From the NCBI RefSeq assembly GCF_000732535.1, contig NZ_APNK01000036.1:1-37377 (forward strand): 37,377 nt of DNA. The letters are read 5' to 3'. The position numbers were made by a program, and so were the translations under genes. The stretch is from Salinisphaera hydrothermalis C41B8 (GTDB taxonomy: Bacteria > Pseudomonadota > Gammaproteobacteria > Nevskiales > Salinisphaeraceae). Shown here piece after piece: positions 1-37,377 of this stretch (position 1 is the stretch's first letter; each line of letters starts with the position of its first letter). The notes below the pieces were generated by a model. The model had not been told where the DNA came from, made no database searches, and saw nothing but the letters and a program-made list of their open reading frames with translations.

Positions 1-26
1 CCCAGGACCGCCGGAGCGCCGCTTGA

Positions 27-2534
27 TCAAGTCTCCATACACCAGACTTGCATATAGCTCGGCGCCGCTTCGTCGACCGCGTTGCGCAGAAAAGCCAGCG
101 CCGCGCCCTGCGACATGCCGGACACGCCGGAAATGGTCGCCGAATTAAGCTGCTGGAAACGATTGAGCGATTGCGGCACCACCTCCGACTTGAGGCTGGC
201 CACGGTTGCCGCCGGTATCACGCTGCCGTCCGGCACGTGAATATAGTAGTCCAGCACCTGATCGGGGTTCAGCCGATCGGCCTGCAACACCTGCGGAATC
301 ACTTTGTAGGATCGGCCGGCGATCGAGAAGTAATTGACGTAGCCACCGCCGAGTGCCGCCGACAATGCCGCGCCGACGTCTTCCTGGGTCAGGCCGAGCG
401 CGGTGATCAGATCACGGTCGAATACGATCGTGGTTTGTGGCTTGTCTACCTTCAGATCCGAATCGACGTAATAGAACTTGCCGCTGGCCTGGGCCTTGGC
501 CTTGACCGCCTGGGCCACCTCGTAAAGATTCTGGAACGGCTCGGTAGTGGTGATCACCAGCTGGATCGGCAGCCCTGAAGTGCCGGGTAACGGTGGAAAC
601 TGGAAGGCCGCCACGCGCGCGCCGGCGATACCGTTCCATTTCTGCTGCAGTACGGCCTGCAGGACGTGGGCGCTGCGGCTACGCTGATCCCAGGGCTTGA
701 ACAGCACGCCGCCGATGCCCTGATTGATCGTGGGCGTGCCGGTGATCTGGAACATCTGCTCGTATTCGGGCAGGCCACGGGCCGCATCGAACATCTGCCG
801 GGCATAGACTTCCATCTGTTGGGCCGTGGCGTTGGGCGGGCCCACGATCTGGCCGATCACCACGCCCTGGTCCTCTTCCGGTGCCAGTTCGGAGCTTGCC
901 GTTACGCCCAGCGCGATCGTGGCGAGGAACAACAGACCGCCCATCACCACAATCACGATCCAGGTGTGCAACGCGCCGTGCAACGCCCGTTGATACCGCT
1001 CGCGCACCCGTTCGAACTGGCGATCGATGAAGGCCACCAGGCGGCCGCTGTTCGCGTCGGCCCGAAAGAAACGCGAGCACATCATCGGCGATAGGGTCAG
1101 CGCAATCACCGCCGACACGGTCACCGCGCCGGCCAGGGTGAAGGCGAACTCGGTGAACAGCGCGCCGGTGAGACCTTTCTGAAAACCGATCGGGGTATAG
1201 ACAGCGATCAGCACGACGGTCATCGCCAGGATCGGGCCGCCCAGCTCGCGCGCGGCCAGCAGTGCGGCCTGGCGCGGTGTCTTGCCTTCGTCCTTCATGT
1301 GGCGGTCGACGTTCTCGACCACGATGATGGCATCGTCCACGACCAGCCCGATGGCCAGCACCAGCGCCAGCAGCGTGAGCAGATTGATCGAGTAGCCCAG
1401 CGCCAGCATTACGAAGAACGTGCCGATCATCGACAGCGGCATGGCCACCAGCGGAATGATCACCGCGCGCAGGCTGCCGAGGAACAGGAAGATCACCGCC
1501 GTGACGATCAGTAGCGCTTCGACCAGCGTCTTGAGCACTTCGTGGATCGAGGTGTTCACGAAGGCGGTCGCGTCGTACACGATCGCGCCGGTGATGCCGT
1601 TGGGTAACTGACGCTGCAGACCGGGAAAGGCGTCCCGTACCCGTTTGGCAACGTCCAGAATATTGGCGTCCGGGGCGACCTTGATGCCGATGAACACCGA
1701 ACTCTTGCCACTGAAGGCCACGTTGACGTCGTAGTTTTCCGAGCCCAGCGTGACGTTGGCCACATCCTGCAACCGCACGATGGCGCCGTCTTTCTGCTTG
1801 ATCGCGAGCTGGCGGAACTCGTCGACCGTATGCAGGTTGCTGTCGGTGGTCAGATCCACCGTCACCGCCTGGCCCTTGGTCGAGCCGACCGCCGCCAGAT
1901 AGTTGTTGGCCGCCAGCGCCGAATACACGTCGCTGGCCGTGACGCCGTGCGCCGCCATCCGCGTCGGATCCAGCCAGGCACGCAGCGCAAACTGGCGCGC
2001 GCCGAGGATCTCGGCGGTCTGGACGCCAGCCACGGAATCCAGCTTGGGCTTGACCACGCGCGCCAGATAGTCGGTGATGTTGTTGGTGGGCAATGCGTCG
2101 CTGTAGAAGCCCATGTACATCGCGTCGATGGTCTCGCCGGTCTGGACCGTCAGCACCGGCTGCTGCGCTTCCGGCGGCAGCTTGTTGAGGACCGAATTGA
2201 CCTGGGTGTTGATCTCGTTGAGCGCCCGGTTGGCGTCGTAGTTCAACCGCAGGGTGGCGGTAATGGTGGACACGCCCGATACGCTGCTCGACGACAGATA
2301 GTCGATGCCCTGGGCCTGGGCGATCGCCTGCTCCAAGGGCTGGGTCACGAAGCCGGCCATGGTTTCGGCATCGGCGCCGTAATAGGCGGTCGTGACCGTG
2401 ACCGTGGCGTTTTCGGTTTCCGGGTACTGGCGCACGGTCAGGCTGGTGACCGCGCGCAAGCCCAGCACGAGAATCAGCGTGCTGATCACGATCGCCAGCA
2501 CCGGCCGGTTGACGAACAGATCGGTGAACTTCAT
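27..2534 (-). CDS. RND (AcrB/MexW-type) multidrug efflux permease, C-terminally truncated
   Basis: Inner-membrane proton-driven drug exporter of the HAE1 RND family, which works with a periplasmic adaptor and an outer-membrane channel. The N-terminus (MKFTDLFVNRPVLA) fits the family start. TM1 is at about residues 10-28 and TM2-TM6 at about 335-490, with the TM4 proton-relay pair D400-D401 in LAIGLVVDDAIIVVENV. The porter loops follow. The family is normally 1020-1050 residues. This ORF stops at 835, after the second periplasmic domain and just before TM8, with a non-homologous tail (QVWCMET). TM8-TM12 and the TM10 lysine that pairs with the aspartates (K940 in AcrB) are therefore missing, so the product is unlikely to pump. 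The adaptor gene lies upstream in the same operon. The break could be a real insertion or rearrangement, or a chimeric contig end. Confidence 0.88.
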   Translation of the reverse strand: MKFTDLFVNRPVLAIVISTLILVLGLRAVTSLTVRQYPETENATVTVTTAYYGADAETMAGFVTQPLEQAIAQAQGIDYLSSSSVSGVSTITATLRLNYDANRALNEINTQVNSVLNKLPPEAQQPVLTVQTGETIDAMYMGFYSDALPTNNITDYLARVVKPKLDSVAGVQTAEILGARQFALRAWLDPTRMAAHGVTASDVYSALAANNYLAAVGSTKGQAVTVDLTTDSNLHTVDEFRQLAIKQKDGAIVRLQDVANVTLGSENYDVNVAFSGKSSVFIGIKVAPDANILDVAKRVRDAFPGLQRQLPNGITGAIVYDATAFVNTSIHEVLKTLVEALLIVTAVIFLFLGSLRAVIIPLVAMPLSMIGTFFVMLALGYSINLLTLLALVLAIGLVVDDAIIVVENVDRHMKDEGKTPRQAALLAARELGGPILAMTVVLIAVYTPIGFQKGLTGALFTEFAFTLAGAVTVSAVIALTLSPMMCSRFFRADANSGRLVAFIDRQFERVRERYQRALHGALHTWIVIVVMGGLLFLATIALGVTASSELAPEEDQGVVIGQIVGPPNATAQQMEVYARQMFDAARGLPEYEQMFQITGTPTINQGIGGVLFKPWDQRSRSAHVLQAVLQQKWNGIAGARVAAFQFPPLPGTSGLPIQLVITTTEPFQNLYEVAQAVKAKAQASGKFYYVDSDLKVDKPQTTIVFDRDLITALGLTQEDVGAALSAALGGGYVNYFSIAGRSYKVIPQVLQADRLNPDQVLDYYIHVPDGSVIPAATVASLKSEVVPQSLNRFQQLNSATISGVSGMSQGAALAFLRNAVDEAAPSYMQVWCMET
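28..50. repeat. Inverted repeat at the break in the RND gene
   Basis: CAAGTCT (28-34) and AGACTTG (44-50) form perfect 7-bp arms around a 9-nt loop. The right arm ends exactly where family-like RND coding sequence begins (51 onward), and the left arm contains the new stop codon. It marks a junction with foreign sequence (1-50). I could not match it to a named insertion-sequence end. Confidence 0.45.
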
Positions 2535-2655
2535 GGCGCGGGCCGCCGGTCGGCCTCATCGCGTACTGGCGCCGGGCAGTCGCAGCACGCCCGCTGGCGC
2601 CCAGCCGGCCACACCACGGCTTCCACCCCGACACGCGCAGGAGCACTCGCCATGG

Positions 2656-3816
2656 CTAGTGTTCCTGCGGCACCGGATGCGCCGCATCCGCCGGCTGCAC
2701 GCTGTTATCCACTCGTATCGACGCACCGTTCTGCAGCTTGATCTGGCCGCTGGTGACCACGGTCGTACCGGCCTCCAGCCCTTTGACGATTGCGACCTGG
2801 TCGCCGCGGGTCGCACCGGTGGTCACCAGCGTCTGCTGCACGGTTGGCGGTAACGCCCGTCCCTGCGCGTCCTTGCCCTTGGACGGCTGCACCACGAACA
2901 CGATGTCGCCATACGGGTTGTAGACGATGGCGGCCTGCGGCAGCGTGAGATAACGCTGCGAGTTGCCGGCGTCGACGCTGATCCGCGCGAACATGCCCGG
3001 CAGAAGCGCGCCGTCGGCGTTGGCCACGGTGGCCTCGACTTGCACGTTGCGCGTGTCGGTATCCACTTTCGGGTTGATGGCCGTGACCCGGCCGTCGAAT
3101 CGCCGGTTCGGGTAAGCATCCACCGCCAGATGCACCGGCGCACCGATCCGCAGTTTGCCCAGCTCGCGCTGTGGAATCGTGAAATCGGCATACAGCGAGT
3201 CGGTCTGCTGCAGCGTCACGATCGTGGTGCCGGCGTTGAGATAGTCGCCGGGGCTGGCCGTGATGATGCCGGCGCGCCCGGCAAACGGCGCCCGCAGCTG
3301 TTTCTTGGCCACGAGCGCCTGCTGTTCGGTCACCGCGGCCTGCCGCGACTTCAGATCGGCGGCCGCGCTGTCGTAATCGGCCCTGCTGATGGCATTGGCG
3401 GCCCGCTGCTGATCGGCGCGTCGGAAATTCAGCTGCGACAGCCGGGCTGCGGCCTCAAGCTGTGCCAACTGGGCGCGATCGTCGGCATCGCGCAGTTGCA
3501 ACAAGAGCTGGCCTTTATCGACGTGCTGTCCGGAGCGGAGATCGACCTGACTGACCAGCCCCGGCACGTCCAGCGCCAGATCGGCACCGCGCACCGCACG
3601 CAGACTACCGACCGAGTCCAGCGCCGGCTGCCAGGCCTGATAGCGGGCTACCGTGGTACTGACCGTGGCCGGCGTCGGCTTGGGCAGACTGGCGATGGTC
3701 CGCATGACCATCAGTACCTTCGCGCCAACGATCAGAGCCACGAGCAACAATACGCCCACGACCATCACGATCATGCGTCGGCCGATCCGAGGCCCATGCG
3801 TGGCTTTATCCGACAT
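2656..3816 (-). CDS. RND efflux periplasmic adaptor (membrane fusion protein)
   Basis: Adaptor that links the RND permease to an outer-membrane channel. The 386-residue product has a short cytoplasmic start, one membrane anchor at about residues 15-38, a biotinyl-lipoyl half-motif around VDLRSGQHVDKGQLLLQL, and an alpha-hairpin rich in Ala/Gln/Arg (about 110-165). The second lipoyl half follows (LRAPFAGRAGII), then beta-barrel and membrane-proximal domains (DAYPNRRFDGRVTAINP onward). Length and order match the MexE/AcrA-like HlyD_D23 group. There is no lipobox, so it is anchored by the helix rather than by lipid. It lies 121 bp upstream of the permease in the same direction. No outer-membrane channel or regulator gene is seen beside it. 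Confidence 0.93.
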   Translation of the reverse strand: MSDKATHGPRIGRRMIVMVVGVLLLVALIVGAKVLMVMRTIASLPKPTPATVSTTVARYQAWQPALDSVGSLRAVRGADLALDVPGLVSQVDLRSGQHVDKGQLLLQLRDADDRAQLAQLEAAARLSQLNFRRADQQRAANAISRADYDSAAADLKSRQAAVTEQQALVAKKQLRAPFAGRAGIITASPGDYLNAGTTIVTLQQTDSLYADFTIPQRELGKLRIGAPVHLAVDAYPNRRFDGRVTAINPKVDTDTRNVQVEATVANADGALLPGMFARISVDAGNSQRYLTLPQAAIVYNPYGDIVFVVQPSKGKDAQGRALPPTVQQTLVTTGATRGDQVAIVKGLEAGTTVVTSGQIKLQNGASIRVDNSVQPADAAHPVPQEH

Positions 3817-4447
3817 AGGCCGGACACCGCGTGGAGCCGATACCCAAACAAGGCGTTTGCATCGGCCAGACCGCGATTAATCGCGCCCCGAAGATGGTGG
3901 TCGGGCAACCCGGACGGCCCCGGCCAACAGCCAGAACCAACGGACGAGCACGCCCATGCGGAACCGATGCGGACGATCGCAACCGAAGCCGGGGGCCGTG
4001 GAAGTGACAAAGCGCCAGAGGACCATCAGATCGCACTCCAGTCGGCGCTTTGCGTGGTCGCCAGCGCAAGGCCGAAAGACAGACGTTGACCCAGCCGAGC
4101 GGACTATCGAATATCGCTCCCTGCTTGAAACTAAAGCATGCCGTCAACGCCCCGGCAATAGCCCGGGCGCGATCATCAATCGGCCCGCTGGATCGCCGCC
4201 ATGCGGTCAGCCGCAGGCGCCCGACGATTCAAATCCTTACGCTTTTCCCCGCCCAGCTCAGCGGCGTCTCGATCCCTCATCGAACGCGGCTGGCCGCGCT
4301 CCGCGGCATCGAAACGGGCAGCGCTACGGCCCACCTGCGCGAATCCGCGCAGAATGGTTGCTCGCGACGGATTGGAAATCCGGACCGTGGTGCGGGTGGC
4401 AGCGGCGCGCCCGCGAGCCCCGGCATCGCGGGCTGCGCGGGACACTC
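3817..4447. other. Intergenic region without convincing genes
   Basis: This 630-bp gap between the adaptor start and the serC stop should carry the efflux operon promoter on the minus strand. All ORFs here are short and of low-complexity, arginine-rich composition in every frame. No clear sigma70 promoter stands out, apart from a weak GATAGT-like hexamer near 4103-4108. No hairpin with a T-run was found after serC. Confidence 0.5.
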
Positions 4448-5578
4448 TTAACCACGCGCCGAGATCGAACGCACCGGGCGACGCTGCGCGCCCCGGAACT
4501 GGTCCATGAAGTCCGCCAGCTGTTCGACCGCGTCCAGCGTGACCGCGTTGTAGATCGACGCCCGTAGGCCGCCGATGGCCCGGTGCCCCTTGAGCCCGGA
4601 CAGCCCGGCGGCCTCGGCGTCCGCCAGAAAACGCTGTTCGAGCGCCTCGTCCGGCAGGTTGAACGCCACGTTCATCAACGAGCGATCGCGCTCCGCGGCA
4701 TGGCCCCGAAAAAAACCGTCGCTTGCGTCCAGCACGCCATAAAGCCGCTCGGCCTTCTGTCGATTGATGGCATCCATGGCGGCCAGGCCGCCAACGTCGT
4801 GCATCAGCCAGCGGGTCACCAGCAACACGACATAGATGGAGAACACCGGCGGCGTATTGAGGATGGAATGGGCGCGCGCCTGGCTGCGATAGTCCAGGAA
4901 ATCCGGTAGGTCCTCAGGCGCGTTTTCCAGCAGGTCGTCGCGCACCACGACCACGGTCACGCCGGCCGGGCCGATGTTTTTCTGGGCGTGGGCATAAATC
5001 AGGCCGAACCGCTGCGCATCGACCGGCCGCGAGAGGAAATCCGACGACATGTCGCAGATACGCAGCACGTTGTCTTGGCCCAGCACCCGGTGGAACTGTA
5101 GCCCTTCCACGGTCTCGTTCGAGACGTAATGCAGATACGGCGCGCTCTCGTTCAACGCGAGCGTGTCATCGCTCGGCAAGTGACTAAAACCGTCGCGCTC
5201 CCCGCTCCAGGCGACCCGAATCGGGCCTTCGCGACGTGCCGCGGGCAGCACCTTGCCGCTCCAGTAGCCGGTATGCAGATAATCGGCCGGCTCGCCGTCC
5301 GGCGGCAGCAAACTCATCGGCACCATGCTGAACTGCTGGGTCGCGCCCCCCTGCAGGAACAGGACGTGATAATCGCGCCCCACCCCGAGCAGACTTCGGA
5401 TGTTGTCCTCGAGCTCGGCCACCACGGCAGCGAACCAGTCGGAGCGATGACTAATACCGAGTACCGATAGCCCGACCTCCGGCACCTCGACGATAGCTTG
5501 CTGCACTTCGCGCAGCACGTTTTCCGGCAACGCGCCGGGCCCGCCGGAGAAATTCAGTGCATTGCGCGGATTCATCAT
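4448..5578 (-). CDS. serC: Phosphoserine aminotransferase SerC
   Basis: PLP enzyme that converts 3-phosphohydroxypyruvate and glutamate to 3-phosphoserine and 2-oxoglutarate in serine synthesis, and also serves pyridoxine synthesis. The 376-residue protein begins with the family signature NFSGGPGALPENVL. It has the phosphate/PLP loop FLQGGATQQF (about 75-84) and the PLP lysine K200 in AHAQKNIGPAG, and ends with the usual GGLRASIYNAV block. The start overlaps the stop of the upstream TPR/ATP-grasp gene, so the two are probably translationally coupled. The typical serC neighbours (gyrA, pheA) are absent. Confidence 0.97.
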   Translation of the reverse strand: MMNPRNALNFSGGPGALPENVLREVQQAIVEVPEVGLSVLGISHRSDWFAAVVAELEDNIRSLLGVGRDYHVLFLQGGATQQFSMVPMSLLPPDGEPADYLHTGYWSGKVLPAARREGPIRVAWSGERDGFSHLPSDDTLALNESAPYLHYVSNETVEGLQFHRVLGQDNVLRICDMSSDFLSRPVDAQRFGLIYAHAQKNIGPAGVTVVVVRDDLLENAPEDLPDFLDYRSQARAHSILNTPPVFSIYVVLLVTRWLMHDVGGLAAMDAINRQKAERLYGVLDASDGFFRGHAAERDRSLMNVAFNLPDEALEQRFLADAEAAGLSGLKGHRAIGGLRASIYNAVTLDAVEQLADFMDQFRGAQRRPVRSISARG

Positions 5579-6819
5579 GCCGATTCACTCGCTATGGCCG
5601 CCTGGTCTTCCTGTACGCGCTGTTCCAGAAGTTCGCGGAACGCCGTTTGCACTTTGGCCATATGCTCTTGTTTGTGCGGGAACAGATCGGCCGAATCCAT
5701 GGCATGCACGACCATGGCATTGCCGATCTCGAAGACCAGCAATTCGCCGTCGGCCGTCTGGGCGCAATCGATGCAGACATAATCGAGCCCGGCACGCTCG
5801 TCGATGGCCTTGAGCGCGGTGTGATGCTGATCCGCGAACGTATCGAACGAGGCCATCCAGGCCGCCTCGCCGGCACGCTTGTCGGCGTCTTCGTACATGC
5901 CGGCGTTGAGGTAGTGGATCATCCAGTCGCTGGAAATCCCCATATGGCTGGCAAACGGTTCGCCATCGACCAGCACGACGCGATACTTGCGATACAGCCC
6001 GTCGGCATCGTGATAATCGATGAACGGGGAAATCAGGAAGTCCGAGTGCTCGCTGTCGTCGAGATAAGCGGCCAGCGCCTCGCGATCGGCCAGGCGGGCG
6101 AGCCCATGCCCGCCGTGGGAATCGCGCGGGCGCAGAATGACCGGAAACTCGATGCCCGGGTCGATCGCGGCAAGGTCGGTTTCGCCGGCCGCTATGGTGG
6201 CCAGCGTATCCGCCGTTACGGGCCGGGTCGGCGGCATGTTCAGCCCCCGCACGCCCTGGAGCAGCTGGCTGGCGCGCTCGCGTTCGGTATTGAGAATGGC
6301 CTCGGGCGTATTGAGCACGGGCCGCGGCCAATCCGCGACCACGGGCTGCATGGCTTCGAGACTCGCCCGGTTGGCATCGGAATCGCTCATCGCCACGATC
6401 GCCAGATCGTGTTCCGGCAACGGCGTTTCTTCCGAGGCGTCGGTCGGCATGACGAAGTAGTACTCGAGATCGACATCGCTATCCTCGAGCAGGCAATCCA
6501 GCGGCATATTGGCGGCGAGATCGCCCGGCGCCGTCAGCAACAGCACGCGCAGCGCGGCCGGCTGGCGCGCCGCGGGCCACCGATAGTGGCGCTGCATCGC
6601 CAGGGCCTGGGCCTGAATGGTCAGGCCGAGGTCGCGCTGGCCGAGACACAGCATCAGCGTGGCCAGGTTCATCCACATCACTGCGTTGTCCGGCTCGGCC
6701 TGGGCCCGTTCGATCCAGGGCTCGGCAAGCGACTGCAGGTCCTCGCCTTGAATACTGCGGCGCAAGAAAGGCGCCAGGCCCAGAAACTGGGTGGAAACCG
6801 TGTCGGACAGCGAAGACAT
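5575..6819 (-). CDS. TPR-like / ATP-grasp domain protein of unknown substrate
   Basis: The 414-residue protein has a helical TPR-like N-terminus (about residues 15-80, with the pattern EPWIERAQAEPDNAVMWMNL). A Rossmann-like linker follows, then a C-terminal ATP-grasp fold: FPVILRPRDSHGGHGLA for the nucleotide-binding strand and Gly-rich loop, KYRVVLVDGEPFASHM, and LLVFEIGNAMVVHAMD for the metal-binding end. ATP-grasp enzymes usually join a carboxylate to an amine or thiol through an acyl-phosphate. The acceptor here cannot be told from sequence. The start at MSSLSDTV is chosen because a GAGG motif precedes it by 11 nt; the reading frame stays open up to 7101, but that part looks non-coding. 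The stop overlaps the serC start, which suggests co-expression. Confidence 0.82.
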   Translation of the reverse strand: MSSLSDTVSTQFLGLAPFLRRSIQGEDLQSLAEPWIERAQAEPDNAVMWMNLATLMLCLGQRDLGLTIQAQALAMQRHYRWPAARQPAALRVLLLTAPGDLAANMPLDCLLEDSDVDLEYYFVMPTDASEETPLPEHDLAIVAMSDSDANRASLEAMQPVVADWPRPVLNTPEAILNTERERASQLLQGVRGLNMPPTRPVTADTLATIAAGETDLAAIDPGIEFPVILRPRDSHGGHGLARLADREALAAYLDDSEHSDFLISPFIDYHDADGLYRKYRVVLVDGEPFASHMGISSDWMIHYLNAGMYEDADKRAGEAAWMASFDTFADQHHTALKAIDERAGLDYVCIDCAQTADGELLVFEIGNAMVVHAMDSADLFPHKQEHMAKVQTAFRELLEQRVQEDQAAIASESA

Positions 6820-7202
6820 CGAGCAGCGAACCTCGGCGGAGTCGGGAAATCGAAAGCCCGACACGACACCGGAACGGGCGCCACACGAGCCGCGGGGACG
6901 CGGCATCGCGGCACCGTGTCCTTGCTGATTCGTCATGATACGGTCGCGCCGGCCGGGCGAAGCGCGGAATAGGCTGCATAAATGCCGTCTCCTGACGGCA
7001 TGAGCGCGGGGAGCCACGACACATGACTGAAAACTGGCGGACGGCACGGAAACCCTGACCGCTCGCAACGAGCCCGGCGCCGCCAGCGTTGCGTCGGCCA
7101 CCGCGGCCGGCGAGTCGGGCGCTCTGGCGCATTCCTGGCGCCTACGCAGTCAGAACGCCTTGCCCCGTCGGCACGCGGGTGTATAAAGCCGCGGCGGTAC
7201 TT
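6820..7202. other. Intergenic region with one hairpin
   Basis: This 383-bp gap separates the ligD cluster from the ATP-grasp/serC pair. Apart from the stem-loop at 6982-7001, I see no gene. The region should contain the promoter for the ATP-grasp/serC operon, but no strong hexamer pair was identified. Confidence 0.45.
6982..7001 (-). terminator. Stem-loop downstream of the ligD operon
   Basis: ATGCCGTC and GACGGCAT form a perfect 8-bp stem with a TCCT loop. On the minus strand it is followed by only a short TTTA, so it is a weak intrinsic terminator candidate. It lies about 200 nt after the last ligD gene. It could equally be a structured leader element for the downstream ATP-grasp/serC operon. 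Confidence 0.35.
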
Positions 7203-8096
7203 CTACGCCCGGGCCTTCAGGCGCTCCAGCGCCCGACTTGCGCTCTGGCCGCGGCGAGCGATGTCCGCCCACGGGCAATCGCGCTGAGCCAGGCGCCGGA
7301 AGATGTTGCCGACGTGGTAACGGCGCGGGCCGATATCCCGGTCCGAGAGCTCGTCCCAATCCAGCGGCGTGGCGATCGGCGCCCCGGGTTTCGGCCGCAC
7401 CGAATAGGGCGCGACCGCGGTCTGGTTCACGGCATTGCGACGCGTATCGAGATACAGCCGGCCACTTCGCTTGTTCTTGGCGTGGGCGGTGGTGAATTCA
7501 TCCGGATGCGCATCGGCAACGCGTTCGGCGATCGCCTGGGCAAATTCGCGCACGGTATCGAAATCGGCACTGCGATCGAGCGGCACCGTCACGTGCAGGC
7601 CCGAGGAGCCGGACGTCATCACGAACGAGGTGAGATCAACCGCCTCCAGCGCGTCGCGTACCGCCCGCGCCGCGGCGACCACCGGCGCGAAGTCGTCGAC
7701 GTCGCCGCCGTGATCGGGCGGATCGAGATCGAAAATCAAACGATCCGGATGCTCGGGCCGATCGTAGCGGCTGAGCGTGACATGAAAAGCGATCGCCCCC
7801 TGGCCGACCAGATAAACCAGCGCGTCCGCCGAGTTGACGAGCGGCTGCACCAGTTCGCCGTCTTCCTTGGCGACGGTGACCCGGTCCAGCCAGGCCGGGT
7901 AATGGTCCTCCACGGCTTTCTGGATGAAATGGACGCCGTCGATACCGTCCGGATAGCGGTTGAGCGTCACCGGACGATCTTTGGCATGCGGCAACATCAT
8001 CGGGGCGATTCGGCGATAGTAATCCGCCAGATCGCCCTTGGTGAGCCCGCTGTCGGGGAAAAAGACCTTGTCGATGTTGTCGAGTTCTACCGTCAC
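7203..8096 (-). CDS. ligD: Stand-alone LigD polymerase (archaeo-eukaryotic primase) domain protein
   Basis: Polymerase/primase part of the NHEJ enzyme LigD, which fills or extends broken DNA ends with a preference for ribonucleotides. The 297-residue product covers the whole POL domain. It begins VELDNIDKVFFPDSGLTKGD and has the metal-binding Asp pair D123/D125 in IFDLDPP, the SGSSGLHVTVP motif (162-172) and the late block LYLDTRRNAVNQTAVAPYS. The chosen start is the GTG at 8094-8096, which overlaps the ligase stop as GTGA. An AGGTGG motif lies 3-4 nt upstream. The longer in-frame extension to 8189 runs through ligase coding sequence and is rejected. It is third in an operon with the ligase and phosphoesterase genes, whereas LigD normally carries all three as one polypeptide. 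Confidence 0.93.
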   Translation of the reverse strand: MTVELDNIDKVFFPDSGLTKGDLADYYRRIAPMMLPHAKDRPVTLNRYPDGIDGVHFIQKAVEDHYPAWLDRVTVAKEDGELVQPLVNSADALVYLVGQGAIAFHVTLSRYDRPEHPDRLIFDLDPPDHGGDVDDFAPVVAAARAVRDALEAVDLTSFVMTSGSSGLHVTVPLDRSADFDTVREFAQAIAERVADAHPDEFTTAHAKNKRSGRLYLDTRRNAVNQTAVAPYSVRPKPGAPIATPLDWDELSDRDIGPRRYHVGNIFRRLAQRDCPWADIARRGQSASRALERLKARA

Positions 8097-9103
8097 GCCC
8101 CACCTGCTTCCCGGACCACCTCGCGTGGATCCTTGTCGTCGCGCTCTCCCAGATAGGCGGGATGACGCAGCTTGCCGTCCGCGGTCCATTCCGTGAACTC
8201 GACCTCGGCCACCCGCTCGGGCGTTACCCAGTGGACGCCGGCCTCGTTCGGCGGATCGACGAATGGCGAGGTCGAGCGTTCGCTGGCCGCGAGCTCACGG
8301 CGCAGCCGACGCAGTTCAGCCTCGGAAAAACCGGTGCCGACCCGGCCGGCATAGCGCAACTCGTCGTCCTCGTAATAGCCGAGCAACAACGCGCCCAGCC
8401 CGACGCGCTCACCCTCCGGTTCGGTATAGCCACCGATCACCAGCTCCTGGCCGGCCTGGCACTTGAGCTTGAGCCAGCGCCGGGAACGGCCGCAGCGGTA
8501 ACAACTGTTGGCCTGTTTGGCGATGATGCCTTCCCAGCCCTTACGCCGTGCCTCGGCGAGCAGCGCCTCGCCGTCGGCGTTGCGATGCGCGGTGAAATGC
8601 AGCCGACTGGAGTATTCGAGCACGTCGCGGACAATCGCCTTGCGCTGACGCAGCGGCACCGGCCGGATGTCGTAGCCCTCGATCCAGGGCGAGTCGAAAA
8701 CATAAAAATGGATCGGGATGCCGGAGGCGCGCGCCTCCTCGGGGTCCGAAATGCCCGCGCGCTGCTGTAGCCGCGCGAAGCTGGTCACATCGCCATCAAA
8801 GGCCACAACCTCGCCGTCGAGCACGAAACGACCGCAGGGCTGGGCGGCGAACAGCTCGACCAGTTCGGGAAAATGATCGTTGCGCAGCTTGCCGTTGCGG
8901 GTATAAAGCTCGACGCTTTCGCCATTACGAAAAATCAGCAGTCGGATCCCGTCGAGCTTGCGTTCGAAGATCCAGTCGTCGTCCGAGAACGGCGTGTCGT
9001 AGAGCGTCGCCAGCATCGGCTCGAACGTTCGCGGCATGGCGACCTTTCGGGCCTTGGCCCAGTCTTCGCCGCTGATGCGGTCCTCGATACATGCCCTGGT
9101 CAT
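8093..9103 (-). CDS. ligD: Stand-alone LigD ATP-dependent DNA ligase
   Basis: Seals breaks by the adenylated-lysine mechanism. The 336-residue product has the nucleotidyltransferase motif I lysine K49 in FERKLDGIR, then the LDGEVVAFD motif, EGIIAKQ (motif IV) and RRWLKLK (motif V). An OB-fold follows with GGYTEPEGERVGLGALLLG. This is the central LIG module of LigD with neither the phosphoesterase nor the polymerase attached. The ATG at 9101-9103 overlaps the phosphoesterase stop as ATGA. It has a perfect AGGAGG 6 nt upstream (9110-9115), which fixes the start and argues that this is a genuine separate gene. Its own stop overlaps the polymerase GTG. Confidence 0.95.
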   Translation of the reverse strand: MTRACIEDRISGEDWAKARKVAMPRTFEPMLATLYDTPFSDDDWIFERKLDGIRLLIFRNGESVELYTRNGKLRNDHFPELVELFAAQPCGRFVLDGEVVAFDGDVTSFARLQQRAGISDPEEARASGIPIHFYVFDSPWIEGYDIRPVPLRQRKAIVRDVLEYSSRLHFTAHRNADGEALLAEARRKGWEGIIAKQANSCYRCGRSRRWLKLKCQAGQELVIGGYTEPEGERVGLGALLLGYYEDDELRYAGRVGTGFSEAELRRLRRELAASERSTSPFVDPPNEAGVHWVTPERVAEVEFTEWTADGKLRHPAYLGERDDKDPREVVREAGGA

Positions 9104-9714
9104 GACGAGCCTCCTGCCCGTTCGGCGATCTGCTCGGTGGTGAGGCCGCTGAGTACCGACGTATCCTCGGTCGAGACCGGGTTGCGGCGCGCATCGGCGG
9201 CCTCGTCGTCGGTCTTCACCAGCAGCCACTGGCGCTTGTTGCCTTCAGTACGAAAATGCGTAAGCGCGTAGCCACCGAATATCTTCTGGCCGTGCAGGTT
9301 AACGATGAGATGGCCATCAGCCCAGCACTCGGCCAGCGATTTTTCGACCCGGCCCTCGGCATCGAGCTTGGCATTGTCGTAGGGGCCGATATCCCAGACC
9401 ATGACCGTACCGCCCCCGTATTCGCCTTCGGGGATCACGCCCTCGAAATCGGCATAGTCCAACGGGTGGTCCTCGGTCTCGATCGCCAGACGTTTGTCTC
9501 GTGGGTCGGTCGAGGGGCCCTTCGGCACCGCCCAGGACTTGAGCACGCCATCGATCTCCAGCCGGAAATCGTAATGCAGCGTCGACGCCGAATGCTTCTG
9601 TACAACGAATATCGGCGGCTTGTCGCCAGACCGCGTCGCGCCATCGCCGGAAGGCTCGGGCGTTACATCGGCACGTCGTTTGTCACGATAGGCCTTGAGC
9701 GGATCCTCAGCCAT
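9100..9714 (-). CDS. Stand-alone LigD 3'-phosphoesterase domain protein
   Basis: End-trimming module of LigD, a metal-dependent 3'-phosphatase/ribonuclease. The 204-residue product has the diagnostic block VVQKHSASTLHYDFRLEIDG with H41, H47, D49 and R51, then H83 and Y87 (EDHPLDYADFEG). These line up with the catalytic residues described for Pseudomonas aeruginosa LigD (H42, H48, D50, R52, H84, Y88). A GGAG motif precedes the ATG by 6 nt. It is the first gene of the three-gene operon, so the order PE, LIG, POL repeats the domain order of the fused enzyme. No ku gene is present in the window. Confidence 0.94.
   Translation of the reverse strand: MAEDPLKAYRDKRRADVTPEPSGDGATRSGDKPPIFVVQKHSASTLHYDFRLEIDGVLKSWAVPKGPSTDPRDKRLAIETEDHPLDYADFEGVIPEGEYGGGTVMVWDIGPYDNAKLDAEGRVEKSLAECWADGHLIVNLHGQKIFGGYALTHFRTEGNKRQWLLVKTDDEAADARRNPVSTEDTSVLSGLTTEQIAERAGGSS
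9110..9115 (-). promoter_or_regulatory. Shine-Dalgarno site of the separate ligase gene
   Basis: A perfect AGGAGG lies 6 nt before the ATG at 9103, inside the end of the phosphoesterase gene. It shows that the ligase is initiated independently and is not simply a frameshifted continuation of the upstream reading frame. Confidence 0.8.
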
Positions 9715-9742
9715 AGCCGTCTCCGCACGGATGTTTTTTTGC

Positions 9743-9772
9743 CTTATAGCCGATCGCCGAGCACTACGTCAT
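9743..9772 (-). promoter_or_regulatory. Candidate sigma70 promoter of the ligD operon
   Basis: On the minus strand ATGACG (9767-9772) and TATAAG (9743-9748) are separated by 18 nt, matching consensus at 4/6 and 5/6. Transcription would begin about 20-25 nt upstream of the phosphoesterase ATG. The divergent cytosine deaminase gene shares this intergenic region. Confidence 0.4.
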
Positions 9773-9852
9773 CCGCACTTACCCCTAACCGTACGAAGCG
9801 CCTCGCCAAACCCTTAAACTGACTCGAATATTCACAAAACGGGAGATTGGTC

Positions 9853-10296
9853 GTGTTGCACGAACCTTATATACAGGCCGCCCTGAAAGAAGCCCGGCGC
9901 GGGCGCGACGAAGGCGGCGTGCCGATCGGCTGCGTCCTAGTCCGCAACGGCGAAATCGTCGGCGCCGGGCACAACCGAAGGGTGCAGAAATCCAGCGCGA
10001 TTCTGCACGGCGAGATGGACGCGCTCGAAGCCACCGGCCGCAAGCCCGGCCTCTGGCACAAGGACGTCACCCTCTACACCACCCTCTCGCCCTGCGCCAT
10101 GTGCTCGGGGGCGATCCTGCTCTACGGCATCCCGCGGGTCGTGATCGGCGAAAACGCCTCGTTCATGGGCGAAGAAGCCCTGCTACGCGAACGCGGCGTC
10201 GAACTCACCGTGCTCGACGACGCCGACTGCAAGCAACTCATGGCCGATTTCATGCAGGCGTCGCCGGAGCTCTGGAACGAGGATATCGGGGTATAG
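9853..10296 (+). CDS. Cytosine deaminase, yeast FCY1-type zinc deaminase
   Basis: Zinc-dependent hydrolytic deaminase; cytosine to uracil is the likely reaction. The 147-residue protein has the zinc motif HGE (H52, E54) and PCAMC (C81, C84). It also shares features specific to fungal cytosine deaminase: GHNRR (N41, equivalent to substrate-contacting N51), TLYTTLSPC, GAILLYGIPRVVIGEN and the C-terminal WNEDIG (D144, equivalent to D155). Other CMP/dCMP or tRNA-adenosine deaminases lack this C-terminus. The start is the GTG at 9853, because GGGAG at 9841-9845 is 7 nt upstream; the TTG at 9847 is too close. Bacterial cytosine deaminases are more often the unrelated CodA amidohydrolase. Uracil produced could be used by the Upp encoded at 18880-19512. 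Confidence 0.88.
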   Translation: MLHEPYIQAALKEARRGRDEGGVPIGCVLVRNGEIVGAGHNRRVQKSSAILHGEMDALEATGRKPGLWHKDVTLYTTLSPCAMCSGAILLYGIPRVVIGENASFMGEEALLRERGVELTVLDDADCKQLMADFMQASPELWNEDIGV

Positions 10297-10383
10297 AAGC
10301 AGGCGAAGGCTCGTCGGAACCGACTGTCGTAGATGTCGGCTTACGACCCAAAACGGACATACGCCGCAAAACCCCGTTGTCTC

Positions 10384-10725
10384 TCATCGAGTGCGCCAAA
10401 TCGGGGCTTGCTTGAGCTGCTCATCGACAACTAGTCGCATCTTCGGCAGTAGATGGCGCGTCGCCGGCCAGACAGCGTGTACTGGTACTTCGTGTGCGGA
10501 TTGTGCTTCAAGCACGGGAACCAGGTCGCCGTTGTCGATCGATTCCCGGGCCAGCGAGCTCGGCACCTGACATAGGCCCCGGTCATTGAGAGCCGCTCGC
10601 ATGATGGCATCGCCGTCGCTTAGCTCGAAGGTCGGCCTCGGATCGATGCGTACCGATTCGCCGGCAGCATTCTCGACGGTCCAGGCGAGTGTTTGGCCAC
10701 GACGGTAATGACGCTTCCATCTGAC
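10384..10725 (-). pseudogene. Remnant of a LysR-type transcriptional regulator (effector-binding domain only)
   Basis: About 110 residues match the C-terminal half of a LysR substrate-binding domain: FELSDGDAIMRAALNDRGLC, the PSSLARESIDNGDLVPVL segment, then AVWPATRHLLPKMRLVVDEQ. The helix-turn-helix and first half of the effector domain are absent. Upstream sequence (toward 10812) is not LysR-like and gives way to the divergent 70-residue gene. No start codon suits a functional protein, so I read it as decay after an insertion or deletion that also brought in the neighbouring orphans. Confidence 0.7.
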
Positions 10726-10824
10726 CGACGACTGATTCCACCTCAACCCACGCGCTACGGGGCTCGATTCCCCGTTACACGCCGGGGGAGCTCTGCTATG
10801 CTTATCAGACAAGAGGTTTTACCT

Positions 10825-11037
10825 ATGTCCAAACTCAGCAAACTCCGCGACTACCTGAGCGACCGCGTGCCCGGCATGCAGGCCATCGAGGACTTCGAGA
10901 TCCAGCCGGAAATCCGGGGCGATAGGATCTACGCTGATCTTGATACCCTGCGCCAAAGTGAGGTTGCTGTACGCAAGGTGGCGGCGCTAAAGAAACAGGC
11001 TGTCCAGCTCAAGGGCGAGACGCACGAACCTGCGTAG
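10825..11037 (+). CDS. Small hypothetical protein (70 aa)
   Basis: The product starts MSKLSKLRDYLSDRVPGM and is charged and mostly helical, with no signal peptide or membrane segment. The start is chosen for AAGAGG 8 nt upstream (10811-10816). In-frame upstream codons reaching back to 10693 overlap the LysR remnant and look non-coding. The last third (SEVAVRKVAALKKQAVQLKG) could form a short amphipathic or coiled helix. I do not recognise the family. It is followed 39 bp later by the membrane protein gene, so the two may form a small acquired unit. Confidence 0.6.
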   Translation: MSKLSKLRDYLSDRVPGMQAIEDFEIQPEIRGDRIYADLDTLRQSEVAVRKVAALKKQAVQLKGETHEPA

Positions 11038-11076
11038 TCATCGCTGAGGGGCGCTGTACGAACAGCGGTTGCTCCG

Positions 11077-11841
11077 GTGTATCTTAATTCCGCCCTGCTG
11101 ATCGCCGGCGCCGTCGTCGTCGGCTACGTCTTCGCAGCCCGGCTGCTATGGCTCCGCTACCGGCTTCGGCTGACTCAGGGCTACCACACGTTCCTGTTCA
11201 CCGCCGCGAGCAGCGTCGTTCCACTGGCCCTGGCCGGGTTCGTGGTGTCTAGGCCCGGAATCGAATGCCGACTCGGACACCTGGTGGTTCGGCTCCTTGG
11301 TCCGGCCAGTCTGCATTTTTCGCCCCAGGCCATCTCCATCCTCGTATTGATGCTAGTTGCCTTGTTCCTTGCCGCCACGGTGCCTGTCCTTGTTCACCAC
11401 CTGGCCCGGCTATTGCTCGGCAAGAGCATGAAACAACTCAAGCTCAACGCCATGTATCTTGCCGAACCGGCGCCCACCCTGTCCGGCCTTCAGTTTTCCT
11501 CCTACCACTACGCCATCCCGATGGCCGTGACGCTTTCGGATCGGAAAGTATATGTCGGCTACCCAGCCGACATCTCCAGTTCGATGTATTCAGCCTACGG
11601 CAGCGAAATCCATCTGATCCCGCTGATCAGTGGCTATCGAGACCCAACCACGCTGGATTTCATAGCCACCACGAGCTACAAAACCGTTATGGACAAGGTG
11701 GCAGAATCCCCCGGTCGCCACGTCAACGCCCGCATGTTCACGATCAGTATTCCAGAACGGGAGGTGGTGCACGCACATCTCTACGATCCTGAGCTGGCAC
11801 CGATATTCGCAGAACACACCGATCGATCGGAGTCCGATTGA
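11077..11841 (+). CDS. Unrecognised membrane protein with cytosolic beta-rich C-terminal domain
   Basis: The 254-residue protein starts at a GTG. It has three predicted membrane helices (about residues 5-22, 38-58 and 84-108), then a soluble C-terminal domain of about 130 residues. The soluble part has alternating hydrophobic strands: AIPMAVTLSDRKVYVGYPAD, then EIHLIPLISGYRDPTTLDF, then RMFTISIPEREVVHAHLYD. The pattern of a strand, RKVYVGYP and ISGYRD recalls small SH3-like or regulatory folds, but I cannot name a family. The ribosome site is weak, with only distant GA-rich sequence. It sits beside the LysR remnant and the 70-residue orphan in what looks like an accessory insertion between conserved genes. 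Confidence 0.68.
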   Translation: MYLNSALLIAGAVVVGYVFAARLLWLRYRLRLTQGYHTFLFTAASSVVPLALAGFVVSRPGIECRLGHLVVRLLGPASLHFSPQAISILVLMLVALFLAATVPVLVHHLARLLLGKSMKQLKLNAMYLAEPAPTLSGLQFSSYHYAIPMAVTLSDRKVYVGYPADISSSMYSAYGSEIHLIPLISGYRDPTTLDFIATTSYKTVMDKVAESPGRHVNARMFTISIPEREVVHAHLYDPELAPIFAEHTDRSESD

Positions 11842-12104
11842 CACGATCGACCGGCGGCGCGCAGTTCCGTCCTGCCTGCGACCGCACCGTTCTTACACCC
11901 AAGTAAACCCGCACGATCACTCGGTGGCCTTAGCAAAATCGAGAGAATTTAATTTGGATTGAATACTTACAAAACCGCATTTTATTCGGCCCGCAACCAG
12001 CCGGCTAACGAATGACCGCTTTTGGCCGATACCAGACGCCTAGACCAGAAGACGTCGATCGTTACCTAGCATCTGCGAAAGCCGGCTGGCAGACCCTCAC
12101 GCCG

Positions 12105-12932
12105 TCAAACACGGGCCGCGTACGCGATATCGGTCAGCAGCTGCTCCAATACCCCGGACCCGGGTCCGGCGAGATGATGATCGGCCGCGACGCGTACGCG
12201 GTCGCCGGCCGCACCCATGGCATAGCCGTGGCCGGCATTCGCCAGCATGGTGATGTCGGAGTCGGCGTCGCCGAAGGCAGCCACGCGATCCAACGCAATG
12301 CCCAGATGAGCGCAGAGCGTTGCGAGTGCGTGGCCTTTGGTGGCTGTGGCCAGGTGCAGATCGTGGCATTCGGTGCCGCTCCACGAGATCACCAGTTCCG
12401 GCTGGGCGGCGACGGTGGCCTGGAGGCCGGCCAGGCCGTCATGCACGCCGTCGCACATGATCTTGAGCAGAGATTCGGGCATGGACCCGGCGTTGACGCG
12501 CTCGGCGCGCAGGTCGGGCGTCACGCCGTTACCCGCGGCCTCGCGTCCGATGCGGTCGGCCTCGCCGTAGGCGTGCCAGCGATCCGGGGCGTAGGCATGG
12601 ATACAGCCGCCGACGTCGACGAAGCGCGCTAGCGCGGCGGTAAGGGCGTCGTCCGGGGTGAAGGTTTCGGCGGCGATGGTGGTGCCGTCGGCGGCGGTGA
12701 CGAGCGTGCCGTTGAACGAAATCAGCGGCATGTTCAGACCGATCGCCTGGGCGATCTCCAGCAACGACGAGCGTTGGCGCGAACTGGCGAGCGCGACGCC
12801 GATGCCCGCGTCGTACAGACCGCGGAGTGCTGCGATCGTATGATCGTTCAACGGGTTGCGGGCATCGATAAGGGTGCCGTCGATATCGAACACGGCGAGA
12901 TCGATGGCCGGTGCCATCCGGGATTGGGTCAT
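12105..12932 (-). CDS. Cof-type HAD-IIB sugar-phosphatase-like hydrolase
   Basis: Haloacid-dehalogenase phosphatase acting on an unknown phosphorylated metabolite. The 275-residue protein has motif I VFDIDGTLID (nucleophile D16, acid D18), motif II ALASSRQRSS, a C2B cap insertion (about 80-190), a motif III lysine near TATKGHALA, and motif IV AFGDADSDITMLANAG. The ATG at 12932 is chosen because an AAGG lies 6 nt upstream; a TTG at 12953 is the only other option. It is separated by 76 bp from the downstream-facing helicase gene. Confidence 0.93.
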   Translation of the reverse strand: MTQSRMAPAIDLAVFDIDGTLIDARNPLNDHTIAALRGLYDAGIGVALASSRQRSSLLEIAQAIGLNMPLISFNGTLVTAADGTTIAAETFTPDDALTAALARFVDVGGCIHAYAPDRWHAYGEADRIGREAAGNGVTPDLRAERVNAGSMPESLLKIMCDGVHDGLAGLQATVAAQPELVISWSGTECHDLHLATATKGHALATLCAHLGIALDRVAAFGDADSDITMLANAGHGYAMGAAGDRVRVAADHHLAGPGSGVLEQLLTDIAYAARV

Positions 12933-13008
12933 CGGGAACCTTTGCGAGAACAAGCACGGTCAAGCGCGACAATGTAGCGCGCCGTGGCCGGGCGGTGCCA
13001 CGAGATAG

Positions 13009-15129
13009 CTATTGCCACAGGGCCGCCGCGGCCGCGCCCAGATCGAGCGTGGCCTCGCCGCCGGCTTGTCCGGCCGCCCGGCCCGCGTCATGTGCCGGCG
13101 CATCGACCACCGATTCGAAACAGGCCATGACCGCCGGTGTGAGAAACCGGCTGTTCGCGCCGTAGACATGGGCATCGCCGTAGGCCGCCTGCTGGGTGAC
13201 GTAATAGCGCAGCGGCGAGATCAGCGACAATTCGTTTTTCGCCCGCGTCATCGCGACATAGAGCAGGCGCCGTTCTTCTTCCAGGCCGGCTTCGGTCTTG
13301 GTGGAGAACTCGTTCGGGAACGTGCCGTCGGCCACATGCAGCACGTGCACGCTGTCCCATTCCTGGCCCTTGGCGCTGTGCACGGTCGACAGGATCAGAT
13401 AATCCTCGTCGGCCAGCGCGTCGTCGTTGTGATCGCCAGTGGCCTGGGGCGGGTCGAGCGTGAGTTCGGTGAGAAACGCCGGCGCATCGCCATAGCGCGC
13501 GCCGATGCGGGCCAGATCGTCGATATCGCCGGCGCGGGCGGTGTTGGGCGGCTCGAAGCGGGTATCGAGCTGGGCCTTGTACCAGGCGGCCGCCGGGGCC
13601 AGCGCGGCCGGCCAGGCATTGTCCGCGGCCAGGGCCGCGACCGTCTCGATCATCGCCTGCCACGCGGCGCGATCGGCACGCGCGGGCCGGAAATCGGCCA
13701 GCGCCTCGATGCGATCGCCCGCGGCCTCCAGCGCTTCAAAGGCCTGGCGCGCGGTGCCGGGACCGACGCCGGGCACGATCTGCATGCTGCGCCAGGCGGC
13801 GATTTCGTGGCGCGGATTGTCGGCCCAGCGCAACAGCCCGAGGAAGTCCTTGACGTGGGCCGCTTCCAGGAACTTGAGGCCGCCGTACTTCTTGAACGGC
13901 ACGTTGCGCCGGATCAGCTCGATTTCCAGATCATTGGCGTGGTGGCCATTGCGAAACAACACGGCCTGGCGTTTCAGATCGATGCCGGTCTCGCGCCGGG
14001 CCAGCACGGCATCGACCACCCAGCGCGCTTCGGCGGTGGTATCCATAACGGTGACATGGCGCGGCTTCACGCCAACGCCGCGCGTGGCGGTGAGCTGCTT
14101 GGCATAGGCCCGCGTGGCTTCACCCATGAGCGTGTTGGCCGCATCCAGAATCGCCTGGGTCGAGCGGTAATTGGCTTCGAGTGTGACCACCTGCGTGCCG
14201 CAGTAGGTCTTCGGGAAATCGAGGATATTGTCGACCTCGGCGGCGCGGAACCCGTAGATCGCCTGGGCATCGTCGCCGACCACCGTCAGCCCGCGGCCCG
14301 TCGGTTTCATGGCCTGCAGAATGGCAGCCTGCAGGCCGTTGGTGTCCTGGTATTCGTCGACCAGCACATGATCGAAGCGCGCGCCGATTTCGTCGGCGAG
14401 CGCGCCGTTTTGCATCACCAGATGCCAGTACAGCAGCAGATCGTCGTAATCTAGTGTGGCGCGGGCCTGCTTGCGCGCGGTGTAGTCGGCGAACAGGCGC
14501 TTGAGATCGTCGTGGTGCTCGGCGCACCAGGGAAACCAGCCGTCCAGCACCTCGACCAGCGGCGCCTGCCGGTTTACCGCAGCGGAATAGATGGCCAGAC
14601 AGGTGTCCTTGCGCGGGAAGCGCTTGCCGCCGTCGCGCGAGCGCGCGGCGAGCCCGGCATCGTGGCGGGCCACATCCATCAGATCGGCCGCATCGCCCCG
14701 ATCCAGAATCGAGAAGGCCTCGTCCAGCCCGAGGCGCGGCGCGTACTCGCGCAGCAGCCGGGCGCCGATGGCATGAAACGTACCCGCCCAGGGCAGCCGT
14801 ACGCCCTGGCCTTTCCGACCACGCGTGGCGAGCGCGGATTCGCAGATCGCATGCGCGCGGCGCGTCATTTCCTCGGCGGCGCGACGCGAGAACGTCAGCA
14901 ACAGAATACGGCGCGGGTCCACGCCTGAGAGCACCAGATGCGCGGCCCGATGCGACAGCGTCTGCGTCTTGCCGCTGCCCGCACCGGCCAGAATCAACAG
15001 CGGATCGGCATCCCAGCCGCAGGGCGCGGCCATACCGAAACCGGCGGCCTCGCGCTGGGCCGGATTCAGCCCGGCGAGATGATCGTCGGCCGCAGCCGGT
15101 ACCTGGAGATCGTCAACGGTCGCACTCAT
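13009..15129 (-). CDS. UvrD/Rep-family SF1A ATP-dependent DNA helicase
   Basis: 3'-5' DNA helicase of the UvrD/PcrA/Rep group. In order it has the Q motif LNPAQREAAG, Walker A LAGAGSGKT (about 47-55), LLTFSRRAAEEM (Ia), DEYQDTNGLQ (II), VVGDDAQAIYGFRAA (III), LEANYRSTQAIL (IV), QEWDSVHVLHVADGTFPNEF (V) and EEERRLLYVAMTRAKNELSL (VI). At 706 residues it lacks the long C-terminal tail of UvrD. The start at MSATVDD is preferred over upstream codons, which would run into the perfect palindrome at 15146-15176. It is likely a repair or recombination helicase, but substrate and partner are unknown. Confidence 0.93.
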   Translation of the reverse strand: MSATVDDLQVPAAADDHLAGLNPAQREAAGFGMAAPCGWDADPLLILAGAGSGKTQTLSHRAAHLVLSGVDPRRILLLTFSRRAAEEMTRRAHAICESALATRGRKGQGVRLPWAGTFHAIGARLLREYAPRLGLDEAFSILDRGDAADLMDVARHDAGLAARSRDGGKRFPRKDTCLAIYSAAVNRQAPLVEVLDGWFPWCAEHHDDLKRLFADYTARKQARATLDYDDLLLYWHLVMQNGALADEIGARFDHVLVDEYQDTNGLQAAILQAMKPTGRGLTVVGDDAQAIYGFRAAEVDNILDFPKTYCGTQVVTLEANYRSTQAILDAANTLMGEATRAYAKQLTATRGVGVKPRHVTVMDTTAEARWVVDAVLARRETGIDLKRQAVLFRNGHHANDLEIELIRRNVPFKKYGGLKFLEAAHVKDFLGLLRWADNPRHEIAAWRSMQIVPGVGPGTARQAFEALEAAGDRIEALADFRPARADRAAWQAMIETVAALAADNAWPAALAPAAAWYKAQLDTRFEPPNTARAGDIDDLARIGARYGDAPAFLTELTLDPPQATGDHNDDALADEDYLILSTVHSAKGQEWDSVHVLHVADGTFPNEFSTKTEAGLEEERRLLYVAMTRAKNELSLISPLRYYVTQQAAYGDAHVYGANSRFLTPAVMACFESVVDAPAHDAGRAAGQAGGEATLDLGAAAAALWQ

Positions 15130-15145
15130 GCCGTGACGCTGCCAT

Positions 15146-15176
15146 GCCCGGTGGGTCAGATCTTGACCCACCGGGC
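15146..15176. terminator. Perfect 31-nt palindrome between hydrolase and helicase genes
   Basis: GCCCGGTGGGTCA and TGACCCACCGGGC form perfect 13-bp arms around a GATCT loop. The palindrome begins 5 nt beyond the hydrolase stop and ends 16 nt before the helicase ATG. It would form a very stable RNA hairpin, but no T-run follows in either direction. It may be a factor-assisted terminator, an attenuator hiding the helicase start, or a protein-binding site. Confidence 0.55.
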
Positions 15177-15181
15177 GATTC

Positions 15182-15937
15182 TCACGGCGTGGGCGCGATG
15201 CGCTGGCGGATCAGCTCGGCCAGATGCGCGTAGCGACGATCGAAATGATGGCCGCCGGGTAAGCCGAGCACGTCGAAGCCGGCCGCTTTCAACTCGTCGC
15301 AGGTGGCATGCGGATCGTCCACGCCGTAGAGACAGCTCGTGCGCGCAGCGGGCAGGCGCCGCGCTTCCGGCATGACGTCGCGGCCTTGAGGGCCGAGCCC
15401 CACCCACGCGAGCACGTGATAGCCGAACGTGATGTGGGCGGCGAGCCCCAGCAGTACGACATGCGCTACCTCGGCCTGAGTAGCGGACGGTAACCGGTTG
15501 TAGAGAAACGGCATGACGTCCGCACCGCGCGAATAGCCGATAAGCACCACGCGCGGGCGCTGCCAGCGCTCGCGATACGTCTGGATGACGCGATCGAGGT
15601 CCGCGGCCGCATCGTCGGGCGTGTGGTGGTGCCAGTAGTACCGCAGCGAGTCCCAACCGACGACGCCGTAGCCGGCCTTGGCCAACGACTGGCCGACGGC
15701 CTTGTCGAGCCCGGCCCAGCCGCCGTCGCCGGAAAGCATGACGACCAGCGTGTCGGACGCGGCGGGCGGATCCGCTGTGTCGGATGACGCGGCGCGCGGC
15801 GGATACACGACCAGCGGCAGATCGGCCACGCCGGGCGCCAGCGGCGCCCCGCCGGGATGGAACACACAGCCCGGCACGCCGGCCAGAATCGCCACCAGAC
15901 CGGCGCACCAGGCCAGTCGTTCGAGAAAAAATCGCAT
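15182..15937 (-). CDS. AcvB/VirJ-like periplasmic alpha/beta hydrolase
   Basis: Alpha/beta-hydrolase of the AcvB/VirJ family; AcvB-type members hydrolyse aminoacyl-phosphatidylglycerol in the periplasm. The 251-residue protein begins with a signal peptide, MRFFLERLAWCAGLVAILAG, followed by VPGC. That could be a lipoprotein cleavage site with an unusual proline, giving a lipid-anchored enzyme. The body has VVMLSGDGGWAGLDKAVG, the nucleophile elbow GYSRGAD (S137) and a late PGGHHFDRRY, which would supply the catalytic histidine. AcvB itself often has two domains; this is a one-domain form like VirJ. The signal peptide decides the start; the in-frame start at 15967 is rejected. No lpiA/mprF-type synthase is nearby, so the lipid substrate is an inference. 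Confidence 0.85.
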   Translation of the reverse strand: MRFFLERLAWCAGLVAILAGVPGCVFHPGGAPLAPGVADLPLVVYPPRAASSDTADPPAASDTLVVMLSGDGGWAGLDKAVGQSLAKAGYGVVGWDSLRYYWHHHTPDDAAADLDRVIQTYRERWQRPRVVLIGYSRGADVMPFLYNRLPSATQAEVAHVVLLGLAAHITFGYHVLAWVGLGPQGRDVMPEARRLPAARTSCLYGVDDPHATCDELKAAGFDVLGLPGGHHFDRRYAHLAELIRQRIAPTP

Positions 15938-15984
15938 ATCCGTATGAACCACGTCTCGGCAGGGCATCGACGAGCGGTTAGACT

Positions 15985-16254
15985 AGGGCCAGTTGAGGCT
16001 TCGCGCGAGTCCGCGCCAAGCACTGTTTTGCGGCAAGACGAGGCGTAGCGAGCGTGGCGTAGTGGTTCTACGCTAGCGAACTACAACGCTGTATTGCCGC
16101 AAAACAGCGCTTGTCCCTTCGGGTTGGGCCGCAAATCCCGCCCGGCGGCGTTGCGAGTCTGGGTCGTGACTCGCCACGACGCGGCGACTCGCGCCTTGCC
16201 GGACACGATTTGCGGACGCCAACGCGGCGCTCGCACGAAACCTCAACTGGCCCT
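15985..16254. repeat. Three-armed palindromic element (possible structured RNA or MITE)
   Basis: Nested perfect or near-perfect stems span 270 nt. The outer stem is 15985-15998 with 16241-16254 (14 of 14 pairs, with further pairing inward through TTCG and GCGAG). Arm A is 16017-16036 with 16094-16113 (19 of 20 pairs), capped by GCGTAG/CTACGC. Arm B is 16129-16137 with 16207-16215, then 16142-16146 with 16198-16202, 16153-16159 with 16186-16192, and 16163-16168 with 16175-16180. It fills most of the divergent region between the hydrolase and aminotransferase genes and ends 56 nt before the latter. No target-site duplication is obvious. Confidence 0.7.
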
Positions 16255-16310
16255 CGAGTCCGCCGTTTCGCGCCGCCGAAGCGGCACCGATGCAACGCAA
16301 AGGATAAGCC

Positions 16311-17510
16311 ATGTTCGAATCGATTGAGCGAGTTCCCGGCGACGCCATTCTCGGCCTGATCCAGCAGTTCAAGGATGACCCCAACCCCAACAAGGTGGAT
16401 CTGGGCGTGGGCGTCTATCGCGACGAGCACGGCAATACGCCGATTCTGCGCGCGGTGAAGGACGCCGAGAAAAAACTCATCGATACCGAGCAGACCAAAG
16501 CGTACATCGGCTCGCACGGTGACCCGCAGTACGGCGAGTACATTCTGCAGACGGTGCTCGGCGCCGACAGCAAGGTGCTGGCCGCCAACCGCGCGAGCGC
16601 GACCCAGTCGCCCGGCGGCACCGGCGCGCTGCGTCTGGCCGCGGATTTTCTGGTCTCGCAGCTGCCCGGCAAGGCGATCTGGCTGCCGAACCCGACCTGG
16701 CCGAACCATCTCGGCGTGTTCGAGGCCGCGCGGCTCGAGATCAAGCGCTATCCCTACGTCGACGACAACGACCAGTTCGACTTCGACGCCATGCTCAAGA
16801 AGCTGAAGTCGATCCCCAAGGGCGACATCGTGCTGTTGCATGCCTGCTGCCATAACCCGACCGGTTTCGATCCGAGCCAGGATCAATGGCACCAGATCCT
16901 CGAGGTGGTACAGGACCGCGAGCTGTTGCCGCTGGTCGACTTCGCCTATCAGGGCTTCGGCGACGGGCTGGACGAAGACGCCTACGGCGTGCGCCTGCTG
17001 GCCGACCATCTCGACGAGATGGTCATCACCCAGTCCTGCTCGAAGAACTTCGGCATCTACCGCGAGCGCACGGGTTGCTTCATCGCGATCGCCAAGGACG
17101 AGGAGGACATGCAGGACGTCCGCTCGCAGCTGGCGACCACCGCGCGCGAGAACTACTCCAACCCGCCGGCCCACGGCAGCGCCATCGTGGCCACGATCAT
17201 GGGCTCGGCCGAGCTGACCGCTGCCTGGCATCGGGAGCTCGACGAAATGCGCGACCGCATCAACGATGTGCGCCAAAAACTCGTCGAAGGCCTCAAGCCT
17301 CATGGCCTGGCCGACAAGTTCGCGTTCATCACCGACCAGCGCGGCATGTTCTCGTATACGGGCCTGACCGAAGATCAGGTCAACAAGCTGCGCGACGAAT
17401 ACAGCATCTACATGGTCGCCTCGGGCCGTGCCAACGTGGCGGGCCTGAACGACGACAACATCGAATACGTCTGCAAGGCGATCGCCGACGTGGTCGGCTC
17501 CGGCAAGTAA
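16311..17510 (+). CDS. Aspartate/aromatic amino acid aminotransferase (AspC/TyrB family)
   Basis: Class-I PLP aminotransferase moving the amino group between aspartate or aromatic amino acids and 2-oxoglutarate. The 399-residue protein matches E. coli AspC/TyrB in length and landmarks: KVDLGVGVYRDEHGNTPI, the substrate-contact NPTWPNHLG (W130), HNPTG (181-185), the PLP lysine K245 in SCSKNFGIYRERTG and the carboxylate-binding Arg in VASGRANVAG near the end. AAAGGA lies about 8 nt before the ATG. Sequence cannot separate aspartate from tyrosine preference. The structured element at 15985-16254 lies immediately upstream and could affect its expression. Confidence 0.96.
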   Translation: MFESIERVPGDAILGLIQQFKDDPNPNKVDLGVGVYRDEHGNTPILRAVKDAEKKLIDTEQTKAYIGSHGDPQYGEYILQTVLGADSKVLAANRASATQSPGGTGALRLAADFLVSQLPGKAIWLPNPTWPNHLGVFEAARLEIKRYPYVDDNDQFDFDAMLKKLKSIPKGDIVLLHACCHNPTGFDPSQDQWHQILEVVQDRELLPLVDFAYQGFGDGLDEDAYGVRLLADHLDEMVITQSCSKNFGIYRERTGCFIAIAKDEEDMQDVRSQLATTARENYSNPPAHGSAIVATIMGSAELTAAWHRELDEMRDRINDVRQKLVEGLKPHGLADKFAFITDQRGMFSYTGLTEDQVNKLRDEYSIYMVASGRANVAGLNDDNIEYVCKAIADVVGSGK

Positions 17511-17564
17511 AACCGATCGCTGGCCGCGCCGCAGGGCGTGGCCGGCATGCCGGCGCCGCCGCGC
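17511..17564. terminator. Convergent intergenic hairpins
   Basis: Between the aminotransferase and uraA stops lie an imperfect GC-rich stem (GGCCGCGCC paired with GGGCGTGGCC, one mismatch) and, overlapping it, the perfect palindrome GCCGGCATGCCGGC. There is no T-run. The position fits bidirectional transcription stopping. Confidence 0.35.
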
Positions 17565-18854
17565 TCAGTCGTCGGCGGCTTCGGCAGCGGCCCGATCCTT
17601 GGCAATACGCGACTGCGGCAGGATCAGATTGAGCAGCACGCCCAGCACGCCCGCCAGGGCGATTCCTTCCAGCGAGAAACGGCCGAACGAGAAATGCAGC
17701 CCACCGATACCGCAGATCAGAATCAGCCCGACGACGGCCATGTTGCGGGACTCGGTCAGGTCTTCGCCCGACTGCACCAGGCTGTTCATGCCCACCACCA
17801 CGATGGCGCCGAACAGCAGCACGATGATCCCGCCCATCACGGGCGTGGGGATGGTGGACAGGAAGGCGCCTAGCTTACCCACGAACGAGAACACGATCGC
17901 GAAGCCGGCAGCCCAGGTCATGAGCGCCGGATTGGTCGCACCGGTCAGCGTCACCGCGCCGGTCACTTCCGAGTAGGTCGTATTCGGCGGCCCGCCGAAG
18001 CTCGCCGCCAGCGACGTGGCCAGCCCGTCGCCCAGCATGGTGCGATGGATGCCGGGATCGACCAGATAATCCCGCCCGGTCACCGAACGAATGGCGATGA
18101 TGTCGCCGAAATGCTCTATCGCCGGCGCGATCGCCACCGGCAGCATGAACAGCACGGCTTGCCAGTTGAATGCGGGCGCCACGAAATCCGGCACCGCCAG
18201 CCAGGGCGCTTCGATGATCGGCGTGAAATCCACCAGCCCCAGACAGATGGCGGTGAGATAACCGGTCACCACGCCGATGATGATCGGCAACAGCGCGACG
18301 AAACCGCGCCCCAGCAGCGACGCCGTCAGTGTGGCAACCAGCGCCGCCCCGGCCACGATCATCGCCGGCTCGCGGGCCACCAGCGTCTGATCACCGGTGC
18401 CGTTGTGCCCGGTGGCAAGATTGACCGCGACCGGCGCCAGCACCAGGCCGATCACCATGATCACCGGCCCGGTCACGATCGGCGGCAGGATGCGCGTGAT
18501 AAAGCCCACACCGCGCCAGGCGATCAGCGCCGACAGCACCAGATACACACAGCCCGCGGCCATCAGCCCGCCGAGCGTGGCCGGAATGCCCCAGGCCTGA
18601 ACGCCGTAGATGATGGGCGCGATGAAGGCGAACGACGAGGCCAGAAATACCGGCACACGGCCCTTGGTGACGATCTGGAAGACCAGCGTGCCCAACCCGG
18701 CGGTGAACAACGCCACGTTCGGATCCAGCCCGGTCAGCAGCGGCACCAGCACCAGCGAGCCGAAGGCCACGCAGAGCATCTGCGCGCCGACCAGCCCGTC
18801 ACGCAGGCGAAACGAATAATCCTGGGCCCGAGCTGCGTGGGCAGGCTGGGTCAT
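17565..18854 (-). CDS. uraA: Uracil permease UraA (NCS2 family)
   Basis: Proton-uracil symporter of the inner membrane. The 429-residue protein has about 14 hydrophobic segments. It has the NCS2 landmarks VFLASSFAFIAPI in the TM3 region, PAIEHFGDIIAI (the substrate-binding Glu/His region of TM8), GDGLATSLAASFGGPPNTTYSE (TM10 signature) and a C-terminal LNLILPQ. An AGAGGA precedes the ATG by 4 nt, fixing the start at 18854; the upstream in-frame extension lies inside upp. It is the second gene of an upp-uraA operon separated by 25 nt, a classical uracil uptake and salvage pair. Confidence 0.95.
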   Translation of the reverse strand: MTQPAHAARAQDYSFRLRDGLVGAQMLCVAFGSLVLVPLLTGLDPNVALFTAGLGTLVFQIVTKGRVPVFLASSFAFIAPIIYGVQAWGIPATLGGLMAAGCVYLVLSALIAWRGVGFITRILPPIVTGPVIMVIGLVLAPVAVNLATGHNGTGDQTLVAREPAMIVAGAALVATLTASLLGRGFVALLPIIIGVVTGYLTAICLGLVDFTPIIEAPWLAVPDFVAPAFNWQAVLFMLPVAIAPAIEHFGDIIAIRSVTGRDYLVDPGIHRTMLGDGLATSLAASFGGPPNTTYSEVTGAVTLTGATNPALMTWAAGFAIVFSFVGKLGAFLSTIPTPVMGGIIVLLFGAIVVVGMNSLVQSGEDLTESRNMAVVGLILICGIGGLHFSFGRFSLEGIALAGVLGVLLNLILPQSRIAKDRAAAEAADD

Positions 18855-18879
18855 GGCGTCCTCTTCTCGTTGTGCGGAG

Positions 18880-19512
18880 TTACTTGGTGCCGTACATGCG
18901 ATCGCCGGCATCGCCCAGCCCCGGGCGGATATAGCCGTGATCGTCGAGCCGCTCATCGATGGCGGCGGTGTAGATCGGCACGTCCGGATGCTCGGCGCGC
19001 AGTGCCGCGACACCTTCGGGGGCCGCCAGCAGACACAGGAACTTGATGTTGGTCGCGCCGAGCTTTTTCAGATGGCTGATGGCCGCGCCGGCCGAGTTGC
19101 CGGTCGCCAGCATCGGGTCCACCACGATCACGCGCCGACCGGCGATATCGTCCGGCATCTTGCAGTAGTATTCGACCGCTTCCAGGGTTTCGGGATCGCG
19201 GAACATACCAATATGCCCGACCCGCGCCGAGGGCAGCAGCTCGACCATGCCTTCCAGCAGGCCGTTGCCGGCACGCAGGATCGACACGAAACACAGTTTC
19301 TTGCCGGCCAGCACCGGCGCATCCATTTCCTCAAGCGGGGTTTCGATGCGCTCGGTGGTCAGCTCCAGATCGCGAGTAATCTCGTAAGTCAGCAGATGCG
19401 CGATCTCGCGCAGCAGCGACCGGAATTTCTGGGTCGAGGCGGTCGCACGCCGCATCAACGTGAGCTTGTGCTTGATCAGCGGGTGATCGACGACGGTGAC
19501 GTACTCGTCCAT
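18880..19512 (-). CDS. upp: Uracil phosphoribosyltransferase Upp
   Basis: Converts uracil and PRPP to UMP and pyrophosphate. The 210-residue protein is the standard size, with [15 protein letters not shown] at the start, [14 protein letters not shown], the PRPP loop [11 protein letters not shown] (130-140) and the uracil-binding C-terminus [18 protein letters not shown] lies 4-5 nt before the ATG; an upstream TTG (19527) is rejected. It is first in an operon with uraA. The direct repeat at 19562-19589 lies about 50-75 nt upstream and could be a regulator site. Confidence 0.97.
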
Positions 19513-19885
19513 GGTGCTCCCTGGCAAAAGCGGTTGGAATGGCGGCAGCTGCGCAATCGCGGCCTAATGCTACTACGAGCGCCTAATGCACCCCAGCCCG
19601 GCGCCTGCCCGGACGGCGTCCGGGGCGGGCCGCGGGCGAGTGCTCTTTGGCCCGCCGACCGCCTCGATATCGCGACCGTTTGTCATTCGCCCGCTGGACG
19701 GCCGTGGGCCGGGTCCGCGGCCAGCCGCAGAGCCCGGCGGCCAGCGCCGGCGGTGACCGCCACCGATCGCCACAGCACAGTGGGTAGAGGCACGCGACGC
19801 CTCGACAGACTTGGTCTTGGCGATAATGGCTTGCCGGCCATGCCGCCCGGTGCTTCACTGGCCTGCGATTTCAATGGAGTCCGTC
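19513..19885. other. Divergent intergenic region upstream of upp and the EamA gene
   Basis: This 373-bp stretch holds a 9-bp direct repeat (19562-19570 and 19581-19589). It also has a short GC-rich hairpin, CCCGGAC/GTCCGGG at 19608-19624 with a GGC loop. No coding sequence is credible here. Promoters for both divergent genes must lie here but no clear hexamer pair was found. Confidence 0.45.
19562..19589 (-). promoter_or_regulatory. Direct repeat upstream of upp (candidate operator)
   Basis: GCATTAGGC occurs twice on the minus strand, 19 bp apart start to start (two helical turns minus 2 bp). Such spacing suits a protein binding one DNA face at the promoter of the upp-uraA operon. No regulator is identified. 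Confidence 0.4.
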
Positions 19886-20842
19886 ATGAGCCCCCGCCCC
19901 GAGCGCCCCGCGACCGCAGCGAAGACTCCGCAGGCGATCCGGCAACCGCTGGATGCTCGGGCTGCCGGGCTCATGCTGGGCTTCTGTCTGGTCATCGGCC
20001 TGCAGCAGGTGGCCATCAAGTCGGTTGCCGATGCGGTGAGCCCGCTGGCCCAGATCGGGATTCGATCGTTGGTGGCCGTGCTCCTGATCGCTGCGATCGC
20101 GCGCTGGCGCGGCATCGCGCTCTGGGTGCCGGAACAATTCGGCCCCGGGCTGATCGTCGGCATCGGCTATACGCTGGAATTCGCGTTCGTGGCGCTCGGC
20201 CTGAACTACACCTATGCCGCGCATATGTCGGTGTTTCTCTATACCGCACCGGTATTCGCCGCGGTCGGGCTGCATCTGTTCGTGCCCGGCGAACAGCTCG
20301 CGCTCCGTCACTGGGCGGGCGTGGCGCTGGCCTTCGCTGGGCTTGTGATCGCGCTCGCGCCGAGCGCGCATGTCTCCAGTCAGGTGTTGCTCGGCGATGC
20401 GCTGGGCGTCGCCGCCGGCGCGTCCTGGGCGGGCACCACGCTGGCCTTGCGGACCAGTTCGCTGTCGGAGGCACCGCCGCTGCGCACCATCGCCTATCAG
20501 CTGGTGGTCGCCAGTGTCTTGTTGCTGCCCACCGCTGCCGTACTCGGCGATCTCGGCTCGATTCACATGACGGCGCTAGCCTGGGCCAGCCTGTCGTTCC
20601 AGTCGGTCGTGGTCTCGGTCGCCGCGTTGCTGGTGTGGTTCTGGCTGCTGCGACGTTATCTCGCCTCGCGCCTTGGCGTATTCGCTTTTCTTTCGCCGAT
20701 CTTCGGCGTGGGGTTCGGCGTGGTATTGATGGGTGACCCGATCTCGATCAACTTCGCGCTCGGCGGGCTCGCCATCCTGGCCGGATTGCTGCTGGTGAAT
20801 TCACGCGGTCGCCGCCGCGCGCCCAATGCAGGCCCCAAATGA
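19886..20842 (+). CDS. EamA/DMT-family transporter
   Basis: Inner-membrane drug/metabolite-transporter superfamily protein; substrate unknown, commonly a metabolite exporter. The 318-residue product has ten hydrophobic segments in two EamA repeats, the first about residues 30-165 and the second about 175-305. Typical segments are ALGLNYTYAAHMSVFLYTAP and FAFLSPIFGVGFGVVLMGDP. GGAG lies 6 nt before the ATG at 19886; two earlier in-frame ATGs lack a ribosome site. The stop overlaps the next gene by ATGA, so the pair is co-translated. Confidence 0.9.
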   Translation: MSPRPERPATAAKTPQAIRQPLDARAAGLMLGFCLVIGLQQVAIKSVADAVSPLAQIGIRSLVAVLLIAAIARWRGIALWVPEQFGPGLIVGIGYTLEFAFVALGLNYTYAAHMSVFLYTAPVFAAVGLHLFVPGEQLALRHWAGVALAFAGLVIALAPSAHVSSQVLLGDALGVAAGASWAGTTLALRTSSLSEAPPLRTIAYQLVVASVLLLPTAAVLGDLGSIHMTALAWASLSFQSVVVSVAALLVWFWLLRRYLASRLGVFAFLSPIFGVGFGVVLMGDPISINFALGGLAILAGLLLVNSRGRRRAPNAGPK

Positions 20843-21252
20843 CTCATGTTTTCGAAGGCAGCTGTTTCTGCGGCGCGGCGCGCTACCGCATCGCGAGCAC
20901 CGTCCGGCAGTTCTACTACTGCGAATGCGCCCAGTGCCGAAAAATGACGGGCTCGATTGCCGCGACCAATCTGCGACTGGCACCCGCGCCGATCGAGTGG
21001 CTTGCCGGCGCCGAGCACGTGCGCCTGTTCCGAGCCACCGACGGCCGCGACTTCACCCGCTGTTTCTGCACCGTCTGTGGCAGCGGTCTGCCGTATCTCA
21101 ATGTATCGGGCGATAGCCTCGTCGTGCCGGCCGGTTCGCTCGATACGCCACCACCGCTCAAGGTACAGCGGCGCATATTCACCGCGGAACGCCCCGGCTG
21201 GGCGGTGTTTGCCGCCACGCTGCCGGCCGATCCGGGATTTCCGCGGGATTAG
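20839..21252 (+). CDS. GFA/CENP-V domain zinc protein
   Basis: Small beta-fold protein of the glutathione-dependent formaldehyde-activating enzyme superfamily. The 137-residue product has the zinc-ligand pattern SCFCGAARY, CECAQCRKMTG and FCTVCGSGLPY. Family members bind one or two zinc ions; catalytic activity toward formaldehyde is proven for very few, so the function is open. The ATG overlaps the EamA stop, making the two a coupled pair. GFA proteins beside EamA exporters could act on the same small molecule, but that is inference. Confidence 0.9.
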   Translation: MTHVFEGSCFCGAARYRIASTVRQFYYCECAQCRKMTGSIAATNLRLAPAPIEWLAGAEHVRLFRATDGRDFTRCFCTVCGSGLPYLNVSGDSLVVPAGSLDTPPPLKVQRRIFTAERPGWAVFAATLPADPGFPRD

Positions 21253-21300
21253 CCTCGTTCACGCGTCCCGCATCGATCCAGGACCATTGCGAAATTCTCC

Positions 21301-21347
21301 ATTTGATATAAAAAATCAAAAGACCTATCATTTGATCGTCGCATAAT
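21301..21347 (+). promoter_or_regulatory. AT-rich promoter/operator of the Xre-RES pair
   Basis: An abrupt AT-rich patch in GC-rich DNA. It contains the inverted repeat TTTGAT/ATCAAA (21302-21307 and 21315-21320), a second ATTTGAT at 21330-21336, and -10-like hexamers TATAAA (about 21307-21312) and CATAAT (21342-21347). No good -35 could be assigned. Repeats next to the promoter fit autorepression by the antitoxin. Confidence 0.5.
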
Positions 21348-21359
21348 CGGAGGCGCGTC

Positions 21360-21773
21360 ATGAGCGATGCCGTAGTCCGGCGATCGGATATCCACGACGC
21401 AGCCACGCGCAAGCGCGTGAGCGGCGGCGCGCTGCGGACCTGGTTCAATATCGCGGCGGCCTGGCAACTGCGCGACGTCGAGGCAGCGCGCCTGCTGGGC
21501 ACGCCGGAAAGCACCTATCGCCGCTGGAAGAAGAACCCGGATGTGACGCTCGATATCGGCCAGATCGAGCGTCTGTCGCTGCTGCTCGGCATCTACAAAG
21601 CGCTGCAGATGCTGCTGCCCCGCGCCGATGCCGCCGATGACTGGGTCCGCCGCCCGAACGACAATCCCCTGTTCGGCGGCCACACGCCGCTGGAGCGTAT
21701 GCTGGCCGGACTGACCGAAGACATCGCCATCGTTCGGCGTTATCTCGATGCCGAACGGGGCGGCTGGGCTTGA
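21360..21773 (+). CDS. Xre/MbcA/ParS-family antitoxin
   Basis: DNA-binding antitoxin that would neutralise the RES toxin encoded immediately downstream. The 137-residue protein has a helical DNA-binding N-terminal part (LRTWFNIAAAWQLRDVEAAR, then LLGTPESTYRRWKKNP) and a C-terminal toxin-binding domain. The C-terminal part contains the family hallmark LSLLLGIYKAL, then WVRRPNDNPLFGGHTPLERM. GGAGG lies 6 nt before the ATG. The gene overlaps the toxin start by 4 nt (TTGA), and antitoxin-first order is typical. The repeats upstream at 21301-21336 are likely its operator. Confidence 0.92.
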   Translation: MSDAVVRRSDIHDAATRKRVSGGALRTWFNIAAAWQLRDVEAARLLGTPESTYRRWKKNPDVTLDIGQIERLSLLLGIYKALQMLLPRADAADDWVRRPNDNPLFGGHTPLERMLAGLTEDIAIVRRYLDAERGGWA

Positions 21774-22465
21774 GCGATACGCCCCAAACTCAGGTCGACT
21801 GGCCTCGGGCGAGACGCATTGTGTCGTCGCGATTTCCGCCGCGCACCCTGTTCGAACGCGTCACCGACCCGGCCGACCTGGAGGCCGTATTCGAAGTCGA
21901 ATCGCTGACCAACGATCGGCTACGCGATGAAGTGGGCGATCTCGGGCGGGTGCCGCCGGCCGAACGCATGGTCGGCGACGGCAGCACGCCGATCATGGCA
22001 GCATTCACCCATGTGTCACCGGCCGGCTCGCGCTTCTCCGACGGCACGTTCGGCGTCTTCTATGCCGCCGCTGACCGGACCACGGCCGTACGCGAAACGG
22101 TGTATCACCGCGAGCGCTTTCTCGTCGAAAGCCGTCAGCCGCCGATGATGCTCGAAATGCGCGAATACCGTGTGGCGATCAGCGGCGTGTTGACCGATCT
22201 GCGCGACCGGCCGGCGACCGACTCCTTGCTGAGCCCCGATTCATACCAGGCGTCACAACCTTTCGCCCGTCGGCAGCGGCAAAACGATGCACTCGGCATC
22301 GTCTACCCGAGCGTACGCAACCCCGGCGGCCAGTGCGTGGCCGCCTTTCGTACACTCCCGCTGTCGCCGGCCGTCCAGTGTGGCCACCTCGGCTATGTCT
22401 GGAACGGCCACGAGATCACCGAAGTCATCACGCTCGGCGAGAGCGGCATCACGCCGCGCGACTGA
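21770..22465 (+). CDS. RES-domain toxin (NAD-degrading family)
   Basis: Toxin of the RES-Xre type; characterised members such as MbcT consume NAD+. The 231-residue protein has the RES core SRFSDGTFGVFYAA, DRTTAVRETVYHRERF (about 102-117, including the conserved Arg and Glu) and the late block SVRNPGGQCVAAFR that names the family. It starts with TTG overlapping the antitoxin stop, which should lower toxin synthesis relative to antitoxin. The gene looks intact. It ends 2 bp from the convergent reductase gene, with no terminator in between. Confidence 0.92.
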   Translation: MSDTPQTQVDWPRARRIVSSRFPPRTLFERVTDPADLEAVFEVESLTNDRLRDEVGDLGRVPPAERMVGDGSTPIMAAFTHVSPAGSRFSDGTFGVFYAAADRTTAVRETVYHRERFLVESRQPPMMLEMREYRVAISGVLTDLRDRPATDSLLSPDSYQASQPFARRQRQNDALGIVYPSVRNPGGQCVAAFRTLPLSPAVQCGHLGYVWNGHEITEVITLGESGITPRD

Positions 22466-22467
22466 CT

Positions 22468-23496
22468 TTAGCGTTCGACCGCCAGCACCAGCTTGCCGAA
22501 GTTCTCGCCCGTGAACAGTTTGAGCAACGTGTCCGGGAAGGTATCGAAACCTTCGACGATATCCTCACGATGCTTGAGCTCACCGGCGGACAGCCAGGCC
22601 GCCATCTCGCGCGCCGCCTCGGGATAGCGATCAGCGAAATCGAACACGATGAAGCCTTCCATGCGCGCCCGGTTGATCAGCAGCGACAGATAGTTCCTGG
22701 GCGCATAGCCGGTATCGCCGACGTTGCCGGTGACGTTGTACTGCGAAATCGCGCCGCAGATCGCCACGCGGGCATGCAGACGCAGATTGGCCAGCGCGGC
22801 ATCCAGGATTTCACCACCGACGTTGTCGAAGTACAGATCGATGCCGTCCGGGCATTCGCGCCTGACGGCGTCGTTGATCTCTTCGTTCTTGTAGTCGATC
22901 ACGCCGTCGAAACCGAGTTCGTCGACGACATAGCGACATTTTTCCGGCCCGCCGGCGATCCCGACGACACGCGAGGCGCCTTTCTTCTTCGCGATCTGGC
23001 CGACCAGCGCGCCGACCGCGCCCGAGGCCGCCGACACCAGTACCACGTCACCTTCGGCCAGCTGGCCCACATCGAGCGTGCCGAAGTAGGCCGTCATGCC
23101 CGGCATGCCCAGCGCGCCGAGATAAACCGGCAGATCGGCCAGCGACGTATCGACCTTGCGCAGCTCGTCGCCGGGGAATACGGCATGCGTCTGGACGCCC
23201 AGGTTGCCGGAGACCTTGTCGCCCGCGGCGAAGTCCGGGTGCTTGGAATCGATCACGGTGCCGGCCGCGCCGGCGCGCATGACCTCGCCAATGCCTACCG
23301 GCTTGATATAGGACTTGCCGGCGTTCATCCAGCCGCGCATGGCCGGATCGAGCGAGATGTAGTCGATGGCGACGCGGACTTCGCCGTCCTTGGCTTCAGC
23401 CAACGGCTCGGTCACGAGATCGAAGTCGTCGCGCTCTGGCAGGCCCTTGGGGCGTCGGGCGAGGCGGAACTGGCGGTTATCGATGGTCTGACTCAT
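22468..23496 (-). CDS. NADPH-dependent MDR-family oxidoreductase (CurA-like)
   Basis: Zinc-free medium-chain reductase of the CurA/leukotriene B4 dehydrogenase group, reducing activated double bonds with NADPH. The 342-residue protein has the N-terminal signature RRPKGLPERDDFDLV, the YISLDPAMRGWM motif, the Rossmann loop VSAASGAVGALVGQIAKKKG, and YFDNVGGEILDA. There are no catalytic zinc ligands. A TTGTCA (-35-like) and a weak TAACGT lie 17 nt apart at 23524-23552 upstream. The physiological substrate is unknown. It converges with the RES toxin gene. Confidence 0.94.
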   Translation of the reverse strand: MSQTIDNRQFRLARRPKGLPERDDFDLVTEPLAEAKDGEVRVAIDYISLDPAMRGWMNAGKSYIKPVGIGEVMRAGAAGTVIDSKHPDFAAGDKVSGNLGVQTHAVFPGDELRKVDTSLADLPVYLGALGMPGMTAYFGTLDVGQLAEGDVVLVSAASGAVGALVGQIAKKKGASRVVGIAGGPEKCRYVVDELGFDGVIDYKNEEINDAVRRECPDGIDLYFDNVGGEILDAALANLRLHARVAICGAISQYNVTGNVGDTGYAPRNYLSLLINRARMEGFIVFDFADRYPEAAREMAAWLSAGELKHREDIVEGFDTFPDTLLKLFTGENFGKLVLAVER

Positions 23497-23648
23497 GGCT
23501 ATCTCGCTGTATCTGATAACCCGACGTTAGGTCGCGTATGCAGTGCTGACAAGAGCGAGAACAAACGATCGACGGCAAAGCGCGTAATGACGGCATCGCT
23601 TACTCGCTCGCCGATACGCCAACACCTGAGCCCAATTGATAATGCCGA

Positions 23649-25838
23649 TTATCCAGCGAGGCTATTCGACGGTCGGCTGCCCTGCCCTGGACGAATCCAG
23701 AACAACAGCACGGCGATCAGCGCGCCAATGGCGTCGGATATCCAGCCGGGAAATATGAGCGCCAGTGCGCCGATGAGCGCCGCCACCCGGAACAGCGGAT
23801 TCAGCGGCGCGCGCAGATACCCCTCGACCGCAACCGCCAGCAGCAACACGCCCAGCGCGCCGGTGGCGGCAACGGCGACGACATCCCACCACGTGGCATC
23901 GATCATCAACATGCTGTGGGCGAACACGAACATATAGGGCACGACGAAGCCGGCGATCGCCAGCTTCATGGCCTGGACACCGGTAGCGTTCGGCGAGCCG
24001 CCGGAAATGCCCGCCCCGGCATAGGCGGCCAGCGCCACGGGTGGCGTGAGGTTGGCGAAGATGCCGAAATAGAACACGAACATATGGGCGACGAAGATCG
24101 CGGTCGCGCCCGAGCCGGCCAGTTCGCGGAACAGCGGCAGGTTGAGCAGGATCGGCGCCGCCATGGTCGAGGTGATGATGTAGCACGGGATGCTGGGCAG
24201 GCCCATGCCGAGCACGATCGACGCGCCCATCGTCAGCGCCAGCGTGACCAGCAGGCGCACCAGATCCGACGGAATCGCCTGGCCCATCGACACGACCCAG
24301 TCGGCCGCGTCGAGCGCGATGCCGGTGAGTGTGGCCACGCCGACGATGATGCCGACCGCGCCGCAGGCAATCGCGACCGGGATCGCGTTGCGTACGCCCT
24401 CGACCATGGCATCGCGACAATCGGCCACGTCCATCACTTCGGACTCGGGCACCGGCAACCGGGCCCGGATCATGTTGATGGCGATCGGGAGGCCGATGAC
24501 ACCGAACAGGGGCAACCGGCTGGCGGCCAGCTCGGGCACGGGCTGGCCGTGCAGCAGCGCGAGCCACTGTGGCTGAAAGATCAGCGCCACCAGCAGCGCG
24601 GCCAATCCGACCACCAGCCGTGGCGTGCCGCAGATCAGCACGGTAGCCGCAATCGACCAGAAGGCCGCGAAGAACGGCGCGCGCCCGTCGAAGATCATCC
24701 ACAGCAGAATGACCATGGGCAGCAGCAGATGCCCGCGCCGGGCCAGAACCTCGCGCGTGGGCGTGAGCTCGGAACGCGGAATGCCCGACAGCCCGTTGCG
24801 CGTGGCGCGCAGATGCACCTGGAAGAGAATGCCGAGGTAATACAACAGCGCCGGGATGATGCCCGCGAGCATCACCTGGGTGTACGGCACGGACAGCACC
24901 TCGGCCATGATGAACGCCGCCGCGCCCATGATCGGCGGCAGGATCTGGCCGCCCACGCTGGCCGCCGCCTCGACCGCACCGGCGAAATTCGCCTTGTAGC
25001 CGGTGCGCTTCATCAACGGAATAGTGAAGGCGCCGGTCGTCACCACGTTGGCGATCGCCGAGCCGTTGATCGAGCCGAGAAAACCGCTCGCCACCACCGC
25101 GACCTTCGCCGGGCCGCCACGCGTGGGCCCAGCGATCGCCAGGGCCAAGTCGTTGAACAACTGGCCGAGCCCGGATTTCACCAGGAACGCGCCGAACAGA
25201 ATGAACAGAATGATATAGCTGGCCGAGACCGCGATCGCGGTACCGAGCAAGCCCTCGGTGATATAGACCAGATGCGACACCACCTGCCGGGCCGTGGCCA
25301 TCACGATCGGCTCGGACAGCACCGAATACAGCGACAGCTTGGCGTAGAAGCCATAGACGAGAAAGATCGCCGCCAGGATCGGCAGGCCCCAGCCGGTCAC
25401 CCGGCGCGCGGCGTCGATGACGAGTCCCAGCGCAACCAGGCCGACGACCATGTCGATGTCGTTGATACGCCCCGCCGAGATAATCACGCGCTGCGACACG
25501 GCGATCATGTATACGCCGATCGCGAACGAGGTCAATGCGAGCGCCACGTCGATCCAGGGCACGCGGTCGCGGGCGCCGGATTTCACCAGCGGAAACAGGA
25601 TGAACGTCAGCCCGAGCAGGGTGTAGAGATGGATCGACCGCTGGACGACATCCACCAGCGGCCCGGCGAACGACGTATACAGATGAAACAGGGCCAGCGC
25701 GACGCAGATCGTGGCGATTACCTGCATCCAGGCTCGCGGCAGTCCGTCGCGAACGCTCGATTCACGGTCGTATTTTTCCAGGGTCTCACGCGTGCCATGC
25801 GGCTCGGCCGGCGCGGCGCTCGATTCGTTCGTATTCAT
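23649..25838 (-). CDS. TRAP transporter fused permease (DctQ-DctM type, TAXI-associated)
   Basis: Sodium-driven secondary transporter that works with a periplasmic binding protein. The 729-residue protein fuses the small and large TRAP membrane subunits. The large-subunit signatures include FLGSINGSAIANVVTTGAFT, AASVGGQILPPIMGAAAFIM and MGLPSIPCYIITSTMAAPIL, followed by FANLTPPVALAAYAGAGISG. The start at MNTNESS follows the DUF1850 stop by one base (TGATATG), so the two are coupled. Fused permeases of this kind pair with TAXI binding proteins, as here. Substrate is unknown; glutamate or dicarboxylates are common for the family. Confidence 0.94.
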   Translation of the reverse strand: MNTNESSAAPAEPHGTRETLEKYDRESSVRDGLPRAWMQVIATICVALALFHLYTSFAGPLVDVVQRSIHLYTLLGLTFILFPLVKSGARDRVPWIDVALALTSFAIGVYMIAVSQRVIISAGRINDIDMVVGLVALGLVIDAARRVTGWGLPILAAIFLVYGFYAKLSLYSVLSEPIVMATARQVVSHLVYITEGLLGTAIAVSASYIILFILFGAFLVKSGLGQLFNDLALAIAGPTRGGPAKVAVVASGFLGSINGSAIANVVTTGAFTIPLMKRTGYKANFAGAVEAAASVGGQILPPIMGAAAFIMAEVLSVPYTQVMLAGIIPALLYYLGILFQVHLRATRNGLSGIPRSELTPTREVLARRGHLLLPMVILLWMIFDGRAPFFAAFWSIAATVLICGTPRLVVGLAALLVALIFQPQWLALLHGQPVPELAASRLPLFGVIGLPIAINMIRARLPVPESEVMDVADCRDAMVEGVRNAIPVAIACGAVGIIVGVATLTGIALDAADWVVSMGQAIPSDLVRLLVTLALTMGASIVLGMGLPSIPCYIITSTMAAPILLNLPLFRELAGSGATAIFVAHMFVFYFGIFANLTPPVALAAYAGAGISGGSPNATGVQAMKLAIAGFVVPYMFVFAHSMLMIDATWWDVVAVAATGALGVLLLAVAVEGYLRAPLNPLFRVAALIGALALIFPGWISDAIGALIAVLLFWIRPGQGSRPSNSLAG

Positions 25839-25839
25839 A

Positions 25840-26385
25840 TCAGCTTCGGGTTGAAGCCGCGTCCGGACCACGCCAGAGCGTGGCCAGCCGCGACCCGGCA
25901 ACGGCAATCAACGGGGCGCGCACGATCGCGAACACCAGAATCGGCTCGGCGCGGCCGTAGGACAAGCGATGCCACAGGCCATCGCCATAGCGAAAACGAT
26001 AGCGCTCGGCGGCGGCGGCCTGGACGGTCAGCGGATCCACGTCGCGATCGATGCCGGACATGACCACCCAGCCGTTCACGAGCTGCGTCCGCCGCCCGGC
26101 GTGTGCGGGCACGCCGGCGCCAAAGGTCTTGAACCGGGTGGCCGCGATATCGATCTTGCGGCCCACGACGCGATAGCACTCGATCCAGTCCTCGCGTTCC
26201 ACCGAGTGCATCCAGCGCAGCGAAAACCGCGTGCCGGACGCGCCGGGATAAACCGCGATCAACGTCGTGCCGTGCTTGATCTCCAGCCACGGCCGCGGCC
26301 AGCCCAGCCACAGCGCGACCGCCACAAGCAGCACGCCGCCGACGGCGAGCCGCCACGCCCGCCACCCGCGATAACGCCGCCCCAA
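25840..26385 (-). CDS. DUF1850 protein of the TRAP-TAXI operon
   Basis: The 181-residue product has one N-terminal membrane segment (about residues 12-28) and a DUF1850 body: RFSLRWMHSVEREDWIECYR, RFKTFGAGVPAHAG and WHRLSYGRAEPI. DUF1850 genes commonly sit between TAXI binding-protein and fused TRAP permease genes. Their role is unproven. The start is a TTG immediately following the binding-protein TAG, with no clear ribosome site, so translation probably depends on coupling. The hydrophobic segment would be cut by any later start. Confidence 0.82.
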   Translation of the reverse strand: MGRRYRGWRAWRLAVGGVLLVAVALWLGWPRPWLEIKHGTTLIAVYPGASGTRFSLRWMHSVEREDWIECYRVVGRKIDIAATRFKTFGAGVPAHAGRRTQLVNGWVVMSGIDRDVDPLTVQAAAAERYRFRYGDGLWHRLSYGRAEPILVFAIVRAPLIAVAGSRLATLWRGPDAASTRS

Positions 26386-27450
26386 CTAGGACGCGCCGTT
26401 GTCTTGCTTCGCGCTATCGGTGTTGTCGTTCGAGCCGTCGCCACCCTTGTTCAACGTGTCGTAGAACGCCTTGGCGCCCGGATGCACCGGCAGCACGAGA
26501 TTCTGATTCATCGTGTTGCGATCGAACTGCTTGAGCGCGGCAACCGAGACGCTGTCGGAGCCGAGATAGTCATAGAAGCGCTGGGTCAGGTCCTTGGCCA
26601 CGGCCTTGTCCATCGAGGCCGGCACGATCAGCAGATTGCGGATCGAGACCGTATGCACATCGTTGGCCAGGTCGTACTTATTCTTGGTGTGCGCGGCGAT
26701 GTCGTAGTTTTCGTAGTACGGATACTTCTGCAACAGCTTCTTCGCCGTGTCGCCGTCGACGTTCACGAAGTGGACCTTGGTGTTCTGCATCAGCCCGGTG
26801 ATCGACGAATTGGGCACGCCGGAGGTGAAGAACGCGGCATCGAGGTTGCCGTTGCTCATGTCGGTGACCGAGTCGGCATAGCCGGTATGCGAGACCTTGG
26901 CGAGGTCGTCGTATTTCAGCCCGGCCGAGGCCAGCACTTTTTTGGCGCTGGCCTCCACGCCCGAGCCCACCTTGCCCACGCCCACGCGCTTGCCCTTGAG
27001 ATCGGCCACGCTGTGGATGTTCGAGCCATCGAGCGCAACGATCTGGACCACGTTCGGATACAGCCCGGCGATCGCATCGATTTTGGCCGGACGGCCCTTG
27101 AACTGGTTATTGCCCTTGAGCGCATCGTAGGCGACATCGCTCATCACGATGGCGATCTGATTGGTGCCGTCCATGATGTTGTTGATGTTCTGCACCGACG
27201 CGCCGGTGGAGACCACCTGTACGTTGTCGATGAGATCGCTCTTCTCGAACACGCCCTTGAGCGCGCCGCCGATCGGGTAATACGTCCCGGAGGTGCCGCC
27301 GGTCCCGAAGATCAGATTGACGGCCTGCTTGCCGTTCTGATCGCCGCCGCTGCTGGCGCTCTGACTCTGATCATTACTCGACTGCCCACAGCCGGCCAGC
27401 GCCATCGCCACGGCGAGCACGCCGGCGGTCCAGAAAGATCGACCCATCAT
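26386..27450 (-). CDS. TAXI-family TRAP solute-binding lipoprotein
   Basis: Periplasmic ligand-binding component of the TRAP system. The 354-residue protein starts MMGRSFWTAGVLAVAMALAG followed by C, a clear lipoprotein signal. The TAXI family signature is present: FGTGGTSGTYYPIGGAL (T-A/G-x-I-like core), then ALKGNNQFKGRPAKIDAIAG, ADLKGKRVGVGKVGSGVEAS and AFFTSGVPNSSITGL. A Ser/Gln/Asn-rich linker after the lipid-bearing Cys fits the outer face of the inner membrane. GGGGA lies 5-6 nt upstream of the first of two ATGs. It is the first and presumably most highly expressed gene of the operon. Confidence 0.94.
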   Translation of the reverse strand: MMGRSFWTAGVLAVAMALAGCGQSSNDQSQSASSGGDQNGKQAVNLIFGTGGTSGTYYPIGGALKGVFEKSDLIDNVQVVSTGASVQNINNIMDGTNQIAIVMSDVAYDALKGNNQFKGRPAKIDAIAGLYPNVVQIVALDGSNIHSVADLKGKRVGVGKVGSGVEASAKKVLASAGLKYDDLAKVSHTGYADSVTDMSNGNLDAAFFTSGVPNSSITGLMQNTKVHFVNVDGDTAKKLLQKYPYYENYDIAAHTKNKYDLANDVHTVSIRNLLIVPASMDKAVAKDLTQRFYDYLGSDSVSVAALKQFDRNTMNQNLVLPVHPGAKAFYDTLNKGGDGSNDNTDSAKQDNGAS

Positions 27451-27574
27451 GTTTTTCCCCAAAAGTTTCGATTGATTACGCGACTGTTGCGCCGCTGTTG
27501 ACGCCAAGGCTCGGGCGCACGAGGCATCCGGTCAATTGGGCATAAGTCGACCCAAGTGGCGCGCGGCCGACGAA

Positions 27575-28438
27575 TCAGGCGCGCAGGCGCGCCGCGCCGC
27601 TGTAGCAGTTGAAACGCCCGTCACGCAAAAACCCCACCAGCGTGGTCGAAAATTGGCGCCCCAAGTCGACCGCAAAACTGCTCGGCGCCGAAATCGCGCA
27701 GACCACAGGGATGCCGGCAGCGGTCGCTTTCTGCATGAGCTCGAAACTCGCCCGGCCGGACAGCATCAGCACATGGCGTGACAGCGGCAGCGCGCCGTCG
27801 AGTAGCGCACGCCCGATGAGCTTGTCGAGCGCGTTGTGTCGGCCGACGTCCTCGCGCAGCGCCACCAGATCGCCGCCGGCCTCGAACAACGCGGCCGCAT
27901 GCAACCCGCCGGTGGATTCGAACACGGCCTGCGCCGCGCGCATCCGCCCCGGCAGGGCCAGCAACCATGCCGGATCGACGCGCCAATCGTGATCGATCGC
28001 CCTAGCCGACCGCCCCGACCGCGGTGCCCGGAAACTGGGCTTGCCGCACACCCCACAGGCGCTGGTGGCCAGCGTATTGCGCTCGATGCGATCGAGCCGC
28101 TCGCGCGCTTCGGGTTTGAGCATCACGCGGATCACGTCGGGCTCGTCCGCGCTGTGACGCAAATAGACGATATCGTCGGCCGAGCGCACCACGCCCTCGC
28201 CGTGCAACAGGCCGGCAGCGAGTTCGCGATCGTGGCCGGGGGTGCGCATGGTGATCAGCGGCTCGGCGCCCGCGACATGGATCTCGAGCGCCCGCTCGAC
28301 GGCCAGGGTGTCTTCGGCGTCTTGCCAGACGCCGTCGCGATAAGTGGCGATGCCGATGCGCTCGCGCGCCGCGGCCTGCTCGGAGTCGCCGGCGGGCGAT
28401 TCGTCGAAAGATGGGGACATCAACACCACATCGGGCAT
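27575..28438 (-). CDS. fdhD: Formate dehydrogenase accessory sulfurtransferase FdhD
   Basis: Transfers sulfur from a cysteine desulfurase to the molybdenum cofactor of formate dehydrogenase, which activates the enzyme. The 287-residue protein has the sulfur-carrying SACGVCGKPS motif (C128, C131). It also has EIHVAGAEPLITMRTPGHD near the start and the LREDVGRHNALDKLIG block (about 203-218), followed by LSGRASFELMQKA. GAGGG is 8-10 nt before the ATG. It lies 1.1 kb from the DUF1641/formate dehydrogenase genes on the same strand, separated by an AEC carrier gene facing the other way. Confidence 0.96.
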   Translation of the reverse strand: MPDVVLMSPSFDESPAGDSEQAAARERIGIATYRDGVWQDAEDTLAVERALEIHVAGAEPLITMRTPGHDRELAAGLLHGEGVVRSADDIVYLRHSADEPDVIRVMLKPEARERLDRIERNTLATSACGVCGKPSFRAPRSGRSARAIDHDWRVDPAWLLALPGRMRAAQAVFESTGGLHAAALFEAGGDLVALREDVGRHNALDKLIGRALLDGALPLSRHVLMLSGRASFELMQKATAAGIPVVCAISAPSSFAVDLGRQFSTTLVGFLRDGRFNCYSGAARLRA

Positions 28439-28582
28439 AAATCAGGCCCTCATGATAAAGCGCGTCGTTGGTTTTCCGGGGCATGACAACCGGCGACTGC
28501 TGTATCCGACCAAGATCGAAGGTCTATACTGGCGCGCACTTTGGCGTCTCGTTCGCCTTTTTGCCCCGCGACCGGTCTGTCC

Positions 28583-29530
28583 ATGAATATTGCGGCGATC
28601 TTCATCCAGACGCTCGACGTCACGTTGCCCGTGTTCGCTCTGGTGTTTGTGGGCATCGCCATGCGTCGCGCCGGCTGGATCGATGATCGGTTCGTCTCCG
28701 CCGCCTCGAAGATCGTGTTCAAGGGCAGCATGCCGGCGTTGATCTTCGTGTCCATCGTCGGCGCCGATCTCAGCGAAGCGATCCGCCCCGGCATGATCGC
28801 CTATTTCGGGCTGGCCACCGTGGTGAGCTTCGTCGTGATCTGGCTGTGGGCCATCTGGCGCGTGCCGACGATCCAGCGCGGCGTTTATGTTCAGGGCGCG
28901 TTTCGAGGCAACTGCGGCATCATGGGCCTCGCCCTGGCCCAGAATATGTACGGCGGCTTCGGGCTGTCGGCCGGCAGCGTGCTGGTCGGCGAAGTGATCC
29001 TGATCTACAACGTGCTCGCGGTGATCGTGCTGACCTGGTACCAGCCGGGCGCAAGCGCGGACTGGCGCTCGATTACGCGCGGCGTGGTGACCAACCCGCT
29101 CATCCTGGCGACGCTGGCCTCGGTCGCCGTAGCAACCAGCGGCGTGCCCATTCCGAAGTGGGTGATGACCAGCGGCAACTACTTTGCCCAACTCACCCTG
29201 CCGCTGGCGCTGATCTGTATCGGCGGCGCGTTGTCGGTGCGTGCGCTTTACGACGCGCGCGGCGTGGCGTTTTCGGCCAGCGCCATCAAGATGACCGTAT
29301 TGCCCGGCGCCGCCGTACTCGGCGGCTGGCTGCTCGGCTATCCGCCGCGCGAGCTGGGGCTGATGTTTCTCTATTTCGCCTGTCCGACCGCGGCGGCGAG
29401 TTTCATCATGGTCGAAGCCATGGGCGGGGACGCGCGTCTGGCGGCCAATATCGTGGCCGTAACCACGCTGGCCGCCAGCGTCACGATGACCGCCGGCGTG
29501 TTCGTATTGCGCGTGGCCGGCATCATTTAG
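28583..29530 (+). CDS. Auxin efflux carrier (AEC) family transporter
   Basis: Ten-helix secondary carrier of the AEC family (with malonate/malate carriers). The 315-residue product opens MNIAAIFIQTLDVTLPVFAL and has the family block YVQGAFRGNCGIMGLALA in the first half. The ending, PTAAASFIMVEAMGGDARLA, is the second-half signature with the crossover region. Its place inside the formate dehydrogenase gene block suggests a carboxylate substrate, possibly formate-linked, but that is inference. The ATG at 28583 is chosen over an upstream in-frame TTG. A TATACT at 28525-28530 could be its -10, without a good -35. Confidence 0.9.
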   Translation: MNIAAIFIQTLDVTLPVFALVFVGIAMRRAGWIDDRFVSAASKIVFKGSMPALIFVSIVGADLSEAIRPGMIAYFGLATVVSFVVIWLWAIWRVPTIQRGVYVQGAFRGNCGIMGLALAQNMYGGFGLSAGSVLVGEVILIYNVLAVIVLTWYQPGASADWRSITRGVVTNPLILATLASVAVATSGVPIPKWVMTSGNYFAQLTLPLALICIGGALSVRALYDARGVAFSASAIKMTVLPGAAVLGGWLLGYPPRELGLMFLYFACPTAAASFIMVEAMGGDARLAANIVAVTTLAASVTMTAGVFVLRVAGII

Positions 29531-29559
29531 CCACGCTGGCCCCAACCGCTTGGCGAAGG

Positions 29560-30069
29560 CTAGCTCTTGTCCGGATCGCCGTCGGCCTGCTCGCGACGAC
29601 GATTCGCCTCGGCCGAGAACGCCTTGGCGCCCTCGATCACCGGCGCGAGCGTCCGCCACAGCTCTTCGTCGCGCAGCAGCTTGAACACACCCATCACGCC
29701 CGGCGGGTCGTAGGGCGACTCATGCTTGCCGGTCGCCGTGTCGTCGGCCCGGTCGACGCCGGCGTGCATGGCATTGAACATGCCTTCCAGGCGATCGGGG
29801 TCGAGTTTGCCGAGCTGCTGAGCAAGCACCAGCAGATTGCGCATGCCGGCCCGTCCCTGTTCGGTGTTCAGGCCCTCCAGCGCAATCATCGAGACTTCCG
29901 GCATGGCGCCGACAAAGTCCTTGAGCCAGCGCATCAGGCCCGACTCGTAGAGCTGGTCCAGCAGGCCGTTGATCTCGGCGATGCGGCCTTCGAATTTCTC
30001 CAGCTCGTCGCGGGTCTCGGGCCGGAAATGATGGGCCTGTTCAGGCCGGTAATGAATCTGTTCTGCCAT
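29560..30069 (-). CDS. DUF1641 protein, ForE-like formate dehydrogenase partner subunit
   Basis: The 169-residue helical protein carries DUF1641 (SGLMRWLKDFVGAMPEVSMI through LAQQLGKLDPDRLEGM). In Bacillus subtilis the DUF1641 protein ForE forms a two-subunit complex with ForC and passes electrons to menaquinone. Here the gene lies 74 bp after the formate dehydrogenase gene on the same strand, the same arrangement. The C-terminal half includes SPYDPPGVMGVFKLLRDEEL, typical of the family. AAGGA precedes the ATG by 8 nt, and the upstream in-frame extension is rejected. There is no membrane helix, so any quinone contact would be peripheral. Confidence 0.88.
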   Translation of the reverse strand: MAEQIHYRPEQAHHFRPETRDELEKFEGRIAEINGLLDQLYESGLMRWLKDFVGAMPEVSMIALEGLNTEQGRAGMRNLLVLAQQLGKLDPDRLEGMFNAMHAGVDRADDTATGKHESPYDPPGVMGVFKLLRDEELWRTLAPVIEGAKAFSAEANRRREQADGDPDKS

Positions 30070-30143
30070 GGCAACAATCCTTGGTCGGACGGCGGCCGGA
30101 TCGAGCGACCGCCGCCGTGGCATAAATCGAATAGGCCGTATCT

Positions 30144-33140
30144 TTACAAGCCGCTGCCGGTGGGACGCATCTTCGGCGGGCGCTTGTAGTCGTCGCGCTC
30201 CCACTTCTGATCGACCTGTACCCCGCTCGTCGGATGGCGCTTCTTGTTGCGCTGGTTATTCGGCTTGAGCGGCGCCGGGCCATGGTCCTCGAGCACCTGC
30301 ATGTTGACCGCGAGTTCCTTGTAGGCCGGGGTATCGGTGTCCTTATCGGCCTCGAAGCTGGTCAGCACGTTGATGGCCTCGATGTTCTTCTTGCCGTGCA
30401 TGGGCATGTACAGCTGGCGGCCCTGGACACGATCGGTGACTTCCACGGCAACCTTGATCGCCCCGCGCCGCGACTTCAGCCGCACGACGGCGCCGGACTT
30501 CAGGCCGCGCTCTTCGGCCAGCTCCGGTGAGACTTCCACGAAGCCATGCGGGATCTTGTACACGATGCCGCCGGTTTCGTCGGTCATGTTGCCTTCGTGG
30601 AAATGCTCCAGCAGACGGCCGTTATTGAGATGCAGGTCGTATTCGTCGTCGAGCTGATCGGTCGGCTCGGTCCAGCTCACCGGGTGGAACTTCGCATGCC
30701 CGTTGTCGAAGTGGAACTTCAGTTCGGGATAAAGATCCGGCGCGTCGGTGCCGTCGGCCGCGACTGGCCACTGGAGCGAATTGAAGTCGGTGAGCAGGTC
30801 GTAGTGCACGCCCGCGAACATGGGCGCCAGTCCGGCCGCTTCGTGCATGATCTCGCTGGGATGGGTATAGCCCCAGTCGTGGCCGAGATGCTTGGCCAGC
30901 TCGGTGAGGATGAGCCAGTCGGGCTTGGAATCGCCGAGCGGCGGAAACACCTGGTAGAGCCGCTGGATACGACGCTCGGTGTTGGTGAAGGTGCCTTCCT
31001 TCTCGACCGACGGGCTGGCCGGCAGGACGACGTCCGCGAACTCGCAGGTGCGCGAGAAGAACATGTCCTGGACAACAAAGAATTCCAGCTTCTCGAATGC
31101 GCCCTGGACGTTGAGCGCGTCGGAATCGACGATGCTCATGTCCTCGCCAACCACGTACAGCGACTTCAGATCGCCGTCGTGGATGTTGTGCACCATCTGG
31201 TGGTTGTTCAGGCCCTTGTTCTTGGACAGCTCGACGCCCCAGGCTTTTTCATAGCGCTGGCGGACCTCGTCGTCCGAGACGAACTCGTAGCCCGGGAAGC
31301 GATCCGGCATGTTGCCGAAGTCCGAGGCGCCCTGGACGTTGTTATGTCCGCGCATCGGGTAACCGCCCGAACCGAAGCGCCCCATATTGCCGGTGACCAG
31401 TAGCAAGTTGCACAGCGCAGTGGCCGTATCGGAGCCCATAGAGTGCTGGGTCACACCCATCGCCCAGACGCCGCAGATGGTGTCGGCTTCGACGATCATG
31501 TCGGCCGTTTTCTGCAGTTCCTCGCGCGTCAGTCCGCAGCGCTCGATGGCGAAATCGAAGGTGAAATCTTCTAGCGAGGCCTTGAAGTCTTCGAAATGAT
31601 CGACGTGCTCTCGGATGTATTCCTCAGCGTGATAGCCGTTGTCGATCACGTATTTCGAGATCGCGTTCATCCAGATCATGTCGGTGGCGGGTTCCGGCTT
31701 GAGGTGCAGGTCCGCACGCTGAGCCAGTTCGTTCTTCCGCAGATCGGCCACGATGTGTTTCTGGCCGTGCAACTTGGCCGCCCGCTTGAAGCGGGTCGCG
31801 ATCACCGGATGGCTTTCCGCGGTATTGGCGCCCACGATGAGCAGCAGCTCGGCGGCTTCCAGATCGGCGATGGAGCCGGTGTCCGCACCGTAGCCGACGG
31901 TACGCCACAAGCCCTGGGTCGCCGGCGCCTGGCAATAGCGCGAGCAGTTGTCGATGTTGTTCGTGCCCATGACGCCGCGGGCGAACTTCTGCATCAGATA
32001 GCCTTCCTCGTTGGTGCACTTCGAGGAGGCGATATAAGCCAGGGCATCCGGCCCGTGCTGATCGCGGATTTCGGTAAAGCGTTTTGCGATCAGTGCGTAG
32101 GCCTCGTCCCATTCGGCTTCGCGGAACGCACCGTTTTCACGAATCAGCGGTTTGGTGAGGCGATGTTCACTGTTGATATGGCCCCAGCCGAACTTGCCCT
32201 TGATGCAGGTCGAGATCTGATTGGCCGGCGCTTCGGGTTTGGGCTGAACCTTGATCAGCTCGCGCTCTCGCGTCCACATCTCGAACGAGCAGCCAACGCC
32301 GCAATAGGTGCAAACCGTCTTGGTTCGCTTGACCTCGGTCTTGCGCATGGCCGAGTCGACTTCGGAGACGGCGAAAATCGGACCGTAGCCGGTGGTGTGC
32401 TCGGCCGACTTGACCAGATCGATGGCCGCGCGGCCCAACTTGCGATAGCCATCCCGATTCTGCGGCGACAGCGCGGTCATCGGCCCGGCATTGCCAATCG
32501 CGGTCTTTTCCATCAACGCGTTACAGGGACAAACCGTGACGCAATGGCCGCAGGACACGCAGGACGAGTCTTCGATCGCGACGTCGTCGTCCCAGATCAC
32601 GCGCGGGCGCTCGCGCGACCAGTCGATGGACAGCGTTTCGTTGACCTGCAGGTTCTGGCAGGCCTCGACACAGCGCCCGCAGAGGATGCACTGGTCGGGA
32701 TCGTAGATATAAAACGGGTTGGAGTAGTCCTTCTCGTACGGCTTGCCACGATATTCGTAGTACTGCCCCGGGACGTGCATGTCGCGCACGGTGTTGTGAA
32801 CGGCACAATCGCCGTTGTTGTTGTCGCACACCGAGCAATACAGCTCGTGATTCGCGGTGACCCGGTTGATGGCCTCCATGCGCGCCGACGAGGCTTCGTC
32901 GACGTTCAACCCGATTTCCATTCCCGGCTTGACCGTGACACCGCAGCCACGCACGAGATTGCCGTCGACCTCGACGAAGCAGGTATCGCAGGTCTGAATC
33001 GAGCCTAGATTCGGGTGATAACAAAGATGCGGCATGTAGATGCCCGCCGCATCGAGAGCTTCCGGCAGGGGCTGACCGGTACGCACGGTTACCGCCTGGC
33101 CGTCGACGGTGATGTCGAAAAATTCTGCTTCCTGATCCAC
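30144..33140 (-). CDS. ForC-type formate dehydrogenase catalytic subunit (Mo-bis-PGD, multi-FeS)
   Basis: Cytoplasmic formate oxidoreductase, 998 residues. Domains in order: a [2Fe-2S] ferredoxin domain (C40, C51, C54, C66), a NuoG-like cluster (H98, C102, C105, C112), two [4Fe-4S] ferredoxin motifs (CILCGRCVEAC and CVSCGHCVTVC, about 151-204), then the molybdopterin fold with its own [4Fe-4S] (C277, C280, C284, C312). The metal-ligand block reads NCSRYCQAP, with C403 followed by Q404. Ordinary formate dehydrogenases have His there; Gln is the mark of the ForC group. There is no Tat signal. Start: GTG at 33138-33140 with AGGAG 7 nt upstream; an upstream GTG (33170) has none. The DUF1641 gene follows. 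NAD- or ferredoxin-binding subunits are absent. Confidence 0.93.
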   Translation of the reverse strand: MDQEAEFFDITVDGQAVTVRTGQPLPEALDAAGIYMPHLCYHPNLGSIQTCDTCFVEVDGNLVRGCGVTVKPGMEIGLNVDEASSARMEAINRVTANHELYCSVCDNNNGDCAVHNTVRDMHVPGQYYEYRGKPYEKDYSNPFYIYDPDQCILCGRCVEACQNLQVNETLSIDWSRERPRVIWDDDVAIEDSSCVSCGHCVTVCPCNALMEKTAIGNAGPMTALSPQNRDGYRKLGRAAIDLVKSAEHTTGYGPIFAVSEVDSAMRKTEVKRTKTVCTYCGVGCSFEMWTRERELIKVQPKPEAPANQISTCIKGKFGWGHINSEHRLTKPLIRENGAFREAEWDEAYALIAKRFTEIRDQHGPDALAYIASSKCTNEEGYLMQKFARGVMGTNNIDNCSRYCQAPATQGLWRTVGYGADTGSIADLEAAELLLIVGANTAESHPVIATRFKRAAKLHGQKHIVADLRKNELAQRADLHLKPEPATDMIWMNAISKYVIDNGYHAEEYIREHVDHFEDFKASLEDFTFDFAIERCGLTREELQKTADMIVEADTICGVWAMGVTQHSMGSDTATALCNLLLVTGNMGRFGSGGYPMRGHNNVQGASDFGNMPDRFPGYEFVSDDEVRQRYEKAWGVELSKNKGLNNHQMVHNIHDGDLKSLYVVGEDMSIVDSDALNVQGAFEKLEFFVVQDMFFSRTCEFADVVLPASPSVEKEGTFTNTERRIQRLYQVFPPLGDSKPDWLILTELAKHLGHDWGYTHPSEIMHEAAGLAPMFAGVHYDLLTDFNSLQWPVAADGTDAPDLYPELKFHFDNGHAKFHPVSWTEPTDQLDDEYDLHLNNGRLLEHFHEGNMTDETGGIVYKIPHGFVEVSPELAEERGLKSGAVVRLKSRRGAIKVAVEVTDRVQGRQLYMPMHGKKNIEAINVLTSFEADKDTDTPAYKELAVNMQVLEDHGPAPLKPNNQRNKKRHPTSGVQVDQKWERDDYKRPPKMRPTGSGL

Positions 33141-33147
33141 GAAGGCG

Positions 33148-33152
33148 CTCCT
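33148..33152 (-). promoter_or_regulatory. Shine-Dalgarno site deciding the formate dehydrogenase start
   Basis: AGGAG on the minus strand, 7 nt before the GTG at 33140. It favours this start over the in-frame GTG 30 nt further upstream, which has no comparable site. Confidence 0.65.
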
Positions 33153-33345
33153 GTCCGCCACCGATTGCACAGCTGCTTAGAGCGTATGGACATCGGGTCC
33201 GGCGGCGCCCGAGACAGGGGGCGGCCCGGATCAGCGTGTCGATACCCTCCGAGTGGGCGGGCGGCGTCGCGTCATAAGGCGCGGGCAGCCTACCCGTGCA
33301 GCATGGTGCAGGGACCGTCGGCGGTATTCGATTGTGTTGCGGTCG

Positions 33346-33375
33346 AGTATCCTCGGAATCGGCCGCATGAATCAA
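33346..33375 (-). promoter_or_regulatory. Candidate sigma70 promoter for the formate dehydrogenase operon
   Basis: TTGATT (33370-33375) and GATACT (33346-33351) on the minus strand are 18 nt apart, each matching 4 of 6 consensus bases. The start would lie near 33340, giving a long leader. Confidence 0.35.
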
Positions 33376-33509
33376 TCGGTAATATTTCGAGCGCACGCCG
33401 AATCCCACGGCCGATTGCCCGCAGTCACTGTCTGTACGACTTATTCAATCGTTGCAGAGTGCACTCGTCCGTGACGCATGCATGCGGCCTCGCCGAATCG
33501 CTCGCGCGC

Positions 33510-34781
33510 TTAAAACGCGGCGAGCCCCCAAACCGGCTGGGCAAACGGCTCGACCGTGACCAGCGCGCCGGCCGGGACGTCGGCGCTATCGGCGGACAAT
33601 ACGATGAAGGCGTCGGCACGACTCATCGAGCGCATGACGCCGGAGCCCTGATGGTCGATGGCGGTCACGCGCGGCGATGCGCTCGTAAAGTCCATTCGTG
33701 CCCGCAGAAAATGTTCTCGTCCGGGCCGTTTGGTGAGTGCGGTCGTGGTAGGCAATGTGAGGCGCGTGGGGGCGGCCGGCACGCCCCCGGCCAGTTGGAC
33801 CAACGCCGGACGTACAAGTTGGATGAACGTCACGGCTGTCGAGACGGGGTTGCCGGGCAAGCCAAAGAACCGGGCGCCCCCGACGGTACCGAAAGCCAAC
33901 GGCTTTCCGGGCTTAATGGCAACGCGCCAGAAATCGATCGTGCCTTTTTCTCCCAGAACATCGACCACGAAATCCGCGCTACCGACGGAGACGCCGCCGC
34001 TCGTGATCACGGCATCGCAATCGGCGGCGCGATCGAATGCGTCGGCCAGCGCCTCGGGCGTATCCCCGACGGCGCCGAGATCGACGCCCGTCATGCCGAG
34101 GCTATCGAGTTGGGCGGCCAGGCCGTAACGGTTGCTGTCGTAGATCTCGCCTGGCGCCAGCGGACCGTCGATCGGCCGCAGCTCGTCGCCGGTCGAGAAA
34201 AAAGCCACCCGCGGACGGCGAACTACGCTCACCTCGGCCGCACCGACCGAAGCCAGCACCGCGATATCCGCCGGACGGATGAAGCTGCCTGCCGGCAGCA
34301 CAACATCGCCCCGCGACAGGTCTTCGCCCGCCAACCGGATGTTGGCGCCCGGTGCGGCGGGCGATTCGAGCACCAGCGTGTCGTGCTCGAGCCGCGTATT
34401 TTCCTGCATGACGACGGTATCCACGCCCGGCGGCACCACCGCTCCGGTCGTGATACGAACACACTCGCCCGGGCCGACGTGGCCCTCGAACGGATGTCCA
34501 GCCAGGCTCTGGCCGATAATCGCAAGACGTGCATCGGCCTGCGGCACACTGGCCGCGGGGTAGCCGTAGCCGTCCATCGACGAATTCGCCGCGCTCGGGA
34601 CATCCACGCCGGCCACCACGGGTTCGGCGAGCACGCGGTGCAATGCCTGCGGCAGTGCGACCCGCTCGGTTTCCTGAACCGGCCGGATCGAGTCCACGAT
34701 ACGACGGCGCGCCTCGGCGAGCGCCATGGGGGCGGCATTATCGTCGGGCCGGAAGTCCGACTGGCGTGAGGTCACGGACAT
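33510..34781 (-). CDS. moeA: Molybdopterin molybdenumtransferase MoeA
   Basis: Inserts molybdate into adenylylated molybdopterin in the last common step of molybdenum cofactor synthesis. The 423-residue protein has the domain order of the family: N-terminal linker, substrate loop NSSMDGYGYP (consensus NSAMDGYA), GECVRITTGAVVPPGVDTVV, then the MogA-like domain with FFSTGDEL, EIYDSNRYGL, ITSGGVSVGSADFV and PGKPLAFG, and FFGLPGNPVSTAVTF. C-terminal beta-barrel residues follow. It lies 58 bp downstream of mobA and about 370 bp from formate dehydrogenase, all on the minus strand. The setting suggests supply of cofactor to that enzyme. Confidence 0.95.
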   Translation of the reverse strand: MSVTSRQSDFRPDDNAAPMALAEARRRIVDSIRPVQETERVALPQALHRVLAEPVVAGVDVPSAANSSMDGYGYPAASVPQADARLAIIGQSLAGHPFEGHVGPGECVRITTGAVVPPGVDTVVMQENTRLEHDTLVLESPAAPGANIRLAGEDLSRGDVVLPAGSFIRPADIAVLASVGAAEVSVVRRPRVAFFSTGDELRPIDGPLAPGEIYDSNRYGLAAQLDSLGMTGVDLGAVGDTPEALADAFDRAADCDAVITSGGVSVGSADFVVDVLGEKGTIDFWRVAIKPGKPLAFGTVGGARFFGLPGNPVSTAVTFIQLVRPALVQLAGGVPAAPTRLTLPTTTALTKRPGREHFLRARMDFTSASPRVTAIDHQGSGVMRSMSRADAFIVLSADSADVPAGALVTVEPFAQPVWGLAAF

Positions 34782-34839
34782 GAGCTATCTCGTTGGCGAT
34801 CGGGGAACGATCGGAGATGCCGGACGGACGGCTCGACAA

Positions 34840-35433
34840 TCAGAGTCGGCCGGCCAGAGCCTCGGCGTCTTCGTCGTGGTTGATATTGGCGAACGCCTCG
34901 GCATCCGCCCAGTCGACCACGACACGCGCGGTGTCCTGCTGCCATTCGGTGACCCGGCGTACGCCAGAGAACAAGGCCGCCTGGATATCGTCCAACAGGG
35001 AGCGACGCATCAGTGCGTGCAACGGGTGCAGTTCGTCGGGCGTACGTGCGACGGCGATATCGGTATCGGGGCGCATGGCATCAGCCAGCCGCGACACCAG
35101 ATCCAGTGGCAGCAGCGGCGTATCGACGGGCACGATGAGAACGTACGGGGTCGCCGCTGCCTTGAGTACGGTCGCGATACCCGCGAGCGGGCCCCGGTGA
35201 TCGTCGGTGTCATCACCGTGCACGGTATAACCCAGGCCGCGATAGCGAGGCACCGAGCGATTCGCACTGATCACGATCCGCCCGACCTGCGGCTTCACGC
35301 GTTCAAGAGTATGTTCGATTAGCGGCCGATCGGCGACGACGTACCAACCTTTGTCGACGCCGCCTAGCCGCCGGCCTTCGCCGCCGGCGAGGATACCCGC
35401 GGTAATCTGTTCGGCAGAAATTTTCATCGCCAT
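34840..35433 (-). CDS. mobA: Molybdenum cofactor guanylyltransferase MobA
   Basis: Attaches GMP to molybdopterin, giving the guanine dinucleotide cofactor used by formate dehydrogenase. The 197-residue protein has the nucleotide-binding signature ILAGGEGRRLGGVDKG (14-29), VISANRS, the metal-binding VPVDTPLLPLDLV and PLHALMRRS. A late asparagine-containing block (FANINHDEDAEAL) fits the conserved NxNTP-like C-terminal motif in degenerate form. The ATG at 35433 has GGA 6 nt upstream; an alternative ATG lies two codons in. It is first of a mobA-moeA pair. Confidence 0.92.
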   Translation of the reverse strand: MAMKISAEQITAGILAGGEGRRLGGVDKGWYVVADRPLIEHTLERVKPQVGRIVISANRSVPRYRGLGYTVHGDDTDDHRGPLAGIATVLKAAATPYVLIVPVDTPLLPLDLVSRLADAMRPDTDIAVARTPDELHPLHALMRRSLLDDIQAALFSGVRRVTEWQQDTARVVVDWADAEAFANINHDEDAEALAGRL

Positions 35434-35560
35434 ATTCTGTCCGGCTCCGGCCGATTCGGGCAATGCCCCGGCCGCGATTTTGGAACGTTTGTTAGTCGGT
35501 TGCAGCTGATCGCCATGCTAGCTTGACCCATCGGCCATGGGCGAAGAGGTCCGAAGCGGC

Positions 35561-36247
35561 ATGCGACGTTTTGCAATCGGCCTGCTGGCATCCAGTCTAC
35601 TGACTCTGTTCACGGGCGCGCAGACCAGCAGCCTCGGCGCACGAATGGAGCGCGTCCTGGCCGCCCCGTCACCGGAAAGCACATCGCGCGCGCGACGACT
35701 GTCCAGTGACGATGTAGTCGACGGCCTGAAAAGTATGCTGACCGACGGCGCGAGTATCGCGGTCATCAAGCTCGGGGCCCGCCACGGCTTCGGCGCGCCC
35801 GACGGCTATCGCCTCCCGCCGCTTGCTGCGACCGGTGGCGACACTCATGCCTACGAACGGCTTTGCCGGGCGGCCGCAAGCACTGCGAGCCAAGCAGGCC
35901 CCATTCTTCGCGAAGCAATCAACGACTTGCATTTCCCCGCCCCCGAGGCGGTACTAAACGGCAGTCCGACTGCAGCAACGCAATTTCTTCGTGATCACGC
36001 GGGTGAGCATATTCGCGCCGAGCTGGTACCGGTGGTATCGCGGTCGTACAGGGCAACGCTGGCGTCTCTCGATGACGAGACGCCCGTTATCGCTTTGCAC
36101 GCCGAGTCTCGCATCGCCGATCATCTGGCCCAAGCGACCACGGAAGCATTCCTGCATGTCATAGCCGAGCAGGAAACTCTCATTCGCAACAGCACCGCAG
36201 CACGTAGTACACCGCAGCTGATAAACGTGTTCGGCCGGGCGGTATAA
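35561..36247 (+). CDS. DUF4197 secreted protein
   Basis: Exported protein of unknown role. The 228-residue product has a signal peptide (MRRFAIGLLASSLLTLFTGA), then DUF4197 features: DDVVDGLKSMLTDGASIAVI, KLGARHGFGAPDGYRLP, PILREAINDLHFPAPEAVLN and the C-terminal IAEQETLIRNSTAARSTPQL. The ATG at 35561 is chosen for the signal peptide; an in-frame ATG at 35537 would add eight polar residues. It converges with the HNH endonuclease gene, 5 bp apart. Confidence 0.85.
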   Translation: MRRFAIGLLASSLLTLFTGAQTSSLGARMERVLAAPSPESTSRARRLSSDDVVDGLKSMLTDGASIAVIKLGARHGFGAPDGYRLPPLAATGGDTHAYERLCRAAASTASQAGPILREAINDLHFPAPEAVLNGSPTAATQFLRDHAGEHIRAELVPVVSRSYRATLASLDDETPVIALHAESRIADHLAQATTEAFLHVIAEQETLIRNSTAARSTPQLINVFGRAV

Positions 36248-36252
36248 CCGTT

Positions 36253-36822
36253 CTAACTCGCCACCCGTACGCGTCGTGGCGCCAGACGCTCGAGAAAGGC
36301 TTGTTGATCGGCCAAGATGCGTCGATTCGCCAGAATCAACCATTCCGCGAGATTCGGCTCGTACGGTAACGCCAACAACTTCATGCCCGCCTGCTCCGGC
36401 GTTCGATCGTCCTTGTAGCGATTGCACGGCTCGCAGGTCGAAACCACGTTGCGCCAAGCATGCTCGCCGCCCTTAGACCGGGGCACGACATGTTCAATCT
36501 GCATCTGAGAAAAACTCAGATGTGTTCCGCAATACATGCATAGCCCGCCATCCCGGTGAAACAACTCCCGACGCGTGAGTGTCGGCACCAGATTACGGGC
36601 GAAGCGATGAGACCGGTCACGAACGGCAATGATCGAGTCGATCGACAGCTCGCTGCGAATTCCCGTATCCCGCGACCGGCCACCGCGCAGCAGGATTTTC
36701 TCGGTACCGGCTTCCCAGGCAATCTTGTCCGTGAAATAAAGACTGACCGCCTCGCGCCAATCAACCCACTCCACGGGCAGACCACCGGCGTCTAGTTTGA
36801 GTATGCGAGGAATCACCGACAC
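36253..36822 (-). CDS. HNH endonuclease-like protein
   Basis: Putative nuclease with a His-Asn-His core and two zinc-binding Cys pairs. The 189-residue protein has a helical N-terminal region (SVIPRILKLDAGGLPVEWVD) and TLTRRELFHRDGGLCMYCG. The core follows as QIEHVVPRSKGGEHAWRNVV, then STCEPCNRYKDDRTPEQAGM. This is the widespread HNH type found in free-standing nucleases and mobile elements, and its target is unknown. The start is the GTG at 36820-36822, with a perfect AGGAGG 9 nt upstream; sequence further upstream does not look coding. A TTGACA hexamer lies at 36871-36876 without a matching -10. Confidence 0.88.
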   Translation of the reverse strand: MSVIPRILKLDAGGLPVEWVDWREAVSLYFTDKIAWEAGTEKILLRGGRSRDTGIRSELSIDSIIAVRDRSHRFARNLVPTLTRRELFHRDGGLCMYCGTHLSFSQMQIEHVVPRSKGGEHAWRNVVSTCEPCNRYKDDRTPEQAGMKLLALPYEPNLAEWLILANRRILADQQAFLERLAPRRVRVAS

Positions 36823-36831
36823 GAAGCATGA

Positions 36832-36837
36832 CCTCCT
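36832..36837 (-). promoter_or_regulatory. Shine-Dalgarno site deciding the HNH start
   Basis: AGGAGG on the minus strand, 9 nt before the GTG at 36822. The longer in-frame reading to 36915 would place this site inside coding sequence. Confidence 0.65.
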
Positions 36838-37077
36838 GTTCGAACCATCGCGCACAGACGATGATTGCGTTGTCAACACTTCAACCTTGTACCGGAAACA
36901 TCGTAATCGACGCAATCATGCCACGGTTACAACTCGCTTCCCGACGAGTCGGAGCAAGATCGACACACGCCGTCCATATTCGGATTTGGCTCGATCGGTC
37001 TACTCATCGAACAACCTGCGCCGCCGAACTCACTTACCACACGCAGGTTGAGGCGCTACGCTGAATAAGCCGAGGAT

Positions 37078-37269
37078 GTGACCGCACTCGATTATATCGC
37101 GTTCGTTGCGTGCTACTCGCAGTCGCACTGGGTGGTTGGTGAAGCCCCTGACCTTGCCGGTTCGTTCGGGCGCGCCGTCTATTTAAAAGAGCTCGAGGCC
37201 GACGACCGTGGTTTTAAAGAAATCTTCGCGCCGAGCCATGAGGCAATAAGAGACATCGGAAAGCGCTGA
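37078..37269 (+). CDS. Doubtful small ORF (63 aa)
   Basis: It begins GTG, with GAGG only about 2 nt upstream, so the ribosome site is poorly spaced. The product (MTALDYIAFVACYSQSHWVV start) is partly hydrophobic then acidic, and I recognise no family. It is the only ORF of normal composition between the HNH gene and the rRNA operon, but it may be spurious. Confidence 0.3.
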   Translation: MTALDYIAFVACYSQSHWVVGEAPDLAGSFGRAVYLKELEADDRGFKEIFAPSHEAIRDIGKR

Positions 37270-37323
37270 TGCCCGCTTGTACTCACCGATTGCACGGAGT
37301 CGGTATTGTACGAGTGCCCATAA

Positions 37324-37357
37324 AAAAAGCCCCGACGCGGTAGCGACGGGGCTTTTT
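37324..37357 (-). terminator. Rho-independent terminator of the rRNA operon
   Basis: AAAAAGCCCCG (37324-37334) and CGGGGCTTTTT (37347-37357) form an 11-bp stem with an inner CGC/GCG and a GGTA loop. On the minus strand it ends in a T-run (seven T). It lies 6 nt beyond the 5S rRNA 3' end, the usual place for an rrn terminator. Flanking A and T runs make it bidirectional, so it could also stop transcription from the left. Confidence 0.9.
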
Positions 37358-37363
37358 CGTTTG

Positions 37364-37377
37364 GAGCCTGGCGGTGA
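37364..37377 (-). rRNA. 3' end of 5S rRNA (partial, runs off the window)
   Basis: Read on the minus strand, the final 14 bases are TCACCGCCAGGCTC. This matches the conserved end of proteobacterial 5S rRNA (GUCACCGCCAGGC-type strand of helix I). The strong terminator right after it supports the call. Only the last bases are present, so the assignment rests on a short match plus context. Confidence 0.7.

Follow-up and report, generated by a model that had tools for sequence, protein, structure and literature searches.

A Salinisphaera operon of separately encoded LigD-type repair modules in a genome without a detected ku gene

LigD function is usually interpreted through its partner, Ku. The first-pass annotation of the locus studied here described bacterial LigD as usually one polypeptide and separate NHEJ modules as known from some archaea. 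Separate modules extend beyond archaea: in the excerpts from which all papers are cited here, separate modules within one operon occur in many organisms (PMC4797286, PMC5663958). The Methanocella paludicola AP-NHEJ operon (5DMU, 5DMP), for example, encodes phosphoesterase, ligase, and Prim-Pol separately, as does the operon described below (PMC4797286). Sharda et al. (2020; PMC7719229) use “LigD only” and “nonconventional NHEJ” classes, recognize separately encoded domains, and report LigD without Ku in 619 of about 6,000 bacterial genomes; in the excerpts of that paper, the absence of Ku is not linked to a lineage of separate modules. Our literature search, which covered titles, the opening parts of abstracts, and similar excerpts, found no link between a distinct separate lineage in Pseudomonadota and the absence of Ku, and none of the papers searched deals with both Salinisphaera and LigD. 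The split itself is of a known kind, and the interest of this locus is the combination of a separate lineage with the absence of Ku in Pseudomonadota.

The operon and the lineage of its genes

The window, by which we mean the whole 37,377-nucleotide stretch of contig NZ_APNK01000036.1 that was analyzed, has Salinisphaera as its host genus (closest named relatives, S. halophila and S. orenii). At 7203..9714, on the minus strand, three genes lie adjacent to each other and are predicted to form an operon. The first (9714-9100) encodes a 3'-phosphoesterase of 204 amino acids (PE; LigD_N/LigD_PE_dom), the second (9103-8093) a LigD-type ATP-dependent DNA ligase of 336 amino acids with adenylation and OB domains (Lig), and the third (8096-7203), which starts at GTG, a LigD-type primase-polymerase (AEP) of 297 amino acids (Pol). 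Pfam scores were 148 bits for PE against LigD_N, 104 and 108 bits for Lig against DNA_ligase_A_M and A_C, and 297 bits for Pol against LigD_Prim-Pol; NCBIfam and Pfam name the products LigD phosphoesterase, LigD-type ATP ligase, and LigD Prim-Pol.

The first-pass annotation had described three separately encoded, overlapping genes that keep their catalytic residues, and the description is accurate. All three ORFs are intact, each is shifted in frame relative to its predecessor, the PE stop and Lig start overlap in ATGA at 9103-9100, and the Lig stop and Pol start overlap in GTGA at 8096-8093, a configuration that would allow coupled translation. PE retains all six catalytic residues (H41, H47, D49, R51, H83, and Y87, the equivalents of Methanocella H40, H46, D48, R50, H82, and Y86), the ligase retains KxDG, with the catalytic lysine in KLDG, and Pol retains the DxD and third Asp that make up the three polymerase aspartates. 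ATGA likewise joins PE and Lig in the nearest relative (G012) and in G004; between Lig and Pol, GTGA recurs in G012 and G009, and ATGA is found in G004, G007, G011, and G014. The AGGAGG noted ahead of the ligase is indeed present (9115-9110, minus strand, 6 nt upstream of the ATG), but it is missing from G012, whose PE-Lig overlap is likewise ATGA, and thus is not what has been conserved at this junction.

Trees of the polymerase and the ligase separate these genes from fused LigD. A polymerase tree of 69 rows, in which the bootstrap had not fully settled and the window's side held 28 rows, was rerun with 68 rows after removal of one very long branch; a 100/99 branch then set off 27 rows on the window's side, with zero fused LigD among them. 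These rows come from Salinisphaera, Wenzhouxiangella, other gammaproteobacteria, a Bacillota MAG, actinobacterial operons, lone polymerases, and the Methanocella Pol. The branch was kept (31 rows, SH-aLRT 99) in a quick tree with 14 added polymerases. In the ligase tree (56 rows), 19 rows without a fused LigD make up the window's side behind a 100/98 branch, and the long-branch warning for that tree concerned rows other than this branch. The best PDB match for PE is Methanocella 5dmp (170.9 bits) and that for Pol is Methanocella 5dmu (280.4 bits), with 168.4 bits for M. tuberculosis and 143.5 bits for 2fao, which we take to be the P. aeruginosa LigD polymerase domain. As these trees place it, the operon belongs to an old lineage, of the kind known from Methanocella, in which NHEJ-type modules are encoded by separate genes, and it does not derive from a recent break-up of LigD.

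The LigD side of the tree also holds separate genes, namely, Prim-PolC-like genes, polymerases next to ku in Streptomyces, and those of G046, G190, G296, and G358, which indicates that separate genes arose more than once. By their position in the tree, G046, G190, and G296 are an independent split on the LigD side. These three (loci L082-L084) are members of one genus with small genomes (1.4-1.6 Mb) that contain Ku and a LigD-type Pol as a separate gene.

A Pfam search of 20 flanking ORFs at seven loci outside the genus found no shared repair gene, and none of these neighbors points to a pathway. Within the genus, a small cytidine/dCMP-type deaminase gene, divergent from the operon and located at 9847-10296 on the plus strand of the window, adjoins in 13 of 13 Salinisphaera loci, including those where PE or Pol has been lost. 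A UvrD/Rep-like helicase of 720 amino acids (13009-15171, minus strand) falls well short of the cut-offs for UvrD, PcrA, and Rep; such a gene is found no more than a few kb from the operon in eight Salinisphaera genomes (window, L020, L034-L037, L039, L042, and L043, with 13 loci checked, some of them truncated by contig ends) and may represent a functional partner or plain synteny. Also in the window are a 142-amino-acid ORF (10384-10812, minus strand) that fits only the later part of the LysR substrate-binding domain and is apparently a gene remnant, and, at the contig edge (27-2534, minus strand), an RND-permease-like ORF of 835 amino acids that matches positions 1-826 of a 1017-position profile.

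Polymerase features and proposed working

Several functional residues known from the M. tuberculosis enzyme are conserved in the polymerase of the window: the lysine that contacts the 5'-phosphate (K10; K16 in M. tuberculosis), the arginine for strand displacement (R47; R53), and the loop-2 Lys and Arg (K207 and R210; K217 and R220), which accept the 3' end from another break (residue roles from PMC3898472 and PMC4797286). The apex of loop 1 reads KED instead of HRS, a motif that matters for synapsis in M. tuberculosis (PMC3898472, PMC4797286), the second wedge Phe is replaced by Ile, and three gammaproteobacterial members of the lineage are without the loop-2 Lys. Loop 3, which occupies residues 313-333 of Prim-PolC and is the defining trait of that short-gap subfamily (PMC7442782), is absent from the window's Pol, which extends only 6 residues past aligned Prim-PolC residue 303. 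With the loop-2 residues kept and loop 3 missing, end synthesis of the NHEJ type appears more likely than patch repair of the Prim-PolC kind.

One alternative is that the operon encodes a base-excision repair complex of the LigC/Prim-PolC type, which fills gaps of 1-3 nt with ribonucleotides and then seals them. In mycobacteria, a complex of this kind operates separately from LigD (PMC5663958, PMC7442782), and its activity would be compatible with a missing Ku. We nevertheless consider this reading unlikely. Six of the seven rows in the Prim-PolC-like clade run 40-139 residues past position 303 (13 in L115), and the clade falls on the LigD side of the tree. At five of the seven corresponding loci, the polymerase is encoded on the strand opposite the ligase; at the other two, the polymerase stands alone, and PE was found in none of the seven stretches fetched. 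A Prim-PolC-like function for the Salinisphaera enzyme is disfavored by the missing loop.

The reading that we prefer, and hold to be probable though well short of secure, is that the operon belongs to the old separate-module lineage and that its products are free-standing enzymes for Ku-independent strand-break repair, a function that we infer from sequence. In this model, the three proteins would be translated in coupled fashion and would act in trans, as free enzymes, at DNA ends or gaps. Pol would dock on the 5'-phosphate, bring short stretches of microhomology into pairing, and extend them with (ribo)nucleotides; PE would cut back 3' ends that are damaged or over-extended until they can be ligated, as in Methanocella; and Lig would seal the product using ATP. 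In Salinisphaera, the result could be Ku-free microhomology-mediated end joining or the repair of single-strand breaks or gaps, and the data fit either.

Distribution of Ku

A ku gene elsewhere in the genome, for which the first-pass annotation had advised a search, was not found: the window's genome, 99.92% complete, contains no match to PF02735. With no Ku partner found, we have placed the operon with the separate-module lineage and not classed it as an NHEJ system. Across the 17 genomes of the family that were searched, Ku is present in two (G007 and G011), which are exactly the two that have a fused LigD. Each of them has two ku genes, positioned with the fused ligD on one side and the separate operon on the other.

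The same division was found in larger samples. In a sample of 369 gammaproteobacterial genomes, 39 had a Prim-Pol. When this sample was extended by Wenzhouxiangella limi and the remaining Salinisphaera genomes, Ku was present in 0 of 15 genomes with the separate lineage only versus 28 of 29 with a LigD-type polymerase (exception, G123), with G044, G166, G176, and G178 assigned to the LigD type by open-frame length and not by tree. A second sample, of 398 pseudomonadotal genomes, had Prim-Pol in 97, of which 90 were new and 80 of these were tested for Ku. Fourteen short-frame polymerases were placed, four of them on the window's side (G408, G484, G553, and G640). Ku was present in none of these four separate-lineage-only genomes versus 74 of the 76 others (exceptions, G570 and G685), 66 of which were likewise classed by open-frame length. 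Pooled, the counts are 0 of 19 separate-lineage-only genomes versus 102 of 105 genomes with a LigD-type polymerase, where partial or fragmentary Ku matches in G358 and G455 were scored as present; Fisher's test gives a p of 1.3e-19, which is a guide only, as it assumes independent genomes and these are not independent. The 19 genomes represent nine or ten genera (nine genus codes plus Wenzhouxiangella, which possibly shares one of the codes). Dropped from the counts were G013 (broken pol), G088 (divergent partial Pol on a very long branch), G324 (partial Pol at a contig end), and G266 (below the cut-off), all of them Ku-negative.

These counts cover Pseudomonadota, with members from other phyla left out. 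Elsewhere, Ku was not found in the Bacillota MAG (G386) and was found in the Actinobacteria reached and in an Acidobacteria MAG. In Glycomyces algeriensis (G389, locus L123), PE, Lig, and Pol of the separate lineage occupy 4824-2433 on the minus strand, and a divergent ku match starts at about 5043 on the plus strand, about 220 bases from the operon. The region as a whole (2433-5576) is a bacterial counterpart of the Methanocella arrangement. Both placed polymerases of this genome belong to the separate lineage, and a third, partial match is unplaced. Ku and LigD-side polymerases are both present in Janibacter, Mycobacterium, and two Streptomyces genomes with placed members, but the generalization that Ku-positive bacteria with the separate lineage always have a LigD-type polymerase is contradicted by Glycomyces. 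Four Pseudomonadota (G007, G011, G229, and G197) combine Ku with both the separate lineage and a polymerase of the LigD type, although in G197 PE is interrupted and the placement of the second polymerase, set apart by a 93/85 branch, is less sure. Because the same lineage occurs with Ku in Methanocella, whose Ku label in our tree derives from papers and not from a search, and in Glycomyces, the absence of Ku is, by these counts, a pattern of the sampled Pseudomonadota and not of the lineage.

The company that these modules keep outside Pseudomonadota lends some plausibility to classical Ku-dependent NHEJ with an unrecognized Ku or a substitute end-binder: modules of the same lineage are Ku-dependent in Methanocella (PMC4797286, PMC7719229) and adjoin ku in Glycomyces, and a Ku diverged beyond detection by PF02735, or another end-binding protein, could exist. 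The profile, however, had zero matches in a nearly complete genome and in all 19 separate-only Pseudomonadota, yet detected Ku in nearly every LigD-type genome, and we regard this explanation, too, as improbable.

Extending the preferred reading of a Ku-independent repair operon to the phylum as a whole calls for more caution. We offer tentatively, as a proposition less probable than not, that Pseudomonadota harbor a never-fused or very anciently split PE/Lig/Pol lineage whose three free enzymes would act in trans in a Ku-independent pathway of strand-break repair or end joining, one that exists next to Ku-LigD NHEJ but has a separate evolutionary history, the same lineage being Ku-linked elsewhere (Glycomyces, Methanocella).

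Origin of the split and comparison with known systems

Among the 17 family genomes, 14 of which are Salinisphaera, 11 have a Prim-Pol match, and all 11 are Salinisphaera. Nine have the complete PE-Lig-Pol order: the window's genome (G000), G004, G005, G006, G007, G009 (85% complete), G011, G012, and G014. G013 has the three-gene order with a broken pol; at this locus (L043, about 6029-7004), pol is interrupted and matched in pieces only, and PE and Lig are open frames. Other relatives have lost or relocated single modules: PE and Pol occur with no ligase between them in G016, G262, G174, G284, G377, G408, and G553, and in G015 and G010 (the latter 81% complete), the ligase is kept, PE is lost or degraded, and Pol has no match. 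Such loss or relocation of single modules suggests that the modules are able to act as independent enzymes, and it weakens the earlier proposal that fixed stoichiometry is the reason for the arrangement.

The first-pass annotation had also argued that the split is natural, and the comparison with related genomes that it called for bears this out. The modules are kept separate in ten further Salinisphaera genomes and in other genera, and every Salinisphaera operon copy examined is in separate ORFs, none as a single continuous ORF, with junctions that vary by species among 4-nt overlaps, 8-nt overlaps, and short gaps. Values of dN/dS against G012 (PE, 0.162; Lig, 0.131; Pol, 0.085) and against three further species (0.155-0.315; overall range across the four relatives, 0.085-0.315) indicate that all three genes are under purifying selection. 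Conservation in the genus together with this selection indicates that the split is real, old within the genus, and selected.

The accompanying claim of a LigD fission is not supported. On that reading, a fused PE-Lig-Pol LigD would have been split in a Salinisphaera ancestor and the split retained through coupled translation. In most of the fused LigDs seen, the domains do follow the same order as these genes, and the three ORFs align one after another along NF004628, a profile of the fused protein (1-196, 233-549, and 582-867 of 870). The trees, however, place the operon in a lineage without any sampled fused member: branches with 100/99 (Pol) and 100/98 (Lig) support lie between it and every sampled fused LigD, those found in Salinisphaera itself (G007 and G011) are across these branches and only about 38-42% identical, and Wenzhouxiangella, other gammaproteobacteria, and Actinobacteria also have separate operons with this gene order and from this lineage. 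We therefore judge a split in the Salinisphaera ancestor to be very improbable. The two branches rule out a recent fission; the trees are unrooted and speak against recent fission only, and a much older event, at the base of the lineage, would be compatible with them. There is next to no likelihood that one continuous gene was broken up by frameshift errors in sequencing or assembly. Interrupted single genes exist elsewhere (pol of G013), but nothing at the operon supports such an error, and the artifact is refuted by a split that is conserved in every Salinisphaera copy examined and in other genera, with start/stop structures that vary by species.

The old separate-module lineage presents three LigD activities kept as free proteins in Ku-negative genomes across nine or ten genera of Pseudomonadota. 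These environmental halophiles can show whether the modules need joining and whether Ku-free repair occurs. The two Salinisphaera genomes that have both systems, with a fused LigD, two ku genes, and a separate PE-Lig-Pol operon within about 11-13 kb (L034 in G007 and L035 in G011), offer a natural side-by-side comparison.

Of the described systems, that of Methanocella provides the closest solved sequences, lies on the same side of the polymerase tree, and has the six PE catalytic residues in common with the operon described here, but NHEJ in Methanocella includes Ku (PMC4797286, PMC7719229), whereas none was found in the window's genome. Fused LigD of the Pseudomonas and Mycobacterium type has the same three catalytic modules, in the PE-Lig-Pol order of PRK05972/NF004628; the operon described here differs in that its modules are three polypeptides from another lineage and in that no Ku was found in its genome. 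The LigC/Prim-PolC complex of Actinobacteria likewise combines a stand-alone LigD-type ligase with a Prim-Pol, and the Salinisphaera operon is distinguished from it by its lack of loop 3, its position in a different clade, and the presence of PE as its first gene.
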